64,000 nucleotides of DNA, taken from positions 1-64,000 of the forward strand of contig JAEEJY010000005.1 of assembly GCA_016282155.1 (NCBI GenBank), written 5' to 3'. Below are positions 1 to 64,000 of the stretch, in pieces. The notes under the pieces were generated by a model that saw only the letters and a program-made list of their open reading frames with translations, was not told where the DNA came from and did no database searches. The position numbers were made by a program, and so were the translations under genes. Position 1 is the first letter of the stretch, and each line of letters opens with the position of its first letter. This stretch comes from Caryophanales bacterium (GTDB lineage: Bacteria > Bacillota_I > Bacilli_A > RF39 > UBA660).

Positions 1-680
1 TCATTATCTCTTCTATAAACATTTGCTCTTGGGTTATCCCATGATCTAAATACTGCTTTAATTGCTCCCATTAATTGTTCTTTTGGATCATTAGGGAAAT
101 CTTTTTTGATTTTCTTTTTATACTCTGCTTTAAATTGTCCTGCTAATTCTTTTAAATCATCAGCAGTTAAATCAACGTCTTGAGTAACTCCCTTTTTCTC
201 TTTCATTTCATCGATTAATTCTTCAAAGTATTTTTTTCCAACTTCCATAACTACGTCAGAATACATTTGAATAAATCTTCTATAGCAGTCCCAAGCCCAT
301 CTTTCATTACCAGACTTTTTAGCTAAAACTTCTACTACTTCTTCATTTAAACCTAAATTTAAAATAGTATCCATCATACCTGGCATTGAAGCACGAGCTC
401 CTGATCTAACAGATACTAATAATGGATTTTCTTTATCACCAAATTTTTTACCTGTTATCTCTTCCATTTTAACAATATACTCATTAATTTGATTTTGGAT
501 TTCTTCATTAATCTCTCTACCATCATTATAATATTGAGTACACGCTTCAGTTGTGATAGTAAAACCTTGAGGTACAGGAAGACCAATATTAGTCATTTCA
601 GCTAAGTTAGCTCCTTTACCACCAAGAAGGTTTCTCATATCAGCATTACCTTCAGTAAATAAATATACGTATTTTGTCAT
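1..680 (-). CDS. ppdK: Pyruvate, phosphate dikinase, N-terminal part (cut by window edge)
   Basis: Reading from the ATG at 680 gives an uninterrupted N-terminal protein of about 226 residues that runs off the left edge. It begins MTKYVYLFTEGNADMRNLLG and has the GGKGANLAEM and RSGARASMPGMMDTILNLG blocks typical of the nucleotide-binding region of pyruvate phosphate dikinase. The enzyme interconverts pyruvate, ATP and Pi with PEP, AMP and PPi in the cytoplasm; in anaerobic Firmicutes it often works glycolytically with PPi. The start is supported by a GGTGAGG ribosome-binding site seven bases upstream. The phosphohistidine and PEP-binding domains lie outside the window, so completeness cannot be judged. 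PEP synthase is a less likely alternative given the N-terminal motifs. Confidence 0.93.
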   Translation of the reverse strand, partial: MTKYVYLFTEGNADMRNLLGGKGANLAEMTNIGLPVPQGFTITTEACTQYYNDGREINEEIQNQINEYIVKMEEITGKKFGDKENPLLVSVRSGARASMPGMMDTILNLGLNEEVVEVLAKKSGNERWAWDCYRRFIQMYSDVVMEVGKKYFEELIDEMKEKKGVTQDVDLTADDLKELAGQFKAEYKKKIKKDFPNDPKEQLMGAIKAVFRSWDNPRANVYRRDN

Positions 681-728
681 ATTACCTCACCTTTCTTGAC
701 TACACTATTATAACAAATCTAACAAACA

Positions 729-753
729 AAAAAAACGTTTTTGACGTTTTTTT
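729..753 (-). terminator. Intrinsic terminator after tdk
   Basis: Nine-base inverted repeat AAAAAACGT/ACGTTTTTT with a five-base loop, followed on the minus strand by a T-run. It lies 11 bases past the tdk stop and upstream of ppdK. Confidence 0.7.
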
Positions 754-763
754 ACAATTGTTT

Positions 764-1429
764 TTATTCTTTTGTACCTAACTTTAAAATTTTAGTAATA
801 TCTTCATCTTTAATTACACGTCTAAAGAAATTACCTTTTGTAAGTTTAAGTTTTAAAACATTTTTAAAATAGCATTTAGGACATAAAGATATATATTCAT
901 AATCAGTTTCACCATCTATTACAACTTGTTCACCTTCATAAACAAATTTACCATTTAAAGTACGAGCATTGAATTTAGCTTTTTTACTACAACTACATAT
1001 AGTTGGAATCTCTTCTATAATATCAGCTAGTTCAAATAAACGTTTAGATCCAGGAAAAGATTTAGTTTGAAAATCTGTTCTTAAACCATAGCAGATAACT
1101 GGAATATCAGCAATCTCTGAGATTGCTCTTAACTCATTAACTTGGGATGGTTGTAAGAACTGTGCTTCATCAACAATAATACAACTAATATTAAAATCTA
1201 TTTTCCCATCCTTATATAATTCTAATAAAGAATCATTTTCTTTAATAATTAAATCTACTTTTCTTTCTAGACCAATCCTTGAAGAAACTTTATCTCCTGC
1301 TTTCGTATCTTTACCTGGTTTAGCTATTAATACTTTCATATTTCTCTCTTCATAATTATGGGCTACTGTTTGTACTTGAATACTTTTACCACTATTCATT
1401 GCTCCATAACGGAATATTAACTTTGACAT
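764..1429 (-). CDS. tdk: Thymidine kinase (type II)
   Basis: A 221-residue cytoplasmic enzyme that phosphorylates thymidine to dTMP (salvage). The P-loop GAMNSGKS is at residues 8-15, a Walker-B-like DEAQFL at about 90, the lasso-region signature DFQTKSFPGSKRLFELAD follows, and two Cys pairs (CSCSK and CPKC) form the structural zinc site of type II kinases. An upstream ATG at 1465 would add 12 residues overlapping the recombinase gene; I chose 1429 because family members start MSKLIFRYG just before the P-loop. The gene follows the Xer recombinase by seven bases, so the two are probably co-transcribed. With dut in this window it contributes to thymidylate supply. Confidence 0.94.
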   Translation of the reverse strand: MSKLIFRYGAMNSGKSIQVQTVAHNYEERNMKVLIAKPGKDTKAGDKVSSRIGLERKVDLIIKENDSLLELYKDGKIDFNISCIIVDEAQFLQPSQVNELRAISEIADIPVICYGLRTDFQTKSFPGSKRLFELADIIEEIPTICSCSKKAKFNARTLNGKFVYEGEQVVIDGETDYEYISLCPKCYFKNVLKLKLTKGNFFRRVIKDEDITKILKLGTKE

Positions 1430-1436
1430 AAATAAC

Positions 1437-2309
1437 CTACTTTCTTCTAGCTCTTGGATGAGCATTTAAATATGTATTACGTAATTGTTCATTGGATACA
1501 TGGGTATATATACCTGTAGTTGATATATTAGAATGCCCTAACAACTCTTTAACTGTCATTAAGTCTGCCCCTTCATTTAACATATGTGTTGCAAATGTAT
1601 GTCTTAATACATGGGGTGTTAAATGAACATTTATCCCACTACTTATAAATATCTTATTAATTATATATTCAACCCCTGATTCAGTTAATTTATTTCCTTT
1701 TTGATTAACAAATAAATACTCACTATTCTTACATAACATACTTCTACTATTATCTAAATAATCATTTAAATAATCAAGACATTTTGTTGTAAAAAATACA
1801 TATCTTTCTTTTGAACCTTTACCTAATATCTTAATCATTCTATTACTCTTATCAATATCACTTACTTTAATATTAATGAGTTCTGCTAAACGAATACCTG
1901 TTGCATAAAACATTTCTAATATTAAAATATCTCTTTTACCTATAATAGTGCTAGTATCTGGAGTTTCCATTATCTTTTCTAGTTCTATAGGATTCAAATA
2001 ATTAGGTAGTCTAAATTCTTGTTTTGGACTACTTAATAACAATGTCGGATTTTCTTTAATATAATTATTATTAAGTAAATACTTATAAAAACTTTTTAAA
2101 GAACTAATATGTCTAGATATAGTTTTAGAAGCATATTTATTATTATACATATATTCTAAATAATTTCTAAAATCATCATACTCTAATTTTCTTATATCTT
2201 TACCATCAAAGAAATTAATAAAATTAGTTAAATCTAAATTATAATTCTCAATTGTTTTAGCTGAATATCTTTTTTGGGTACTCAGATATTTTAAAAATCC
2301 ATCTAGCAT
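1437..2309 (-). CDS. Site-specific tyrosine recombinase, XerC/XerD family
   Basis: A 290-residue recombinase. The N-terminal SAM-like core-binding domain (about 1-85) is followed by a catalytic domain with the expected residues: Arg in ATGIRLAELINI (about 140), Lys in the beta-hairpin KGSKERYVF, HxLRH (about 240), a His in LLGHSNISTT, and the nucleophilic Tyr in GIYTHV (about 266). Length and full catalytic set fit chromosome-dimer resolution at dif with FtsK (an ftsK gene lies at 55-57 kb). No att-like repeats or phage genes flank it, which argues against a mobile integrase. XerC and XerD cannot be separated by eye, so no symbol is given. Start 2309 is backed by GGTGATAAT directly upstream; an earlier ATG at 2336 lacks a site. 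Confidence 0.92.
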   Translation of the reverse strand: MLDGFLKYLSTQKRYSAKTIENYNLDLTNFINFFDGKDIRKLEYDDFRNYLEYMYNNKYASKTISRHISSLKSFYKYLLNNNYIKENPTLLLSSPKQEFRLPNYLNPIELEKIMETPDTSTIIGKRDILILEMFYATGIRLAELINIKVSDIDKSNRMIKILGKGSKERYVFFTTKCLDYLNDYLDNSRSMLCKNSEYLFVNQKGNKLTESGVEYIINKIFISSGINVHLTPHVLRHTFATHMLNEGADLMTVKELLGHSNISTTGIYTHVSNEQLRNTYLNAHPRARRK

Positions 2310-2334
2310 ATTATCACCATCTTCATTATAGCAC

Positions 2335-2359
2335 AAAAAAGAGGAATTATATTCCTCTT
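2335..2359 (-). terminator. Terminator overlapping the stop of the 2347-3075 gene
   Basis: Stem AAGAGGAAT/ATTCCTCTT (9 bp, 3-base loop) followed on minus by TTTTTT. The TAA stop at 2347-2349 lies at the stem-loop junction. Confidence 0.85.
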
Positions 2360-3075
2360 GTATATTCTACTTCTGTTTCTGGTAGACCTTCTAAGTATCT
2401 TTCATATTCTTCTATTTCTTCATCTGTGAAGTTTTCAAGATCATATTTATATCTTTTATCATTTTCATCTATATATTCTTCCTCACTACTAGAACTAGCA
2501 GTAGATTCAGTACTTCCATCTTCAAATGGATTTTCTTCAAGAAAATGACGGTTTAAATATTCCATTCTTTCAGCTTCGGGCAATTTACTTATCTTATATT
2601 CTTCAACGGCAAATACAAGGTATCTAAATTGCGAATAACTAGATAAGTATTCAATTAATTTATTATAATTAAACTCACTAAAATTAAGATAACATTGTTG
2701 AATATATTCTTTTACCTTCATACTAAGTGAAGGATATTCCATTAGTAATTGATAAAACTCATGATTTCTGTTTACTTCTCTTAAACAAGAATAAACATAG
2801 GATCTAAAAAGATTTCCCTTTAATTTTCTATTTTCATCGACTTCGACTTTTGTTAAAGCATCATGATCTTTATAAGCTATATCTAAACTACGACTATTAT
2901 TTTTATAGCGATAGTATATTTGAAGACTACGAATATGTATCCCTTTTAAATGTAACTTTTCAATAATTTCGTTAGCTGTATCACAAGTAGTTGTGAAATC
3001 ATCTATCTTCTTTAAATTAACCTTTGTATAGCCCTCTACAGGTTTATTATCAGCCATTAAAGTATATCTACCCAT
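2347..3075 (-). CDS. Hypothetical protein, acidic C-terminal tail
   Basis: A 242-residue soluble protein that I do not recognise. There is no signal peptide or membrane segment. Residues 1-170 are mixed alpha/beta in character with many Tyr, Lys and Glu. The C-terminal quarter is low-complexity and acidic (a Ser/Thr/Glu stretch, then FTDEEIEEYERYLEGL), suggesting a flexible tail. An AGGAGGG site overlaps the end of the upstream rhomboid gene and supports the start. It is the last gene of a minus-strand run rluD - rhomboid - this gene and ends in a strong terminator. Function unknown; the neighbours do not constrain it. Confidence 0.75.
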   Translation of the reverse strand: MGRYTLMADNKPVEGYTKVNLKKIDDFTTTCDTANEIIEKLHLKGIHIRSLQIYYRYKNNSRSLDIAYKDHDALTKVEVDENRKLKGNLFRSYVYSCLREVNRNHEFYQLLMEYPSLSMKVKEYIQQCYLNFSEFNYNKLIEYLSSYSQFRYLVFAVEEYKISKLPEAERMEYLNRHFLEENPFEDGSTESTASSSSEEEYIDENDKRYKYDLENFTDEEIEEYERYLEGLPETEVEYTRGI

Positions 3076-3086
3076 AAGCCCTCCTA

Positions 3087-4226
3087 TTAACGGAAAAATA
3101 CCATATAAATTAAGAATCCTATAAATATTAATGCCATTATTATACCATTAATAATATTTGAGTTATTTGATTTATATTTAACTCCTACTGCTTTGGCTAA
3201 GAGAATACCTCCTATTAAACCTCCAATATGTCCGGCACTATCAATATTACTTGCCATAAATCCAAGTAATAGATTAAGCATAATAATCGGAATTATTTGG
3301 GATTTAATAACATCATCTAAAAATACGCGATAATGATATCCAAAGTATAACATTGCTCCTAGTAAACCAAAGATAGCTCCACTAGCTCCGATACTAGGTG
3401 TTCCTGGATTAAACATAATTGAAAGTAAATTACCAGTAATTAAACTTCCTAAATATATAATTAAATATTTAGTTTTACCAAAATAACTTTCTATTTGTGG
3501 TCCTATTACATATAAAGCATACATATTACATAATAAATGTATAACTGATACATGTAAGAATCCCGCTGTTAAAAGACGATATATATCACCATTTTTAACA
3601 AAAGGTCCATAATTAGAGAAATTATTTATAAAATAATCTTTACCATATATTAAAGTTAAGATATATACCGCTATATTAATTGCGATAAATAACTTTGTAA
3701 TAACAGGACTTTTCTTTGTGAAAACATCTTCAGCTTTTTTAGCATCTTCTTCATTTTTCTTACCTATTTCATTAGTAAGTTTCATAAATAATTCAAAGCC
3801 TTGTTCTTTAAATTTAGAAACTTTTGTAATAGTTGGGAATTCATCTAATACAAATTCAAATTTATTAATATCATTAATATCATCTATCTTTATCCAATCA
3901 ATATTCGCACTATAACTAGCATTCGTATTAACATTTTCTCCAATATTAACAAAAATACTTAAAGTATTCATACTAAAAGACATTGTCTTTTTACGAATCT
4001 TTTTCATTATTTGTTCAGTGCGATACATATCCATTTCCATTTGATCATCATTATGGATATAATTAGATACTAAACGTATTATCTTATAATCACTTTCTAA
4101 GTTTTCTAACCAAATTTCATTTTGGACTCCACGTAATATAATTGGATTATAATTTTGTTCAGTAACAAAATAATGTAATAGTTTCATTACTATTTCATCA
4201 TTTTCACTAACACTTATTGCTTCCAT
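3087..4226 (-). CDS. Rhomboid family intramembrane serine protease (GluP-like)
   Basis: A 379-residue membrane protein. The N-terminal about 175 residues are soluble and cytoplasmic. They are followed by six to seven hydrophobic segments with the rhomboid signatures: ALYVIGPQIESYFG, the catalytic Ser in PSIGASGAIFGLLGA (about 280), and the catalytic His in DSAGHIGGLIGG (about 333). Rhomboids cleave single-pass membrane substrates within the bilayer; the large N-terminal soluble domain resembles the GluP/YqgP arrangement of Bacilli. Start 4226 is chosen for AGGTGATAAA upstream and because it avoids overlap with the rluD-type gene ending at 4235. The substrate is unknown. Confidence 0.9.
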   Translation of the reverse strand: MEAISVSENDEIVMKLLHYFVTEQNYNPIILRGVQNEIWLENLESDYKIIRLVSNYIHNDDQMEMDMYRTEQIMKKIRKKTMSFSMNTLSIFVNIGENVNTNASYSANIDWIKIDDINDINKFEFVLDEFPTITKVSKFKEQGFELFMKLTNEIGKKNEEDAKKAEDVFTKKSPVITKLFIAINIAVYILTLIYGKDYFINNFSNYGPFVKNGDIYRLLTAGFLHVSVIHLLCNMYALYVIGPQIESYFGKTKYLIIYLGSLITGNLLSIMFNPGTPSIGASGAIFGLLGAMLYFGYHYRVFLDDVIKSQIIPIIMLNLLLGFMASNIDSAGHIGGLIGGILLAKAVGVKYKSNNSNIINGIIMALIFIGFLIYMVFFR

Positions 4227-4234
4227 TTTATCAC

Positions 4235-5131
4235 CTATTCTTGTCTTAATATTTCTTGTATGTTTGTGAAACAAGCAGGAAGTTCACTATCAAACTTCAT
4301 ATACTCTTTTGTTGTTGGATGAATAAATCCAAGTTCTTTAGCATGCAAACATTGTCCTGTATTATCAAATAGTTTTTTACCTGAATAAACAGGATCATTA
4401 ACAACAGGATGACCTATATATTTCATATGTACTCTTATTTGATGTGTACGTCCTGTTTCTAATTTTAATTCAATTAATGTTGCATTCTTATATCTTTCAA
4501 TTACTCTAAAATGAGTAACTGCTTTTTTACTATTATCTGGCGTAACAGCCATCTTTTTACGATCATGAGGATCTCTACCTATTGGAGCATCAACAGTACC
4601 TGTTTCATTATTAATTACACCCCATACTAAAGCATAATAAACACGATATGTTTTCTTCTCTTCTAATTCTTTAGCAAGTATCTCATGAGCTTTATTATTC
4701 TTGGCTACCATAAGTAAGCCTGTTGTATCAGCATCAATACGATGAACTATACCAGGTCTAAACTCTCCATTTATATCACTTAGATTTTTACTATGATATA
4801 AAAGACCATTTACTAAAGTACCTGTATAATTACCGGCAGCTGGATGAACAACTACACCATTAGCTTTATTTACAACAATGACATCATCATCTTCATATAC
4901 AATATCTAAATCCATTTTTTCAGGATTTGCTTTTATTTCTTTCTCCTCATAATTAACATCAATTATATCACCATTTTTAATAATATAACCAGCTTTTACT
5001 TTATTTGAATTTACTACTATTAAAGCATCTTTAATTAAAGATGTAATCTTACTACGACTAAAATCCGTATTACTAGCTAAATATTGGTCTAATCTAGTAC
5101 CAGCATTTTCTTCATTAACTACAAATTGCAT
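4235..5131 (-). CDS. Large-subunit-type RNA pseudouridine synthase (RluD family)
   Basis: A 298-residue enzyme isomerising uridines in RNA, most likely 23S rRNA. An N-terminal S4 RNA-binding domain (residues about 8-70, with GTRLDQYLA and SRSKITSLIK) precedes the RluA/RluD catalytic domain. The catalytic Asp is in GIVHRIDADTTGLLMVAK (about 132); the usual HRLDKDTSG is slightly altered but the Asp is kept. RTHQIRVHM and HPVVNDPVYS are further signatures. The gene overlaps the 3' end of lspA by 17 bases, a pairing common in Firmicutes (lspA-rluD/ylyB), which supports translational coupling. The ATG at 5131 has GGAG eleven bases upstream; a GTG at 5140 is possible but worse spaced. Confidence 0.92.
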   Translation of the reverse strand: MQFVVNEENAGTRLDQYLASNTDFSRSKITSLIKDALIVVNSNKVKAGYIIKNGDIIDVNYEEKEIKANPEKMDLDIVYEDDDVIVVNKANGVVVHPAAGNYTGTLVNGLLYHSKNLSDINGEFRPGIVHRIDADTTGLLMVAKNNKAHEILAKELEEKKTYRVYYALVWGVINNETGTVDAPIGRDPHDRKKMAVTPDNSKKAVTHFRVIERYKNATLIELKLETGRTHQIRVHMKYIGHPVVNDPVYSGKKLFDNTGQCLHAKELGFIHPTTKEYMKFDSELPACFTNIQEILRQE

Positions 5132-5588
5132 CTTTATCACTACTCCTAAACTCACTTATAAGTAAAGCTATAACACTAATAACAATATACATATCAGCAA
5201 TATTAAATATTGGGAAATCATATCCAAAGATATAGATATCAATAAAATCAATTACATATCCTTTGGTAATACGATCTATTAAATTACCAATAATACCGGC
5301 ATATAAAAATGCATATATCATTTTAGTTGTTTTTGTTAATTTTTGTTTTCTTATAAAATATACATATATTAATACCAAAGCAGCAATGCCTGTCATTATT
5401 AAGATGAATTCTTGACCCATCATAACATTCCAAGCTGCTCCTGTATTATATGTTTTTCTTATATAAAATAAATTCTTAATTACTTTTAATTTGCTCTTTA
5501 TATCTAAAACACATACTTTAGATATTTGATCAACAATAACAAGGAAAAACATTATTAATGTATATCTATTTAATACTAATTTCTTCAT
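5115..5588 (-). CDS. lspA: Lipoprotein signal peptidase (signal peptidase II)
   Basis: A 157-residue, four-span membrane aspartyl protease that removes signal peptides from lipid-modified prolipoproteins. The two catalytic Asp motifs are present: GNLIDRITKGYVIDFIDI and FNIADMYIVIS. The family motif with DQISK near the N-terminus and NTGAAWN is also clear. Length matches the family. Start 5588 is supported by AGGTGATTTC. Its substrates would include the lipobox proteins in this window at 43915-44352 (LLTGC) and 60315-60716 (LFTGC). A TATAAT-like -10 lies just upstream on the minus strand, so lspA probably begins the lspA-rluD-rhomboid transcript. Confidence 0.96.
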   Translation of the reverse strand: MKKLVLNRYTLIMFFLVIVDQISKVCVLDIKSKLKVIKNLFYIRKTYNTGAAWNVMMGQEFILIMTGIAALVLIYVYFIRKQKLTKTTKMIYAFLYAGIIGNLIDRITKGYVIDFIDIYIFGYDFPIFNIADMYIVISVIALLISEFRSSDKDAICS

Positions 5589-5621
5589 GAAATCACCTTA
5601 TTAATTATACCATATTTTTAA

Positions 5622-5659
5622 GAAAGAAAAAACTGTATTATAGAAATTCTACTCTACAG
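5622..5659 (-). terminator. Probable terminator of the cell-wall hydrolase gene
   Basis: Outer stem CTGTA/TACAG with inner TAGA/TCTA pairing surrounds the TAG stop at 5649-5651 and is followed on minus by TTTTTTC. The internal mismatches make it weaker than most terminators here. Confidence 0.55.
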
Positions 5660-8600
5660 TTAATTCAATTCTAAATCTCTTTTCTCTATTCATTTTAATA
5701 GTGTATTTTTTATCACCTATTGTTTTTGTTATATTTACATCATTAAATATATTATCAAGTTCACCGTAATCATCAACTTTATCAGTTTTTGTATGAACGA
5801 TAATAGCATATGTACCTTTTGGAAGTGTTGATATATCAATAGATGTATCATACCAAGCTCTTAACTTACTATATCCATCAGGTACTCTTAATGTTACTGT
5901 ATAAAGCCCTTTACTAGTAGCTCCTACATTAGTATTTAAATATAACTCATTAGTTTTGACATTTTCAAATACTAAATTTCTTTCAATTAAAGTATTTTCT
6001 GAATAGTCAGCTTTAATACTATGTGAAACTGCTTGAATATGTAACTTATCATCCTTAAATTCAATTGTTGCTAAGGCATTATACATATTATCACTAGTTG
6101 GTGGATCTACTTTACTAATAAGGCCATTATCACGAATAAATAGTTCAATAGGCATTGCCTTTTTATAATAGTTAACTCTTAATCTATATCCTCTACCATC
6201 TACTTCAAATTTTGATGTCTTACGGACATAATTATGGTCAGTTAATTCAACTTTAGCTTCATAATCTCCCATACGACTACGAATATAAACTATATAATTA
6301 CCTTCTGGTACAGAAGATAAATCAATACCATCTTTAAACCAAGCACCTGTATAATCATATTTACTATCTATCTTAATATCATAAGGAGTATTTTCTGTTA
6401 ATCGAGATATATTTCTTACATAGACTGCTTTAGTTTCTTCGTTTTCTAAAATCATCGCATACTTAATATTAAAATCTTTTTTATTATTCATATTTTTAAT
6501 AATTAAGTGCCCTTCAATATCAAGTAATTTAGTAGCAGGATTATATTCTAACTCAGTTAAACCAAAGATACTATCTTTATTGATGAAATTCTTTTCAACT
6601 ACACTAAATTTAATTGTTTTGGATACTGAGTGTCCATAACTATCACTTACAGAATAAGTAACATTATAATCTCCTACTACAGCAGTATTTACTGTACCGG
6701 AAGTAGTAACACTAGTAATTAAATTACCATCCTCACGGTCAGTAGCTCTAATATAATCAATTAAATTAATTTGATCATCTACATAAACAGTTACATCTTC
6801 ACCAGTTATAACTGGTTCTGCATTTTCTCTTACATGAACTGTTCTTTCTTTTGTAGCAGTTATTTCATCATCATTAGTTACACTATATGTAATTGTATAA
6901 TCTCCTATTTTGTTAATATTAACATTATTAGATACTACTTCTAATCTATCTGTTAAATCTCCAAAATAATTATCGATAACAGTTACACCTTCTTTAGGAT
7001 TATAACTTTGTCCTTCACCTAATTCTAAATCAGCGAAATAAATTTGTGGGTAATGTGTTGGTCTTATAGTAATAGTTACTGTTTTAGATACACCAAAATC
7101 ATTATTATCTTTAACAGTATATGTTGCTTGATATTCTCCAACACGATTAGTATTTACATATGAATCATCAAGAGATATTCTACTTGTTATATCGCCATCT
7201 TCATAATCAATAGCCGTAACACCTTTAAGTAAATCTATATCTGTACCTTGCGTAAATTCCATATCACTAACATTTATTTCTGGTTGTTTATTCCATACAT
7301 ATAAATCTTGTTCACGAATATAGCCATAACAATTACTGAAACTATAAGTGACAGTATTATCAATTACTCTATTAGAATTTAAAGTTACATCAGTATAAAC
7401 TTTATAGAATTTTTGACCATTTACTTCTACTTCATCAAATACGATAAATGGCATATCATATAAACCTTCACCTGAACCATAATTCTTTGTTTCATAGATA
7501 ACACCTTTAGTTGTATCTGGTTCTTTATAAATTTTTGTAAATGGATTTTGCGCAATACCTAATGTATTTTTATTCTCTTCAACACGTCCTGTATTAAGAT
7601 CATTTAAAAAGGCATGTGTTGTATCCGTTTCACCAGCATATGGATCAGTAGCATAATTTACCTTATAACCACTATTCTTATTACCTGGATGAGTTCCACG
7701 ATAACGCCAGTCATATATATTAGAATATCCTGTATTACCACCTAAGTTAGCAGTATATTCATCAATTGAATCTTTAACACTATTATAAGTTTTAGCATTT
7801 TGATATGCTGTATTTCCTTCACCGGATGCACCGTAACCAAATAAGTTATTCTTAGCTATAGCAAGGCGGTCATTACCTCCACCACTTTCTGTTAAAGCGG
7901 CTGCTAAAACTTTTGCTGGGTCAACACCATATTTGCTTGCTACATCAACAAACCAATCTGCATGTCCATAAATAACTGATTCTCTACCTGGATCATGTAA
8001 TAATGTTCCGGTAGGTATATCATAATAATAACTTCTTTCATGCGTTAAACCACTTGTAAATTTAGCAGCTATTTGAGCATTCATCGTTGGAATCAAAGAA
8101 GCATCAGAACGATGAAGTGGTGCTCTTGAAGGTAAATATTGGAAATACGAAAAATGTGGATGTCCAGCATTTATCGCATTATTATAATTACCAGCACGAT
8201 AATCATCTACTAATGTTTTAAAGTCTTTATAGAAATAAATACCATCAAAACTGTAATATCTGTAGGCAATTAAAATATCTACATCATTATTTACAGCTTT
8301 TGGATTATTGTTTAAGAAGTATACTTTTCTACCAGCTTCAGGATAGTAGAAAGGTGCTTCACCAAGATATTGCCATGCTTCATAATGCGATGGGCCTTCA
8401 TGAGCATGATGACGTAAAATATTACTTTGAACAAAATAAACAGAATCATAGATGAAGCTTCTTTCTTCTGTTGCCCAATCGGATTGTGTTGCTACATATC
8501 CCTTTGTACCATTATAGTCAATGTAATACCATTTATAACCATTTTGTTCTACTGTTTTTGATGGATAGAAAGTATATCTTTCTCCCCTATGAACAACTGC

Positions 8601-9224
8601 ACCACTTATTTCTGTAGTAGCATTAATAACAGGTTCAGTTCGAACTTTAATACCATCACCAGCATTAATTAATAATTTTGGTAAGTTATTAGTTTTACCA
8701 TAACCACCATTACCTAATCTATCACTTGCGCCATAATTTTCTGAGATTGGAACAATATATCTATCATCAGCTTTAATCCATCCTGTTACACCACTTAGTT
8801 TAATTTTAACAGTGTTATATGTAGGATTATAATCAATAAATACAGCATCTGTTGCCCAAGCACCAGCCATACCAGTTTGTCTTCCTGTTAAATTAGCATT
8901 AGCATATACAATGATATCTCCATCACCGTTTACTCTGTTATAACCATTTGATTTAGGACGGTCCATTTTAACAGTTGCATAATCAGCCCACATAACTAAA
9001 TTATTATTTGAAATAAATAAAGTCTTTTCTAGAGTTGATGTTAGCTTTTGAGCAGTAATTACAGCTTTAGCTTCATTAAACGAATTATAAGTTCCTAAAG
9101 TAACTTTAGCATCTTCATAAGCATAGCCTAAATACCAAGCTGCATGGGCCTTAGTTAGAGGCATAAACATTACTAAAAACGCAAACAAAAATAGAAAAAA
9201 TAGATATTTTTTACCAAATTTCAT
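5649..9224 (-). CDS. Secreted multidomain peptidoglycan hydrolase (SH3, glucosaminidase, Ig-like repeats)
   Basis: A 1191-residue exported protein with a classical signal peptide (charged start, hydrophobic core, TKAHA-AW cleavage). An SH3b-like segment lies at about 185-255 (GIKVRTEPV through GTKGYVATQ). A lysozyme-like endo-beta-N-acetylglucosaminidase domain lies at about 410-560; the probable catalytic Glu is in AAALTESGGGNDR (about 445), followed by NNLFGYGA. Three DUF5011/HYR-type Ig domains start near 650, 723 and 803. Two copies of a further beta-rich module occupy about 885-990 and 1058-1160. No LPXTG or LysM is seen, so retention may rely on SH3 or C-terminal binding. Likely role: cell-wall turnover or daughter-cell separation. 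AGGAGGT upstream fixes the start. Confidence 0.85.
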   Translation of the reverse strand: MKFGKKYLFFLFLFAFLVMFMPLTKAHAAWYLGYAYEDAKVTLGTYNSFNEAKAVITAQKLTSTLEKTLFISNNNLVMWADYATVKMDRPKSNGYNRVNGDGDIIVYANANLTGRQTGMAGAWATDAVFIDYNPTYNTVKIKLSGVTGWIKADDRYIVPISENYGASDRLGNGGYGKTNNLPKLLINAGDGIKVRTEPVINATTEISGAVVHRGERYTFYPSKTVEQNGYKWYYIDYNGTKGYVATQSDWATEERSFIYDSVYFVQSNILRHHAHEGPSHYEAWQYLGEAPFYYPEAGRKVYFLNNNPKAVNNDVDILIAYRYYSFDGIYFYKDFKTLVDDYRAGNYNNAINAGHPHFSYFQYLPSRAPLHRSDASLIPTMNAQIAAKFTSGLTHERSYYYDIPTGTLLHDPGRESVIYGHADWFVDVASKYGVDPAKVLAAALTESGGGNDRLAIAKNNLFGYGASGEGNTAYQNAKTYNSVKDSIDEYTANLGGNTGYSNIYDWRYRGTHPGNKNSGYKVNYATDPYAGETDTTHAFLNDLNTGRVEENKNTLGIAQNPFTKIYKEPDTTKGVIYETKNYGSGEGLYDMPFIVFDEVEVNGQKFYKVYTDVTLNSNRVIDNTVTYSFSNCYGYIREQDLYVWNKQPEINVSDMEFTQGTDIDLLKGVTAIDYEDGDITSRISLDDSYVNTNRVGEYQATYTVKDNNDFGVSKTVTITIRPTHYPQIYFADLELGEGQSYNPKEGVTVIDNYFGDLTDRLEVVSNNVNINKIGDYTITYSVTNDDEITATKERTVHVRENAEPVITGEDVTVYVDDQINLIDYIRATDREDGNLITSVTTSGTVNTAVVGDYNVTYSVSDSYGHSVSKTIKFSVVEKNFINKDSIFGLTELEYNPATKLLDIEGHLIIKNMNNKKDFNIKYAMILENEETKAVYVRNISRLTENTPYDIKIDSKYDYTGAWFKDGIDLSSVPEGNYIVYIRSRMGDYEAKVELTDHNYVRKTSKFEVDGRGYRLRVNYYKKAMPIELFIRDNGLISKVDPPTSDNMYNALATIEFKDDKLHIQAVSHSIKADYSENTLIERNLVFENVKTNELYLNTNVGATSKGLYTVTLRVPDGYSKLRAWYDTSIDISTLPKGTYAIIVHTKTDKVDDYGELDNIFNDVNITKTIGDKKYTIKMNREKRFRIELTVE

Positions 9225-9247
9225 ATTTATACCTCCTATTCTAAGTA

Positions 9248-9275
9248 TATTATAGCAAAAATCTCCTTATTTTTA
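9248..9275 (-). promoter_or_regulatory. Possible promoter of the hydrolase gene
   Basis: On the minus strand a TATAAT lies about 20 bases before the AGGAGG site of the hydrolase gene, with a poor -35 (TTTAAA) 17 bases upstream. Only the -10 is convincing. Confidence 0.45.
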
Positions 9276-9310
9276 AAGGAACGAAGCGTATACTTGACAC
9301 TATTTTTTAA

Positions 9311-9338
9311 TTGACTTTTTTAAAAAGAATGATAGAAT
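9311..9338 (+). promoter_or_regulatory. Promoter of pgsA
   Basis: TTGACT (9311-9316), 16-base spacer, TAGAAT (9333-9338), followed by an AGGGGG ribosome-binding site and the ATG at 9364. Confidence 0.6.
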
Positions 9339-9363
9339 AATAAGCACATAGAGGGGGATTTTT

Positions 9364-10149
9364 ATGAAAGACACAGAAGTTAAGAAAGAATGGAAAAAAT
9401 TTGTTAGCGAAGGTAAAGTTTGTTTTAAAGAATTTTGTAATAAAAAAACTAGAAAAAAACAAATTCCAAATGCCTTTACCGCATCACGTTTATTAGCTCC
9501 ATTTTTCATTATTCCAGCAGCGCTTTGTGGTAACATATTATTAACTGGTTTATTTACTTGTATGTTTGTTTTAACTGATGCTGCCGATGGATTTTTTGCT
9601 AGAAAATATAATGCTACTAGTGAATTTGGAAGAAAATTAGATCCTATTACTGATAAAGTATTTGCTGGTTCCCTACTTATACCACTTATCATAAGTAACC
9701 CGCTAATGCTTATAAATATGCTGGGTGAAGTAGTAATTGCTCTTATTAATACTAAATCACAACTTAGCAATTATAAACCTAAAACTTTAATATCAGGTAA
9801 AATTAAAACTGCATTCCTATATTTTACTATTGCTTTGGGATATTTAAATTTTGTAGCTAATATTACTAATAGTTTAAACGGATTAATTCTTACAACAGCC
9901 TTTATTCAAGCTTTAACAGCATCTCATTACTACTGCGCTTATAAGCAAGCAGAAGACGAAAAAAAAAGTGAATCTTCCCTAGAAGAAGAAAAAGAAATAA
10001 CTAGTGATGAAGAAAAAGAAGAAGTTAAAGAATTAGTTAAAACTAATACTAGAGAAAAAGAAATAGAAGATTATAAAGATTTTCGTAATGAAATTACTTA
10101 TACTCCTAATATAATGGAAAAACCTAAGGTATATGAATTAAAAAAATAA
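9364..10149 (+). CDS. pgsA: CDP-alcohol phosphatidyltransferase, phosphatidylglycerophosphate synthase-like
   Basis: A 261-residue membrane enzyme that transfers a phosphatidyl group from CDP-diacylglycerol to an alcohol, most likely glycerol-3-phosphate (first step to phosphatidylglycerol). The CDP-alcohol phosphotransferase signature is intact: DAADGFFARK, then GRKLDPITDK. Several hydrophobic segments follow IPNAFTASRLL. About 35 extra charged residues precede the catalytic core, and a Glu/Lys-rich cytoplasmic tail of about 65 residues follows it; both are longer than in compact PgsA proteins. It stands alone on the plus strand between a divergent and a convergent gene and ends in a hairpin containing its own stop codon. 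The exact alcohol acceptor is inferred. Confidence 0.87.
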   Translation: MKDTEVKKEWKKFVSEGKVCFKEFCNKKTRKKQIPNAFTASRLLAPFFIIPAALCGNILLTGLFTCMFVLTDAADGFFARKYNATSEFGRKLDPITDKVFAGSLLIPLIISNPLMLINMLGEVVIALINTKSQLSNYKPKTLISGKIKTAFLYFTIALGYLNFVANITNSLNGLILTTAFIQALTASHYYCAYKQAEDEKKSESSLEEEKEITSDEEKEEVKELVKTNTREKEIEDYKDFRNEITYTPNIMEKPKVYELKK

Positions 10150-10166
10150 CTCTCACGAGTTATTTT
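10143..10166 (+). terminator. Terminator containing the pgsA stop codon
   Basis: Stem AAAATAACTC/GAGTTATTTT with loop TCAC, then T-rich sequence. The TAA at 10147-10149 is inside the 5' arm. The hairpin may also serve the convergent HAD gene ending at 10166. Confidence 0.85.
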
Positions 10167-10849
10167 TATTTTATATATTTAAATATTTCTTCAAATTTTT
10201 TGATGCGATATAAACATCTATCTAAATAATCTGGGTTACCTGCTTCTATACCAAAGCTGTTATTATATACAAGCATTGAAGCGTCATTATTATTATCCCC
10301 CACTACGTATATATTACTAGCATCCCAAGAATTAGCATTTTCTAAGAATTTAATAGCTATTCCTTTTGAAGCTTCAACACTTAAAACATTTATCCAGCGA
10401 TGTGACATATATGCTTGAACTGACGGATATTTTTTATTAATATACTCGGTTAATTTTAAAGCTTCGTCGCGGTCATAAGGTAACGCTAATACTCCATTAT
10501 AATCTGATGCATCTAAGTCTCCAAAATCTGTAATGGCATCAATATAAACATGTTCAACATTATTACTACGAATAATCATATTATAAATTTGAATAGCAGA
10601 TTGGTAATCAATATTTGTTTTATCAACGATATTATCACCTTGATCAAAAATAACAGCTCCATCATTACAAATTAGATAGTCATATTTAATATTATGCTTT
10701 TCGATTTCTGGTTTTATTAAGTAAATTGGTCTTCCGGTTGCGATTATAAATAAATTCCCTTCATCTCGAAACTTATTTACTAAGTCAACATTATTATCAA
10801 TTCTATTTGTAAAAAAAGTATTATCAAAATCACTAACAAGTATTTTCAT
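10166..10849 (-). CDS. HAD-superfamily hydrolase, Cof-type phosphatase
   Basis: A 227-residue cytoplasmic phosphatase. Motif I is DFDNTFFTNR near the start (nucleophile and acid Asp), motif II is the Thr in IATGRP, and motif IV is VVGDNNNDASML near residue 190, with a C2-type cap between them. This is the Cof/YbiV group, which dephosphorylates small phosphosugars or nucleotides; the substrate cannot be read from sequence. Start 10849 (MKILVSDFDNT) has a strong AGGTGG site; an ATG at 10897 would add 16 hydrophobic residues that look like untranslated leader. The usual Lys before motif IV is present (EASKGIAIKFL). Confidence 0.88.
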   Translation of the reverse strand: MKILVSDFDNTFFTNRIDNNVDLVNKFRDEGNLFIIATGRPIYLIKPEIEKHNIKYDYLICNDGAVIFDQGDNIVDKTNIDYQSAIQIYNMIIRSNNVEHVYIDAITDFGDLDASDYNGVLALPYDRDEALKLTEYINKKYPSVQAYMSHRWINVLSVEASKGIAIKFLENANSWDASNIYVVGDNNNDASMLVYNNSFGIEAGNPDYLDRCLYRIKKFEEIFKYIK

Positions 10850-10902
10850 ATTACCACCTACTATATAAATTATAATATAAAGCATAAATATTTTCAAATA
10901 AA

Positions 10903-10926
10903 AAAAGTTAACAAATGTTAACTTTT
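10903..10926 (-). terminator. Terminator overlapping the stop of the 10925-12007 gene
   Basis: Stem AAAAGTTAAC/GTTAACTTTT with a 4-base loop, then a T-run on minus. The TAA at 10925-10927 enters the stem. Confidence 0.85.
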
Positions 10927-12007
10927 ATTGTTGTTCAACCATTCTTACTATACCATGATTAATTAATTCTATTTCACTAACATATTTTGTTCTTAAAGCA
11001 TCTTTGATAGGTATTTCGATTCCTTTACCAAATAAAATTATTTTATCTAAATCAGCACATGTTACATAATATGCTTCCTCATTAAATTCAAATACTATTT
11101 GTTCTTCATCTAAACAGAAATCAGATGTATCAAATACATCAAAGTCTCCTACATGACCTAAATATAAATATTCATTAAATTTCTCATCAGTATAACGTTT
11201 ATTAATTGTATCTAAAGAAGTTTTCTTGATATTTCCATATATTTCATTAATCTTATTAATTGTAAAATTGTATGTTCTTCCATCTACGATAAAATTAACT
11301 TCGTTAGCATCATCTATTAAATGTAGTAGTGTTGCTGCATCATATTCAATAGTTGCGATAAATGAATCCATTTCTTTCATATATAGATTTATTGTATATG
11401 GTTCAGCATGAGTATCAATAGTATAAGAACTTATATACTTAGAAGTTTGTAAATACTTAAATGTTTTTACTATTCTTGAACTCTTAATACTTATACCTCT
11501 AAATTCTTCTAAAGAAGAGAATTTATCTTTAATAACACTTGTAGTTGGTATTAAGAATAAATATGGGATTAAAAATACAATTAGTAATACTTTTAAAATG
11601 TTCTTTTTTTGTTTATCAATATTATATTTTTTAATAATCTTATTTATTAAGAAAGTTCCTACTGTTACACTTATAAGTACAGCAATTACAGCATAAATAA
11701 ATGAAGTTGGCTTACTATATAAATTTTTCTCAAGAGGAATTATTAAACCATTTTTAATACTATTATTATAATTAAATAATTCAGTTGCGATAAATAAAGC
11801 AAAAGTAATTATATTAGTTAAAATATAAACTAAGAATATTTTTAAACTACTCTTTATATTAAAAACTTCTTTATTATAATTTGTAAATATATATAGTATT
11901 CCTATTGTTAAGATAGTTAAAATAATATTATATGATAAAGTTACAAATAAAATTGGTGGGACAAAAAGCAATATCCATATTGGTAAAAAAGCATACATCT
12001 TTTTCAT
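10925..12007 (-). CDS. Hypothetical four-span membrane protein with C-terminal extracytoplasmic domain
   Basis: A 360-residue protein I do not recognise. Residues 1-160 carry four or five hydrophobic segments (ILLFVPPILFV, ILTIGILYIF, FLVYILTNIITFALFI, FIYAVIAVLISVTVG, LIVFLIPYLFLIP). The remaining about 200 residues are soluble, alpha/beta and acidic, without a catalytic signature I can name. The ATG follows the rsmD TAA stop immediately (TAAATG), so translation is probably coupled to rsmD; GGTG lies inside the end of rsmD. Conserved partners for this arrangement are not known to me, and no function is proposed. Confidence 0.75.
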   Translation of the reverse strand: MKKMYAFLPIWILLFVPPILFVTLSYNIILTILTIGILYIFTNYNKEVFNIKSSLKIFLVYILTNIITFALFIATELFNYNNSIKNGLIIPLEKNLYSKPTSFIYAVIAVLISVTVGTFLINKIIKKYNIDKQKKNILKVLLIVFLIPYLFLIPTTSVIKDKFSSLEEFRGISIKSSRIVKTFKYLQTSKYISSYTIDTHAEPYTINLYMKEMDSFIATIEYDAATLLHLIDDANEVNFIVDGRTYNFTINKINEIYGNIKKTSLDTINKRYTDEKFNEYLYLGHVGDFDVFDTSDFCLDEEQIVFEFNEEAYYVTCADLDKIILFGKGIEIPIKDALRTKYVSEIELINHGIVRMVEQQ

Positions 12008-12550
12008 TTAAGCACCTCTTATTATTGATATATACTTAGAACCATATTTTTTATCTTTAATAATTTCATAGTCTAAGTAATCAATACTTTCATTTTCATA
12101 TTCACAGATAATAATACCGTTATCATTTAATAAGTTTAACTCTTTAATTAATTTGATGGCAGGAGTTATAAAATTCATTTTATAAGGTGGATCTAAGAAG
12201 ATAATATCAAATTTTAAATTATCTTTACTAAACTTTGTAAGTGCATCCTTAAAATCACTTTTTAAAATATTTACATCTTCTGTCATTCTTAATTCTTTAA
12301 CATTCTTTTTTAAAGTATCAGTTACCTTAAAATTATTATCAACAAAATAAATGCTTTTAGCACCATTACTTATAAGTTCAAAACCTATACTACCAGAACC
12401 GGCAAATAAATCTAAGCAAACACTATCAGTTATTTTGTTTTGAATCATTGCAATCATTGATTCTTTGACTCTATCCATAGTAGGTCTAGTACCATCAATA
12501 TTATATCCCTCTACCTTACGGCCTTTATATTTACCACTTATAATACGCAT
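12008..12550 (-). CDS. rsmD: 16S rRNA (guanine966-N2)-methyltransferase
   Basis: A 180-residue SAM-dependent methyltransferase acting on G966 of 16S rRNA. The N-terminus MRIISGKYKGRKV and the segment TRPTMDRVKESM are RsmD-specific. Motif I is LDLFAGSGSIGFE and motif IV is FLDPPYKMNF. Length is typical. GGTGATAAT precedes the ATG, and a TATAAT-like -10 is about 17 bases further up, so the gene probably starts its own transcript with the downstream membrane gene. Confidence 0.95.
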   Translation of the reverse strand: MRIISGKYKGRKVEGYNIDGTRPTMDRVKESMIAMIQNKITDSVCLDLFAGSGSIGFELISNGAKSIYFVDNNFKVTDTLKKNVKELRMTEDVNILKSDFKDALTKFSKDNLKFDIIFLDPPYKMNFITPAIKLIKELNLLNDNGIIICEYENESIDYLDYEIIKDKKYGSKYISIIRGA

Positions 12551-12603
12551 ATTATCACCTATCTAATTATACCAAAAAAAGACTAATAATTTAATCTTTT
12601 TTA

Positions 12604-12632
12604 CAAAAAAATAAGAGACATAAGTCTCTTAT
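12604..12632 (-). terminator. Terminator containing the tsf stop codon
   Basis: Stem ATAAGAGAC/GTCTCTTAT with loop ATAA, followed on minus by TTTTTTT. TAA at 12629-12631 is in the stem. A second weaker T-flanked inverted repeat lies at about 12574-12602. Confidence 0.88.
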
Positions 12633-13504
12633 CCATTAATTTGTTTAGCTACTTCTTCAGCAAAGTTTTCTTCTCTTTTTTCCATTCCTTCGCCTACTTC
12701 ATAACGAACCATAGTTACGATTGATCCACCGTTATTTTTAACATATTGACTAACAGTTTCTTTGTTTTCTGCTTTTACAAAGATTTGATCTTCTAAGCAT
12801 ACTTCTTCGTAATATTTTTTAACTTTACCAACTAAGATTCCTTCGATTCTATCTTCAGGTTTACCTTCGTTTAGTAATTGTTCTTTCATAATAGCTTTTT
12901 CTTTTTCAAGTACATCAGTTGGAACATCACTTGATTTAACATAGCTTGGTCTCATAGCAGCTGCATGCATAGAAACTTCTTTAGCAACTTCACTATTTGC
13001 ACCATCTAATACTGTTAAAACAGCAATCTTTCCACCCATATGGATGTATTCTCCAAATGATTCATTATCATTCTTAACGATTCTTTCGAATCTTCTGAAA
13101 GATAATTTTTCTCCGATTTTAGCAGTTTTAGCAACAACTAAATCTTCAACAGTTCCATTTGATGATGGTAATTTCATAGCTTCTTCCATTGTAGAAACTT
13201 CGTTATCTACAATAATTTTACCTATTTCTTTTACCATATCAGTAAATTCACTATTCTTAGCAACGAAATCAGTTTCTGAGTTGATTTCAATTATTGAAGC
13301 TACATTTCCTTCAATAGTAATGTATGCTAATCCTTCAGCTGCAATTCTGTCAGCTTTTTTAGCGGCTTTTGAAATACCTTTTTCTCTTAACCAATCTACT
13401 GCGGCATTCATGTCACCATTAGTTGCTTCTAAGGCTTTTTTACAATCCATCATACCAGCACCAGTAGATTCTCTTAATTCTTTTACTTGACTTGCTGTAA
13501 TCAT
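12629..13504 (-). CDS. tsf: Translation elongation factor Ts
   Basis: A 291-residue nucleotide-exchange factor for EF-Tu. The UBA-like N-terminus (ITASQVKELRESTGAGMMDCKKAL) and the EF-Ts signature with TDFVAKNSEF are clear, and both core subdomains and the C-terminal module are present (MHAAAMRPSYV; EVGEGMEKREENFAEEV). It is downstream of rpsB, the usual rpsB-tsf operon, separated by about 50 bases holding a hairpin. The start is supported by AAAGGGAAA. Nothing unusual in the catalytic surface. Confidence 0.97.
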   Translation of the reverse strand: MITASQVKELRESTGAGMMDCKKALEATNGDMNAAVDWLREKGISKAAKKADRIAAEGLAYITIEGNVASIIEINSETDFVAKNSEFTDMVKEIGKIIVDNEVSTMEEAMKLPSSNGTVEDLVVAKTAKIGEKLSFRRFERIVKNDNESFGEYIHMGGKIAVLTVLDGANSEVAKEVSMHAAAMRPSYVKSSDVPTDVLEKEKAIMKEQLLNEGKPEDRIEGILVGKVKKYYEEVCLEDQIFVKAENKETVSQYVKNNGGSIVTMVRYEVGEGMEKREENFAEEVAKQING

Positions 13505-13527
13505 ATTAATTTCCCTTTCTAGAAATA

Positions 13528-13549
13528 AAGATGATTATAAAATCATCTT
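13528..13549 (-). promoter_or_regulatory. Hairpin between rpsB and tsf
   Basis: Perfect 9-bp inverted repeat AAGATGATT/AATCATCTT with loop ATAA in the rpsB-tsf gap. It is followed on minus by TATTTCT, not a clean T-run, so it may be a partial terminator or processing/stability element setting the rpsB:tsf ratio. Confidence 0.6.
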
Positions 13550-13555
13550 ATAGAT

Positions 13556-14566
13556 TTATTTTAAAGCATCAATTAATTCTGCTTTTTTCATTGTTGAATA
13601 ACCTTTAACGTCTTTAGCTTTTGCAAGTTCTCTTAATTCAGCAACTGTTTTAGTTGATAAATCAACTTCGGCTTTTTTAGCAGGTGCTTTTTTTGGAGCT
13701 TCTTTAGCTTCGGCTACAGGTTTTTTAGTTTCTTCTTTTTTAACTGGTTCTTTTACTTCTTTTCTTGGAGCTTTTACTTCTTTTTTGTTATTTGGTTTTT
13801 TATCTTCTTTTCTTTTAACTGTTTCTAATGCTTTTTGCATAATATCAGTTGGTTGTTTTTCATCAGATACATAGTTAACGATTTGTCCACCTTGAGCTTC
13901 ACAAATAGCATTTGCTAAAACTCCTAGAATTAATTTTACTGAACGAATAGCATCGTCATTACCTGGAATTACATAATCAACCATATCTGGATCACAGTTA
14001 GTATCTACGATACCAAATACAGGAATTCCTAATCTTCTTGCTTCTCTAATAGCGATTTCTTCTTTAGAAGGATCAACTATAATCATAGCATCTGGTAATT
14101 TGTGCATTCCTCTAATACCTGATAATAAAACGTTTAATTTTTCATATTCTTTCTTTAAACCAATAACTTCTTTTTTAGGTAGTACATCAAATGTACCATC
14201 TTTTTCCATTTTTTCGATTTCTTCTAAACGACGAACTCTTCTTCTAATTGTTTTGAAGTTTGTTAAAGTTCCACCTAACCATCTTTGGTTAACGTAGAAA
14301 GAATTACTTCTTGTAGCTTCTTCTTTACTAGCTTCTACAGCTTGTTTTTTAGTTCCTACAAATAAAACCTTTCCACCATTTTCTGCGATAGCTTTTAAAG
14401 CAGCATAAGCTTCTTCAATCATCTTAGCAGTTTTTTGTAAATCAATAATATAAATATCATCTCTTGAAGTAAAGATGTATTCTTTCATTTTTGGATTCCA
14501 TCTTTTTGTTTGATGTCCAAAATGAACGCCAGCTTCTAATAAATAATTCATTGAAACGACTGTCAT
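13556..14566 (-). CDS. rpsB: Ribosomal protein uS2 with fused C-terminal Rho_N/SAP-like domain
   Basis: A 336-residue protein. Residues 1 to about 245 are ordinary uS2 ([63 protein letters not shown]). Then comes a tail unlike standard S2: about 50 residues of Lys/Pro/Ala/Glu-rich linker and a terminal helix-loop-helix with [18 protein letters not shown] and [10 protein letters not shown], the pattern of Rho_N/SAP-like nucleic-acid-binding modules. Start 14566 is chosen because AAGGAGG lies just upstream and the S2 core begins there; the earlier in-frame ATG at 14668 falls in the structured leader. The tail could contact mRNA or DNA near the ribosome; that is inference. Confidence 0.95.
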
Positions 14567-14594
14567 ATTTTTTCCTCCTTTTGTTATTTCCTCT

Positions 14595-14648
14595 GAATAC
14601 GTCATCTTTTTATACCACCTATTGGCACCGATATAAAAATCAGTATTC
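14595..14648 (-). promoter_or_regulatory. Structured 5' leader of rpsB, candidate autoregulatory RNA
   Basis: The about 100-base leader between the promoter and the rpsB ATG folds as nested inverted repeats: an outer GAATAC/GTATTC helix (14643-14648 with 14595-14600), an asymmetric internal loop of 3 versus 6 bases, an 8-bp TTTTTATA/TATAAAAA helix (14632-14639 with 14607-14614), and a 17-base G/C-rich apical loop able to form GCC-AATA-GGT. Ribosomal protein operons are often controlled by leaders that mimic rRNA; control by S2 here is inferred. Confidence 0.55.
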
Positions 14649-14672
14649 ATGTGTATTAAAAAAGCCATTAAT

Positions 14673-14700
14673 ATTATAACATATTAATGACTATTTGCAA
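14673..14700 (-). promoter_or_regulatory. rpsB promoter
   Basis: On minus: TTGCAA (14700-14695), 16-base spacer, TATAAT (14678-14673), placing the start of transcription just above the structured leader. Confidence 0.75.
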
Positions 14701-14709
14701 CAGTTTTTT

Positions 14710-15480
14710 CTAATAATCCGATAAGCTATTATCTGGATATTTCATAATATATTGTCTTGCTTTTTCTGTACATGCTTTAGCATCCATTAAGTTATCTCTA
14801 AGATAAATACGGCGATAATAATATTTCATATCATTTAGACCAAATATAGTAATTTCTGGATTATCAATTACATGATGATTAACATAGAAATTACGTATTG
14901 CCTTTTTGTCTTTTTCACTAATAATAGTTTCTTTACCATTATCCATATTTACAAAGTTATAAAAGTTATCACTCTTTATGCATACGTAAGTAGCATCATT
15001 ATCTTCAATATTTTGAAAAGCTTTATATTGAAGATACGAAGTATCGCTATAGCATTCTTTAGTTGCTTCTTCAAGGAATGCTTTATTAGCTAAATATTCC
15101 TTAACTGTTTTTTCTTTAAGTAATTCTTGTTTTCTTTGATATAACTCTTTTAATTTGGCTTTACGATCTTCTTTTAGTATTTCTACATTCTCAACATATT
15201 CATATACTTCACCAAAGTTTTCAACTAGTGATTCATCTTTGGTTTGAATATACTCACGAACTTTTTCTTCGTTTTTTAATTCTTCTAGTTCCTTTTCTTT
15301 CTTTTCAAAGTAATATTCATCACTATAATAATTAATTAAATCTTCTACTTCAAAATATTCTCTTACTAATGGATCATGTTCTAAAACACATTCTTTATCT
15401 TGCGCATCAAATATTTTCTTTCTCAATGCGCAATAATATTCATAATTTTTTCTTACAGTATTAAGATTATCTTGATTCAT
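14710..15480 (-). CDS. Hypothetical coiled-coil protein
   Basis: A 256-residue soluble protein I do not recognise. The central 60-125 region is Lys/Glu/Leu-rich and predicted coiled coil (FEKKEKELEELKNEEKV, then KLKELYQRKQELLKEK). The C-terminal third is a folded-looking block rich in aromatics (KYYYRRIYLRDNLMDAKAC) with an ATYVCIKSDNFYNFV strand. There is no signal peptide or transmembrane segment. It starts three bases after the yqeY stop with only a weak ribosome-binding site, so its translation is probably coupled to yqeY. It ends just before the rpsB promoter without an obvious terminator. Confidence 0.72.
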   Translation of the reverse strand: MNQDNLNTVRKNYEYYCALRKKIFDAQDKECVLEHDPLVREYFEVEDLINYYSDEYYFEKKEKELEELKNEEKVREYIQTKDESLVENFGEVYEYVENVEILKEDRKAKLKELYQRKQELLKEKTVKEYLANKAFLEEATKECYSDTSYLQYKAFQNIEDNDATYVCIKSDNFYNFVNMDNGKETIISEKDKKAIRNFYVNHHVIDNPEITIFGLNDMKYYYRRIYLRDNLMDAKACTEKARQYIMKYPDNSLSDY

Positions 15481-15483
15481 AAA

Positions 15484-15924
15484 TTACTTAGTTAATCTTT
15501 CTCTAATCATTTTAGAAACATTACCCATATCTGCTTTACCCTTTAATAAAGGACTTACAATACCCATTATTTTACCCATATCTGCTGGGCCTGTTGGATT
15601 TACCTTATTAAATGCATCATCGATAATTTTTTCTACTTCTTCTTCTGATAATTGAGCAGGCATATATTTAGATAAAATTTCGATTTCTCTATTTGTTGCG
15701 TCTACTAAATCTTGACGATTACCTTTTTCAAATTCAACAACTGATTCTTTTCTAGTTTTAATTTGTTTAGCAAGAATACCAATCATCTCATCATCATTTA
15801 ATTCATGTTTTACATTTATCTCTTCAAGTTGAATAGCACCTTTAACACTACGTAAAACTGTTAATGTTTCTTTATCTTGGGCTTTCATAGCTGCAACTAA
15901 ATCTTTTAAAATTGTTTCTCTCAT
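15484..15924 (-). CDS. yqeY: GatB/YqeY domain protein
   Basis: A 146-residue protein of the YqeY family, related to the C-terminal tRNA-recruiting domain of GatB. The pattern is complete: a helical N-terminal half (MKAQDKETLTVLRSVKGAIQ, IKTRKESVVEFEKGNRQDLV, EIEILSKYMPAQLSEEEV) and the C-terminal GPADMGKIMGIVSPLLKGKADMGNVSKMIRERL. It follows rpsU, the classical rpsU-yqeY pairing of Firmicutes. Its cellular role is not established. An AGGAGG site supports the start. Confidence 0.93.
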   Translation of the reverse strand: MRETILKDLVAAMKAQDKETLTVLRSVKGAIQLEEINVKHELNDDEMIGILAKQIKTRKESVVEFEKGNRQDLVDATNREIEILSKYMPAQLSEEEVEKIIDDAFNKVNPTGPADMGKIMGIVSPLLKGKADMGNVSKMIRERLTK

Positions 15925-15945
15925 AAATTATATCCTCCTTTTTAG

Positions 15946-15967
15946 CAAAAAAGAGCCTTAAGCTCTT
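15946..15967 (-). terminator. Terminator/attenuator overlapping the rpsU stop
   Basis: Stem AAGAGC/GCTCTT with loop CTTAA, then a T-run on minus. The TAA at 15966-15968 overlaps the stem. It lies between rpsU and yqeY and probably lets only part of transcription through. Confidence 0.75.
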
Positions 15968-16160
15968 AGTTATAATTTCTATTATTTCTTCTAGCGTTTT
16001 TAATAGCTTCTTTTTTAGCAAGTCTATTCTTTACGCCTGGTTTCATATATCCTTCTTGTCTCTCACGAACTTTTTTAAGGGAGCCATCTTTAGCATTTCT
16101 TTGCTTTACCATTCTTAAAGCACCATCAACGTTACCATTACGAACTATAACTTTTGTCAT
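15966..16160 (-). CDS. rpsU: Ribosomal protein bS21
   Basis: A 64-residue basic protein of the small ribosomal subunit. The bS21 features are present: an N-terminal beta segment (MTKVIVRNGNVDGALRM), a central helix (LKKVRERQEGYMKPGVKNRLAKKEAIKN) and an Arg/Asn-rich tail (ARRNNRNYN). Length is normal for the family. AGGGAGGG precedes the ATG, and a strong promoter lies at 16192-16220. A hairpin right at its stop codon separates it from yqeY. Confidence 0.96.
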   Translation of the reverse strand: MTKVIVRNGNVDGALRMVKQRNAKDGSLKKVRERQEGYMKPGVKNRLAKKEAIKNARRNNRNYN

Positions 16161-16191
16161 CTATATCCCTCCCTTCACATCAACTATTGAT

Positions 16192-16220
16192 ATTATAGCA
16201 CTTGAAAAATCAAAGTACAA
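16192..16220 (-). promoter_or_regulatory. rpsU promoter
   Basis: On minus: TTGTAC (16220-16215), 17-base spacer, TATAAT (16197-16192). One of the best sigma-A-type promoters in the window. Confidence 0.8.
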
Positions 16221-16221
16221 G

Positions 16222-16248
16222 AAAAAATGTTTAATTTTAAACGTTTTT
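16222..16248 (-). terminator. Terminator of the CYTH-like gene
   Basis: Inverted repeat AAAAACGTTTA/TAAACATTTTT on minus (one G-U pair), with a T-run, immediately after the TAG stop at 16249-16251. Confidence 0.8.
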
Positions 16249-16710
16249 CTAATTATTTTCTTTATATTTTTTATTTAATTCCGCTAATTCTTCATAAACA
16301 GCGTCACAAGTTTCTTTTAAACCTTCAAAACTAAATACATTACTCATCTCTGGTTCTATGTAACTATCTATTTCAAATTTAATATTTTCCCCTTCATAAA
16401 TTCTTCTTTTACGAACTAAAGTATTATCTTTTCTATATCCTAGAAACTCTAATATATCTTCACAATTTTCTAAACTATCAAACTTAATTTGTTTAGATTC
16501 TTTTCTTACTATTAAATCTTTATTCTCAAGTTTATCTTCTTTAAAATCTAAATACATTTCATCATCTATTTTTGTAATACGAGCGATTATTCCATTATTA
16601 CGATAGATTGTTCTTGTTTCATTTTGTTCTTTAACAAAGGTATATCTTTTAGAAACAAAATCTATATATTCATCTAATTCTTTTACTCTATAGCTATACT
16701 CATATTCCAT
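16249..16710 (-). CDS. CYTH-like domain protein (class IV adenylate cyclase/triphosphatase-like fold)
   Basis: A 153-residue soluble protein. Alternating charged residues at the N-terminus (MEYEYSYRVK), basic/acidic beta strands (TRTIYRNNGIIARITKI, LDFKEDKL, LVRKRRIYEGENIKFEIDSYIEP) and an FSFEGLKE-like element near the end are the layout of CYTH/CyaB tunnel-fold proteins, which bind polyphosphate-containing substrates. The classical ExExK is only partly matched (EYEYSY), so enzymatic activity is uncertain. Start 16710 is supported by GGTGATAAT; the ATG at 16737 lacks a site. The substrate is not predictable. Confidence 0.6.
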   Translation of the reverse strand: MEYEYSYRVKELDEYIDFVSKRYTFVKEQNETRTIYRNNGIIARITKIDDEMYLDFKEDKLENKDLIVRKESKQIKFDSLENCEDILEFLGYRKDNTLVRKRRIYEGENIKFEIDSYIEPEMSNVFSFEGLKETCDAVYEELAELNKKYKENN

Positions 16711-16739
16711 ATTATCACCAGTTAAATTATAACACAAAA

Positions 16740-16763
16740 GTAGTAGATATTTCTATCTACTAC
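16740..16763 (-). terminator. Terminator of the bacteriocin operon
   Basis: Ten-base stem GTAGTAGATA/TATCTACTAC with a 4-base loop, followed on minus by TTTTG. The TAG stop of the last small gene (16753-16755) lies at the loop. Confidence 0.85.
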
Positions 16764-16917
16764 ACATTCCTTCTTCTACTATTTGTCTTGCGTAAGTTCC
16801 TACGTAATTTCCGTACGTAAAAATTACATTTGTGATGACACCTATTAAAGGTATCGATAGAATAACTGCTAAAACAATTAATATTTCTTTAATTCTATCC
16901 TTTTTTAAAGAGAACAT
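16753..16917 (-). CDS. Leaderless bacteriocin-like membrane peptide (54 aa), possible immunity peptide
   Basis: A 54-residue gene too short for routine calling. The peptide starts MFSLKKDRIKEILIVLAVIL, has one hydrophobic span, and lacks a double-glycine leader. Its C-terminus, GNYVGTYARQIVEEGMCSR, lines up with the C-terminus of the neighbouring precursor (GRSVGTAIRRIGTGKICSL): GxxxG, Gly-Thr, Arg-x-Ile, then Cys-Ser. It overlaps that precursor by 13 bases in another frame, so the two are translationally coupled. Working idea: a membrane-retained look-alike that protects the producer, as small immunity peptides do; a leaderless bacteriocin is the alternative. The operon terminator hairpin includes its stop codon. 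Confidence 0.75.
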   Translation of the reverse strand: MFSLKKDRIKEILIVLAVILSIPLIGVITNVIFTYGNYVGTYARQIVEEGMCSR

Positions 16918-17066
16918 ATTTTACCAGTTCCTATTCTTCTAATTGCTGTACCTACACTTCTTCCTAAATCAAGAAATGTATTAATACCACGCGCTATTGC
17001 GTTTATGAATGCAGCTGTTACAGCACCACCTACAATCTGTTTTAATTCTTTGTTTGTTAATTCCAT
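16905..17066 (-). CDS. Double-glycine-leader bacteriocin precursor (53 aa)
   Basis: A 53-residue precursor with leader MELTNKELKQIVGG, matching the class II/C39 consensus of spaced hydrophobic residues ending in Gly-Gly. Cleavage after GG would free 39 residues, amphipathic and cationic, ending GRSVGTAIRRIGTGKICSL and containing a GxxxG motif as in class IIb two-peptide bacteriocins (lactobin A/cerein 7B-like by pattern). A textbook AGGAGG site sits at the end of the preceding precursor gene. The mature part has a single Cys. Target organism and partner peptide are inferred from context only. Confidence 0.85.
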   Translation of the reverse strand: MELTNKELKQIVGGAVTAAFINAIARGINTFLDLGRSVGTAIRRIGTGKICSL

Positions 17067-17074
17067 AAATCCTC

Positions 17075-17212
17075 CTAACGACATTTAAGTGGTCTTACAT
17101 ACCCATCAATTACACCAATTATAAATATAACAATTCCTGCGACTAATAGATATGTTCCAAGTGCACCACCATTAATTTGTTTTAATTCTTGTGTTGTTAA
17201 CTCTTTCATCAT
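17075..17212 (-). CDS. Double-glycine-leader bacteriocin precursor (45 aa), strongly hydrophobic
   Basis: A 45-residue precursor; its leader reads MKELTTQELKQINGG after an extra initiating Met, nearly identical in pattern to the next gene's leader. The predicted mature peptide of 29 residues is very hydrophobic (ALGTYLLVAGIVIFIIGVID), then GYVRPLKCR with a GxxxG (GVIDG) and one Cys. It starts inside the TGA stop of the upstream accessory gene (ATGATGA arrangement), so translation is coupled. With the neighbouring precursor it fits a two-component bacteriocin; a peptide pheromone is less likely, since no histidine kinase/regulator pair is nearby. Either of two adjacent ATGs (17212 or 17209) could be used. 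Confidence 0.82.
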   Translation of the reverse strand: MMKELTTQELKQINGGALGTYLLVAGIVIFIIGVIDGYVRPLKCR

Positions 17213-17619
17213 TTAAAACCTTTCCATATTTTTTTGATAATTTCACTATATAAATTAGTGTTTTCTCTTAACGTATAAAAAGAAACTATACGATCTTTAA
17301 TATTATTACTGCTTTTAATTACAAGTTCATACATTCCCTCTTTATAATTAAGATTAATTAGTTCATATTTAAGCCTTTTATCAGCATAATAAACATTATT
17401 ATTTGTGAATGTTTCTAAATCATCTTGTTTAAGATTTAGATATATATAGTTATCTTTTAAATAGCCAATATAATTATTCTTTTTATCAAACTTATATAAA
17501 ACTATATAAGTCGTGGTAACTAGGAAAATAATATATAATATTAAGAATTTTAGATATATTTTTTCTTCCTTTTTTAATAAAACTTCTTCACTATTATTAT
17601 AAATATCAATCTTATCCAT
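17209..17619 (-). CDS. Bacteriocin-locus membrane protein, probable export accessory
   Basis: A 136-residue protein with one transmembrane segment (about 22-43, LKFLILYIIFLVTTTYIVLY) after a short charged N-terminus, and a C-terminal domain of about 90 residues expected outside. The gene lies between the exporter (8-base overlap) and the precursor genes (stop/start overlap), so it belongs to the same operon. The topology (N-in, one span, external domain) recalls a shortened HlyD/LcnD-type accessory protein of bacteriocin exporters, but no long coiled coil is visible, so homology is unproven. It could instead be an immunity protein. Confidence 0.72.
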   Translation of the reverse strand: MDKIDIYNNSEEVLLKKEEKIYLKFLILYIIFLVTTTYIVLYKFDKKNNYIGYLKDNYIYLNLKQDDLETFTNNNVYYADKRLKYELINLNYKEGMYELVIKSSNNIKDRIVSFYTLRENTNLYSEIIKKIWKGFK

Positions 17620-19648
17620 TTAGTAAAACACCATCTTCTAATTTTATAATTTTACTGAATAAATCATGATTATTATCTCTATGTGATACAAATATAAAAG
17701 TTTTATCTTTATAGTAAGTAAATATATTTTTTAATATCATACGTTCTAATTCAATATCTACTTGGCTTAATCCTTCATCAATTAAAATAACATCACTATT
17801 TTTAAGTAAGGCACGAGCTAAAACAATACGTTGTTTTTCACCACCCGAAATATTAAAACCATTCTCCTCAATTACCATATTATAACCTAAATCATTATTC
17901 TTTATGATTTCATCAACATAACACATTTTAATAACATTTCTAACATCATCACTATCATAAATACCAATATTATTAATTAAAGTATCTGTAAATAAAGTTT
18001 CGTTTTGGGATATATAAGTAATCTTTTCTTTTAAATTACTTACATCATTTATATCTAAGTTGTCTAACTTTATTACATCTCTTTTTACTTTCAAGTAGCC
18101 CATCAATATCTTTAAAAGTGTAGACTTACCAGATCCTGATTTTCCTAGAAGTAAAATCTTTTCTCCCTTTTTAATATTCAAGTTAATATTTTTTAAAATA
18201 ATGGATTCATTTAAATTTAAAGATAGATTATTTATAGATATATCATCTAGATTTTCTATCTTAAAAGTTTTTTCTTCCCTACTTGAAAACATTTCATATA
18301 CTTTCTTTAAAACTCTTTTAGCCTCAATTAAGCTTACATCTAAATCAACAATATTTCTTACAGGAGCGTGAAAAAAAACTAAAATGGAGTTAAAGGCGAG
18401 TAACGAACCGACGCTTAATGAATTATTACTTACTAGTTTAACACCAATAAAAAATAATATAAGTTCACTAGTTATACTTACTAGTTCCTTTAGATGTATC
18501 TGGATATTTAAAAAATTATCCATATTAATTAAAGCTTTTAAATATCTTACATATCTATTTTCATATCTTTTGATAATTTTATCTTCGACATTAAGATTTT
18601 TAACTGTTTCAAAGCCACTTATGCTTTCTTCTAAAAAAGAAGCAACTTCACTTTTATTTTGATAGACATTTTCAGTCTTGGAGGCGATTATTCTTTTACA
18701 TAAGAATATTATAATTACATATAATATTAAGAATAATAAGGAGATAAAAAATAATTTATAACTAATAATAATTAAAATTAAAGCAGAAACCAAAGTAAGT
18801 GGAACATCTAAAAACATAATTAATATTACTTTATTAATAATATTTCTTACTTTATCTAAGTCCATTATTTTAGTTACAACTTCACCTGTTGTACGGTTAC
18901 GATAATAATGATATGGGAGGTTAATAACTTTATTGATTGCGTCCATATTAAGTTCTAAATCTATTTTTTCATTAATAAAAATTAATAATTTATTTCTTAA
19001 ATAATCACTAATAATTTTAAATAAATTAAAACTTAAAAAAGCCCAAAAGATCAAATCTATATAACTATGGTCATCAATATTATCAAAAAGGATTTTTAAG
19101 TAAAATGAAGTCCCTACAGAAAGGATCATATAAATAAACGAAATAAAAAATAAATGAGACAATTCTTTGTGATATTTTTTTATAATATTTAAAATTAATT
19201 TTTTTAGAGATACTTCATTATTCTTAATTATAGGTTTAACAGGATATAAAAATATCGCAACATCAGAATAGATTTTTTCTAGTTCAAAGAAAGTAATCTT
19301 TCTTACTTTAGTAGCAGGATCTCCTACTATTAAATATTTCTTTTTAAAATTAATTTTGTAAACAACCATAAAGTGTTTATACTTATCATCAATTACAACA
19401 TAAATGATAAAGGGATATATTGTATTGACTTCTGACATTTCTTTTAAAGGTGCTCTTACACCTCTAGCGTTAAATCCTAATTTTTTAGCTACTTCAATAA
19501 TATTAAAGGCAGTAGTACCATTTTTTGTTGTATGTAACAGTTCATTTAAATCATCAATTGATACATACCCGTTATAATATTTTATAATCATTTGTAGTGA
19601 TGCTGACGCACAATCTTTAACACCACTTTGCTTTGTATGTGGATACAT
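17612..19648 (-). CDS. Bacteriocin-processing ABC exporter with N-terminal C39 peptidase
   Basis: A 678-residue peptidase-transporter that removes double-glycine leaders and exports the peptides. The C39 domain occupies residues 1-140, with the Gln/Cys pair in KQSGVKDCASASL (Cys 13), His in KHFMVVYKI (about 92) and Asp in VGDPA. A six-span ABC membrane domain covers about 160-440. The ATPase domain (about 470-678) has Walker A LLGKSGSGKST, signature NISGGEKQRIVLARALL, Walker B VILIDEG, and the H-loop in FVSHRD. The D-loop region reads DEGLSQVD instead of the usual DEATSALD. AGGAGGTAATAAT precedes the start. It is first in an operon with the accessory protein and three small peptides. Confidence 0.95.
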   Translation of the reverse strand: MYPHTKQSGVKDCASASLQMIIKYYNGYVSIDDLNELLHTTKNGTTAFNIIEVAKKLGFNARGVRAPLKEMSEVNTIYPFIIYVVIDDKYKHFMVVYKINFKKKYLIVGDPATKVRKITFFELEKIYSDVAIFLYPVKPIIKNNEVSLKKLILNIIKKYHKELSHLFFISFIYMILSVGTSFYLKILFDNIDDHSYIDLIFWAFLSFNLFKIISDYLRNKLLIFINEKIDLELNMDAINKVINLPYHYYRNRTTGEVVTKIMDLDKVRNIINKVILIMFLDVPLTLVSALILIIISYKLFFISLLFLILYVIIIFLCKRIIASKTENVYQNKSEVASFLEESISGFETVKNLNVEDKIIKRYENRYVRYLKALINMDNFLNIQIHLKELVSITSELILFFIGVKLVSNNSLSVGSLLAFNSILVFFHAPVRNIVDLDVSLIEAKRVLKKVYEMFSSREEKTFKIENLDDISINNLSLNLNESIILKNINLNIKKGEKILLLGKSGSGKSTLLKILMGYLKVKRDVIKLDNLDINDVSNLKEKITYISQNETLFTDTLINNIGIYDSDDVRNVIKMCYVDEIIKNNDLGYNMVIEENGFNISGGEKQRIVLARALLKNSDVILIDEGLSQVDIELERMILKNIFTYYKDKTFIFVSHRDNNHDLFSKIIKLEDGVLLNG

Positions 19649-19758
19649 ATTATTACCTCCTACTTATAACATACAAAGTATTTTTCTGATTTCCTTTTTA
19701 TTTTTTTAACTTTTTTAGGTTTTGCAAAAGTTATATTTTTACTTATTTATAAAAACAA

Positions 19759-19792
19759 AAAAATAGTAAAATGTTTAAATCTTACTATTTTT
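19759..19792. terminator. Bidirectional hairpin between recD2 and the bacteriocin operon
   Basis: Stem AAAAATAGTAA/TTACTATTTTT around a 12-base loop, with A-runs before and T-runs after, in the 201-base gap 19649-19849. It can end recD2 transcription. The rest of the gap is A+T-rich; no convincing -35/-10 pair for the bacteriocin operon could be picked out. Confidence 0.7.
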
Positions 19793-19849
19793 TATTTATA
19801 AATATATTTAATTTTAAAAATTTAGTTTTTCTTATAAAATTTTTATATT

Positions 19850-22039
19850 CTATTTTTTATTAATTACACTAATAATTCTATCTTTAAGACTAGTATTTCT
19901 TACGATATTAGATTCATTTTTAGCACAAGTTAAGAATGAATTTAAATCTCCTATAACTATTAATTTTCTCTTAGCTCTTGTTACCCCAGTATATAGAAGT
20001 TTACGATATAGCATTCGTTTATAAGAAGGACATATTGGCATAACTACCATTTCAAATTCACTACCTTGACTCTTATGAATACTAATAACAAATCCATGCT
20101 TAATTTTATTTAGTTCTTTAACAGGATACATAACTATATTCCCATCAAAATCAATTTTAAACACTTCTTTACCTTTAACTAATTCAATAGCAAGAATTAC
20201 TCCAATATCGCCATTATATACATTTAATTCTGGGATATTAACTAATTGTAAGACTTTATCTCCTACACGATAAATTATATCACCCGAAACATATTCGTCC
20301 TTTTTAGGACTCTTAGGATTAAATATTTCTTGTAGTTCATTATTTAAATTATCAATACCATTTATTCCTTTATAGATAGGTGCCATTATTTGAACTCTCT
20401 TATAATCATAGCCTTTTATGATTAACCTCTTACAAATAACTTTAAGATTATGAATAATTGAATTACTATCGCATTCTAAGAATACAAAATCATCTTTCTT
20501 TTCTTTAATAGTTTCACTTATTTCATTATCTCTTATTTCCATAGCAAGAGTATTTATATAAGAATTTTCTTCTTGGCGATAAAGTAAATTTAAATAAACT
20601 GTATTAATCATTTCTGAATCAATTAAATCACGTAATATTTCTCCCGGTCCAACACTAGGAAGTTGGTTATAATCTCCTACTAAAACAAGTTTAACATTAC
20701 GTTTAATACCACGAAGTAAAGACGCAAATAAATTAGTATCTATCATACTTACTTCATCAACAATAACAAGTTCTTCCGGATTAGGATTAAATTCATCAAC
20801 ACCAAAACGATTACTATCTTTATCCCATTTCAAATAACGATGAATAGTTGAAGCAGGATAAGCTGTTGCTTCACTCATACGCTTACTTGCTCTTCCTGTT
20901 GGAGCAAGTAAAGCTAATTTTTTATCAAATTCACCGATTGAATAGCCTTTTATACGACGATATGCTTCAGTAATTGCTTTAATAATAGTTGTTTTACCAG
21001 TTCCTGGACCTCCCGTAATAATAACTATATCATTATTAATAGCAAGTCTAATCGCAGCTTTTTGGTCATCGTTATATTCAATATTTAAATCTTTTTCTAT
21101 CGCTTTAATAATTAAATCTACATCTTCTACTTTTTCTGTTAATCGACTGGATAAATAGGCTACTGTATCTGCAATATAGTTTTCATTATCAAACATATCT
21201 TTTAAATAATAATGTTTATTATAATAAATTATCTTATGACTTGTTTCTAGATCATATAAATAATTATCAAAATCATCAATTAATATTTCTTCATGTAAGT
21301 AATTTTCTAAGGCACTATAAATATTTTCATATTCTAGATATGTATCTCCTGATTCAAAAGTGAGACTTTCCATAACAAAAATTATACATGCTTCTATCCT
21401 CTTAGCTTTATCATGAACTAAATCCTTACTTGTTGCGATTAAATCAATCTTAGGAAAATTAAGTTCATCTAATTCAATTAAATCATAAATATTATTATTT
21501 ATAATGTCTTTAGTACGTTTTTTAAAACGATTATAAATAATCATAGCTTCTTTAATATTAAAACCTATCTCCGTTAAATATACATATATTTCATTACTTT
21601 CTTCATACTTATTTAAAGTATCAATGATTGTATTTTTCTTTTTTAAAGTTAATTTAGGTATACCATCTAATGCTTCATTATTATTTAAAATAATATTTAA
21701 AGCATCACTACCTAAGCGATCAACAATACTCTTTGCCATACTAGGACCAATTCCTGGGAATAAATCACTAGATAAGAATTCAATAACTCCTACTTTATCT
21801 GTAGGTTTTACTTTCGCATAACTCGTTACACTAAATTGTTTTCCATATTTACTATGCGTTGTGAATTCTCCTGTAAAAGTATATTGATCATCGATTACTA
21901 GTTCATGGAAAAAACCCGTAAATGTTACGGTTGTATTAATATATTCTTTTTCACTACATTCTTTTATTCGAAATAATCCAACAATATATCCTTTATCAGT
22001 TTGATATATTGTTTTTTTAAATATACCAACTATTTCCAT
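19850..22039 (-). CDS. recD2: RecD2-type ATP-dependent DNA helicase
   Basis: A 729-residue SF1B helicase (5'-3') linked to DNA repair and replication-fork stability in bacteria without RecBC. The N-terminal OB-like and helix-hairpin-helix region (about 1-280, with FPGIGPSMAKSIVDRLG and GIPKLTLKKKN) is typical of RecD2 rather than RecD. The motor has Walker A TGGPGTGKTTIIKAI (about 346), Walker B VIVDEVSMID, the RQEENSYIN region, and motif VI GVTRAKRKLIVIGD in a UvrD-like C-terminal domain with HKSQGSEF. AGGAGGG upstream fixes the start. It follows the DUF1292 gene closely and may share its transcript. Confidence 0.95.
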   Translation of the reverse strand: MEIVGIFKKTIYQTDKGYIVGLFRIKECSEKEYINTTVTFTGFFHELVIDDQYTFTGEFTTHSKYGKQFSVTSYAKVKPTDKVGVIEFLSSDLFPGIGPSMAKSIVDRLGSDALNIILNNNEALDGIPKLTLKKKNTIIDTLNKYEESNEIYVYLTEIGFNIKEAMIIYNRFKKRTKDIINNNIYDLIELDELNFPKIDLIATSKDLVHDKAKRIEACIIFVMESLTFESGDTYLEYENIYSALENYLHEEILIDDFDNYLYDLETSHKIIYYNKHYYLKDMFDNENYIADTVAYLSSRLTEKVEDVDLIIKAIEKDLNIEYNDDQKAAIRLAINNDIVIITGGPGTGKTTIIKAITEAYRRIKGYSIGEFDKKLALLAPTGRASKRMSEATAYPASTIHRYLKWDKDSNRFGVDEFNPNPEELVIVDEVSMIDTNLFASLLRGIKRNVKLVLVGDYNQLPSVGPGEILRDLIDSEMINTVYLNLLYRQEENSYINTLAMEIRDNEISETIKEKKDDFVFLECDSNSIIHNLKVICKRLIIKGYDYKRVQIMAPIYKGINGIDNLNNELQEIFNPKSPKKDEYVSGDIIYRVGDKVLQLVNIPELNVYNGDIGVILAIELVKGKEVFKIDFDGNIVMYPVKELNKIKHGFVISIHKSQGSEFEMVVMPICPSYKRMLYRKLLYTGVTRAKRKLIVIGDLNSFLTCAKNESNIVRNTSLKDRIISVINKK

Positions 22040-22056
22040 AAACCCTCCTAATAAAA

Positions 22057-22078
22057 AGAAATCCTAAAAAGGACTTCT
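22057..22078 (-). terminator. Terminator overlapping the DUF1292 stop
   Basis: Stem AGAAGTCCT/AGGATTTCT on minus (one G-U), loop TTTT, then TTTTTA. TAG at 22077-22079 overlaps the stem. It lies upstream of recD2 and could be an attenuator. Confidence 0.8.
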
Positions 22079-22304
22079 AATTAAATATTTCATTTAAATA
22101 ACCTAATGCTTTATCAAATTCTTTATCATCATCAAGTCCAATTATTGCTTCTTCACCATCTTGCATTATTAATTTACGAATACAAAAATCTTTTTCATCA
22201 TTCACATTTGCTAAATATAAATAAGTATTTCCTTCTTTTTCAATTGTTTGAACAACAGCATATTCAATGCCATCTTCTAATTTAATTACGTCTACTTCTT
22301 TCAT
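22077..22304 (-). CDS. DUF1292 family protein
   Basis: A 75-residue acidic cytoplasmic protein. The pattern DVIKLEDGIEYAVVQTIEKEGNTYLYLANV, then a Cys-containing strand and a terminal acidic helix (DDDKEFDKALGYLNEIF), matches the small DUF1292 (YrzB-like) family of Firmicutes, whose function is unknown. In Bacilli these genes usually lie near RNA and cell-division housekeeping genes. Its ATG overlaps the stop of the upstream gene (TAATG), so the two are coupled. Confidence 0.82.
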   Translation of the reverse strand: MKEVDVIKLEDGIEYAVVQTIEKEGNTYLYLANVNDEKDFCIRKLIMQDGEEAIIGLDDDKEFDKALGYLNEIFN

Positions 22305-22876
22305 TATCTACCTACTCCTTGATATGATGAACCATCTAAGATCTCTTGTGCTTGCACTAAATCAGAAGCTGCTTTTTGGAATGCTTTTACATCGAAGTTT
22401 CCTTCTTTATCAACGAAACCTTTTTCGCGATAATATTCTTCGAAATTATTATAAGTTACTAGGTTTTCATCTTTATTAAGTAAACTAACCCAGTGCATTA
22501 CTTGATTCATTTCTTCCATACGATTTGATTGATTATATCCGATATGTCCATAAACACCATATACATTAGCATCAAACATTGTTGGATCTTTAAGTAATCC
22601 TTCTGCTATTTTTTCTTCATCATAATAATATCCTTGATTATCTGCTGTACGATGAGTATTAGAATTTACTAATCTCATAGCATAATCATTAGTTTGTTCT
22701 AATGTTTGACTTACTTCAATATTATTCATAGTTGTATAAACAGGAACGCTAAGTAACATACCTGCTAAAGCACCAGCAATAAACATTCTTGCTAATGGTT
22801 TTTTTCTTTTCGAAACACGTACTGGTTCTTTTTGAACACTTTTTCTTCTTGCGTTTTCTATTTGTTCTCTACTCAT
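22304..22876 (-). CDS. Hypothetical membrane-anchored protein
   Basis: A 190-residue protein not recognised. About 27 basic residues (RRKSVQKEPVRVSKRKKPLAR) precede a single hydrophobic segment (MFIAGALAGMLLSVPVYT), giving an N-in/C-out topology. The exterior about 140 residues are soluble, with many Asn, Tyr and Glu (NQGYYYDEEKIAEGLL, NNFEEYYREKGF) and no catalytic motif I can name. A GGGAGG site supports the start. It overlaps the DUF1292 gene by one base. The basic start followed by a small-residue-rich membrane span is a topology signal, not a cleavable signal peptide. Confidence 0.75.
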   Translation of the reverse strand: MSREQIENARRKSVQKEPVRVSKRKKPLARMFIAGALAGMLLSVPVYTTMNNIEVSQTLEQTNDYAMRLVNSNTHRTADNQGYYYDEEKIAEGLLKDPTMFDANVYGVYGHIGYNQSNRMEEMNQVMHWVSLLNKDENLVTYNNFEEYYREKGFVDKEGNFDVKAFQKAASDLVQAQEILDGSSYQGVGR

Positions 22877-22919
22877 TTTAAAACCTCCCTTTACTATCTT
22901 AATTATAATCTATTTTGGC

Positions 22920-24182
22920 TTATTTTGCAATAACATAAGGGTATTCGACACTATCTATCTTTACACTTATATCATCATGTGTTAATTCCCTATCAGTTAT
23001 ATATTTAACATTTAAATAATTACCTGTATGCCCTATTAAAGCATTATCTTTTCTTATCTCAGGAATAAAGACTACTTCTTTACCAATATATTTGTTCATA
23101 TATTCAATTTCAAGTTCTTTAGATAATTCAATTATCTTTTTAACTCTCGCATGCTTAGTATTTTCATTTACCTGATTTTCCATAAGATCCGCTTTTGTTC
23201 CACTTCTTCTACTATAAGGGAATACATGAATCTTACTAAATTTAACTTTTTTAATTGTATTAATAGTTTCGTTAAAATCTTCTTCTGTTTCATCCGGAAA
23301 ACCAACAATTAAATCTGTTGAAATAGCAATATCTTTACGAATACTTCTAATTTCATTAATCTTATTAATAAAATATGTAACATCATATTTACGATTCATA
23401 TCTTTTAATGTTTTATCACATCCTGATTGAATAGGAATATGAATATGATCAACAATCTTTGGATTGTTCTTAAGTACTTTCATAAAATTATCATCTAATT
23501 CAGTTATTTCAATTGATGATATTCTTACTCTTTCTAAACCATCTATCTTACATATTCTTTCTAGTAAATCACTAAAATGAACATCATTATCAATATAATG
23601 TCCTGTATGAATACCTGTTAAAACAACCTCTTTATGGCCGTTTTTAACAAGAGTTTCAATTTCACTTACGACATCCCCGATTCTTTTAGAACGTACTTTA
23701 CCTCTTGTATATGGAATTATACAGTAAGAACAAAAATTCTCACAACCATCTTCAATTTTAACAAACGCTCTTGTCTTATTAAAATTATTTAATTTCATAT
23801 CATCAAAAGGTACCTCATTCATATTTGGTATTTCACAAATATTTTCCTTTGTTTCAAGATATTTTTTGACATATCCAAGAACTTTACTTTTATTATGGTT
23901 ACCTAAAATAATTTGTACTCCTAAATCAACAAGTGTATCTTTGTTAAGTTGCGCAAAACATCCCATAACAACAAAGATTGCTTTTGGATTATTACGCATA
24001 TTTTGACGAATTATTTTAAGTGATTTAGAGTCCGCTGTATCTGTTACAGTACATGTATTTATGACAACAATATCCGCATCACTTTTAACTTCTTCATAAC
24101 CCTCATTTAAAAAACTATCACGAACTACATTTGACTCATAAGTATTAACCTTACAACCCAAAGTAACAATTAAAAACTTCAT
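22920..24182 (-). CDS. mtaB: tRNA t6A37 C2-methylthiotransferase
   Basis: A 420-residue radical-SAM methylthiotransferase that converts t6A37 to ms2t6A37 in tRNA. The N-terminal MTTase domain starts MKFLIVTLGCKVNTYES, whose TLGCKVN form separates MtaB from MiaB (TYGCQMN in the paralogue at 34633). It has further cluster Cys in VINTCTVTD and VMGCFAQ. The radical-SAM CxxxCxxC is in ENFCSYCIIPYTRGKVRS. A C-terminal TRAM-like domain follows. ATG 24182 has GGTGATTTT upstream; the alternative start three codons earlier lacks spacing. Confidence 0.94.
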   Translation of the reverse strand: MKFLIVTLGCKVNTYESNVVRDSFLNEGYEEVKSDADIVVINTCTVTDTADSKSLKIIRQNMRNNPKAIFVVMGCFAQLNKDTLVDLGVQIILGNHNKSKVLGYVKKYLETKENICEIPNMNEVPFDDMKLNNFNKTRAFVKIEDGCENFCSYCIIPYTRGKVRSKRIGDVVSEIETLVKNGHKEVVLTGIHTGHYIDNDVHFSDLLERICKIDGLERVRISSIEITELDDNFMKVLKNNPKIVDHIHIPIQSGCDKTLKDMNRKYDVTYFINKINEIRSIRKDIAISTDLIVGFPDETEEDFNETINTIKKVKFSKIHVFPYSRRSGTKADLMENQVNENTKHARVKKIIELSKELEIEYMNKYIGKEVVFIPEIRKDNALIGHTGNYLNVKYITDRELTHDDISVKIDSVEYPYVIAK

Positions 24183-24214
24183 AAAAATCACCGTTAAGAT
24201 TATACCACAAAAAA

Positions 24215-24235
24215 AGAGATTATCAAATAATCTCT
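24215..24235 (-). terminator. Terminator overlapping the dut stop
   Basis: Stem AGAGATTAT/ATAATCTCT with a 3-base loop, then TTTTTT on minus. TAG at 24234-24236 begins in the stem. Confidence 0.87.
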
Positions 24236-24680
24236 AGTTTGCTCCTGTTGAACCGAAACCTGAGTCTCCTCTTTCTGTTTCTTCAAGTTCTTCAACTTCA
24301 TTAAAAACTACATTAACATAAGGGATAAAAACTACTTGCGCAATTCTATCGCCATTATTAATAGTTCTAGTTTCCTCACTATCATTATGAAGAGCTACGA
24401 TATATTCTCCGGTATAATCATAGTCACATACTCCTACACAGTTAGCAGGTCTAAGTCCTTGTTTAGTAGCTAAACCACTACGGGCAAATACCGCTCCAAA
24501 AGTATCTTTTGGAGGTTGAATTGCTACTCCTGTACCTACTTTAATAGTTGTATGTGGAAGAATATCAATACTATCTTCTTCTAAACGAGCATATACATCA
24601 TACCCTGCAGCATATTCACTACCTCTTGTAGGCATTTTACTATCTGCATATAATTTTTTGATATTAACTTTAGTTGCCAT
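24234..24680 (-). CDS. dut: Deoxyuridine 5'-triphosphate nucleotidohydrolase (dUTPase)
   Basis: A 148-residue trimeric dUTPase hydrolysing dUTP to dUMP and PPi. All five motifs are present in order: SEYAAGYDVYA, ARSGLATKQGL, GVCDYDYTGEYIVAL, NGDRIAQVVFIP, and the mobile C-terminal P-loop-like RGDSGFGSTG. It starts just inside the end of nrdG, placing it in the nrdD-nrdG-dut deoxynucleotide operon. The overlapping GTGAT plus the ATG at 24680 is the preferred start; a GTG nine bases upstream is possible. Confidence 0.95.
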   Translation of the reverse strand: MATKVNIKKLYADSKMPTRGSEYAAGYDVYARLEEDSIDILPHTTIKVGTGVAIQPPKDTFGAVFARSGLATKQGLRPANCVGVCDYDYTGEYIVALHNDSEETRTINNGDRIAQVVFIPYVNVVFNEVEELEETERGDSGFGSTGAN

Positions 24681-24681
24681 A

Positions 24682-25173
24682 TTAATCACAGTATAAAACT
24701 ACTTCACCTTTCTTTTTAGTTTTTTTGATATCAATTACTCTTTGATTACTTGAACCCTTCCATTTTAAATTAGGATTACGTAACGCTATTTTAAATTGAC
24801 CATCAATCATTACGTCGATATAATCAAATATCTCATTATCTTTAACATTATCATATAGGAATCCTGACCATAACCAAATATTTTTATCAGGATAAACTTC
24901 TTTAAATCTTTTAGCAAGAGCTGTAGCACCTCCAATATTAGTTGGATGAAGTGGTTCACCCCCTAATATTGAAAGCCCTTTAATATATGAATTATCTGCA
25001 AGTTTAATAACTTCATCTATTACTTCATCAGTAAATTCTAATCCACACTTAAAATCCCATGTTTCTGGATTAAAACATCCTTCACAATGAAAGATACAGC
25101 CTTGGAAGAAGATAGATACACGTACCCCTTCTCCGTTAGCTATATCCATTTTACGTATTTTATTGTAACGCAT
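24682..25173 (-). CDS. nrdG: Anaerobic ribonucleotide reductase activating protein
   Basis: A 163-residue radical-SAM activase that installs the glycyl radical on NrdD. The CxxxCxxC cluster motif is in FQGCIFHCEGCFNPETW, preceded by NGEGVRVSIF, and GGEPLHPTN lies near residue 75. Short length is normal for this family. The ATG overlaps the nrdD stop (TAATG) with no strong ribosome-binding site, so it depends on translational coupling, which suits a partner needed in low amounts. Confidence 0.96.
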   Translation of the reverse strand: MRYNKIRKMDIANGEGVRVSIFFQGCIFHCEGCFNPETWDFKCGLEFTDEVIDEVIKLADNSYIKGLSILGGEPLHPTNIGGATALAKRFKEVYPDKNIWLWSGFLYDNVKDNEIFDYIDVMIDGQFKIALRNPNLKWKGSSNQRVIDIKKTKKKGEVVLYCD

Positions 25174-27359
25174 TAAGCATCTTTGTTATCTAAATGGATA
25201 ACTCTTTCTTTAATTTCTTCAGTACGACCTTTATTCCAGAAATTAGTTCCAATATATCCACAAGTACGTCTTGCTACATTTAATTTGTCATGATCTCTAT
25301 TACCACAGTTTGGACAGTACCATTCTAGATTATCATCGATTAAGATTTCTCCTGTATAACCACAAGCTTGGCAATAGTCTAATTTAGTATTTAATTCAGC
25401 ATACATAATATTATTATAAATAAAATCCATTACTTCAAGAACAGCTGGTATATTATTAGCTAAGTTAGCTGTTTCAATATAACTAATAGCTCCTCCTGGA
25501 GATAATTTTTGGAATTCACTTTCTAAAGCAAGTTTCGTAAATGCATCTATTTCTTCAAATACAGGAACATGATATGAATTAGTAATATAATTACGATCAG
25601 TAATTCCTTTAATTACACCAAATCTTTCTCTTAAACATTTAGCAAATTTATATGTAGTTGATTCAATAGGAGTTCCATAAACAGAATAATCAATATCTTC
25701 TGCTTCTTTCCACTCTTTACATTTATCATTAAGTTTTTGCATAACAGCAAGTGCAAATTCTTTACCTTTACCATTATCTGTATGTGAATGTCCAGTCATG
25801 TATTTAACACATTCATATAATCCAGCATATCCTAAAGAGATAGTTGAATATCCATGATGTAATAATTCATGAATTGATTCACCTTTTTCAAGACGAGCTA
25901 ATGCTCCGTGTTGCCATAAAATTGGTGCTACATCACTAGTAGCTTTTGATAAACGTTTATGTCTAAGTTGTAATGCACGGTGACATAATTCAAGTCTTTC
26001 TTCCATAATATTCCAGAATAAATCCATGTCTTTATCACTAGATAAAGCTACATCAGGTAAGTTAATAGTAACAACACCTTGATTGAATCTACCATAGTAT
26101 TTTCCTTTACCTGGAACATAGTTTTTAGCATGAGCAATATTTCCTAAACTAATTGATCTATCTGGTGTTAAGAATGAACGACATCCCATACATGGATAAC
26201 AATCTCCTTCACCATTTTCATTCTTTTTAAGTTCTAACATCATCTTTTCAGATATATAGTCTGGTACCATACGTTTAGCAGTACATTCAGCAGCTAATTC
26301 TGTTAAGTAGTAATATTTACCACCTTTTAAGTTATCTTTTTCAAGAACATATAATAGTTTTGGGAATGCTGGTGTTACATATACACCATTTTCATTTTTC
26401 ATACCAAGAATTCTTTGATGTAAGAACTCTTCAATTAACATAGCAAGTTCTTCTTTATACTCTTTAGTTTCACCTAAATACATACATACTGATAAGAATG
26501 GAGCTTGTCCGTTAGTTGTAGTCATTGAATTAATTTGATATTGGAAAGTTTGAACACCATCAGTAATTTCTTTCTTTAAGTCTTCCGCAACAAACTTTTC
26601 AATTTGTTCTTTAGTTAATTTACGAGCTTTATATTTTTTCTCATAAGCTTTTTTACTATCACGAATAAATGGCGCTAAATGAGTTAAAGTAATTGTAGCT
26701 CCACCATATTGACTAGATGATACAGCTGTAATAAGTTGTGTTGCAATAGTAGCAGCTGTTAAAAATCTATGTGGTTTTTCAATCATAACTCCATTAACAT
26801 TAGTTCCATTTTGAAGCATATCTTCAAGGTTGATTAAATCACAGTTATGAAGTGCATTTTGTGCGAAATAATCAGCATCATGGAAATGGATAATGCCTTC
26901 ATCATGAGCTTTTACAATATCTTCAGGAAGTAAAAATCTCTTTGTAATATCAGTACTTGTTATACCAGCTAAATAGTCTCTTTGTGTTGTAACTACTTTA
27001 GCATTCTTATTAGAGTTTTCTGTATTCCAGTATTCGCTTTCTCCATCAATTAATTCTTTAATTGCTAAGTCAGTAGAATTACTCTTACGAACAAGTTCTC
27101 TTGTATATCTATATGTAATATAGTGTTTAGCAAGTTCAAATTTACCTATAGTCATTAACTTAGTTTCAATAATATCTTGAATATCTTCAACTAAGATTCT
27201 CTTTTTACCTAAACCTTCTATATACTTAATAATATTTTTAATTTGAATAGATGAAGCTCTTTCACTTTCTTCTACTTCTTTATTTGCTTTTTCAATAGCG
27301 TTTTCAATTTTTTCAGGACAATAATCTACCATATGTCCATCTCTTTTAATTATTTTCAT
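25173..27359 (-). CDS. nrdD: Anaerobic (class III) ribonucleoside-triphosphate reductase
   Basis: A 728-residue oxygen-sensitive reductase making dNTPs from NTPs. An N-terminal ATP-cone occupies about 1-90 (MKIIKRDGHMVDYCPEKIENAI). The catalytic barrel contains active-site Cys residues (for example ALHNCDL and CYPCMGCRSFL). Near the C-terminus two Cys pairs form the zinc site (CQACGY, CPNCG), followed by the glycyl-radical loop RRTCGYIGTNFW. Full length for class III. Presence of nrdDG indicates growth without oxygen. AGAGGG upstream supports the start. A palindrome and a divergent Crp/Fnr gene lie directly upstream. Confidence 0.97.
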   Translation of the reverse strand: MKIIKRDGHMVDYCPEKIENAIEKANKEVEESERASSIQIKNIIKYIEGLGKKRILVEDIQDIIETKLMTIGKFELAKHYITYRYTRELVRKSNSTDLAIKELIDGESEYWNTENSNKNAKVVTTQRDYLAGITSTDITKRFLLPEDIVKAHDEGIIHFHDADYFAQNALHNCDLINLEDMLQNGTNVNGVMIEKPHRFLTAATIATQLITAVSSSQYGGATITLTHLAPFIRDSKKAYEKKYKARKLTKEQIEKFVAEDLKKEITDGVQTFQYQINSMTTTNGQAPFLSVCMYLGETKEYKEELAMLIEEFLHQRILGMKNENGVYVTPAFPKLLYVLEKDNLKGGKYYYLTELAAECTAKRMVPDYISEKMMLELKKNENGEGDCYPCMGCRSFLTPDRSISLGNIAHAKNYVPGKGKYYGRFNQGVVTINLPDVALSSDKDMDLFWNIMEERLELCHRALQLRHKRLSKATSDVAPILWQHGALARLEKGESIHELLHHGYSTISLGYAGLYECVKYMTGHSHTDNGKGKEFALAVMQKLNDKCKEWKEAEDIDYSVYGTPIESTTYKFAKCLRERFGVIKGITDRNYITNSYHVPVFEEIDAFTKLALESEFQKLSPGGAISYIETANLANNIPAVLEVMDFIYNNIMYAELNTKLDYCQACGYTGEILIDDNLEWYCPNCGNRDHDKLNVARRTCGYIGTNFWNKGRTEEIKERVIHLDNKDA

Positions 27360-27386
27360 ACTACCCTCTCCTATACTTATGAATTA

Positions 27387-27429
27387 ATTATAAATAATAT
27401 TTTATTTTTTGTATTGTTGCACTTGCAAC
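27387..27429. promoter_or_regulatory. nrdDG promoter with Crp/Fnr-type palindrome
   Basis: On minus, TATAAT at 27392-27387 is the only clear -10 of nrdD; the matching -35 is poor. The palindrome GTTGCA-CT-TGCAAC (27416-27429) is centred about 42 bases above the predicted start of transcription, the class II activator position. On plus, the same palindrome overlaps a TTGCAA -35 (27423-27428) with TAAATT 17 bases downstream for the regulator gene, so autoregulation is possible. Confidence 0.6.
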
Positions 27430-27470
27430 TTTTTAATAAAAATGTTAAATTTTTATTAGAAGGTGTAAAC

Positions 27471-28112
27471 ATGCAAAATTTGTTTGAAGGAATTAGTAAT
27501 AAAAATAAGGATAAAATCCTAAAAAGCTTAGAGGGTTTACCTACGAGGTTTACAAAAGGTATTAACATTATTTCTTATATGAATCGTAAAAATACGATTG
27601 GTATTATTAATAGTGGTAGTATTGAAATTAGTATTAGTAATTATAACGGTGATACATTTTTACTTGATGAATTAGGTCCTAACGATATCTTTGGTTCAGT
27701 TATATCATCTTCTATTCTAAATAAAGAATGTACTATTATAACAAGAGAAGAAACTAATATTACTTTCATTGACTTTGATAATATTACTAATAAAGAAATT
27801 GTTAAAAATGATTACTATATTAAGTTCATTGAAAACTTCTTAAAAATCATATCAGAACAAACCACTCTTAAAAATGAACGTATTGAAATCTTAATAAAAA
27901 AGACTATCCGCGATAGACTTCTAACTTATTTTGATATGATGGCTAAAAAAGTTGGGGTTCGAACATTTACTATTCCCTACAGTTTATCTTTCTTAGCAAA
28001 CTACCTAGCAACTGATCGATCAGCTATGATGCGTGAAATAAAAAATCTTAATACTGACGGTCTGATTATTTCTAAAGGTCGTAAGATTAAATTAATGTAT
28101 CAAAAAAAGTAG
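27471..28112 (+). CDS. Crp/Fnr family transcriptional regulator
   Basis: A 213-residue regulator. Residues 1-125 form a cyclic-nucleotide-binding-type beta-barrel (IGIINSGSIEISISNYNGDTFLLDELGPNDIFGSV), then a long dimerisation helix and a winged HTH (LSFLANYLATDRSAMMREIKNL, where Fnr-like proteins contact DNA). There is no N-terminal Cys cluster as in Fnr, so the effector is not an Fe-S centre of that type. Start 27471 is preferred over the far upstream in-frame ATG at 27333 because AAGGTG lies just before it and the Crp fold begins there. Divergent from nrdDG with a shared palindrome, it is the probable regulator of anaerobic dNTP synthesis. Confidence 0.88.
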   Translation: MQNLFEGISNKNKDKILKSLEGLPTRFTKGINIISYMNRKNTIGIINSGSIEISISNYNGDTFLLDELGPNDIFGSVISSSILNKECTIITREETNITFIDFDNITNKEIVKNDYYIKFIENFLKIISEQTTLKNERIEILIKKTIRDRLLTYFDMMAKKVGVRTFTIPYSLSFLANYLATDRSAMMREIKNLNTDGLIISKGRKIKLMYQKK

Positions 28113-28126
28113 CTTATAAGCTACTT
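28107..28126. terminator. Shared bidirectional terminator with both stop codons inside
   Basis: Perfect palindrome AAGTAGCTT-AT-AAGCTACTT flanked by A-runs and T-runs. The plus-strand TAG (28110-28112) and the minus-strand TAA (28116-28114) of the convergent genes both lie inside, one base apart. Confidence 0.9.
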
Positions 28127-28839
28127 CTAAATTTTTTTAAAGAATCTAGAAATTCATCTGTTTCATCTTCGGATAAAACAGTTTTTTCTTCGACTTTTTT
28201 AACTGTTGGATAATTAGCAGTATTTGCTTGTCTACCATATATTGGTGAAATAAAATCACTTGATTTAAATTCTGGTGTTGAAGATGTAAGTTCAACCTTT
28301 TTATATTCAACAGGTTTTAATCTATCACCATCTTCTTCATAAGTAGTTTTTTCAATAGTTTCTTTTACTTCATTAACTGGTTCTTCACTTTGAAGAGCCA
28401 TTTTTCTTTCTACTAATTCTTGATAACTAATTACAGCATTTTCTTCTTGATCTTCTTCATAACGATCAATCTTTTCATATTTTTGTCTTTCAATATCTTC
28501 GTTCATTGCCCCTAGTATTTCTTCAATACTTGATTTATTCTTTTCATCTTGCATAATCTCTATTTCCTCATCTGTCTTATTTTCTTCTTGCTCTTGTTTT
28601 ATACTTTCAAACATACTCTCTAATTTAGGAGCTTGTTCACTTATTTCTGGGATATCTTCTGTTGCTAAAGCCATTTTAATATCTGGTTCTTTAGTAACTT
28701 TCTTTTCCTCTTTTACAACTTTCTTTTCTACTTTATTTCCTTTTAAAGAAAATATAATGCATAGTATTCCTACAACAATTATAAGTCCTATTAAAACAAA
28801 TAAAATAATCATATCTTGATTAGTTAATGAATCTAACAT
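28114..28839 (-). CDS. Hypothetical single-span membrane protein with long acidic cytoplasmic tail
   Basis: A 241-residue protein of unknown function. A short N-terminus is followed by one hydrophobic segment (IILFVLIGLIIVVGILCIIF), then about 200 residues of low-complexity, Glu/Lys-rich, probably disordered sequence with short conserved-looking pieces (SSIEEILGAMNEDIERQ; SSDFISPIYGRQ). The topology resembles bitopic scaffolding proteins of the divisome, but no specific homology is seen. Start 28839 follows GGAGTGATAAT and avoids overlap with the rsmE stop at 28844. Its own stop is inside a terminator shared with the Crp/Fnr gene. Confidence 0.75.
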   Translation of the reverse strand: MLDSLTNQDMIILFVLIGLIIVVGILCIIFSLKGNKVEKKVVKEEKKVTKEPDIKMALATEDIPEISEQAPKLESMFESIKQEQEENKTDEEIEIMQDEKNKSSIEEILGAMNEDIERQKYEKIDRYEEDQEENAVISYQELVERKMALQSEEPVNEVKETIEKTTYEEDGDRLKPVEYKKVELTSSTPEFKSSDFISPIYGRQANTANYPTVKKVEEKTVLSEDETDEFLDSLKKFRSSL

Positions 28840-28843
28840 ATTA

Positions 28844-29548
28844 TCACTCCATAAATTCATAATTAAATATACTTAAGATATATAAAGGTACAGTTTCAAC
28901 ACGCATTATACGATTACCTAAACTTACCCTTGTAAACCCAAGACTCACAAGTAATTCTTCTTCCTTAGGAGATATGCCTCCCTCCGGACCTACTACTACA
29001 TTAATTCTATCACAATTTTTAGTATGTTGCAAAAAGTTTTTTATATTTAAACTCTTTTCACTTGTCGAACAAATTATATTTAATCCAGGCATATCTTTTA
29101 ACTCGTTTATAGAGTGAATTTTGCTTATTTCTGGGATATCAACTCTCTTCGATTGTTCACTAGCTTCCTTACATATTTTACTCCAGCGTTCTATCTTTTT
29201 ACTTATATCTTTATTATCTAATTTAATAATACTTCTTTCCATCTTAACAGGAATAATACTACTTACTCCAAGTTCAGTTGCTTTTTGAAGTATTAAGTCA
29301 AATTTTTGTTCCTTAAGTAAAGGAACTATTAAAGTAATAAATTTATCTTTTGTTTCTTTTTTAGTAAGTTTCTCTTTTATTAAAGCATTATATTCATTAT
29401 CTAAAGTACAAATATACTCATTCTTATCATATACTACTTCAATAAGATCATTTTCCTTCATACGCATTACCGTTTTAATGTGATATAAATCATCTTCATT
29501 TAATATAAACTTATTATCAACTAACTTTGTACCAAAATATCTTTGCAT
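28844..29548 (-). CDS. rsmE: 16S rRNA (uracil1498-N3)-methyltransferase
   Basis: A 234-residue SPOUT-type methyltransferase for U1498 of 16S rRNA. An N-terminal PUA-like domain (MQRYFGTKLV to about 70) precedes the trefoil-knot catalytic domain with LQKATELGVSSIIPVKMERS, VVGPEGGISPKEEELL and the knot-forming VSLGNRIMRVETVPLY. Length is typical. GGTGGTTAT lies just before the ATG. Confidence 0.95.
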   Translation of the reverse strand: MQRYFGTKLVDNKFILNEDDLYHIKTVMRMKENDLIEVVYDKNEYICTLDNEYNALIKEKLTKKETKDKFITLIVPLLKEQKFDLILQKATELGVSSIIPVKMERSIIKLDNKDISKKIERWSKICKEASEQSKRVDIPEISKIHSINELKDMPGLNIICSTSEKSLNIKNFLQHTKNCDRINVVVGPEGGISPKEEELLVSLGFTRVSLGNRIMRVETVPLYILSIFNYEFME

Positions 29549-29577
29549 ATAACCACCAAAGATATTTTATCATAAAA

Positions 29578-29599
29578 AAAGCATAGAAATCTATGCTTT
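29578..29599 (-). terminator. Terminator overlapping the stop of the CvpA-like gene
   Basis: Stem AAAGCATAG/CTATGCTTT with a 4-base loop, T-run on minus. TAG at 29591-29593 is in the stem. Confidence 0.87.
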
Positions 29600-30307
29600 A
29601 CGATATTTACTTAATACTTCTTCAACACCATCTATTTCAATCTTATTAAGTTCAACTAATTTATCGACTGAAGAAACTGTTGTGATATTGTATTTTAAGA
29701 ATAAATCAAGAGCTTCTTTATTAAAGCTATTAGCGTTATAAGCTGTTTGATATTTTTCTTCTAAAGTCCATAATTCTTCCCCTACTTTAGCAGTCTTTTT
29801 AGCATATCCAGTTAATACTGGTGTTTTATATAAGATTGGTTCTCTTAATTTTGAACCTCTAAGTAAGTTTATATTAAAGAATGGTAAAGACACAATATAA
29901 AGAATTATAAATACTAAAATATAATTTTCTACTATTCCTAGAACCATACCACATATTTTAGATACAGGTCCGTAGATAATAGTAACTTTAAGTAATTTTT
30001 CAATTATTCTAAATAAGTAAGAAACTACTTTTACAACAATCCATAATACTCCAAGCACAATTACAAAGGCAATTACTTCATATAAAAGAATATTAACGAT
30101 TGTTACTCCTTTTAGGACTCCTACAAATTTAAAGAATGGCAATTTAGTAAATAAAAATTCTGATAATGGATTCTTTAAAATGAAAGCTAAAATTACCGTT
30201 AAAATAAAACTAACAAGGGATACAAGTTCAGGAAGTAATCCTCTCTTAAAACCTATAATTCCTCCAATAATTAAGATTAAAATAATAACACCATCTATAA
30301 TATTCAT
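29591..30307 (-). CDS. CvpA family membrane protein
   Basis: A 238-residue protein with four hydrophobic segments in the CvpA pattern: IIDGVIILILIIGGIIGFKR, GLLPELVSLVSFILTVILAF, a third span (YEVIAFVIVLGVLWIVVKVV) and a fourth after KICGMVLGIVENYILVFII. The GFKRGLxxE element after the first span is characteristic. CvpA relatives are needed for colicin V production in E. coli and for membrane or envelope stability elsewhere; the molecular role is unknown. The C-terminal about 70 residues are soluble. The bacteriocin locus is far away, so no link is implied. Confidence 0.8.
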   Translation of the reverse strand: MNIIDGVIILILIIGGIIGFKRGLLPELVSLVSFILTVILAFILKNPLSEFLFTKLPFFKFVGVLKGVTIVNILLYEVIAFVIVLGVLWIVVKVVSYLFRIIEKLLKVTIIYGPVSKICGMVLGIVENYILVFIILYIVSLPFFNINLLRGSKLREPILYKTPVLTGYAKKTAKVGEELWTLEEKYQTAYNANSFNKEALDLFLKYNITTVSSVDKLVELNKIEIDGVEEVLSKYRKA

Positions 30308-30392
30308 CTTATCACCTACTATGTAAATTATACTATAAAATATTTTAAAAATAAAGTCTTTATGATAGAATATAATTATAGAGGTGAGCGGT

Positions 30393-31340
30393 GTGACAAT
30401 AACAGTAAAAGTAAGTGAAAAAACAAAAAAAGAGATGGATGAGTTCTTTAACGACTATAAAAGAGAAAAAACTCCTCCCTACGCTATTTTCCAAGCTGAT
30501 GATGCTGATACTGTAATAACACTTTATGAATCAGGAAAAGCTGTTTTCCAAGGAAGAGATGCTGACTTATCTAGTCAATTTTGGATTGAAAGAGAACGTC
30601 ATAATAATCCTTTAAAAAAAGTAGAAGTAACTAATTCTGAGAATAAAGAAAAGAAAGAAAAAGAAACAACATATGTCGATCCTAAAATATATAATTCAAC
30701 TTCTATCGGTTCCGATGAAGTCGGTACTGGTGATTACTTTGGACCTATCGTTGTTTGTGCAGCATACGTAGAAAAGAAAAATATTCCTTTACTTGAAAGT
30801 TTAGGAGTTAAAGATTCTAAAAAAATGACTGATGAACAAATACTTAAAGTAGTTCCTCAGTTTATAAATACCATTCCTTATGAATGTATAATTCTTTCAA
30901 ATAAAGATTATAATGAAAAATATAAAGATGGTTATAATATGAATAAATTAAAAGCCATCTTACATAATAAAGCTTTAGCAACACTAAAAAATAAATACCC
31001 TATTTATGATTATATTGTTGTTGATCAATTCGCAGAAAAATATGTATATTTTAGTTATTTAAAAGAAAGTAATAATGTCGTTCGTAATATTACATTTATG
31101 ACAAAAGCAGAAGATAAATGTTTAAGTGTAGCAGCTGCTTCCTTAATTAGTAGATATGTCTTCTTAAAAGAATTTGCTAAAATATCTAAGAGTGTTGATG
31201 AACTTCTTCCTAAGGGAGCATCTACTGCTGTTGATGAGAAAGCTGTTAAAGTAGTTAAGAAATATGGTTTTGATAAATTATACGAAATAGCTAAGATTAA
31301 TTTTAAAAATACAGACAAAGTAAAAGAACTATTAAAATAG
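30393..31340 (+). CDS. rnhC: Ribonuclease HIII
   Basis: A 315-residue ribonuclease that cuts RNA in RNA-DNA hybrids. An N-terminal TBP-like substrate-binding domain (about 1-85) is followed by the RNase HII/HIII catalytic domain with SIGSDEVGTGDYFGPIV (Asp, Glu; the GTGDYFGP form is specific to HIII), YIVVDQF and a later acidic residue in KAEDKCLSVAAASLISRY. The GTG at 30393 is selected because GAGGTG lies six bases upstream; a GTG at 30384 overlaps that site. In Bacilli this gene is typically beside a CvpA-like gene, as here (divergent). Confidence 0.93.
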   Translation: MTITVKVSEKTKKEMDEFFNDYKREKTPPYAIFQADDADTVITLYESGKAVFQGRDADLSSQFWIERERHNNPLKKVEVTNSENKEKKEKETTYVDPKIYNSTSIGSDEVGTGDYFGPIVVCAAYVEKKNIPLLESLGVKDSKKMTDEQILKVVPQFINTIPYECIILSNKDYNEKYKDGYNMNKLKAILHNKALATLKNKYPIYDYIVVDQFAEKYVYFSYLKESNNVVRNITFMTKAEDKCLSVAAASLISRYVFLKEFAKISKSVDELLPKGASTAVDEKAVKVVKKYGFDKLYEIAKINFKNTDKVKELLK

Positions 31341-31346
31341 TTCTTT
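31323..31346 (+). terminator. Terminator containing the rnhC stop
   Basis: Near-perfect palindrome AAAGAACTATT-AA-AATAGTTCTTT followed by TTTTTT. TAG at 31338-31340 is inside the 3' arm. Confidence 0.88.
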
Positions 31347-31355
31347 TTTTATATA

Positions 31356-31384
31356 AAAAAATGGTATTATTCATACCATTTTTT
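31356..31384 (-). terminator. Terminator overlapping the secDF stop
   Basis: Stem AAAAAATGGTAT/ATACCATTTTTT with a 5-base loop. TAA at 31367-31369 is at the stem-loop junction. Confidence 0.88.
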
Positions 31385-33595
31385 CTTTTTAGGTTTTCCT
31401 ATTACATGTTTTTCTAAATCATACCAAATTGGTGCTGCAATAAATAAACTTGAAATAGTACCAGCTAATAATCCAATAAATAAAGCTATATTGAAATTAT
31501 ATATTTCATGAGCTCCTAAGAAGATAAGAGCAATTACTGGCATTAATGTAGTTACTGTTGTTGTAATAGATCTACTTAATACTTGATTTAAACTTTCGTT
31601 AGCAATATCTTTAAGTTCTTCTCTATTCTTAACAGTTCCCTTTTTACGTAATAATTCTCTAATTCTATCAAATGATACAATTGTATCATTAATTGAGTAA
31701 CCAATTATTGATAGAAGTGCAGCGATAAAGATTGAAGATACTTCTAATTTTAATAAACTAAATAGTATTACAATTAAAGATACGTCATGAACTAAAGCAG
31801 CAATTCCTGAGAATGCAAAGTTAAAGTTGAATCTTAAACCTACGTAAATAATGATACCGATACATGCTAAGATTACAGATATAATTGCATTCTTAACAAG
31901 TTCTTTTTTAACGACATTAGATATTACACCAATATCAGTACGTGCTTCATATTTATTTTCAAAAAATTCTTCAGCTTCGTTTACTTTATCTTCTTTTAAA
32001 TTTTCATTTATCTTAACAATTACGTTCTTTTCATTAACTTGCTCAACATCATAAACAGTATATCCTAATGTTTCAACATCTTTCTTAATAACTTCACCAG
32101 TTAAACCAGTTTCGTTAGAAATACTAATACTTGAACCACCTCTAAAATCAATTCCTAGAGTTAATCCGTTATTGAAAATTGTAAATACTCCTACTACAAC
32201 AATAACTGCGATATATGTATATGCAAATTTACGAAGTTTAATGAAATCAATTTTCTTTCTTTCTTTCTTAGCTTTCTTAAATCCAATAAAGAAATTTAAT
32301 TTTTTATCAAACATTTCTGTTTTAACAAATAATCCTAATAATGATCTTGTTAATAGAACCATTACAAGCATTGTTACTATTGTACTTATAATTAACATTG
32401 TAGCAAATCCTTTAACACTACTTTCACCAAAGATGAATAAAATGATTGCTACTAAAAGTGTAGTAATATTTGAATCTAAAATAGATGTAATTGAATTCTT
32501 ATTACCTTTTTTGATTGCTCCTTCTAAACTTGTATTATTTTTAAGTTCATCTTTAACACGAGCAAATGTAATAACACTTGAGTCAATAGCCATACCTACA
32601 CCAATAACTAAAGCAGCGATACCAGGTAAAGTTAATACTCCACCAAATAACCAGAATGCTAAAATAGTTAAGAATGTATAAATTAATAATCCTATACTAG
32701 CTATTACACCAGCAAAATGATACATAATAATTAATAATAAGATAATTGCAGAAATTCCAACAACTCCTGCTTTAGCAGTTAAACTAAGTGAATCTTCACC
32801 AAAAGATGCAGATACGTTTTTACTTGATAATTCAGTTAATTTAGTTGGAAGTGATCCTGAATTAATTAAAGTAACTAAGTTTTCTACTTCTTCAGTAGTA
32901 AAGTTACCTTGGATAATTACATCACTAGCAAATCCTTGAGATACAGTTGCGGCACTTAAACAGTTAGAACCGTTAGTTCCACATCCTTCTTTACCATTAG
33001 TATTATTACTCTTTAAAGCTTCAGTTTTATAACTATCAGTTGCACTATTATAATCTAGCCAAATAACAATTAATTTATCTTTTGTTTCAGATATTTTCTT
33101 TGTTACATTATAGAATGTTTCCTTATCTTTTACTGATAATGCTACAGCTGGACGACCTTGATCATCTTGAGATACTTTGGCTTGTCCACTAACTAAAACA
33201 TCACTACCCATTAATAAATTATCACTAGAATCTCTAAATGATAATGTAGCAACAGAACTTAATGTTTTTCTAGCAGTAGCTGAATCTTTAACACCCGGTA
33301 ATTGGACACGAATATTTTCCCCTTCAACAATTATTTCTGGTTCAGAGACTCCTAAACCATTAATTCTTCTTTCAATAGTTTTGTATGTACTTGTAACCAT
33401 ACTACTAGTTACTTTTTCTCCATTTGCTCCTTCTACTTGGTAAAGTATTTCAAACCCACCTTGTAAATCTAAGCCAAACTTTAAATCATTTAATAATGGT
33501 TTAAGTCCTAAACCCATTACTAAAAAGATTAAAGCTACTATAATTAAACTTTTTATAAGATTATTTCTTTTACTTGTGTTATTAATCTTTTTCAT
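31367..33595 (-). CDS. secDF: Fused protein-export membrane protein SecDF
   Basis: A 742-residue RND-type translocase subunit in which SecD and SecF are one polypeptide, as in Bacilli. The SecD half has FGLDLQGGFEILYQVEG, the P1 domain, and a six-span block with GVGMAIDSSVITFARVKDEL. The SecF half has LGIDFRGGSSISI and a second six-span block with GYSINDTIVSFDRIRE. These use the proton gradient to complete Sec-dependent export. Start 33595 follows AGGAGG closely; the ATG at 33610 lies inside that site. It overlaps comN by 14 bases. Confidence 0.96.
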   Translation of the reverse strand: MKKINNTSKRNNLIKSLIIVALIFLVMGLGLKPLLNDLKFGLDLQGGFEILYQVEGANGEKVTSSMVTSTYKTIERRINGLGVSEPEIIVEGENIRVQLPGVKDSATARKTLSSVATLSFRDSSDNLLMGSDVLVSGQAKVSQDDQGRPAVALSVKDKETFYNVTKKISETKDKLIVIWLDYNSATDSYKTEALKSNNTNGKEGCGTNGSNCLSAATVSQGFASDVIIQGNFTTEEVENLVTLINSGSLPTKLTELSSKNVSASFGEDSLSLTAKAGVVGISAIILLLIIMYHFAGVIASIGLLIYTFLTILAFWLFGGVLTLPGIAALVIGVGMAIDSSVITFARVKDELKNNTSLEGAIKKGNKNSITSILDSNITTLLVAIILFIFGESSVKGFATMLIISTIVTMLVMVLLTRSLLGLFVKTEMFDKKLNFFIGFKKAKKERKKIDFIKLRKFAYTYIAVIVVVGVFTIFNNGLTLGIDFRGGSSISISNETGLTGEVIKKDVETLGYTVYDVEQVNEKNVIVKINENLKEDKVNEAEEFFENKYEARTDIGVISNVVKKELVKNAIISVILACIGIIIYVGLRFNFNFAFSGIAALVHDVSLIVILFSLLKLEVSSIFIAALLSIIGYSINDTIVSFDRIRELLRKKGTVKNREELKDIANESLNQVLSRSITTTVTTLMPVIALIFLGAHEIYNFNIALFIGLLAGTISSLFIAAPIWYDLEKHVIGKPKKKKWYE

Positions 33596-33872
33596 GTTCT
33601 TCCTCCTCAAAATAAATCTTACGATTTTTCATATTTAGTTTTTGTTTTAAATAGTCATCTATTAAAACAGCTTCTGTATTTAGTACATCACTTACCATTT
33701 GATAGAGATTTAAATCTACTGCGATTTTCCATTTTACTTCTTTTAGATAATTCCAAATATCTTCATCTGTTATATAAGTATAGCCTAATCTTTTCATCTC
33801 TATACACTTTGTATTAAGAGCAGGTTTAATACGTTTATATAATTCTTCAAGACTATGAAATTCTAAATCCAT
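33582..33872 (-). CDS. comN: Post-transcriptional regulator ComN family protein
   Basis: A 96-residue helical protein with LEELYKRIKPALNTKCIEM, RLGYTYITDEDIWNYLKEVKWK, DLNLYQMVSDVLN. This is the ComN (YrzD) family pattern; in B. subtilis comN lies near secDF and affects comE transcript localisation through a 5' element. Here it overlaps secDF by 14 bases, supporting the family call by synteny. AGGTAC/GGAGG-like sequence precedes the ATG. Whether this organism uses it for competence is unknown, though several prepilin genes occur in the window. Confidence 0.82.
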   Translation of the reverse strand: MDLEFHSLEELYKRIKPALNTKCIEMKRLGYTYITDEDIWNYLKEVKWKIAVDLNLYQMVSDVLNTEAVLIDDYLKQKLNMKNRKIYFEEEEHEKD

Positions 33873-33903
33873 AACAGTACCTCCATGCTTAACGTCTAGA
33901 TAT

Positions 33904-33932
33904 ATTATATATTAAATACCCAGTTTTTTAAA
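33904..33932 (-). promoter_or_regulatory. Probable comN-secDF promoter
   Basis: On minus: weak -35 TTTAAA (33932-33927), 17-base spacer, TATAAT (33909-33904). The rest of the 148-base gap 33873-34020 is A+T-rich with no other clear feature. Confidence 0.5.
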
Positions 33933-34010
33933 GCATTTTTAGTAATTTTGCTATATTTTTAAACCTACAATTATCTATTGTATAATTTATATCTAGCTTA
34001 GTCAACAAAA

Positions 34011-34031
34011 AAGAGAAGGATTACTTCTCTT
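34011..34031 (-). terminator. Terminator with stop codon in its loop
   Basis: Stem AAGAGAAG/CTTCTCTT; loop GATTA contains the TAA of the 34021-34566 gene. T-run on minus follows. Confidence 0.87.
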
Positions 34032-34566
34032 CATTATCTCTTCTATTTCTTGCACGTAGTTTAAGATCAATTGTTTTTTCTCCTAAACTCTTGCCTAATT
34101 CATCATGTAATTCTTGCTTATTAACTTCTGTTGCTAAAGCTACATATGTTCTTAATAAGTCTTTAGCTGTTGCAACATTTAAGTAAAAACTACCATGATA
34201 GAAAATGTGCATTGTTAAACTACTATTTTTATCAGTATCATATTTAATATCAAATTTAAATGCAGTTTGGTCTACTTTAACATAAGTATCGATTTTAGCA
34301 CTTTCGCTAGTTGGAGCATAAGTAAGTTCTTGATACATTTGTCTTAAAGTATCAACATATATATTTAATATATCTTTACGATCAGATAATTCTGATGTTA
34401 CTAAGACATTATCATCAGTAATTGTATAACTACTAGCATCCCATCCTAAAATACTATCAGGTACTAATCTTAATTCTATATCAATGTGACGATTATTATT
34501 TGTTGTTATTTCAGTTAAATAACTTCCTACTAAAGGACGACATACATCATAACCTTTTCTTTGCAT
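34021..34566 (-). CDS. Hypothetical protein
   Basis: A 181-residue soluble protein that I do not recognise. It starts MQRKGYDVCRPLVGSYLTEI and continues with alternating beta strands (HIDIELRLVP, FKFDIKYDT, SLTMHIFYHGSFYLN) and a C-terminal helix with basic end (DLKLRARNRRDNEEK). There is no signal peptide or membrane span. It begins after a GAGGTGG site and is flanked by terminators of its own and of miaB, suggesting a monocistronic unit or the end of the miaB transcript. No active-site pattern is visible. Confidence 0.7.
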   Translation of the reverse strand: MQRKGYDVCRPLVGSYLTEITTNNNRHIDIELRLVPDSILGWDASSYTITDDNVLVTSELSDRKDILNIYVDTLRQMYQELTYAPTSESAKIDTYVKVDQTAFKFDIKYDTDKNSSLTMHIFYHGSFYLNVATAKDLLRTYVALATEVNKQELHDELGKSLGEKTIDLKLRARNRRDNEEK

Positions 34567-34619
34567 AATTCCACCTCATTTATGCCATTATTATACTAGT
34601 ATTTTTATAATTGTCAAAA

Positions 34620-34643
34620 AAGAGAAATATTTCTATTTCTCTT
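34620..34643 (-). terminator. Terminator overlapping the miaB stop
   Basis: Stem AAGAGAAATA/TATTTCTCTT with loop TTTC. TAG at 34633-34635 is at the loop edge; T-run on minus. Confidence 0.88.
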
Positions 34644-36042
34644 CTACTATTTCTCCATCAAGACTCCAACTTTTAGCACTTGTTATTTTAACATCAACAA
34701 TACTTCCTAAATATTTAGGATCAGCTTTTACATTAACAAGTTTCATAGTATCAGTATACCCCATTAATAAGTTTTTATCTTTTTCACTATAATCTTCAAG
34801 TAATACTTTAACAATTTTACCTTCATACTTAAGATTATTTTCTTTAGCATATTTATTAACTAAATCATTTAATTTATGAAGTCTTTCTTCTTTAACTTCT
34901 AATGAAATATCATCTTGCATTTTAGCTGCCGGAGTTCCTTCACGAGGTGAATAAATAAATGTAAAGGCACTATCATACTTACATTCATTAACAACTTCTA
35001 ATGTTTCATTAAAATCTTCTTCTGTTTCATTAGGAAATCCTACAATTATATCTGTTGTAACAGCTACATTTTTAATAGTATCTTTAATCTTTTTAAATAA
35101 AGTTATATATTCTTCCTTTGTATAACGTCTACCCATTAATTTTAAAATACGACTAGATCCAGATTGTAGAGGTAAATGAATATAAGGCATTATATTATCT
35201 CTACTTGCAATAGCGTTAATCATATCATCAGAGAAATCCCAAGGATGACTAGTTACAAATCTAACTCTATCAATACCTGTATCACTTACTTTAAGAAGTA
35301 ATTCAGCAAATGATAAGTCATTAATATCTTTACCGTAAGCATTAACATTTTGACCTAATAAAGTAACTTCTTTATAACCGTTCTTTACTAAACATTCTAC
35401 TTCTTTAATTATTTCTTCAGATTTTCTACTTCTTTGTTTTCCTCTTGTATATGGTACTATACAATATGTACAAAATTTATCACAACCATATTGGATATCA
35501 ACCCAAGCTTTAAATTTAGAATCTCTCTTGTAAGGAATATTTTCATATACTTCCCCTTCTTTAGAGTAAACTCTAATATCTTGTCTTTCCATTTTGTTTA
35601 ATAACATATCCTCAAGTTCAAAGATATTATGTGTTCCAAAAACAATATCAACATAAGGATGATTCTTAATTAAGTCATTAGCAACTTTCTCTTCTTGCGG
35701 CATACATCCACATATACAAATTATTAAATCTTTATTGTTATTTTCTTTTTCGTGCTTACATCTACCTAAGAAGCCATATAATTTATCATGGGCATTTTCT
35801 CTAATTGCACAAGTATTTAAAATGACGATATCAGCTTCTTCAATAGTTTCTACTTTACTAAAACCTAAATTTTCTAAACGAGCTGATATTTCTTCACTGT
35901 CATGAACATTCATTTGACATCCATAAGTTCTTATAAAGTATTTCTTACCAGCATAAGCTTTATCTGCATTATTATTTAAATATATATAATTAGTTTTATC
36001 TGTTGTACGAGTTTGTGCTTCTTTCATATTTGGTAAATTCAT
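34633..36042 (-). CDS. miaB: tRNA-2-methylthio-N6-dimethylallyladenosine synthase
   Basis: A 469-residue radical-SAM methylthiotransferase that makes ms2i6A37. The N-terminal MTTase domain has TYGCQMNVHDSE, the second cluster Cys in LNTCAIRENA and the third in CICGCMPQEE. The radical-SAM CxxxCxxC is in GCDKFCTYCIVPYTRGKQRSR. HLPLQSGSS and a C-terminal TRAM domain complete the family layout. About 30 extra N-terminal residues precede the MTTase core, common in Firmicute MiaB. GAGGG supports the start. It is distinct from the MtaB paralogue at 22920. Confidence 0.96.
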   Translation of the reverse strand: MNLPNMKEAQTRTTDKTNYIYLNNNADKAYAGKKYFIRTYGCQMNVHDSEEISARLENLGFSKVETIEEADIVILNTCAIRENAHDKLYGFLGRCKHEKENNNKDLIICICGCMPQEEKVANDLIKNHPYVDIVFGTHNIFELEDMLLNKMERQDIRVYSKEGEVYENIPYKRDSKFKAWVDIQYGCDKFCTYCIVPYTRGKQRSRKSEEIIKEVECLVKNGYKEVTLLGQNVNAYGKDINDLSFAELLLKVSDTGIDRVRFVTSHPWDFSDDMINAIASRDNIMPYIHLPLQSGSSRILKLMGRRYTKEEYITLFKKIKDTIKNVAVTTDIIVGFPNETEEDFNETLEVVNECKYDSAFTFIYSPREGTPAAKMQDDISLEVKEERLHKLNDLVNKYAKENNLKYEGKIVKVLLEDYSEKDKNLLMGYTDTMKLVNVKADPKYLGSIVDVKITSAKSWSLDGEIVEEK

Positions 36043-36062
36043 AATATCCCTCTTTCACTTAA

Positions 36063-36121
36063 AAAATAATAGCATATTTGCTATTATTTTTCAACAAAAA
36101 AACATATATAAAATATGTTTT
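36063..36121 (-). terminator. Two tandem hairpins between the 36121 gene and miaB
   Basis: First hairpin: AAAACATAT/ATATGTTTT (36099-36121), abutting the stop of the small membrane gene. Second: AAAATAATAGCA/TGCTATTATTTT (36063-36090), loop TATT. Both are T-flanked on minus and insulate miaB. Confidence 0.8.
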
Positions 36122-36426
36122 TAAACTAAGATACCGTAATTTCTTAAAATAATATATCCTGAAATTAATAGACCAAAAACTGCTACTACTTTACCAGCTA
36201 CACTTTTACTTGAAAGTCCACATAATGAACATGCAAAAGCGATAGCTGCTACGACAGGTACTGTTGCAAATATATAGTCATATACAAAATATGAAACTAA
36301 AGATAAGCATAGTCCAATAAATCCTGCACTTAGTAAACCAGATATTAATCTTAATGCTGCAAATGCTAGTAAAAAGATAACACCTATAGCAACTACTGAT
36401 CCTAATGTTCCGAAATTAGCTACCAT
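36121..36426 (-). CDS. Small hydrophobic membrane protein
   Basis: A 101-residue integral membrane protein with three or four spans (LGSVVAIGVIFLLAFAALRL, SAGFIGLCLSLVSYFVYDY, VVAAIAFACSLCGL, VVAVFGLLISGYIILRN). Gly, Ala and Val are frequent and there is no soluble domain. I do not recognise a family. GGTGGTGAA precedes the ATG. It lies between rnj and miaB with terminators on both sides, so it is probably transcribed on its own. No charged residues within the spans suggest transport chemistry. Confidence 0.72.
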   Translation of the reverse strand: MVANFGTLGSVVAIGVIFLLAFAALRLISGLLSAGFIGLCLSLVSYFVYDYIFATVPVVAAIAFACSLCGLSSKSVAGKVVAVFGLLISGYIILRNYGILV

Positions 36427-36459
36427 TATTTCACCACCTAGATTAATTATAACATAAAA

Positions 36460-36480
36460 AAGAGGTATATTATACCTCTT
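36460..36480 (-). terminator. Terminator overlapping the rnj stop
   Basis: Palindrome AAGAGGTA/TACCTCTT with a 5-base loop that includes the TAA (36470-36472). T-run on minus. Confidence 0.87.
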
Positions 36481-38113
36481 GTAATACTAAAAGTATCATT
36501 GGTTTACATTCAGTTTGTTCATATAAGTACTTACCAACTTTATCTCTGATTCCATTTTTAACTTTTGCAAAATCTACATATGTATTATTTATATATTCAT
36601 TAATAACATTTAATGATATATTTTGTGCTTCTTTAATTAAATCTATATTATCTTTAACATATATAAATCCCCTAGTTAAAATTTCAGGACCCGCAAGTAC
36701 TTTCTTAGTAACCTTATCAATAGTTGCTGTTACAATAACAATACCATTATCACTTAATGCTTCTCTATCCTTAATAACAGCTTCCCCAATATCACCAACA
36801 GTCTTACCATCGATTAAAATATCATCGAAAGGCACTTTTTCTCCTGTTTCAACAAGTTCACCATTAACGAATGTAGCTACTTCTCCATTTAACTTTAATA
36901 GGATATTTTCATCTTTATATCCTATTTGACGTGCTAAGTCAGCATTAGCTACTTGGTGACGATATTCTCCTATTACTGGGAAGTAATATTTAGGTTGCAT
37001 TAAATCTAGCATCAATAGTAAATCTTCACTAGATGCATGTAACGATAAATATTTTTTAGAAGATAAAATAATTAAATTACATCCAATACGCGCTACACTA
37101 TCATAAATATCTGTAGCAGTTTTTTCCATACCATCATATACTTGTGAAGCAAATACAACAGTATCATTACTTGTAAGTTTAATAAATTTATCTGTTCCTC
37201 TTATAATTCTTTTCATATTAGAAAAAGGTTTTTCACGATCGTCAGATATTAAGATTGCTACATTTTCACTATTTACTTCATGAATATTAGCAAATCTATC
37301 TTTATCGAATTTAAGATATCCTTTTTCAATACAATTATTTACCATTGCTTGTAAATTTTTACCTAAAATAACAACTCTACGCTCAGTTTTTTCTATCTCA
37401 GCTAATAATTCTTGTAATCTTGATATTTGTGAATCATAAATATTAAATAAAATTCTACCTTCAGTTTTACCTAATATTTCACTAAAAGCATTACCTACAC
37501 GATGTTGAGGCGATGTATATCCCTTCTTATCAGCATATAAAGACTCACTAAGTAAGCATAAAACTCCTTGTTTACCAACATATGCTAATTTACCAATATC
37601 TGTTTTAAATGCTCCTATCATTGTTGAATCAAAAGCAAAATTACCCGTATAGAAAATAATACCATCTTCGGTATATAAAGCATAACCTACTGCTTCAGGT
37701 ACTGAATGTGTTAAACTAATTGGAAAAATACTATTCTTCCCAAATGTTTTCTTTTGATGTGGTTTTAATTCAATTAAATTATCCGTATTTATACCACTAT
37801 CTAAATCTTGTTTAATAATATCAATTGTGAAAGCTGTACCATAAACTTTTAAATTTGGTAATTCCGCTAATATATCTGCTACAGCTCCCATTTGTAATTC
37901 ATGACCGTGTGTAATAAATAAACCTTGTATTCTATCTATGTTTTCTTTTAAATAATCGAAATTAGGTATTATATAATCAACACCCAACATTTTATCATCC
38001 GCATATTTAAGACCTGCATCAAAGATAAATATATCTTTATCTACTTCAACAACATACATATTTTTACCATTGTCATTTAATCCACCAAGTCCAAATATTT
38101 TAATTTTACTCAT
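36470..38113 (-). CDS. RNase J paralogue with degenerate active site (RNase J2-like)
   Basis: A 547-residue metallo-beta-lactamase/beta-CASP protein with the full RNase J length and C-terminal domain. The expected HGHEDH metal motif reads ITHGHELQMGA, so the distal Asp and His are missing. The GDFKFD motif reads GNFAFD, and the beta-CASP HxSGH-type motif is reduced to LHASSEDL. Other fold elements persist (FDAGLKYADD, LTHSVPEAVG, PVIGEYRH). RNase J2 of Bacilli is likewise weakened and acts in a complex with J1, so a structural or regulatory subunit is the best reading; the active partner would be elsewhere in the genome. AAAGGAG precedes the ATG, and a strong promoter lies upstream. Confidence 0.85.
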   Translation of the reverse strand: MSKIKIFGLGGLNDNGKNMYVVEVDKDIFIFDAGLKYADDKMLGVDYIIPNFDYLKENIDRIQGLFITHGHELQMGAVADILAELPNLKVYGTAFTIDIIKQDLDSGINTDNLIELKPHQKKTFGKNSIFPISLTHSVPEAVGYALYTEDGIIFYTGNFAFDSTMIGAFKTDIGKLAYVGKQGVLCLLSESLYADKKGYTSPQHRVGNAFSEILGKTEGRILFNIYDSQISRLQELLAEIEKTERRVVILGKNLQAMVNNCIEKGYLKFDKDRFANIHEVNSENVAILISDDREKPFSNMKRIIRGTDKFIKLTSNDTVVFASQVYDGMEKTATDIYDSVARIGCNLIILSSKKYLSLHASSEDLLLMLDLMQPKYYFPVIGEYRHQVANADLARQIGYKDENILLKLNGEVATFVNGELVETGEKVPFDDILIDGKTVGDIGEAVIKDREALSDNGIVIVTATIDKVTKKVLAGPEILTRGFIYVKDNIDLIKEAQNISLNVINEYINNTYVDFAKVKNGIRDKVGKYLYEQTECKPMILLVLQEV

Positions 38114-38148
38114 AAAACTCCTTTCTTTAAATTAAAAAAGCCTAAATC

Positions 38149-38177
38149 ATTATAGCATACTTTCATTATATGTGCAA
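38149..38177 (-). promoter_or_regulatory. Promoter of the RNase J paralogue
   Basis: On minus: TTGCAC (38177-38172), 17-base spacer, TATAAT (38154-38149), about 35 bases above the ribosome-binding site. Confidence 0.8.
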
Positions 38178-38207
38178 ATACACTATCTATATAAATTATA
38201 TCACTAA

Positions 38208-38230
38208 AAAAAGGTATATCATACCTTTTT
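38208..38230 (-). terminator. Terminator of the pilin-adhesin gene
   Basis: Stem AAAAAGGTAT/ATACCTTTTT with loop of three, T-run on minus, four bases after the TAG at 38235-38237. Confidence 0.87.
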
Positions 38231-38234
38231 TATT

Positions 38235-40298
38235 CTAATAAACGGGGGCGATAGTAGCATCAAAACCATAATATTCATTTACAATATTATCAGTTCTAAA
38301 TACAATTTTAATGTAATTGCCTGGAACAGTAATATTAGTGGTTAAATTCTCGCCTTTATTTACGAATCCACCATATTTACCAAACGTACTACTTGAACCA
38401 TACACATATACCCAATCATAGCTTGTACTTTCAGTAGCATAATTAAGGATGACTTCAATACTTGTTGCACCAGGGAAAGTATTTTCATAATATACAACAT
38501 TATCAATGTTATTTGCGTATGGATTATGTTCTGACTCAACATATATTTGATCGGTAAGCTCTATATCTGTTACATTAGCATTAATAGAAGGCATAGTAAA
38601 TTTTCTGTCATTAATCAAAGTACCATTCATTTTAAAACTAACAATTTTTTTATTCTGAGCTTTTAATGTGATATTAGTTCCTGGATAAGCACGAGATAAT
38701 GATGGTGTTACAGTTGAATCACTAACTGTAATAGTATGTTTAGCAGGGCATGAAACTTCAGTAACATTAACTCTATTACTATAGTTAGCCGTAGCTAAGA
38801 CACTTTCAATATTAGCAGGACTATAATTACCACAGTCTAATCTAATATTTACTTGTCCATACTGTGCGGCATTTCTTAAGAAACTATTATAATTACCATT
38901 AGAAGCATCAAAATTTAAAGTAAAACTTGTATTTAAATATGGATTTTCTTCAAACATATAACTAATATTTTCAACATTGGAAAAGTCGAAATTTGAAATA
39001 TTTAAATTTTTTACATTACGTCTTGCAAACATACCACCCATATTAGTAACATTACTTGTATTAAAATTACTTAAATTTAAATCTAAGGTTGCTCTTACTT
39101 CACTTGCCTCATCTTCACCTTCCTCATCTATTGAAAACATACCACCCATATTAGTAACATTACTTGTATCAAAATTACTTAAATTTAAAGTCTCAAGGGA
39201 ATAGCAGCCATTAAACATATTACCCATATTAGTAACATTACTTGTATTAAAATTACTTAAATCTAAAGTCTCAAGGGAATAGCAGCCCCTAAACATACCT
39301 GCCATACTCTCAACATCACTTGTATCAAAATTACTTATATTCAAATTTTTGAGCGACTCGCAATATTCAAACATACAATCCATATTAGTAACATTACTTG
39401 TATCAAAACTACTTAAATCTAAAGTCTCAAGGGAATAACACTCCTCAAACATACTTATCATACTCTCAACATTACTTGTATCAAAACTGCTCAAATCTAA
39501 AGTCTCAAGGGAATAATTACATTCGAACATAAAAGTCATATTGTAAACTTTACTTGTATCAAAATTATTAAATTCATATTTTCTTACATTCTCAAAATCG
39601 TAAAATAATTCTTCACTATCCCCCGGAGCAAATATTTTATAATCCGATATTACATATAAATCAAACGCTGGGGTTTCTGGTGGTGCCCCAGGACACACGG
39701 CATTAGGAGGACATATAGATCTATCACGAATATTTCCATTTCTAACTAAATAAGCTGTTATCATTCCAGGCTTTGAACCAACATCATACGAATAATAATA
39801 TTCACTTGGAGCATCATCATATCCAAAAGTTACGGAAATAAGTTGGTGTGGATCTATATAATCCCCATGTCCGCATTCTTTTTCATCCATTGGGCAGGCA
39901 AAATTATAATTCAAATATAAATCTTCATCAACAAGATGAATACTACAGCTTACTATTTTTAAATCATTTCTTGTTCCACTAACACAATACTTACCATTTG
40001 ATATTCTATCTGCATAATAAGTATTATCTCTATATGTTATTTTACCCTTTGTAAATTGCTCTTTATTATTAATATCTATATCAATATTTTTGGCGTTTAA
40101 TCCGTTTGAAGGGAACGTTTTTCCGTTAGAAGCATATTCTTCATCTACCGCTGTTAGAAGGCCATAAACGCTCACTTTAAAGGCATCTTTTTCTCTTTTA
40201 TCAATGATATAATTAGTTACTGGTACAACAATAACAATAATTAATCCAAGAAGAGTAATTATTGCTATTAATTCAACTAGCGTAAATCCCTTTTTCAT
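38235..40298 (-). CDS. Prepilin-like protein fused to BspA-type leucine-rich repeats
   Basis: A 687-residue exported protein. It begins MKKGFTLVELIAIITLLGL, a class III prepilin signal (cleavage after Gly, Glu at +5), then a pilin-like helix. After a Cys-containing spacer, about residues 236-450 hold BspA/DUF285 repeats of about 24 residues with core LSSFDTSNVTNM and GMF. A glycine-poor beta module with KMNGTLINDRKFTMPS (about 515-580) and a CUB-like terminal domain (about 590-687) follow. It looks like a minor pilin or pseudopilin carrying a large adhesin. ATG 40298 has AGGAGG; the earlier start at 40370 is unlikely. The next gene upstream is another prepilin, so they are probably assembled together. 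Confidence 0.83.
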   Translation of the reverse strand: MKKGFTLVELIAIITLLGLIIVIVVPVTNYIIDKREKDAFKVSVYGLLTAVDEEYASNGKTFPSNGLNAKNIDIDINNKEQFTKGKITYRDNTYYADRISNGKYCVSGTRNDLKIVSCSIHLVDEDLYLNYNFACPMDEKECGHGDYIDPHQLISVTFGYDDAPSEYYYSYDVGSKPGMITAYLVRNGNIRDRSICPPNAVCPGAPPETPAFDLYVISDYKIFAPGDSEELFYDFENVRKYEFNNFDTSKVYNMTFMFECNYSLETLDLSSFDTSNVESMISMFEECYSLETLDLSSFDTSNVTNMDCMFEYCESLKNLNISNFDTSDVESMAGMFRGCYSLETLDLSNFNTSNVTNMGNMFNGCYSLETLNLSNFDTSNVTNMGGMFSIDEEGEDEASEVRATLDLNLSNFNTSNVTNMGGMFARRNVKNLNISNFDFSNVENISYMFEENPYLNTSFTLNFDASNGNYNSFLRNAAQYGQVNIRLDCGNYSPANIESVLATANYSNRVNVTEVSCPAKHTITVSDSTVTPSLSRAYPGTNITLKAQNKKIVSFKMNGTLINDRKFTMPSINANVTDIELTDQIYVESEHNPYANNIDNVVYYENTFPGATSIEVILNYATESTSYDWVYVYGSSSTFGKYGGFVNKGENLTTNITVPGNYIKIVFRTDNIVNEYYGFDATIAPVY
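38960..39560 (-). repeat. Tandem BspA-type repeats, about 69-72 bp per unit
   Basis: At least eight in-frame copies of a near-identical unit, core ACTAGTAATGTTAC-type on minus (Thr-Ser-Asn-Val-Thr), inside the pilin-adhesin gene. One copy is interrupted by an acidic insert (SIDEEGEDEASEVR). Near-identity at DNA level suggests recent expansion. Confidence 0.85.
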
Positions 40299-40320
40299 AA
40301 AATGCCTCCTATCTAAGTTT

Positions 40321-41304
40321 CTAACCAATAGTTTCGATATCACTTGTTTCATTTGCTTCTTCTTCACCATAGCCTGGACCCATAACAGTTACTTTCTTAG
40401 TAGCCGTCGCCTTATTACCTGTTTCATCTGTTGCTGTGTAAGTAATTGTATAAGTTCCTGGTATACCTAAGGCTAAATTAGTCTTAATATTTACTTTTGG
40501 TTCTACATCATAATTATCTGAAACTAAAATATAATCATATGCATTAAATTCAGTTTCATAATAAGGTATTTTTACATCCTGAGGCGATACTATAATAATA
40601 GGAGCTGATATATCCTTTACTGTTACAGTTCTCTCAGTTACTGAATTTTTATTTGATAAATAAGTATTTGTGTAAATTAATACATATTTTGCTGGTTCAG
40701 ATGTATCTAATTTTATATCTGTAATTTCATTTACTGATGAATTATAACTATTTATCTCTGTACAAAAGCGACTATCACCACAACCTAAAACTGTAACTTC
40801 CCAAGAAGGATTAGTAATAAAACTGTACTTACCATACATATCAAATCCCGGTTCATTATATTCTGAATTTATATCAATAGTCATCTCTTTATTACCTTTA
40901 AGTTTAGTAAGTCCCGAACTACTACTACAATGACCATCATAATAAGGGCTATCAACATCAATAAAATAGAAATCATAAGTGCCCCCATAAATTTCTACAT
41001 TCAAATATTCGTTACTTCGCGTTTTGTAAAAAGAATTGCTATTTGCATCTTTCGAAGATAAATATCCATCTTTAACAAGATCACTTAATTTAAAGCATTC
41101 TTCTGCATACATAACGCCTGGCGCTAATTTAGTACTTACATAATCTTTTGTTAAATCATAAATAAACTCCCTTTCGGCATCTTCTTTTTCATAACGTGAA
41201 CTTAAAAGCATATCACCTATCTTTGGAAGAGCTAAAGCACTAATTAGTCCTAAAATAATAACTACCGCTAATGTTTCAATTAATGTAAAACCTTTTTTAT
41301 TCAT
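40321..41304 (-). CDS. Prepilin-like protein with Ig-like (DUF5011/HYR) domains
   Basis: A 327-residue exported protein starting MNKKGFTLIETLAVVIILGL, a class III prepilin signal with Glu at +5. The pilin-like N-terminal helix is followed by a Cys-bearing domain (about 60-150) and two Ig/HYR-like domains (about 150-230 and 230-310; GTYTITYTATDETGNKATATKKVTV is the typical final strand pair). A short acidic tail ends the protein. AGGTGTATT precedes the ATG; a TATAAT lies shortly upstream. It is 23 bases from the pilin-adhesin gene and the pair probably forms an operon of surface-pilus components. No pilus ATPase or prepilin peptidase is in the window. Confidence 0.83.
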   Translation of the reverse strand: MNKKGFTLIETLAVVIILGLISALALPKIGDMLLSSRYEKEDAEREFIYDLTKDYVSTKLAPGVMYAEECFKLSDLVKDGYLSSKDANSNSFYKTRSNEYLNVEIYGGTYDFYFIDVDSPYYDGHCSSSSGLTKLKGNKEMTIDINSEYNEPGFDMYGKYSFITNPSWEVTVLGCGDSRFCTEINSYNSSVNEITDIKLDTSEPAKYVLIYTNTYLSNKNSVTERTVTVKDISAPIIIVSPQDVKIPYYETEFNAYDYILVSDNYDVEPKVNIKTNLALGIPGTYTITYTATDETGNKATATKKVTVMGPGYGEEEANETSDIETIG

Positions 41305-41354
41305 AATACACCTACCATATCATATAAAATAATTATACCATATATAAAGAAAAA

Positions 41355-41376
41355 AAGATACAATCACTTGTATCTT
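41355..41376 (-). terminator. Terminator overlapping the stop of the DHHW gene
   Basis: Stem AAGATACAA/TTGTATCTT with loop TCAC; the TAA (41375-41377) overlaps the stem. T-run on minus. Confidence 0.87.
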
Positions 41377-42493
41377 AATGTACGGATTTAATACCACTAT
41401 CTGTATCTAATGAAATCATATTGTAAATAAATAGAATATTTTTAATATTAGGATTTTCTAAAACATAATCACTTATACTCTTTTTATAATATCTTGGATC
41501 AATCACATATACTTTATGATAATGATTTACTAAAAATGGGATTAAAGAATTAGCATAACTATCTTTTATAACAAGTAAATCATTATTCCCTTTTATATTA
41601 TTATTTGTTATTTCAATTAGCGAATGATTATTATCTAAAAAGTAAGAGTATTTATCCTTTTCTTTTAGATATTTATCTGCATATAAAGTATTAGTTTGAA
41701 TATCAGTATCAACATACTTAACTGTATAATCTTCATTATCTAAAGAAAACTTATATATTGAATCTGATTTTATTAGATAATCACTAGTTTTAGAACTAAG
41801 AGTTCCTCTAAAAGAGTCTGTTACTTTAGTGATATTAAATTTACTTATATCAATATAGTCAATATTATTATTTTTGGCATATTCTTTATAAGCATAATAC
41901 GCTGCATAACTAGTCCAGTGATGATCTAATTTGTAGAACATTTGATAATCACTATTATGTGTTTTTAAAGTGCTTGTTATATCAATATAATCAAAATTAA
42001 TATTGTCATAATACTCTTTTATAGTAGCTAATTCATCATAAGATAAAGAATTATTCGGTAATAAATCTTTGTTGATTTGAATACTTGTTGGAACAAGCAT
42101 TAAATTCATATTGACATAATTTAATTTTTCATAAAACTTATTTAATCTATTAATTATTTTCTTAGTATTAACTGGTTTATTATATTTTTCTATTAAATAG
42201 CCATCTTGTGCAAAATATACATCACTAATTTCATCTTTTAATAAGATTCTTTCACTAGTTAAATGAATATTCATAAACATATCTCTAAATGGAAAATGGT
42301 CAACTAAATAATCCTCTAATTCTTTAATATAATCTCCTTCATATAATCTCTTAAATGTAAAAGTAGGAAAAGTAGCAAGCATCCTATTTTCCTTACTTGA
42401 AAATTCTTTCTTAGGTAAAAATATTTGTAAAATAAATAGTAATACAAATATTAAACTTATCGTTAAAACTATTATCTTTTTAATATACTTCAT
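41375..42493 (-). CDS. DHHW-family (AlgX/AlgJ-like) exported O-acyltransferase partner
   Basis: A 372-residue protein with an N-terminal membrane anchor (IIVLTISLIFVLLFILQIF) and an SGNH-like exterior domain containing the hallmark YKLDHHWTSYAAYYAY. A typical N-terminal motif follows the anchor (SSKENRMLATFP). Proteins of this group receive acyl groups from the neighbouring MBOAT protein and attach them to extracellular glycans. The gene lies nine bases after the MBOAT gene, so they form one operon. AGGTGATC precedes the ATG. The glycan target is unknown: exopolysaccharide, teichoic acid or peptidoglycan. Confidence 0.87.
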   Translation of the reverse strand: MKYIKKIIVLTISLIFVLLFILQIFLPKKEFSSKENRMLATFPTFTFKRLYEGDYIKELEDYLVDHFPFRDMFMNIHLTSERILLKDEISDVYFAQDGYLIEKYNKPVNTKKIINRLNKFYEKLNYVNMNLMLVPTSIQINKDLLPNNSLSYDELATIKEYYDNINFDYIDITSTLKTHNSDYQMFYKLDHHWTSYAAYYAYKEYAKNNNIDYIDISKFNITKVTDSFRGTLSSKTSDYLIKSDSIYKFSLDNEDYTVKYVDTDIQTNTLYADKYLKEKDKYSYFLDNNHSLIEITNNNIKGNNDLLVIKDSYANSLIPFLVNHYHKVYVIDPRYYKKSISDYVLENPNIKNILFIYNMISLDTDSGIKSVH

Positions 42494-42501
42494 AAGATCA
42501 C

Positions 42502-43899
42502 CTAAAATCTAAAATATAAGAAAGGATTATATGTATCACTTACTAAATAAGAGATCGTTACTAAGAATAATAATAAATATATTAATATTGTTAAAACACT
42601 TATTAATTTTGGATATTTTATTTTTTTAATTAAATCTTTTACTTTAGTACTTATTGGTAAACTAAAGATAATTCCTAGAGTCAAAATAACAAAGTAATTT
42701 TTAAAATAATAGAAGAATGCTTTATTTACAAAATCAATATTTCCAATATTAAATAATACTTTTAAATATGACCCTAAAGCATTAAAATCAGTTATCGCAA
42801 ATAAAACCCATCCAAACATTACAATTATTAAAGTATATATGTGTCTTAAATAAATTGGCAATCTATCAATCAATTTTTTTAAGAAGAATTTTTCTAGAAT
42901 TAAAAATATACCATAATATAAACCCCATAGTACAAAATTTAAACTTGCACCATGCCATAATCCTGTTAACATCCAAACAATTAATATATTGCGGATATTC
43001 TTTAATACACCACATCTATTTCCACCTAAAGGAATATATAAATAATCTTTAAACCATGTAGATAATGATATATGCCAGCGATGCCAAAAGTCCGTTATTG
43101 ATGTTGCTATATATGGATAATTAAAGTTTTCTAAATATGTAAATCCTAACATCTTACCCATTCCTATAGCCATATCAGAATATCCAGAAAAATCAAAATA
43201 TATTTGAAGAGTAAATGATATAACTCCTAGAATTGCTAAGCCTGTTGACATTAATTCAGGTTCTAAAGAAGTTATTGTTGTAAATAATAAACCTATATTA
43301 TTTGCAAGTAACACCTTTTTAAATAAACCTCGCATAAATCTAATTAAACCATTACTAAAAGAATTAAAAGTAACTTTACGATTATGTAATTCACTAGTGA
43401 TAGTTTCATATCTTACAATAGGTCCCGCAATTAATTGAGGAAACATTGATACATACGTTAAAAAGTCAAAGAAGTTTTTCTCTGCTTTTACCTCATCACG
43501 GTAAACATCAATAATATAACTCATTATTTGGAAAGTAAAGAAACTTATACCAATAGGTAAACTTAAGTTAAGACTGCCTATATTAACTCTAAATAAATAA
43601 TTAATTATTTGAATTAAAAAGTCTGCATACTTAAAGAATCCTAGTACTAAAATATTTACGATTATCGCAATTATTAGATATTTCTTTTTATCTTTTTCTT
43701 TTGCTATTTTTAAAGTTAAATAGTAACCTAAGTATGAAGATAAAATAAGTAAAAATACATATATAGGTTCTCCCCAAGCATAAAAGATTAAACTAAATGC
43801 TAAAAGAACATAATTTTTTATCTTTTTAGGTACTAAATAATATGCAATTAAAAATATAACAAAAAAGAAAAAGAGAAAAGGTATACTACTAAAAACCAT
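42502..43899 (-). CDS. MBOAT family membrane O-acyltransferase
   Basis: A 465-residue, roughly ten-span protein of the AlgI/DltB type that passes acyl groups across the membrane. Signatures are YFDFSGYSDMAIGMGKMLGF, DFWHRWHISLSTWFKDYLYIPLGGNR, and the catalytic His in GLWHGASLNFVLWG. The N-terminus VFSSIPFLFFFFVIFLIAYY is the usual first span. No dltA, dltC or dltD lies nearby, and the partner is a DHHW protein, which points to O-acetylation of a glycan rather than D-alanylation. GGAGGGG supports the start. Confidence 0.93.
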   Translation of the reverse strand: MVFSSIPFLFFFFVIFLIAYYLVPKKIKNYVLLAFSLIFYAWGEPIYVFLLILSSYLGYYLTLKIAKEKDKKKYLIIAIIVNILVLGFFKYADFLIQIINYLFRVNIGSLNLSLPIGISFFTFQIMSYIIDVYRDEVKAEKNFFDFLTYVSMFPQLIAGPIVRYETITSELHNRKVTFNSFSNGLIRFMRGLFKKVLLANNIGLLFTTITSLEPELMSTGLAILGVISFTLQIYFDFSGYSDMAIGMGKMLGFTYLENFNYPYIATSITDFWHRWHISLSTWFKDYLYIPLGGNRCGVLKNIRNILIVWMLTGLWHGASLNFVLWGLYYGIFLILEKFFLKKLIDRLPIYLRHIYTLIIVMFGWVLFAITDFNALGSYLKVLFNIGNIDFVNKAFFYYFKNYFVILTLGIIFSLPISTKVKDLIKKIKYPKLISVLTILIYLLLFLVTISYLVSDTYNPFLYFRF

Positions 43900-43914
43900 A
43901 ATTCTCCCCTCCTA

Positions 43915-44352
43915 TTATTTTGTAATTAAATCACAAACTTTATCTGGATCACTATTTACAACATATATAAAATAGTTATCTTCTTCGTAAGTCATTCCTT
44001 TTTTTACTAATGCTGTTTCACTAGGAAAATATCCGTTATCCCAGGCAGCTTTATATTGATCAACAAAATAATTTGCTTCATCTAAAGCATCTTCCTTGTT
44101 GCTACCATATTTAAAGATTGCATACATTTTAGAAACTGCGGCATCCTCTTCCATAACTACCATATAAGATTCAAATTTAGATAAATCAACTCCATAAGTC
44201 CCTTCAATAGTTTCTTTATCTATTTTTTCAAAATCTTTATATTCTGTTTTTAAATTATTATAAACAGTATCATAATTTATATCTAACTTTCTTTTACCAC
44301 AACCTGTTAATAAAAATGCTACTGCAATTAAACTTATTATTATTTTTTTCAT
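43915..44352 (-). CDS. DUF4358-like lipoprotein
   Basis: A 145-residue predicted lipoprotein: MKKIIISLIAVAFLLTGCGK, with lipobox LTGC for lipidation at Cys 18 and cleavage by the LspA at 5115. The exterior domain is compact alpha/beta (YMVVMEEDAAVSKMYAIFKYG, DEANYFVDQYKAAW, YFIYVVNSDPD). It resembles DUF4358 proteins, which often accompany MBOAT/DHHW genes, as here (15 bases from the MBOAT gene). Its task in acyl transfer is inferred from context. GGTGATAAT precedes the start. Confidence 0.78.
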   Translation of the reverse strand: MKKIIISLIAVAFLLTGCGKRKLDINYDTVYNNLKTEYKDFEKIDKETIEGTYGVDLSKFESYMVVMEEDAAVSKMYAIFKYGSNKEDALDEANYFVDQYKAAWDNGYFPSETALVKKGMTYEEDNYFIYVVNSDPDKVCDLITK

Positions 44353-44400
44353 ATTATCACCATAATAAGTATATCATAAATAACCGCTATAAGAAAATAA

Positions 44401-44421
44401 AAAAAGACTAGTTAGTCTTTT

Positions 44422-44422
<1 letters not shown>
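44401..44422 (-). terminator. Terminator overlapping the tgt stop
   Basis: Stem AAAAAGACT/AGTCTTTTT with a 4-base loop. The TAA (44422-44424) abuts the stem; A/T-run flanks. Confidence 0.85.
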
Positions 44423-45577
<1,155 letters not shown>

Positions 45578-45591
<14 letters not shown>

Positions 45592-45994
45592 GTTTTGCTG
45601 TATATACTTTTCCGATGCTACCTACATAAATTTTTCCAACAACATCATAAGAAAATTTATCTCCTTCTTGTTTACCAATTACGGCTTGTCCCATTGGAGA
45701 GTTAGGTAATACTGCTTCATAACCGCCAGCTCCAATAGCAGATTCACTAATTACATATTTACCTTCTTGTTTGAAACCATAATCACTCATAATAACACTA
45801 AATTTACTACCTAAAGTAATTGTGTTACTATTAGGATTTTCTAGTATTTCTACTTCGTTTAAAATAGCATCATAGCTTTTTACTTCGTTATTTGAAATTT
45901 CTTTTTGTCTTGCTGTTGTAGCAAATTTCGCATCTTCAATAGCTCTTTCATGTCTTCTTGTAAGTACATCATATTGTTCTTGTATAATTTTCAT
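45578..45994 (-). CDS. GreA/GreB family factor with shortened N-terminal coiled coil
   Basis: A 138-residue protein. The C-terminal FKBP-like domain of Gre factors is clear (TITLGSKFSVIMSDYG, SPMGQAVIGKQEGDKFSYDV), which binds RNA polymerase. The N-terminal coiled coil is about 55 residues (GreA has about 75) and its tip lacks the acidic GDLSENAEY-like sequence that holds the catalytic Mg, reading FATTARQKEISNNEVKSYD instead. So transcript-cleavage activity is doubtful, while RNA-polymerase secondary-channel binding may remain. No second gre gene is in the window. AGGGGGG precedes the ATG. It resembles anti-Gre-type regulators in logic, without clear sequence proof. Confidence 0.82.
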
Positions 45995-46016
45995 TCCAAT
46001 TCCCCCCTAAAAATTA

Positions 46017-46235
46017 TTAATCCATAAATTTATTCATTTGTTTCATCATTTGATTAACTTGTTTTTGACTTGGAGTTCTTCCCATTCCACTCATCATCGC
46101 TCTAATCATTTGTTCATTGATTGGTGGATTCTTTTTCATATATTTCATTAAATATTTTCTGGCAATGAAAAATCCAATAACACCACCAGCTATTAATCCT
46201 ACTAATATTTTTAATATATCAAATAATAGTTCCAT
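46017..46235 (-). CDS. yneF: YneF family (UPF0154) membrane protein
   Basis: A 72-residue protein with one N-terminal transmembrane helix ([27 protein letters not shown]) and the family signature [33 protein letters not shown]. Conserved in Bacilli and Mollicutes; function not known. AGAGGTGAAA precedes the ATG. In B. subtilis yneF lies near lexA, tkt and the SOS gene yneA; here it is about 3 kb from the tkt/SOS-peptide/lexA cluster, an interesting partial synteny. Confidence 0.93.
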
Positions 46236-46340
46236 ATTTTCACCTCTAATAGTATTTTACTAGAAAATATAACTCATTTCAAGATTAAAACTTGAATAAA
46301 GATTTAAAATACTATAAAATTAAATTAGAAAGAGGTAAAT

Positions 46341-47291
46341 ATGAAAAAGATAAGTTTTATTATACCTGTTTACAACGTTGAAAAGTATCTTGATAAGCTT
46401 TTAAAAAGTATTATAAGTAATAATTATAAGGATTATGAGATTATAATTGTTAATGATGAATCAACCGATAAAACATATGATATATGTGTTGATTATTTAA
46501 GTAAATATGATAATATTACCGTTATTAATGAGAAACATCAAGGATTATCAGTCGCAAGAAATAATGCTTTAAAACTTGCTACCGGTGATTATATTTGGTT
46601 TATTGACGGTGATGATTATATTGAAAAAAATAGTCTTAAAATATTATCCAAATATATGGAAAGTAATTACGATATTATTGTTTTTAATTATAATAAGGTA
46701 TTTAATGATAAAGTCATTAAAATTAATAGTTTTGGTAGCTTTGATGATGTAAAAATAAAGTATATCTTGTCTTCAGGATTTGTATGGAATAAGATATGTA
46801 AAAAAGAATTATATACTAAGAATCCTTTCCCTAAGAATTTAATATTTGAAGACTTACATGTTATGCCAGAACTTGTCTTAAAAACAAATAATATTAAATT
46901 TATTGATAATTATCTATATAATTATGTTCAAAGAAAAGATTCAGTATTAAGCACTTATTTTCCAGATAAAATTGATGAACGTTTAAAAGCCTATGAAACT
47001 TTATATAAGAAATTAGGTAAAGAATATTACAACGAGATAGAATATATTTTTATTACTAATCTCCTTGAAAGTTTTATCTATGATGAAACATATTTTAAAA
47101 AGAAATGTAATTTAAAAAATATAAATAAATATGTAAAAAGTTATTTTAATAAATATTATAATAATAAATATTTAAGAGGTTCTTCACATATAAAAAGTAT
47201 TTTAAAACGTATTTACTTTTTCTTAATCTATCATAATATATTTTTCTTTTCAAAAATATATATTAAATTTAAATTAATATTTAACAAATAA
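46341..47291 (+). CDS. Family 2 glycosyltransferase
   Basis: A 316-residue enzyme. The N-terminal GT-A fold starts KKISFIIPVYNVEKYLDKLL, has the Asp of IIIVNDESTDKTYDI, the donor-site GLSVARNNAL and the DxD-type GDYIWFIDGDDY. The C-terminal half is more variable and ends in aromatic-rich basic sequence (YFFLIYHNIFFFSKIYIKF), suggesting membrane association. It transfers a sugar to a cell-surface glycan; donor and acceptor are unknown. AAAGAGGT is upstream of the ATG. A short inverted repeat TTCAAG/CTTGAA (46278-46296) lies in the promoter region. The isolated plus-strand position suggests acquired or mobile surface-glycan function. Confidence 0.88.
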   Translation: MKKISFIIPVYNVEKYLDKLLKSIISNNYKDYEIIIVNDESTDKTYDICVDYLSKYDNITVINEKHQGLSVARNNALKLATGDYIWFIDGDDYIEKNSLKILSKYMESNYDIIVFNYNKVFNDKVIKINSFGSFDDVKIKYILSSGFVWNKICKKELYTKNPFPKNLIFEDLHVMPELVLKTNNIKFIDNYLYNYVQRKDSVLSTYFPDKIDERLKAYETLYKKLGKEYYNEIEYIFITNLLESFIYDETYFKKKCNLKNINKYVKSYFNKYYNNKYLRGSSHIKSILKRIYFFLIYHNIFFFSKIYIKFKLIFNK

Positions 47292-47321
47292 AAAAGATAT
47301 TAACACTTGTTAATATCTTTT
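47292..47321. terminator. Bidirectional terminator between GT2 and tkt
   Basis: Fourteen-base arms AAAAGATATTAACA/TGTTAATATCTTTT with a 2-base centre. Overlaps the tkt TAA (47320-47322) and directly follows the GT2 TAA (47289-47291). Confidence 0.9.
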
Positions 47322-49311
47322 ATTTATATAGTTTTAAAATACTTTCATAAATATAATTAAAATCAAGATGGCATGCTCTTAAAACTTCATCTCTACTTCC
47401 ACTTAAACCAAAGTCATTTACGGTAAATAAGTATTTATCACTATAAACAAATTGATGCCATCCAAAAGATGATCCTGCTTCAATTACCATAACTTTAACT
47501 CCCATTGGTATTAAGCTTTCCTTATATTCTTTAGGTTGATTCATAAATATTTCCATACAAGGCATACTTACAACTCTTAAATCTATACCCTCTTTAGCAA
47601 ATAATGTTTCTGCAATATTAAGGGCTAATGTAACCTCTGTACCAGTTGCAATTATAACACCATGTAATATTCTATTTTCTTTTCTTACGATATAAGCTCC
47701 ATTTTTAACCAATAATGGATTAGTACATTTTAAATTATTTTGCTCTAATCTAGAGAGTATCAAAGCATTAGGATTATGCGAATTAAGCATAACTTGCCAT
47801 GAACCTAATACCTCATTAGCATCGGCTGGTCTAAATACATTTAAGTTAGGTGTTGATCTTAACATAGCAAGTTGTTCAATAGGTTGATGTGTTGGCCCAT
47901 CAGGTCCAATATTTATTGAATCATGACTAAATATATAGTTAACTGGTAAATCCATTAAAGCTGACATACGAATAGCTGGTTTCATATAATCAGCAAAACT
48001 TAAGAATGTTGATCCAAAAGTTTTAAAACCTGTTAAAGCTAGCCCATTTAAGATAGCTCCCATTGCATGTTCTCTTACGCCAAACATTATATTTTTACCG
48101 GTATAATGACCATCCTTAATTTCTCCTAAATCACGCAAATTAGTTCTTACTGAACTAGCAACATCAGCACTACCACCAACAAAGTTTGGCACCTGTCTTG
48201 CTATTTCATTAATAATTTCGTGATTACTATCTCTTGTTGCTTCTTTTTCTTCATAATTAAAAATCCATTGACGTTCACCATTAATTAATTCAACGTTTTG
48301 ATTTTTAATATAAATATCTACAATATCTTTATCATATTCATGATTTAAAGTACGATATTCACTAAATAATCTACTCCATAAATCATGTTTAACACTTGAT
48401 CTTTCAAAAATAAGTCTTGTAAAGTATTTTTTTGCTTCTTCATTAACATAGAAAGGTTCTTTAGGAACTTCTAAACTTGCCTTTAACTGTGCTAAATCAT
48501 CTTTTTCTAATAATTTACCATGGACTGTATTGGTTCCTGCATTTAAAGAACCATAACCGATAGTAGTTTTTACTTCAATGATAGTAGGTCGTAATGATTT
48601 TTTAGCAGCATTAATAGCTTTATCTATTTCATTAACGTTATTCCCGTCACCTACTTTTAATGTATACCATCCCATAGCTTTAAATCTATCAAGAACATTT
48701 TCGGTAAATGTATTAGAAGTATCTCCGTCTAAACTAACATTATTTGAATCGTATAATACGATTAAATTATTAAGATTTAATGTACCTGCGAAACTTGCAG
48801 CCTCATAACTAATACCTTCCATTAAATCCCCGTCACCACATAAAACAAATACATTATAGTTTACGAGTGGCTTATTTGAAAATATCTTTCCTTCCTTTTC
48901 TAAAGAAAATTTATTTTCTAACATCTTCTCCCCTAGTGCTAAGCCTACGGCTGTAGCAATACCTTGTCCTAATGGACCTGTTGATACATCTACTCCAGGA
49001 GTAACTCCATATTCTGGATGACCAGGAGTTTTGTATCCTTGTTTTCTAAAATGTTTTAAGTCTTCCATCGATATATCATATCCGGCCATAAATAATGTTG
49101 CATATAATAAAGCAGATCCATGACCGGCAGATAAAACAAATCTATCTCTTGATAACCAATTATTATCATTAGGTATTACATTCATATGTCTTGAATATAA
49201 TGTATAGATAATTGGGGCAGCTCCAAGTACAATACCTGGATGCCCACTTCCCGCTTTATCTATCATATCGATTGCTAAAGATTTAATATTATTAATAATT
49301 TTTTCATCCAT
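47320..49311 (-). CDS. tkt: Transketolase
   Basis: A 663-residue thiamine-diphosphate enzyme of the pentose phosphate pathway. The TPP/Mg motif is CGDGDLMEGISYEAASFAG through NNLIVLYDSNN; SAGHGSALLY and PGHPEYGVTPGVD line the active site; the Pyr domain has SHDSINIGPDGPTHQPIEQL. Length is typical. The ATG at 49311 is seven bases from AGGTG; the ATG six bases earlier overlaps that site. It is transcribed away from the SOS peptide and lexA. A TATAAT lies shortly upstream. Confidence 0.96.
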   Translation of the reverse strand: MDEKIINNIKSLAIDMIDKAGSGHPGIVLGAAPIIYTLYSRHMNVIPNDNNWLSRDRFVLSAGHGSALLYATLFMAGYDISMEDLKHFRKQGYKTPGHPEYGVTPGVDVSTGPLGQGIATAVGLALGEKMLENKFSLEKEGKIFSNKPLVNYNVFVLCGDGDLMEGISYEAASFAGTLNLNNLIVLYDSNNVSLDGDTSNTFTENVLDRFKAMGWYTLKVGDGNNVNEIDKAINAAKKSLRPTIIEVKTTIGYGSLNAGTNTVHGKLLEKDDLAQLKASLEVPKEPFYVNEEAKKYFTRLIFERSSVKHDLWSRLFSEYRTLNHEYDKDIVDIYIKNQNVELINGERQWIFNYEEKEATRDSNHEIINEIARQVPNFVGGSADVASSVRTNLRDLGEIKDGHYTGKNIMFGVREHAMGAILNGLALTGFKTFGSTFLSFADYMKPAIRMSALMDLPVNYIFSHDSINIGPDGPTHQPIEQLAMLRSTPNLNVFRPADANEVLGSWQVMLNSHNPNALILSRLEQNNLKCTNPLLVKNGAYIVRKENRILHGVIIATGTEVTLALNIAETLFAKEGIDLRVVSMPCMEIFMNQPKEYKESLIPMGVKVMVIEAGSSFGWHQFVYSDKYLFTVNDFGLSGSRDEVLRACHLDFNYIYESILKLYK

Positions 49312-49368
49312 AAACATTCACCTATTTTCATAATACAATTATATCATATATATAGGTAAATGTACCTT

Positions 49369-49497
49369 CTAATTATTAATAAGAATATTACTTTCATTAC
49401 TAGAATAATGTCTTAAAGCAACACCTCCAACATAAAAGAATAAAGCATAAAATAATATGATAGCTATTAAAAACCATCTTCCTGAAACGTTTTCCAT
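49369..49497 (-). CDS. SOS-controlled 42-residue membrane peptide (SidA/YneA-like in logic)
   Basis: A short gene with a perfect AAAGGAGG site and ATG at 49497. The peptide begins MENVSGRWFLIAIILFYALF and has one transmembrane helix with a short exterior tail (LRHYSSNESNILINN). Its promoter (TTGACG-17-TATAAT) contains a consensus LexA box inside the spacer and it diverges from lexA. In B. subtilis the division inhibitor yneA has this position, and Caulobacter SidA is a 29-residue SOS membrane inhibitor of division. The peptide lacks the LysM domain of YneA. A damage-induced division inhibitor is therefore the best inference; other small SOS peptides are possible. Confidence 0.8.
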   Translation of the reverse strand: MENVSGRWFLIAIILFYALFFYVGGVALRHYSSNESNILINN

Positions 49498-49522
49498 ATT
49501 CGTTTCCTCCTTTCTTAATTCC

Positions 49523-49551
49523 ATTATATAGCGAACAAGTGTTCACGTCAA
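49523..49551 (-). promoter_or_regulatory. Promoter of the SOS peptide
   Basis: On minus: TTGACG (49551-49546), 17-base spacer, TATAAT (49528-49523). The spacer is occupied by LexA box 1, so bound LexA would exclude RNA polymerase. Confidence 0.85.
49532..49544. promoter_or_regulatory. LexA box 1
   Basis: CGAACAAGTGTTC matches the Gram-positive SOS consensus GAAC-N4-GTTC exactly, positioned between the -35 and -10 of the small membrane gene. Confidence 0.92.
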
Positions 49552-49559
49552 GAAGAAAA

Positions 49560-49573
49560 CAAACAAATGTTTG
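49560..49573. promoter_or_regulatory. LexA box 2 (variant)
   Basis: Palindrome CAAACAAATGTTTG, an AAAC-N4-GTTT variant of the SOS box, touching the lexA -35. Likely autoregulatory with weaker affinity than box 1. Confidence 0.75.
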
Positions 49574-49599
49574 ACATTTACACTTTTATGTGTTAATAT
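49571..49599 (+). promoter_or_regulatory. lexA promoter
   Basis: TTGACA (49571-49576), 17-base spacer, TAATAT (49594-49599); the -35 overlaps LexA box 2. A GGAGGC site and the ATG at 49630 follow. Confidence 0.75.
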
Positions 49600-49629
49600 A
49601 AAAATGTAAGAAATAATAAGGAGGCGCTT

Positions 49630-50247
49630 ATGAGTAAATTAACTAAACGTCAAGAAGAAATACTAACATATGTAAAAGAATATATTGTATCGCACGGATA
49701 CCCACCTACTGTTCGTGAAATAGGTTCATCTTTAGGTGTATCTTCACCTGCTACAATACATACCCATTTAGCTAAATTAGCAGAAAAAGGTTTTATCAAG
49801 AGAGACGGTTCAAAAAATAGAGCTATTGAATTATTAGTAGAAAATGAATTTGAAAATAAAGATGAAGATGTTATCGAAGTACCATTACTTGGTAAAATAA
49901 CAGCAGGTTCACCAATTGAAGCTATCGAAAATCCAGATGAATTCTTTAGTTTACCAGCTTACTTAGTTCCAAATAATAAAGAAGTATTTACTTTAAAAGT
50001 AAGTGGTGAATCAATGATCAATGCTGGTATCTTAGATGGCGATATAATTATTGTTCAAAAGCAAAATGTTGCACGTAACGGAGAAATAGTAGTTGCAATG
50101 AATGATGAAAATGAAGTTACTCTTAAAACATTCTATAAAGAAAACGGATATTTCCGTTTACAACCTGAAAATGATACTATGGACCCAATAATTTTAGATA
50201 ATGTTACTATTTTAGGTAAAGCAATCGGTTTATATAGAAAATTTTAA
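49630..50247 (+). CDS. lexA: LexA SOS repressor
   Basis: A 205-residue repressor-autopeptidase. The N-terminal winged helix (about 1-70) has YPPTVREIGSSLGVSSPATIHTHL. The self-cleavage Ala-Gly is in KITAGSPIEAI (about 91). The catalytic dyad is Ser in KVSGESMINAGILDGD (about 127) and Lys in NEVTLKTFYKE (about 165). It would repress itself and the divergent membrane peptide until RecA filaments trigger cleavage. Its stop lies just before a bidirectional hairpin shared with the prepilin gene. Confidence 0.97.
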   Translation: MSKLTKRQEEILTYVKEYIVSHGYPPTVREIGSSLGVSSPATIHTHLAKLAEKGFIKRDGSKNRAIELLVENEFENKDEDVIEVPLLGKITAGSPIEAIENPDEFFSLPAYLVPNNKEVFTLKVSGESMINAGILDGDIIIVQKQNVARNGEIVVAMNDENEVTLKTFYKENGYFRLQPENDTMDPIILDNVTILGKAIGLYRKF

Positions 50248-50250
50248 AAT

Positions 50251-50279
50251 AAAAAAGGAAGTTTAAAACTTCCTTTTTT
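50251..50279. terminator. Bidirectional terminator of lexA and the prepilin gene
   Basis: Palindrome with core GGAAGTTT-A-AAACTTCC flanked by A6 and T7; ends at the prepilin TAA (50279-50281). Confidence 0.92.
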
Positions 50280-50662
50280 TATTCACCATATACTTCAACC
50301 GGATTAGTACAAGACACTTCATATTCTATAATTTTACGACTATTTTTTGTTGCTTTAATTTGAATATTTTCATTATCACAATCCGTTGGATTAGAAATAT
50401 CACTAGGAAGATAATCTCCCAAAATTAAGTCATTTAAAGTAAAAGTATATTCTCCCCCTACTTCTTTAAGTTCATCAATATCATCTAAATTAGTTTCTAT
50501 ATATGTAGAAGAAGCATTAGTAACATTCGTTACAAATGTTTTTTCTTCTTTTATTTGGGCATCTTTTATGCTTTTAGTTAAACTTGTAAATGATACTACC
50601 GCTATTACAGATAAAATTATAACTACTGCCATTAATTCAACTAATGTAAATCCTTTTTTCAT
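50279..50662 (-). CDS. Type IV prepilin-like protein
   Basis: A 127-residue exported protein beginning MKKGFTLVELMAVVIILSVI, a perfect class III prepilin signal (Gly before the cleavage, Phe +1, Glu +5), followed by the pilin helix and a small C-terminal domain of about 75 residues with two Cys (PTDCDNEN, EVSCTNP) that may form the D-loop disulphide. It is about a third the size of the prepilins at 38-41 kb and a candidate major pilin or ComG-like pseudopilin. GGTGAGAAT precedes the ATG at 50662; the ATG at 50731 overlaps parC. Confidence 0.86.
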   Translation of the reverse strand: MKKGFTLVELMAVVIILSVIAVVSFTSLTKSIKDAQIKEEKTFVTNVTNASSTYIETNLDDIDELKEVGGEYTFTLNDLILGDYLPSDISNPTDCDNENIQIKATKNSRKIIEYEVSCTNPVEVYGE

Positions 50663-50691
50663 ATTCTCACCTATATTCATTATAGCATAAA

Positions 50692-50716
50692 AAAAGAATG
50701 TATAAAACATTCTTTT
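50692..50716 (-). terminator. Terminator overlapping the parC stop
   Basis: Stem AAAAGAATGT/ACATTCTTTT with a 5-base loop; TAA at 50715-50717 is in the stem. T-run on minus. Confidence 0.87.
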
Positions 50717-53237
50717 AAAATTTGAAATCATCTAAGAAATCGTCAATAGTTAAAATCTTTTCATCAACTTTTTTAAGATCAATATCTTCTTTAACTACTT
50801 CTTCTTCCTTAACTACTTGAATAGAATCTGATTCTCTAGAAGATAATTCTTCTTTCAAGTATGCTTCATTTACTTTACCTTTAGTAAATTGTGTACCTGT
50901 TGAATATCTATCTGTGATAGGAAGTTCCGTAAGTTTAATAGTTTCAAAGTCATTACCTATTTTAACTAATACACTACTTTTATTTGAAACAATAAATGTA
51001 TTAATGATACTATATGGGTTTGTCTTTACATCACGTACCATAAGTACACCTTTTTTAGCACGACTTATTTTTTCAAACTCAGATAACTTAATACGTTTAC
51101 CTGTTCCCTTATCAGTAATAACAGTTAAGTATTCTGCTGTTCCATCAAAAATAGTTGCTGTTACAACAAAGTCGTTCTTAAGAGCAATTGCTTTAACACC
51201 ACTTGCTCTTAATCCTACAGGACTTACTTCGTTAACATCATATCTTAATCCATAACCATTGTTTGTTGTGATAAATATTTCTGTTCCACAAGAATCAGTA
51301 ACACTTACAACTTCATCATTATCTTTAAGCTTCATACAGTTAATAGGTTTACTATAACGTTGAACCTTAAATTCATCTAACTTAGTACGTTTAACCATAC
51401 CATTTTTCGTAAATGTTGTAATATATTTATCTTCATTAAAATCATAAACAGGTATTGAAGAAATAATTTTTTCTTCTTCTTGAATTTTAATAACGTTACT
51501 TATATGTTTACCAAGCTCTTTCCATTTAAGTTCTGGAAGTTCATAAACTGGTACATATAAATAATTACCTAAATTAGTAAATAGAAGTAATGTATCTAAC
51601 GTATTCATTTCATACATTCCAATTATGCAACTACCCTCTTTAATAAGAGTATCTTCATCTTTATTATAACTACGAAGAGATACTCTTTTTACATATCCTT
51701 CATTAGTTACAACAACAATACAATCTTCTTTACTAATCATATCAGTTGTATCAATCTTTATCTCAGTTATTTCATCTTGAATAACAGTTTTACGTTCAGT
51801 AGCATATTCTTTCTTAACAGCACGTAATTCATCTTTCATAACTGATTTTAATACTTCTTCATCATCAAGAATTTTTCTTAATCTTTCAATTTCACGAGCT
51901 AAAGCATCTTTTTCTTCTTCTAAAGCAACCACATCAGTATTTGTTAAACGATATAATTGTAATACAACAATTGCTTCAGCTTGTTCTTCTGTAAAACCAA
52001 ATTCTTTACATAAATTAGTCTTAGCATCACTCTTATTTTTAGATGCACGAATTATCTTAATTACTTCATCTAAAATTGATAATGCTTTAATAAGACCTTC
52101 AACAATATGCATTCTTTTTTCAGCTGTTGCTAGTTCAAAGTTTGTTCTATTTAAAATGCATTCTTTGTTATGTGCGATATAAGCGTCTAAGATAGGAATA
52201 ATTCCTAAAGTCATTGGTCTTCTATTAACTATAGAAACCATATTATAATTATAGCTTATTTGTAGTTCAGTATTCTTAAGTAAGTAATTTACTACTAAAT
52301 CACGACTTGCTCCTGATTTTAAATCAATTGCAATACGAAGACCAGTACGGTCTGATTCATCTCTTACTTCACTAATACCATCTATTTTTTTATCAATTCT
52401 AATTTCATCTATTTTTTTAACTAATAATGCTTTATTAACTTCAAAAGGAATTTCTGTAATAATAATTTGCTCTTTTGATTTTTCTTTAACAAATTCATAT
52501 TTACTTCTTACTATTACTTTTCCTCTACCAGTTGTAAAAGCATCAATAATACCACTTTTACCTTCGACGATACCACCTGTAGGAAAATCTGGTCCCTTAA
52601 CTATTTCTAGAATTGTATCTAAACGACAATTAGGGCTATCAATTCTTTTAATAGTTGCATCAATTATTTCCCCTAAATTATGTGGTGGAATATTAGTAGC
52701 ATAACCAGCACTAATACCACTTGATCCATTTACAAGTAAATTAGGAAATCTAGCAGGTAAAACTGTAGGTTCTAATTCGGTATCATCAAAATTAGGAGCC
52801 CATTTAATTGTATCTTTATCAATGTCTCTTAATAGTTCATTAGATATTTTTGATAGACGAGCCTCTGTATAACGCATTGCGGCTGCACCATCACCATCCA
52901 TTGAACCATTATTACCTTGCATATCTACATAACAAGTATTTTGTTTCCACCATTGTGACATACGTACCATCGCATCATAGATTGAACTATCACCATGAGG
53001 ATGGTAATTACCCATTATGTATCCAACTGTTTTAGCACTCTTACGATATGGTTTATCGTAAGTATTATGATCCTTATACATTCCATATAATATTCTTCTT
53101 TGTACAGGTTTTAATCCATCACGAACATCAGGTATAGCACGATCTTGAATAATAGATTTAGCATATCTACCAAATCTATCACCCATTATTTCTTCTAGGG
53201 CATAATCGTGAATTCTTTTTAATACGTCATCTTGCAT
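50715..53237 (-). CDS. parC: DNA topoisomerase IV subunit A
   Basis: An 840-residue subunit that cleaves and rejoins DNA to decatenate daughter chromosomes. The winged-helix domain starts near ALEEIMGDRFGRYAKSII and RAIPDVRDGLKPVQRRILYGMY. The quinolone-determining region reads YHPHGDSSIYDAM, with the usual Ser and Asp of sensitive strains. The catalytic Tyr is in AAAMRYTEARLS (about 124). A beta-pinwheel C-terminal domain (about 500-800) is present; it lacks the GyrA-box and so favours ParC over GyrA. It follows parE by nine bases. GGTGATAAC precedes the ATG. Confidence 0.95.
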   Translation of the reverse strand: MQDDVLKRIHDYALEEIMGDRFGRYAKSIIQDRAIPDVRDGLKPVQRRILYGMYKDHNTYDKPYRKSAKTVGYIMGNYHPHGDSSIYDAMVRMSQWWKQNTCYVDMQGNNGSMDGDGAAAMRYTEARLSKISNELLRDIDKDTIKWAPNFDDTELEPTVLPARFPNLLVNGSSGISAGYATNIPPHNLGEIIDATIKRIDSPNCRLDTILEIVKGPDFPTGGIVEGKSGIIDAFTTGRGKVIVRSKYEFVKEKSKEQIIITEIPFEVNKALLVKKIDEIRIDKKIDGISEVRDESDRTGLRIAIDLKSGASRDLVVNYLLKNTELQISYNYNMVSIVNRRPMTLGIIPILDAYIAHNKECILNRTNFELATAEKRMHIVEGLIKALSILDEVIKIIRASKNKSDAKTNLCKEFGFTEEQAEAIVVLQLYRLTNTDVVALEEEKDALAREIERLRKILDDEEVLKSVMKDELRAVKKEYATERKTVIQDEITEIKIDTTDMISKEDCIVVVTNEGYVKRVSLRSYNKDEDTLIKEGSCIIGMYEMNTLDTLLLFTNLGNYLYVPVYELPELKWKELGKHISNVIKIQEEEKIISSIPVYDFNEDKYITTFTKNGMVKRTKLDEFKVQRYSKPINCMKLKDNDEVVSVTDSCGTEIFITTNNGYGLRYDVNEVSPVGLRASGVKAIALKNDFVVTATIFDGTAEYLTVITDKGTGKRIKLSEFEKISRAKKGVLMVRDVKTNPYSIINTFIVSNKSSVLVKIGNDFETIKLTELPITDRYSTGTQFTKGKVNEAYLKEELSSRESDSIQVVKEEEVVKEDIDLKKVDEKILTIDDFLDDFKF

Positions 53238-53245
53238 GTTATCAC

Positions 53246-55150
53246 CTATATCTTATAATTGTCTTCTAGAGTAAATACAACATTTTGATCAATCCACTCT
53301 TTACGAGGTTCAACCTTATCACCCATTAAAACACTAACTCTTTTTTCCGCAAGTGCTCCATCATTTATATTTACTCTTATTAAATTTCGTGTATCAGGAT
53401 TCATAGTAGTCTCCCATAATTGATCAGCATTCATTTCACCAAGTCCTTTGTATCTTTGAACGCCTGGGCGACCACCCTTATTTTCTTTAATTTCATTTAA
53501 TTCTTCATCTGTCCAAGCATATAAATGCTCTTTACCATAATCTATTTTATATAAAGGAGGTAATGCTATATAAAGCTTACCAGCTTCAATTAATGGTTTC
53601 ATATAACGATAGAAGAAAGTAATTAATAAAATTTGAATATGTGCTCCATCGTCATCGGCATCGGTCATGATAATAACCTTATCATAGTTAGAATCATTTA
53701 CATCAAAATCTGAACCAACACCAGCTCCGATAGTATATATCATTGTATTAATTTCTTCATTCTTGAAGATATCTTCCATACGAGTTTTTTCAGTATTTAA
53801 TACCTTACCTCTTAAAGGAAGAATAGCTTGGAATTTTCTATCTCTTCCACCTTTAGCAGATCCACCCGCAGAATCTCCTTCGACTAAGAATAACTCATTC
53901 TTTTTAGGATTCTTTGTTTGGGCAGGAGCTAACTTACCAGATAAAGCTTGTTCTTTTTTATTTTTTGATTTACCAGCACGAGCTTCATCACGCGCTTTTC
54001 TAGCAGCTTCCCTAACAGTTCTACTCTTTAACATTTTTTCAATTAAATCAGTAGCTACTGTTTTGTTTTCTTCTAAGTAATATTGTAATTTTTCATAAAC
54101 AATATTTTCAACAACCGACTTAGCAACAGGAGTACCTAACTTACCTTTAGTTTGTCCTTCAAATTGAAGTAATTCTTCCGGTATTTGTAACGATATAATT
54201 GCTGTTAAGCCTTCTCTTGTATCTGAACCTTCTAAAGCTTTATCTTTATTTTTAATGTATCCGTTTGCTTTAGCGTAATCATTAAATACACGAGTTATTG
54301 CTGTTTTAAAACCAACTTCATGGCTACCACCATCATTAGTTTTTACATTGTTAACAAATGAAACAATATTTTCTGAATAACTATCAGTATATTGAAGAGC
54401 AACTTCAACATTAATACCATTCTTTGTTCCATCAACCATTACTACTTTATGAAGAGCTTTCTTATCATCATTGATATATTCAACAAATGCTCCTAAACCA
54501 TTTTCGTAATGGAAACATTCACTTCTATTTTCGATTTCATCAATAACTTCGATTGTTAAATCCTTAAGTAAGAAAGCACTTTCTTGCATTCTTTCAGTTA
54601 TTGTTGAATAAGAGAATGTTGTGATTGGAAAGATTTTTGGATCTGGTTTAAATCTTACAGTTGTTCCAGTACGGCTAGTTTTTTCACCTTTCTTTAATGG
54701 AATAACTGTATTACCACCATTTTCAAATCTAATATAATGTTCGTATCCATCTTTTTTGATAGTTACTTCCATCCATTCAGATAGTGCATTAACTACTGAA
54801 CCACCTACACCGTGAAGTCCACCAGATACTTTATATACACCTTCTTCAAATTTTCCTCCAGCATGTAATACTGTATAGATAACTTCTGGTGTACTCTTAC
54901 CTGAAGCATGCATTCCAACTGGAACACCACGACCTTCATCACTAACAGATACCGAACCATCTTTATGCATTGTTATTTTAATTTTTTTACCAAAACCATT
55001 AATAGCCTCATCTATTGAATTGTCGACTATTTCCCATACTAAATGGTGTAATCCTCTTTTATCTGTTGACCCAATATACATACCAGGACGTTTTCTTACA
55101 GCTTCTAGTCCTTCTAGTATCTTAATTGAGCTCTCATCATATTTTGCCAT
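53246..55150 (-). CDS. parE: DNA topoisomerase IV subunit B
   Basis: A 634-residue ATPase subunit. The GHKL ATP-binding region shows EIVDNSIDEAINGFGKK, DEGRGVPVGMH and GGLHGVGGSVVNALS. The TOPRIM domain has LVEGDSAGGSAKGGRDRKFQA and the DxD in IMTDADDDGAHI. The segment ILPLRGKVLNTEKTR fits ParE. The ATG at 55150 has GGTGATTAAG upstream. The parE-parC order is the standard Firmicute operon. Confidence 0.95.
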   Translation of the reverse strand: MAKYDESSIKILEGLEAVRKRPGMYIGSTDKRGLHHLVWEIVDNSIDEAINGFGKKIKITMHKDGSVSVSDEGRGVPVGMHASGKSTPEVIYTVLHAGGKFEEGVYKVSGGLHGVGGSVVNALSEWMEVTIKKDGYEHYIRFENGGNTVIPLKKGEKTSRTGTTVRFKPDPKIFPITTFSYSTITERMQESAFLLKDLTIEVIDEIENRSECFHYENGLGAFVEYINDDKKALHKVVMVDGTKNGINVEVALQYTDSYSENIVSFVNNVKTNDGGSHEVGFKTAITRVFNDYAKANGYIKNKDKALEGSDTREGLTAIISLQIPEELLQFEGQTKGKLGTPVAKSVVENIVYEKLQYYLEENKTVATDLIEKMLKSRTVREAARKARDEARAGKSKNKKEQALSGKLAPAQTKNPKKNELFLVEGDSAGGSAKGGRDRKFQAILPLRGKVLNTEKTRMEDIFKNEEINTMIYTIGAGVGSDFDVNDSNYDKVIIMTDADDDGAHIQILLITFFYRYMKPLIEAGKLYIALPPLYKIDYGKEHLYAWTDEELNEIKENKGGRPGVQRYKGLGEMNADQLWETTMNPDTRNLIRVNINDGALAEKRVSVLMGDKVEPRKEWIDQNVVFTLEDNYKI

Positions 55151-55210
55151 CTTAATCACCATCCTAATTATAACATAATATCCTTATAAAATAAAGGAAA
55201 ACAAAGAAAA

Positions 55211-55229
55211 AGAAGAACTAAATTCTTCT
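55211..55229 (-). terminator. Terminator overlapping the ftsK stop
   Basis: Stem AGAAGAA/TTCTTCT with loop CTAAA; TAG at 55228-55230 overlaps. The downstream minus sequence is TTTTTCTTTG. Confidence 0.75.
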
Positions 55230-57459
55230 ATTCTTTATCATCATTTTCAATTTCAACTAAAAGTTTTCGAGGTTTAGAACCATTTGCTGGTCCTACTATT
55301 CCTCTTTCTTCTAATTTATCAATAATACATGCTGCTCTATTATAACCAATTCTAAATCTTCTCTGTAATGAAGAAGTAGATGCACCCTTTTTCTCAATAA
55401 CAAATTCAACTGCTTGAGCATATAATGGATCTTCACCAGCATCATAATCTTGTCCTTCATTATCTCCCATTTTAAATGAGGAAGAAGCATTCATTTCTTC
55501 AATATCCATAGTTAATGTATTATCATATTTAGCTTTTTGTTGATTAATTGTATAATTAATAACTTTAAACATTTCACTTGATGTTGGATCAGAATCATCA
55601 ACATAAGCACCTTGAATACGCATTGGTGTATTTTCTCCTTGAGGCAAGAATAACATATCTCCTTTACCAAGAAGTTTTTCTGCACCTATTTGATCAAGAA
55701 TTGTTCTTGAATCTATTCCACTAGATACCGCAAATGATATACGTGATGGAATATTTGCTTTTACAACACCTGTAATTACATCAGTACTTGGTCTTTGTGT
55801 TGCTACTATTAAATGCATACCAGCAGCTCTGGCCATTTGTGTAATACGCATAATTGAATCTTGTACTTCTTTAGCAGCTACCATCATAAGATCCGCTAAC
55901 TCATCGATTACAATTACGATAAATGGCATCTTATGTAATTTTTCGCTATCAGGAAGTGTTGCATTTTTCTTTTCTACATAAGCATTATAACCTTCGATAT
56001 TTTTTGTTCCTGTTTCTTCAAACATGTCATAACGTCTTTCCATTTCCGCAACCATTTTCTTAAGAGCAATGTTTGCTTTTCTAGCATCCGCTACAACAGG
56101 AGCAAGTAAATGTGGTACTCCGTTATATGGAGCAAGTTCTACTTTCTTAGGATCAATTAAAACTAATTTTACTTGATCAGGTTTAGTACGCATTAATATT
56201 GAAGTTAAAATGCAGTTAATACATACTGACTTACCACTACCAGTTGAACCAGCAATAAGTAAGTGTGGTGTCTTATTAATCTTACAGAATTGTGGGTTAC
56301 CCATAATATCTCTACCTAATACTACGGCAAGTGGTGAATCTTTCATGGTTTCTGGCATCTGAGCTAGAACTTCACGAATTGTAACCATTGTTGTTTTACG
56401 ATTAGGTATTTCAATACCTACAGTTGATTTACCAGGTATTGGAGCTTCAATTCTTACTTCTTTAGCCGCTAGTGCTAAAGCAATTTCTCTATTAATATTA
56501 AGAATTCTATTTAATTTAGTTCCACCTTTTACTTCAAGTTCATATTGCGTAACTGCAGGTCCTACATGCGCTGCAACTACTTTAGCTTGAATATCAAAAT
56601 TTGCTAAAACATTTTCAAGTTGTGGAACAATTTCTTTAATACTTGCTTCATTTTCTTTAGCACTACCTTTAGTTGGACGATTAAGTAGTGTTAAAGGTGG
56701 TAAGCTGTAACTTGTGTTTTCTTCTACTATGTCTTCAACAATTTCTTCTTCATTTGAAGAAACAGTCTCAGCAACCTGTTTCTTAGGATGTGTAAGTTCA
56801 TCGATACTTGAAACAATTACCTTGTCATCCTCTTCATATTCATCTTCTGCTTTAGATATTTCTATCTTATCTTTCTTGGATAATGTTTTATCTTTTAGGT
56901 AAGTTCCCTTTTCTTTAGCAAAGTTAACTATATCTTTAATAGTTAAACCTGTAAACATTGCAAATCCAAGAACAATAAATGTTATAGAAATTACCATAGT
57001 TCCTGTATTCTTACCATTGCCATCTAAAAAGTAAGTACTTAAACTACAGAAGATACTACCAATCATTCCTCCACCGTCAGGAATAACTGTTGTAGTTCCT
57101 TTATAATAATTTAATAAATCACTAAAATTATGTTTAATCATATCCATACCAACATAATTCTTATAAGTCAGATTTGTAAGTGTTAAAGCTGCTACAATCA
57201 TGAATATTAAACCCATTGATTTAAAACTTAATATCTTAGGTCTTTCATTTTTAAATAGCATATATACACCAATAAAAGCATTTATAATCATTAATTCTAA
57301 ATACCATTTACCAGCAAAGAACATTGCTACACATCTTAGAAAAAATCCAACTTTTCCAAAATTAAATATTCCTATCACAGATAATAAAATGATAAATAAA
57401 CCAAATAAATCTGCATTGCTTGTTTTTTCAACTTGTTTTTTCTTCTTTTTTCTTCCCAT
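55228..57459 (-). CDS. ftsK: FtsK/SpoIIIE-type DNA translocase
   Basis: A 743-residue protein. Four N-terminal transmembrane segments (about 15-160) anchor it at the division septum; an acidic linker of about 80 residues follows. The motor has Walker A LIAGSTGSGKSVCINCIL, Walker B IVIVIDELADLMMVA, ITQMARAAGMHLIVATQRPSTDVITG, and a terminal gamma winged helix (SSLQRRFRIGYNRAACIIDKLEERGI) that reads KOPS/SRS polarity. It pumps DNA to the correct daughter and, with a Xer recombinase (1437-2309), resolves dimers. ATG 57459 is chosen for TAGGTAATATA upstream and the family start MGRKKKKK. Confidence 0.95.
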   Translation of the reverse strand: MGRKKKKKQVEKTSNADLFGLFIILLSVIGIFNFGKVGFFLRCVAMFFAGKWYLELMIINAFIGVYMLFKNERPKILSFKSMGLIFMIVAALTLTNLTYKNYVGMDMIKHNFSDLLNYYKGTTTVIPDGGGMIGSIFCSLSTYFLDGNGKNTGTMVISITFIVLGFAMFTGLTIKDIVNFAKEKGTYLKDKTLSKKDKIEISKAEDEYEEDDKVIVSSIDELTHPKKQVAETVSSNEEEIVEDIVEENTSYSLPPLTLLNRPTKGSAKENEASIKEIVPQLENVLANFDIQAKVVAAHVGPAVTQYELEVKGGTKLNRILNINREIALALAAKEVRIEAPIPGKSTVGIEIPNRKTTMVTIREVLAQMPETMKDSPLAVVLGRDIMGNPQFCKINKTPHLLIAGSTGSGKSVCINCILTSILMRTKPDQVKLVLIDPKKVELAPYNGVPHLLAPVVADARKANIALKKMVAEMERRYDMFEETGTKNIEGYNAYVEKKNATLPDSEKLHKMPFIVIVIDELADLMMVAAKEVQDSIMRITQMARAAGMHLIVATQRPSTDVITGVVKANIPSRISFAVSSGIDSRTILDQIGAEKLLGKGDMLFLPQGENTPMRIQGAYVDDSDPTSSEMFKVINYTINQQKAKYDNTLTMDIEEMNASSSFKMGDNEGQDYDAGEDPLYAQAVEFVIEKKGASTSSLQRRFRIGYNRAACIIDKLEERGIVGPANGSKPRKLLVEIENDDKE

Positions 57460-57506
57460 TATATTACCTACCCTTACAAAACAATTATAACATATTACCA
57501 AATTAA

Positions 57507-57530
57507 AAGAAACAAATTACTTTGTTTCTT
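57507..57530 (-). terminator. Terminator overlapping the stop of the 57529 gene
   Basis: Ten-base stem AAGAAACAAA/TTTGTTTCTT with loop TTAC; TAA at 57529-57531 overlaps. Downstream minus TTAATTT is a short T-rich stretch. Confidence 0.8.
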
Positions 57531-58574
57531 ATTTAATAATTGTAAATAAATAGATTAAGAATCCAACTCCGTAAGCTGTTACTATCATAGTTAATGTAAC
57601 AAAACTTACAAAACCGTTATATGGAGTCATTACTAATTGTTTAACTTTATTAGTTTTTTCTAGTTGAGGTTCAGCAACTACATTAACATTAAGTGCCTTT
57701 CTTCTTTCTTTTTCAGCTTCTAATCTTCTTAAGTATTCAGCTTTTAATTTTTCTCTTCTTGCTAGAAGTATCTCTAAATCAGCATCACTTAATGTTGTTA
57801 CATCTTCAATTTCATCGTCTTCTTTAACCTCATTATCAATAGGTTGCTCTACTCCTGTAGGATTATATGTTTCATTATCTAGATGAACAATCTTTTCTGC
57901 ATCACTCGTTGTTTCACCTATTTTGTTAATCTTCTTATCTCCTGTAGAAGTTTCGATAACATTATAATTTTCTCCACTATTCTTATCAACATATATACCA
58001 GCTTCAGTATTATATATTAATTCTCTATCTTTTAAATTAGAAGTTATCATTTCATGTTCTTTTTTATCTTCTTGACTCATCACTGCAGTGTTTGCTGTTA
58101 CTGTACTAGTTAAATCATATTCTTTTCTTTCATCTCTAATTGCACTTAATACTTGATCTTTATTATCTTCCGCATTCAAGCCTTGATAATCTAAACTTTC
58201 TTTTTGTTTTTCTTCTACCTGTTCAACAATAGTTTTATCTTCCCTAGTATCATCTATTAAATGAGTCTTATCTTCACTATCTTCAAATTCTAAATATTCT
58301 GTTCCATCAACATTAATCTTTCTAATTCCATCAACATTGATATTAGTAACAGGATATTTTTTATGATATTCTTCCATAAATGCATTATAGAAATTCTTAT
58401 GTGCAGTATCTTCTTTATCATAAATTCCAAATTTATAAAAATCTTGTTTAATAACTTGATTAGAATCTACCATACGAACTACATTATCTAAGAATTGTTT
58501 AAATTCTGCTTCATTAGCAAATTCACCTTTATTTATACGACCAATTATTTCTCTTGTATATCTATTATCTTCCA

Positions 58575-58575
<1 letters not shown>
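57529..58575 (-). CDS. Hypothetical tail-anchored membrane protein
   Basis: A 348-residue protein not recognised. The first about 90 residues are a compact folded segment (RYTREIIGRINKGEFANEAEF, FMEEYHKKYPV). Residues about 95-270 are polar, acidic and repeat-poor, probably disordered. Then comes a Lys/Arg/Glu helix (LEILLARREKLKAEYLRRLE) and a C-terminal transmembrane segment (FVSFVTLTMIVTAYGVGFLI), so the bulk faces the cytoplasm. The ATG overlaps the eno stop by one base, indicating translational coupling to eno. The topology suggests a membrane-linked scaffold; function unknown. Confidence 0.77.
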
Positions 58576-59883
<1,308 letters not shown>

Positions 59884-59902
59884 ACTAATTACGAGGTGTA
59901 GT

Positions 59903-60310
59903 ATGAAAGAATTGGTAACAGTTATTCTCGGTAAAGATGTAGAAAAGTTTGATGGCAAACGTATTGATTTGTCCTACAGAAATTCCCATCGAGAGACTTT
60001 AATTAAAATAATAAAAAGATTAGAAGAGTTTGGTTTTAATATTAGCATAAATTACAATCTAACTGGTGATGAAATAGCCGATGATTTTGCTGCTTTAGGC
60101 AATGTAGTAATTCTTAATTTGAATAACCAAATATATTTTCTAAAACTACCTGAAACTTTAACAGAAAAACAAGCTATAGAATTAAAGAAAATTGAACAAG
60201 AAATTAAAAATAGTAAAACTTACGAACAAACAGTTAATAAAGAAGGCAATATCGTTAATTCTAAAGAATTTAAATTAAATTATAATTATAAAAAAAATAA
60301 CAATCAATAA
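59903..60310 (+). CDS. Hypothetical protein driven by a consensus promoter
   Basis: A 135-residue soluble protein of unknown family. The N-terminal half (MKELVTVILGKDVEKFDGKR, then a long basic helix with LIKIIKRLEEFGFNISIN) could be a small alpha/beta fold; the C-terminal half is helical (TEKQAIELKKIEQEIKN), then polar with an Asn/Lys-rich end. There is no membrane segment. It diverges from eno and has the best promoter in the window plus ACGAGG before the ATG, so expression is probably high. Its stop codon sits in the loop of the shared terminator. Confidence 0.72.
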   Translation: MKELVTVILGKDVEKFDGKRIDLSYRNSHRETLIKIIKRLEEFGFNISINYNLTGDEIADDFAALGNVVILNLNNQIYFLKLPETLTEKQAIELKKIEQEIKNSKTYEQTVNKEGNIVNSKEFKLNYNYKKNNNQ

Positions 60311-60324
60311 ATTGTTATTTTTTT
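60291..60324. terminator. Shared bidirectional terminator with two stop codons
   Basis: Stem of up to 14 bp with core AATAACAAT/ATTGTTATT and loop CAATAA. The plus-strand TAA (60308-60310) is in the loop and the minus-strand TAA (60317-60315) in the 3' arm. Confidence 0.88.
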
Positions 60325-60716
60325 ATTTCATATCTAATTTCAACAGCTTCTGATAAATCAGTATTTATTGAAGCTTTAATTGTTTTAGAACCTTTTTTAG
60401 GTATTACATCACCTACATAGCCAGGCATTGTTACTATTACATTACCATCTTTACCAATTACTATAATTTCATATTCTTCTAACTTATAATCTGCATCTGT
60501 ATTATTAACAGCTTCAGCTACATAATATGATATTCCATCTTCAATAACTAAAGAAACTCCTTTGATAGTGATACCATCAACATCTTGTTCTTTAACTACT
60601 TCTTCATTAGTGTTTACATTAATATTTGGTTCTTTTTTTTCTTCTTTTTTCTTGCATCCTGTAAAAAGAACTAAAACAGTTAGCATTACTATACCTAATT
60701 TCATCATTTTTTTCAT
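60315..60716 (-). CDS. Hypothetical lipoprotein
   Basis: A 133-residue predicted lipoprotein: MKKMMKLGIVMLTVLVLFTGCKKK, lipobox FTGC. A short charged linker (KEEKKEPNINVNTNEE) leads to a beta-rich domain (ITIKGVSLVIEDGISYYVAEAVNNT, YKLEEYEIIVIGKDGNVIV, VIPKKGSKTIKASI) similar in layout to FxLYD/DUF-type Ig-like lipoprotein domains. Function unknown. It sits immediately downstream of the four paralogous exported proteins and may be the end of their operon. AGGAGGT precedes the ATG. Confidence 0.78.
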   Translation of the reverse strand: MKKMMKLGIVMLTVLVLFTGCKKKEEKKEPNINVNTNEEVVKEQDVDGITIKGVSLVIEDGISYYVAEAVNNTDADYKLEEYEIIVIGKDGNVIVTMPGYVGDVIPKKGSKTIKASINTDLSEAVEIRYEIKK

Positions 60717-60728
60717 TTTATCTACCTC

Positions 60729-61649
60729 CTAATCTAAAATGAATGGGTAATCTAATGTTCCAGCACTAGGAACATAATTAATATTTGCTTTTAATACCAA
60801 TATTGGGCGAAGATGGGCAGTCACAGAAGACTCAGTGTACTTCCCGTGAATAAAATAATAAAGAAATCCAGTATCCGCATGGATGCTATTAGCATTTACC
60901 CTTGCTATAAAATCCCACATTTCAAGTGAAGTATCAACATTATTGTAATACCTTGATGCCCAATAATAATCATAAATGCTATTAACTGTACCATACACAT
61001 TTTTAATCAAATTAAAATCGGTGTTATTTGACCATTGATCACCTGCGCCAAAAGGTTCTTCTTCTATTTGATAGCGATTACTATCAGTAGTATAATTCCA
61101 TGGTTTAGTAGTTTGAACTAATTTTGTATCATCAGTAATATACTCAGTCTGATTAGTGTATCCTGCACATCTTGATCCTATAGTATATTTACTATTCTCA
61201 TATTTACTGGCTAATACATTTAAATACCCTACTAAATTCATGTATCCAGTCTTACCATAAAATTGTATTTCTTCTTCCGCAGGAGTATCTGCAATCATCT
61301 CTACCACACCATTATTAACCTTTATAACACGCCATAATTTTAACTTACTTGGATTAATTTTTTTACCATAATAATATCCAGTCATAGTTCTACTCGTTGT
61401 AAAACTCGTAACTGTCGGCGTCATTTGAATATAATCTCCAACTTGTGGAGTGTTATGTAATAAGAAGCATTTATATCCTGATGGGCAATCACTATTATTA
61501 GCAAATAAAGTATCCAAAGCAGATTGCACGCTTGTTCCATTTGATAACACAATAGAATCCGAAGAATATAACGATGATGCAATCGCAGTACTCATCAAAA
61601 TAATGCTTACAAGCAAAAAAACAAAAAAATTATTACTTAGTTTCCGCAT
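60729..61649 (-). CDS. Tandem exported paralogue 1 (unknown family)
   Basis: A 306-residue protein with an N-terminal hydrophobic export signal (NNFFVFLLVSIILMSTAIASS). After a short helical segment come Cys pair DCPSGYKCF, PQVGDYIQMTP, LKLWRVIKVN, and the strongly conserved block FYGKTGYMNLVGYLNVLASK followed by YENSKYTIGSR and QTEYITDD. The terminus reads LRPILVLKANINY and ends PFILD. This copy lacks the CxTGxSCHPEN segment of the next two, so its central region has diverged. The LWRVI pattern faintly recalls DUF6273-like modules of Firmicute surface proteins; not certain. AGGAGG overlaps the stop of the upstream copy. Confidence 0.75.
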   Translation of the reverse strand: MRKLSNNFFVFLLVSIILMSTAIASSLYSSDSIVLSNGTSVQSALDTLFANNSDCPSGYKCFLLHNTPQVGDYIQMTPTVTSFTTSRTMTGYYYGKKINPSKLKLWRVIKVNNGVVEMIADTPAEEEIQFYGKTGYMNLVGYLNVLASKYENSKYTIGSRCAGYTNQTEYITDDTKLVQTTKPWNYTTDSNRYQIEEEPFGAGDQWSNNTDFNLIKNVYGTVNSIYDYYWASRYYNNVDTSLEMWDFIARVNANSIHADTGFLYYFIHGKYTESSVTAHLRPILVLKANINYVPSAGTLDYPFILD

Positions 61650-61658
61650 TTTATCCTC

Positions 61659-62615
61659 CTACTCTAATACAAATGGATCATTAATTGTACCAGCACTAAG
61701 CTTATAATTAATACTTGATTTTAATATTAATATTGGGCGAAGATGGAAATAACTATACGCACCCGAAATATCTGTATATCCCCAAACAAGATTTTCTGCT
61801 TTTAAATTATCTTCGACATATCTTGGGCGAAAATACCACAAACCAGAAGTTGCTCCTTCATAAGTCCTAGAGGCTATAAAATATTTATATGTACTCCTCA
61901 ACTTACCATACACATTTTGGACCAAGTTAATATCATTTACATATCCAAGATCACCACCACCTAAGGATTCATAATTTTCCGGGTGGCAACTTTCACCGGT
62001 ACTACAAGTCCATGGCCTCATTTCGTTTAATTTTGTATCATCCGTTAAGTATTCAGTTTGATTACTATAGCCCATGTGTCTTGATCCTACAGTATATTTA
62101 CTATTCTCATACTTACTAGCTAATACATTTAAATAACCTATGTAATTCATATAACCAGCTTTTCCATAAAAATCAATTTCTTCACTAGAAGGCTCATTAG
62201 ATACCATTTCTATTGTTCCATCATTATTTACTTTTATAACGCGCCACAAATTAACTTTATATGGATAAATTGTTTGTGATGAACCATATCCAGTCTTTGT
62301 CTTATCTGTCGCAAAACTTCTAAGTGTTGGTGTCATCTTAATATAATCACCAACTTCTGGAGTTGATTTTAATTTTATACACATATAATATGGTGGGCAT
62401 TCCATACTTTCTCTTGCTTCTGCCTTAACATATAAAGCATCTAATGCATCTTTTAAAGTTGCATTAGCACTTAAATTTGAAATATTTGTAGTATCAACAC
62501 TGATACTACTTGAATCTATTTTTGTACCTGCTACTACATGTATAACTGTTACTAATATAATTGCGAGAATAAGACCATATATATAATGTCCTAATTTTCT
62601 GAATGTCTTTCTCAT
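61659..62615 (-). CDS. Tandem exported paralogue 2 (unknown family)
   Basis: A 318-residue member of the same family. The membrane segment is longer and more basic at its start (RKTFRKLGHYIYGLILAIILV), so it may be anchored rather than cleaved. It shares Cys pair CPPYYMCI, PEVGDYIKMTP, LWRVIKVNNDGTIEM, FYGKAGYMNYIGYLNVLASK, GYSNQTEYLTDDTKL, the CSTGESCHPENY element and GGGDLGYVND. The terminus is FHLRPILILKSSINY ending PFVLE. The gap to the previous gene is nine bases. Function unknown; repetition suggests interchangeable surface or pilus-associated components. Confidence 0.75.
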   Translation of the reverse strand: MRKTFRKLGHYIYGLILAIILVTVIHVVAGTKIDSSSISVDTTNISNLSANATLKDALDALYVKAEARESMECPPYYMCIKLKSTPEVGDYIKMTPTLRSFATDKTKTGYGSSQTIYPYKVNLWRVIKVNNDGTIEMVSNEPSSEEIDFYGKAGYMNYIGYLNVLASKYENSKYTVGSRHMGYSNQTEYLTDDTKLNEMRPWTCSTGESCHPENYESLGGGDLGYVNDINLVQNVYGKLRSTYKYFIASRTYEGATSGLWYFRPRYVEDNLKAENLVWGYTDISGAYSYFHLRPILILKSSINYKLSAGTINDPFVLE

Positions 62616-62623
62616 AATGTCAC

Positions 62624-63541
62624 CTATCCTAAAATAAATGGGGAAGTTTCTGTTCCTAAAGATGGTGTGTAACTAATACCAGCTTTTAATATTAATATTG
62701 GACGAAGAGTTAATGATGTACTACTGGTCTCTCTAAATTTACTGCTGGAATAGTAATATGTATAAGTATTACCAACAGCACCTTCAGAAACTGTACGTAT
62801 CCTAAATCTCCATGAAGTACTACTTGAATAATCATAATATCGGGAAGCTAAATAGTAAGCTCCCGAACCAGTAGTAAGAGTTTTAAAAACCGATGTTACC
62901 AACTGTATATCCGTATTATATCCTGAATCACCTCCACCAAGATTTTCTTGGTTCTCCGGATGGCAACTTGCCCCCGTATCACAGGTCCAAGGAACAGAAG
63001 TTTGAGTTAATTTAGAAGTATCTGTTATATATTCAGTTTGACTACTATATCCAATGTATCTTGAACCAGCAGTATATTTACTGTTTTCATATTTACTAGC
63101 CAACAAATTTAAATATCCAATATAATTCATATATCCTGCCTTACCATAAAAAGTTACTTTTTCTGAAGAACTATTAGTAGAGATTATTTCCATTGTACCA
63201 TCACTATTAACTCTTATTACACGCCATAAAGTCAATTTACTTGGATAAATTGTTTGTGCTGAACTATATCCAGTCTTAGTTTTATCTGTTGTAAAACTTG
63301 TTAGCGATGGAGTCATCTGAACATAATCACCTACTTGTGGTATATTATGATTCAAAAAACATTTATATCCAGCTGGGCAATCTGTTTTTTTACTATATAA
63401 ATCTTCTATTGCATTCTGCAATGCTGAATTATCACTTAAAATAATTGAGTCGGCAGAATATGTTGATGATGCAACAGCTATTGTCAGCGATATAACGCAA
63501 ATAAATAATAATATACATATTTTATCCATTGTATTTTTCAT
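62624..63541 (-). CDS. Tandem exported paralogue 3 (unknown family)
   Basis: A 305-residue member of the same family. The export signal (ICILLFICVISLTIAVASS) and following STYSADSIILSD closely match copy 1. It shares CPAGYKCF, PQVGDYVQMTP, LTLWRVIRVNSDGTMEII, FYGKAGYMNYIGYLNLLASK, YIGYSSQTEYITDTSKL, CDTGASCHPEN and LGGGDSGYNTD. The terminus is LTLRPILILKAGISYTP. GGTGATAAT lies before the ATG. Copies 3 and 4 are nearly identical in their last 40 residues, indicating recent duplication. Confidence 0.75.
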   Translation of the reverse strand: MKNTMDKICILLFICVISLTIAVASSTYSADSIILSDNSALQNAIEDLYSKKTDCPAGYKCFLNHNIPQVGDYVQMTPSLTSFTTDKTKTGYSSAQTIYPSKLTLWRVIRVNSDGTMEIISTNSSSEKVTFYGKAGYMNYIGYLNLLASKYENSKYTAGSRYIGYSSQTEYITDTSKLTQTSVPWTCDTGASCHPENQENLGGGDSGYNTDIQLVTSVFKTLTTGSGAYYLASRYYDYSSSTSWRFRIRTVSEGAVGNTYTYYYSSSKFRETSSTSLTLRPILILKAGISYTPSLGTETSPFILG

Positions 63542-63549
63542 ATTATCAC

Positions 63550-64000
63550 CTACTCAAGAATAAACGGATCATCTGCAACTCCGGCTGCTGGAGTATAACT
63601 AATACCAGCTTTTAATATCAATATTGGACGAAGTGAATATTCTGAAAATGAAGTTTCTAATTTTCCACTTGACCAGTATGCTACAGCATCAGAAGTTAAT
63701 AATCCATCTTCAATTGTTCTACATTCAAACCAATCACCGTAGTCTACATATCTAGAAGCAACATAATAATCTTTTGCCATACTAATAGCATTTATATTTT
63801 TTAATAAATTATAATCTGTTACATAACCAAAATCACCGCCACCAAGATTTTCTTGATTTTCCGGATGGCAACTTTCACCGGTAGCGCATGTCCAAGCATT
63901 TGACTCACTTGTAGTTAATTTAGAAGTATCTGTAATATACTCAGTTTGATTACTATACCCCATATGTCTTGATCCTATAGTATATTTGCTGTTTTCATAC
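63550..64000 (-). CDS. Tandem exported paralogue 4, C-terminal part (cut by window edge)
   Basis: The reading frame is open to the right edge; the internal Met at 63963 is not the start. It is aligned with copies 2 and 3: YENSKYTIGSRHMGYSNQTE spans the edge, then CATGESCHPENQENLGGGDF and the terminus LRPILILKAGISYTPAAG, ending PFILE. About 150 residues are visible; the N-terminal export signal lies outside. No frameshift is seen in the visible part. It shares the eight-base spacing and direction of the other copies, so at least four genes form this array. Confidence 0.75.
   Translation of the reverse strand, partial: YENSKYTIGSRHMGYSNQTEYITDTSKLTTSESNAWTCATGESCHPENQENLGGGDFGYVTDYNLLKNINAISMAKDYYVASRYVDYGDWFECRTIEDGLLTSDAVAYWSSGKLETSFSEYSLRPILILKAGISYTPAAGVADDPFILE

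Follow-up and report, generated by a model that had tools for sequence, protein, structure and literature searches.

Loci for bacteriocins are as a rule accessory and patchily distributed. When a pair of GG-leader peptides is near-universal and vertically inherited across an apparently uncultured order, the question arises whether "bacteriocin-like" peptides can belong to the core physiology of bacteria. Such a pair is encoded, together with a C39 exporter, in a stretch of 64,000 nucleotides (contig JAEEJY010000005.1 of assembly GCA_016282155.1, positions 1 to 64,000), hereafter the window, from a Caryophanales bacterium of the family UBA660 in the order RF39, whose members are predicted to be mostly thin-walled (PMC10868615).

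Organization of the operon

The operon is transcribed in the order exporter, accessory protein, peptide A, peptide B and peptide C (Table 1). All five genes were found where the initial annotation had placed them, with the claimed sizes and leader ends, and the GxxxG motif and single C-terminal Cys that it had described are present in all three small peptides. The genes are tightly packed, with overlaps of 8 nt between exporter and accessory gene, 4 nt between the accessory gene and A and 13 nt between B and C, and a gap of 8 nt between A and B. A perfect AGGAGG ribosome-binding site lies 4 nt 5' of the ATG of B at 17066, and B is therefore taken as a protein of 53 rather than of 59 aa. Since C starts within the end of B, its translation is probably coupled to that of B. 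The hairpin behind C is the only terminator-like site across 16200-20000, where 0.4 are expected by chance, and thus the operon plausibly ends there, ahead of an unrelated CyaB-like gene. This gene (16249-16710), which gives a below-cut-off match to the class IV adenylate cyclase CyaB (CYTH-type), is no consistent neighbor of the operon in relatives.

Table 1. Features of the operon in the window (16740-19648).
Feature	Position	Strand	Characteristics
PCAT exporter, peptidase C39-containing ABC, 678 aa	17612..19648	-	C39, ABC membrane and ATPase domains
Accessory protein, one-span, 136 aa	17209..17619	-	ORF overlapping exporter by 8 nt
Peptide A precursor, 45 aa	17075..17212	-	leader MMKELTTQELKQINGG, ending in KQINGG
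Peptide B precursor, 53 aa	16905..17066	-	leader MELTNKELKQIVGG, ending in KQIVGG
Peptide C, 54 aa	16753..16917	-	leaderless; start inside end of B
Terminator-like hairpin, just after C	16740..16763	-	10-pair stem, loop of 4, T-rich tail

The exporter and the accessory protein

The exporter matches the Pfam domains PF03412 (3e-31), PF00664 (5e-40) and PF00005 (1e-27), all three above their gathering scores, and among solved structures the bacteriocin transporter PCAT1 and ComA come closest to it. With TIGR01193, the model of peptide cleavage/export ABC transporters, it reaches 385 bits, which is below the cut-off of 523.85 bits. The C39 residues Cys13, His92 and Asp110 are intact as originally annotated, and so is Gln7; none of the four is substituted in the 109 aligned exporters of the family, an alignment with gaps in nine rows at the first two catalytic positions (Gln7, Cys13) and in one row at the third (His92). 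Moreover, the Walker A Lys, the signature Ser, the Walker B Glu and the switch His are invariant across the aligned family exporters. The protein is thus predicted to cleave and export GG-leader peptides, and it is the only full-length C39 exporter match in the genome of the window. A scan of this genome with the profile of peptide A returned A itself, the leader of B and one weak match (E 0.22), which was rejected as a further cargo, as it does not cover the leader columns.

The AlphaFold2 model of the accessory protein (pLDDT 87) has a single hydrophobic membrane helix (residues 21-41), in agreement with the one-span protein proposed before, followed by the strands of a small beta domain (43-122) and a C-terminal helix. 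The protein was found in 84 of the 110 family loci. It matched no Pfam family, its model had no significant match among PDB folds, and a profile comparison with one plasmid LcnD-type accessory protein gave 0.5%, which is no detectable homology. The idea of a shrunken LcnD/HlyD protein was therefore rejected, and a role in export is inferred from the gene position only.

The peptides A and B

Mature A (ALGTYLLVAGIVIFIIGVIDGYVRPLKCR) has 29 aa, a mass of 3133.8 Da and a GRAVY of 1.40, and forms a hydrophobic helix with GxxxG and a C-terminal Cys, whereas mature B (AVTAAFINAIARGINTFLDLGRSVGTAIRRIGTGKICSL; 39 aa, 4018.7 Da, pI 11.5, helical moment 0.73) is a cationic amphipathic helix with the same two features. 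Both are strongly conserved in the family loci that have both peptides: the GG leader is present in 99/100 copies of A and 98/100 of B, GxxxG in 96/100 and 100/100, and the C-terminal Cys in 97/100 and 100/100, respectively. Gly16, Gly37 and Cys44 are invariant in the family alignment of A, as are Gly14, Gly35, Gly39, Arg44 and Cys51 in that of B. A profile comparison of A with B aligned mostly the leader.

Peptide A of the window is above the cut-off of the leader model TIGR01847 and scores 21.2 with the NCBI class IIb model TIGR03949, against a cut-off of 21.5. Among its relatives, 36 of 45 match TIGR03949, with values up to 4.6e-10; when ten of them were run singly six exceeded the cut-off of 21.5, and many matches span nearly the full model. 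The model of lactococcin G-beta/enterocin 1071B is matched by 25 of the 45 as well, under its cut-off. B is above the cut-off of the generic leader model TIGR01847 only, and its matches to known families are mostly due to the leader. The class IIb pattern that had been recognized, two GG precursors with a dedicated C39 exporter, is thus supported.

Two loci differ in arrangement. One genome (L163 5878-6451) contains two tandem A/B pairs, the second without the conserved C-terminal Cys, and in another locus (L026, 450-1472 downstream of the exporter end) a methyltransferase-like gene lies between A and B, which are about 700 nt apart and both kept.

Peptide C is a putative membrane-tethered relative of B

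Peptide C consists of a charged N-terminus, a membrane helix and a B-like end of the form GxxxGTxxR...C. The profiles of B and C align with a probability of 95% (E 4e-8) over 38 columns, which is the whole of mature B, whereas the comparison of A with C gave 0.8%. The short alignment of B and C could partly reflect convergent membrane-helix composition, but then A versus C gives nothing. At least two net positive charges are found within the first 14 residues in 58 of 66 copies, and the terminal Cys is common in C, though not universal. C is present in 68 of the 100 family loci with enough sequence, so that about one third is without it, and about 17 gains or losses are counted on the exporter tree.

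On the basis of these profiles, C appears to be a relative of mature B in which the leader is replaced by a charged membrane anchor, and in the best reading it is a B-like segment held in the membrane of the producer. For C, a role as immunity or partner peptide is therefore more likely than secretion as a third precursor. The predicted N-inside membrane anchor also argues against a leaderless bacteriocin. The earlier description of C as a leaderless look-alike holds insofar as C has no leader and resembles B, but it is rather an anchored, profile-level relative. No known immunity family was matched, neither an immunity gene nor a regulator was recognized in the operon, and about a third of the loci lack C. 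The designation "complete producer system" was therefore too strong.

Distribution within and beyond the family

Homologs of the exporter (E <= 1e-60) occur in 252 of 291 genomes of the same family, which represent 142 of 150 genera, and most of these genomes have a single copy. The locus of the window and 109 loci from relatives were compared, and in 100 of these 110 both A and B lie 3' of the exporter, always A before B and with a median spacing of 8 nt; most of the other ten have one clear peptide or are truncated where a contig ends. A lack of conservation of the small ORFs next to the exporter would have spoken against the initial annotation; instead they are conserved in >100 loci, which rules out chance ORFs or an oddity of one strain. 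The gene order of the operon is fixed across relatives, and rpsU follows downstream in 45 of the 72 loci with enough sequence. In family members with an exporter too diverged for the E <= 1e-60 search the pair was still present where it was read.

At the level of the order, all sampled genomes of which belong to this one family, matches to the B profile (E-values down to 1e-25) came from 138 of 146 genomes and 74 of 76 sampled genera. B was missing from eight genomes: in G242 the exporter lies at the edge of a contig, and in the remaining seven there is no C39 domain. As a control, a C39 domain was detected in 5/5 comparison genomes with exporter or B and in 0/7 of the checked genomes without B. 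The peptides are therefore retained where the exporter is and lost where it is lost, and loss of the whole operon is also seen in otherwise near-complete genomes.

Outside the family, the A and B profiles gave no full-length match in 258 genomes of the same class: nearly all hits were leader-only, besides two short internal A matches in long reading frames. A scan of the genome collection with the exporter returned distant matches only. The operon is a specific genomic marker for the order, and it is not a compact pair confined to one strain.

Inheritance and selection

A FastTree phylogeny of the exporter contains 29 genera with at least two members, in 63 rows. These need 28 genus changes, the minimum, and all 29 multi-member genera therefore stay intact. 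The exporter distances correlate with those of linked genes (Mantel r 0.80 for yqeY, 0.64 for rsmD and 0.51 for rpsU), and the values for A and B are lower (0.32-0.53). Linked genes could in principle move together with the exporter; yet yqeY, rsmD and rpsU are core genes. A mobile bacteriocin cassette was rejected, since identity to the best plasmid exporters does not exceed about 33% and the genera are intact on the exporter tree. The operon is therefore a near-universal, vertically inherited set of a whole order, which is not the usual pattern of a bacteriocin.

A and B are under purifying selection. Among close pairs, the median dN/dS of A (0.24) and B (0.21) is near that of the exporter (0.20), and C (0.32) and the accessory protein (0.36) have higher values; for rpsU, yqeY and rsmD it is 0.08-0.16 (with few pairs for the latter two). 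A, B and the exporter hence evolve faster than the neighboring core genes that were compared. No sign of overall diversifying selection was seen, in averages over short genes that are compatible with single fast sites.

Comparison with known systems

The operon resembles the class IIb bacteriocins of the lactobin A/cerein 7B (TIGR03949) and lactococcin G/enterocin 1071 (NF038034, NF038035) types in its adjacent GG-leader gene pair, its dedicated C39 ABC exporter and its short, membrane-seeking peptides with GxxxG. Unlike these, it is order-wide, near-universal and vertically inherited, both A and B end in a conserved Cys, the third peptide appears to be a tethered relative of B, the accessory protein is not recognizably LcnD-like, and there is no recognized immunity gene. 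Like the immunity proteins LagC, CbnZ and LciM, C is a putative membrane protein encoded with the two peptides. These proteins are described as having little mutual similarity, and how immunity to two-peptide bacteriocins works has been called a mystery (PMC6957408). In contrast, C would itself be related to the bacteriocin-like peptide, with 54 aa and a single helix. Should it be an immunity peptide that arose from a copy of the toxin, the immunity mechanism of a two-peptide system would become directly testable with peptides of 29, 39 and 54 residues.

Small GG-leader peptides that are encoded together and secreted via a C39 transporter are also known from the cyanobacterial EbfG1-4/PteB system. 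However, EbfG1-4 are larger (6-7 kDa), unrelated and have a proven role in biofilm formation, and no tethered copy is described in the passages considered. Furthermore, the C39 exporter of the Mbov_0121 family (NF045998) belongs to mycoplasmas, a related wall-poor lineage, but the exporter of the window reaches only 282 bits with this model, far under the cut-off of 500, and the match of the accessory protein to NF045999 (9.5 bits) is not significant.

The initial annotation had considered the pair as possibly undescribed, and this part stands insofar as no description of the two-peptide operon was found in the searched literature. Bacteriocins go unmentioned in a 2020 survey that covered RF39 and related genomes (PMC7301438). 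The large gut catalogue of class II bacteriocins made with IIBacFinder, as far as it is summarised in PMC12648078, may list single peptides of these genomes, its tables lying beyond that search.

Possible functions

In our estimate there is an even chance that the operon encodes a two-peptide system of the class IIb kind that is inherited vertically. A and B would pair via GxxxG in a membrane, and C, as tethered relative of B, would probably protect the producer. Directed by their leaders, A and B would reach the exporter's C39 domain, which would cut both after Gly-Gly during export and release mature peptides of 29 and 39 aa. Mature A, a putative membrane-spanning helix, and mature B, a putative cationic amphipathic helix, may then pair through their conserved GxxxG faces like two-peptide bacteriocins. 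The pair would permeabilise the membrane, most likely of competing close relatives; killing by A and B is a candidate activity. C would remain in the membrane of the producer, its N-terminus facing inward and its B-like GxxxG segment outward. There it would most likely substitute for B as partner of A and so protect the producer. What the sequences show is the gene order, the leaders, the intact residues of the exporter, the conservation, the co-loss and the relation of C to B, and from these the cleavage, pairing, permeabilisation and role of C are deduced. Several points stand against this reading: the operon is near-universal and usually present once per genome, the purifying selection on A and B is at the level of the exporter itself, C is lacking in about a third of the loci, the accessory protein is not recognizably of LcnD type, and B matches bacteriocin models mainly via its leader. 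Beside the operon, no immunity gene other than C was recognized.

The near-universal presence of the system and the lack of C in a third of the loci make a core function a serious rival, although a less probable one: the exported A and B would return to the membrane or surface of the producer and, together with C, serve envelope integrity, adhesion, biofilm formation or contact between cells instead of killing. This is in line with the restriction of the operon to the order, with vertical inheritance (29/29 multi-member genera intact, exporter distances tracking linked core genes with r 0.51-0.80), with a dN/dS of 0.21-0.24 for A and B compared to 0.20 for the exporter, and with the fact that neither a regulator nor a separate immunity gene was recognized. 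There is precedent, as GG peptides and a C39 exporter are needed for the biofilm in Synechococcus (PMC4997328), and HetC of Nostoc, a GG-peptide system with another function, acts in heterocyst differentiation (PMC10986499). However, relatives of A exceed the cut-off of a class IIb bacteriocin model, the combination of peptide pair, GxxxG and cationic B is textbook class IIb, the whole operon is lost in otherwise near-complete genomes, and A, B and the exporter evolve faster than the compared neighboring core genes. Thus, a core function explains universality, vertical descent and the lack of a recognized immunity gene better than a weapon does, whereas a weapon fits the class IIb match and the whole-operon losses better. 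That a genome-reduced order uses an exported two-peptide complex and its tethered relative as a core, non-antimicrobial part of the envelope, built from bacteriocin parts, is in our view rather unlikely. The operon is also a warning that the mining of genomes may mistake core peptides of gut bacteria for weapons.

It is improbable that A and B act as secreted signals (pheromones) of the ComC or BlpC kind. Exporters of the C39 type serve pheromones as well, and the ComC and BlpC models give weak matches to A and B at the level of the leader, but in most loci viewed no histidine kinase, response regulator or cytoplasmic receptor is seen next to the operon (L037 being one exception), mature A is a membrane helix with a GRAVY of 1.4, and two conserved membrane-seeking partners with a tethered copy would be unexpected for a signal. 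It is very improbable that C forms a third, leaderless component of a secreted toxin. C resembles mature B, is encoded alongside it and has GxxxG and often the terminal Cys, but it has a GG leader in none of the 47 copies listed, starts with positive charges and a hydrophobic helix that predict an N-inside membrane protein, and is absent from about a third of the loci that keep A and B.

Further GG-leader proteins and a putative surface protein

A link to the C39 system of mycoplasmas was rejected, as only one of six mycoplasma-like genomes gave a weak match, below the cut-off. The leader-only matches in such genomes turned out to be unrelated GG proteins of 130 aa and of 88 and 73 aa. The former is a conserved protein with a GG-type leader (KDIKGG or similar) that adjoins rplU (L157 8039-8431, L158 1470-1862, L159 6114-6506), in mycoplasma-like genomes with a G+C content of 23-26% in which no strong C39-exporter match was found. 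The latter two are adjacent GG-leader proteins of a related mycoplasma-like genome (L160 7107-7601) and possibly represent an independent peptide pair. In the window itself, positions 38235-40370 encode a 711-aa protein with PARCEL repeats (TIGR02167), which is likely a surface protein.
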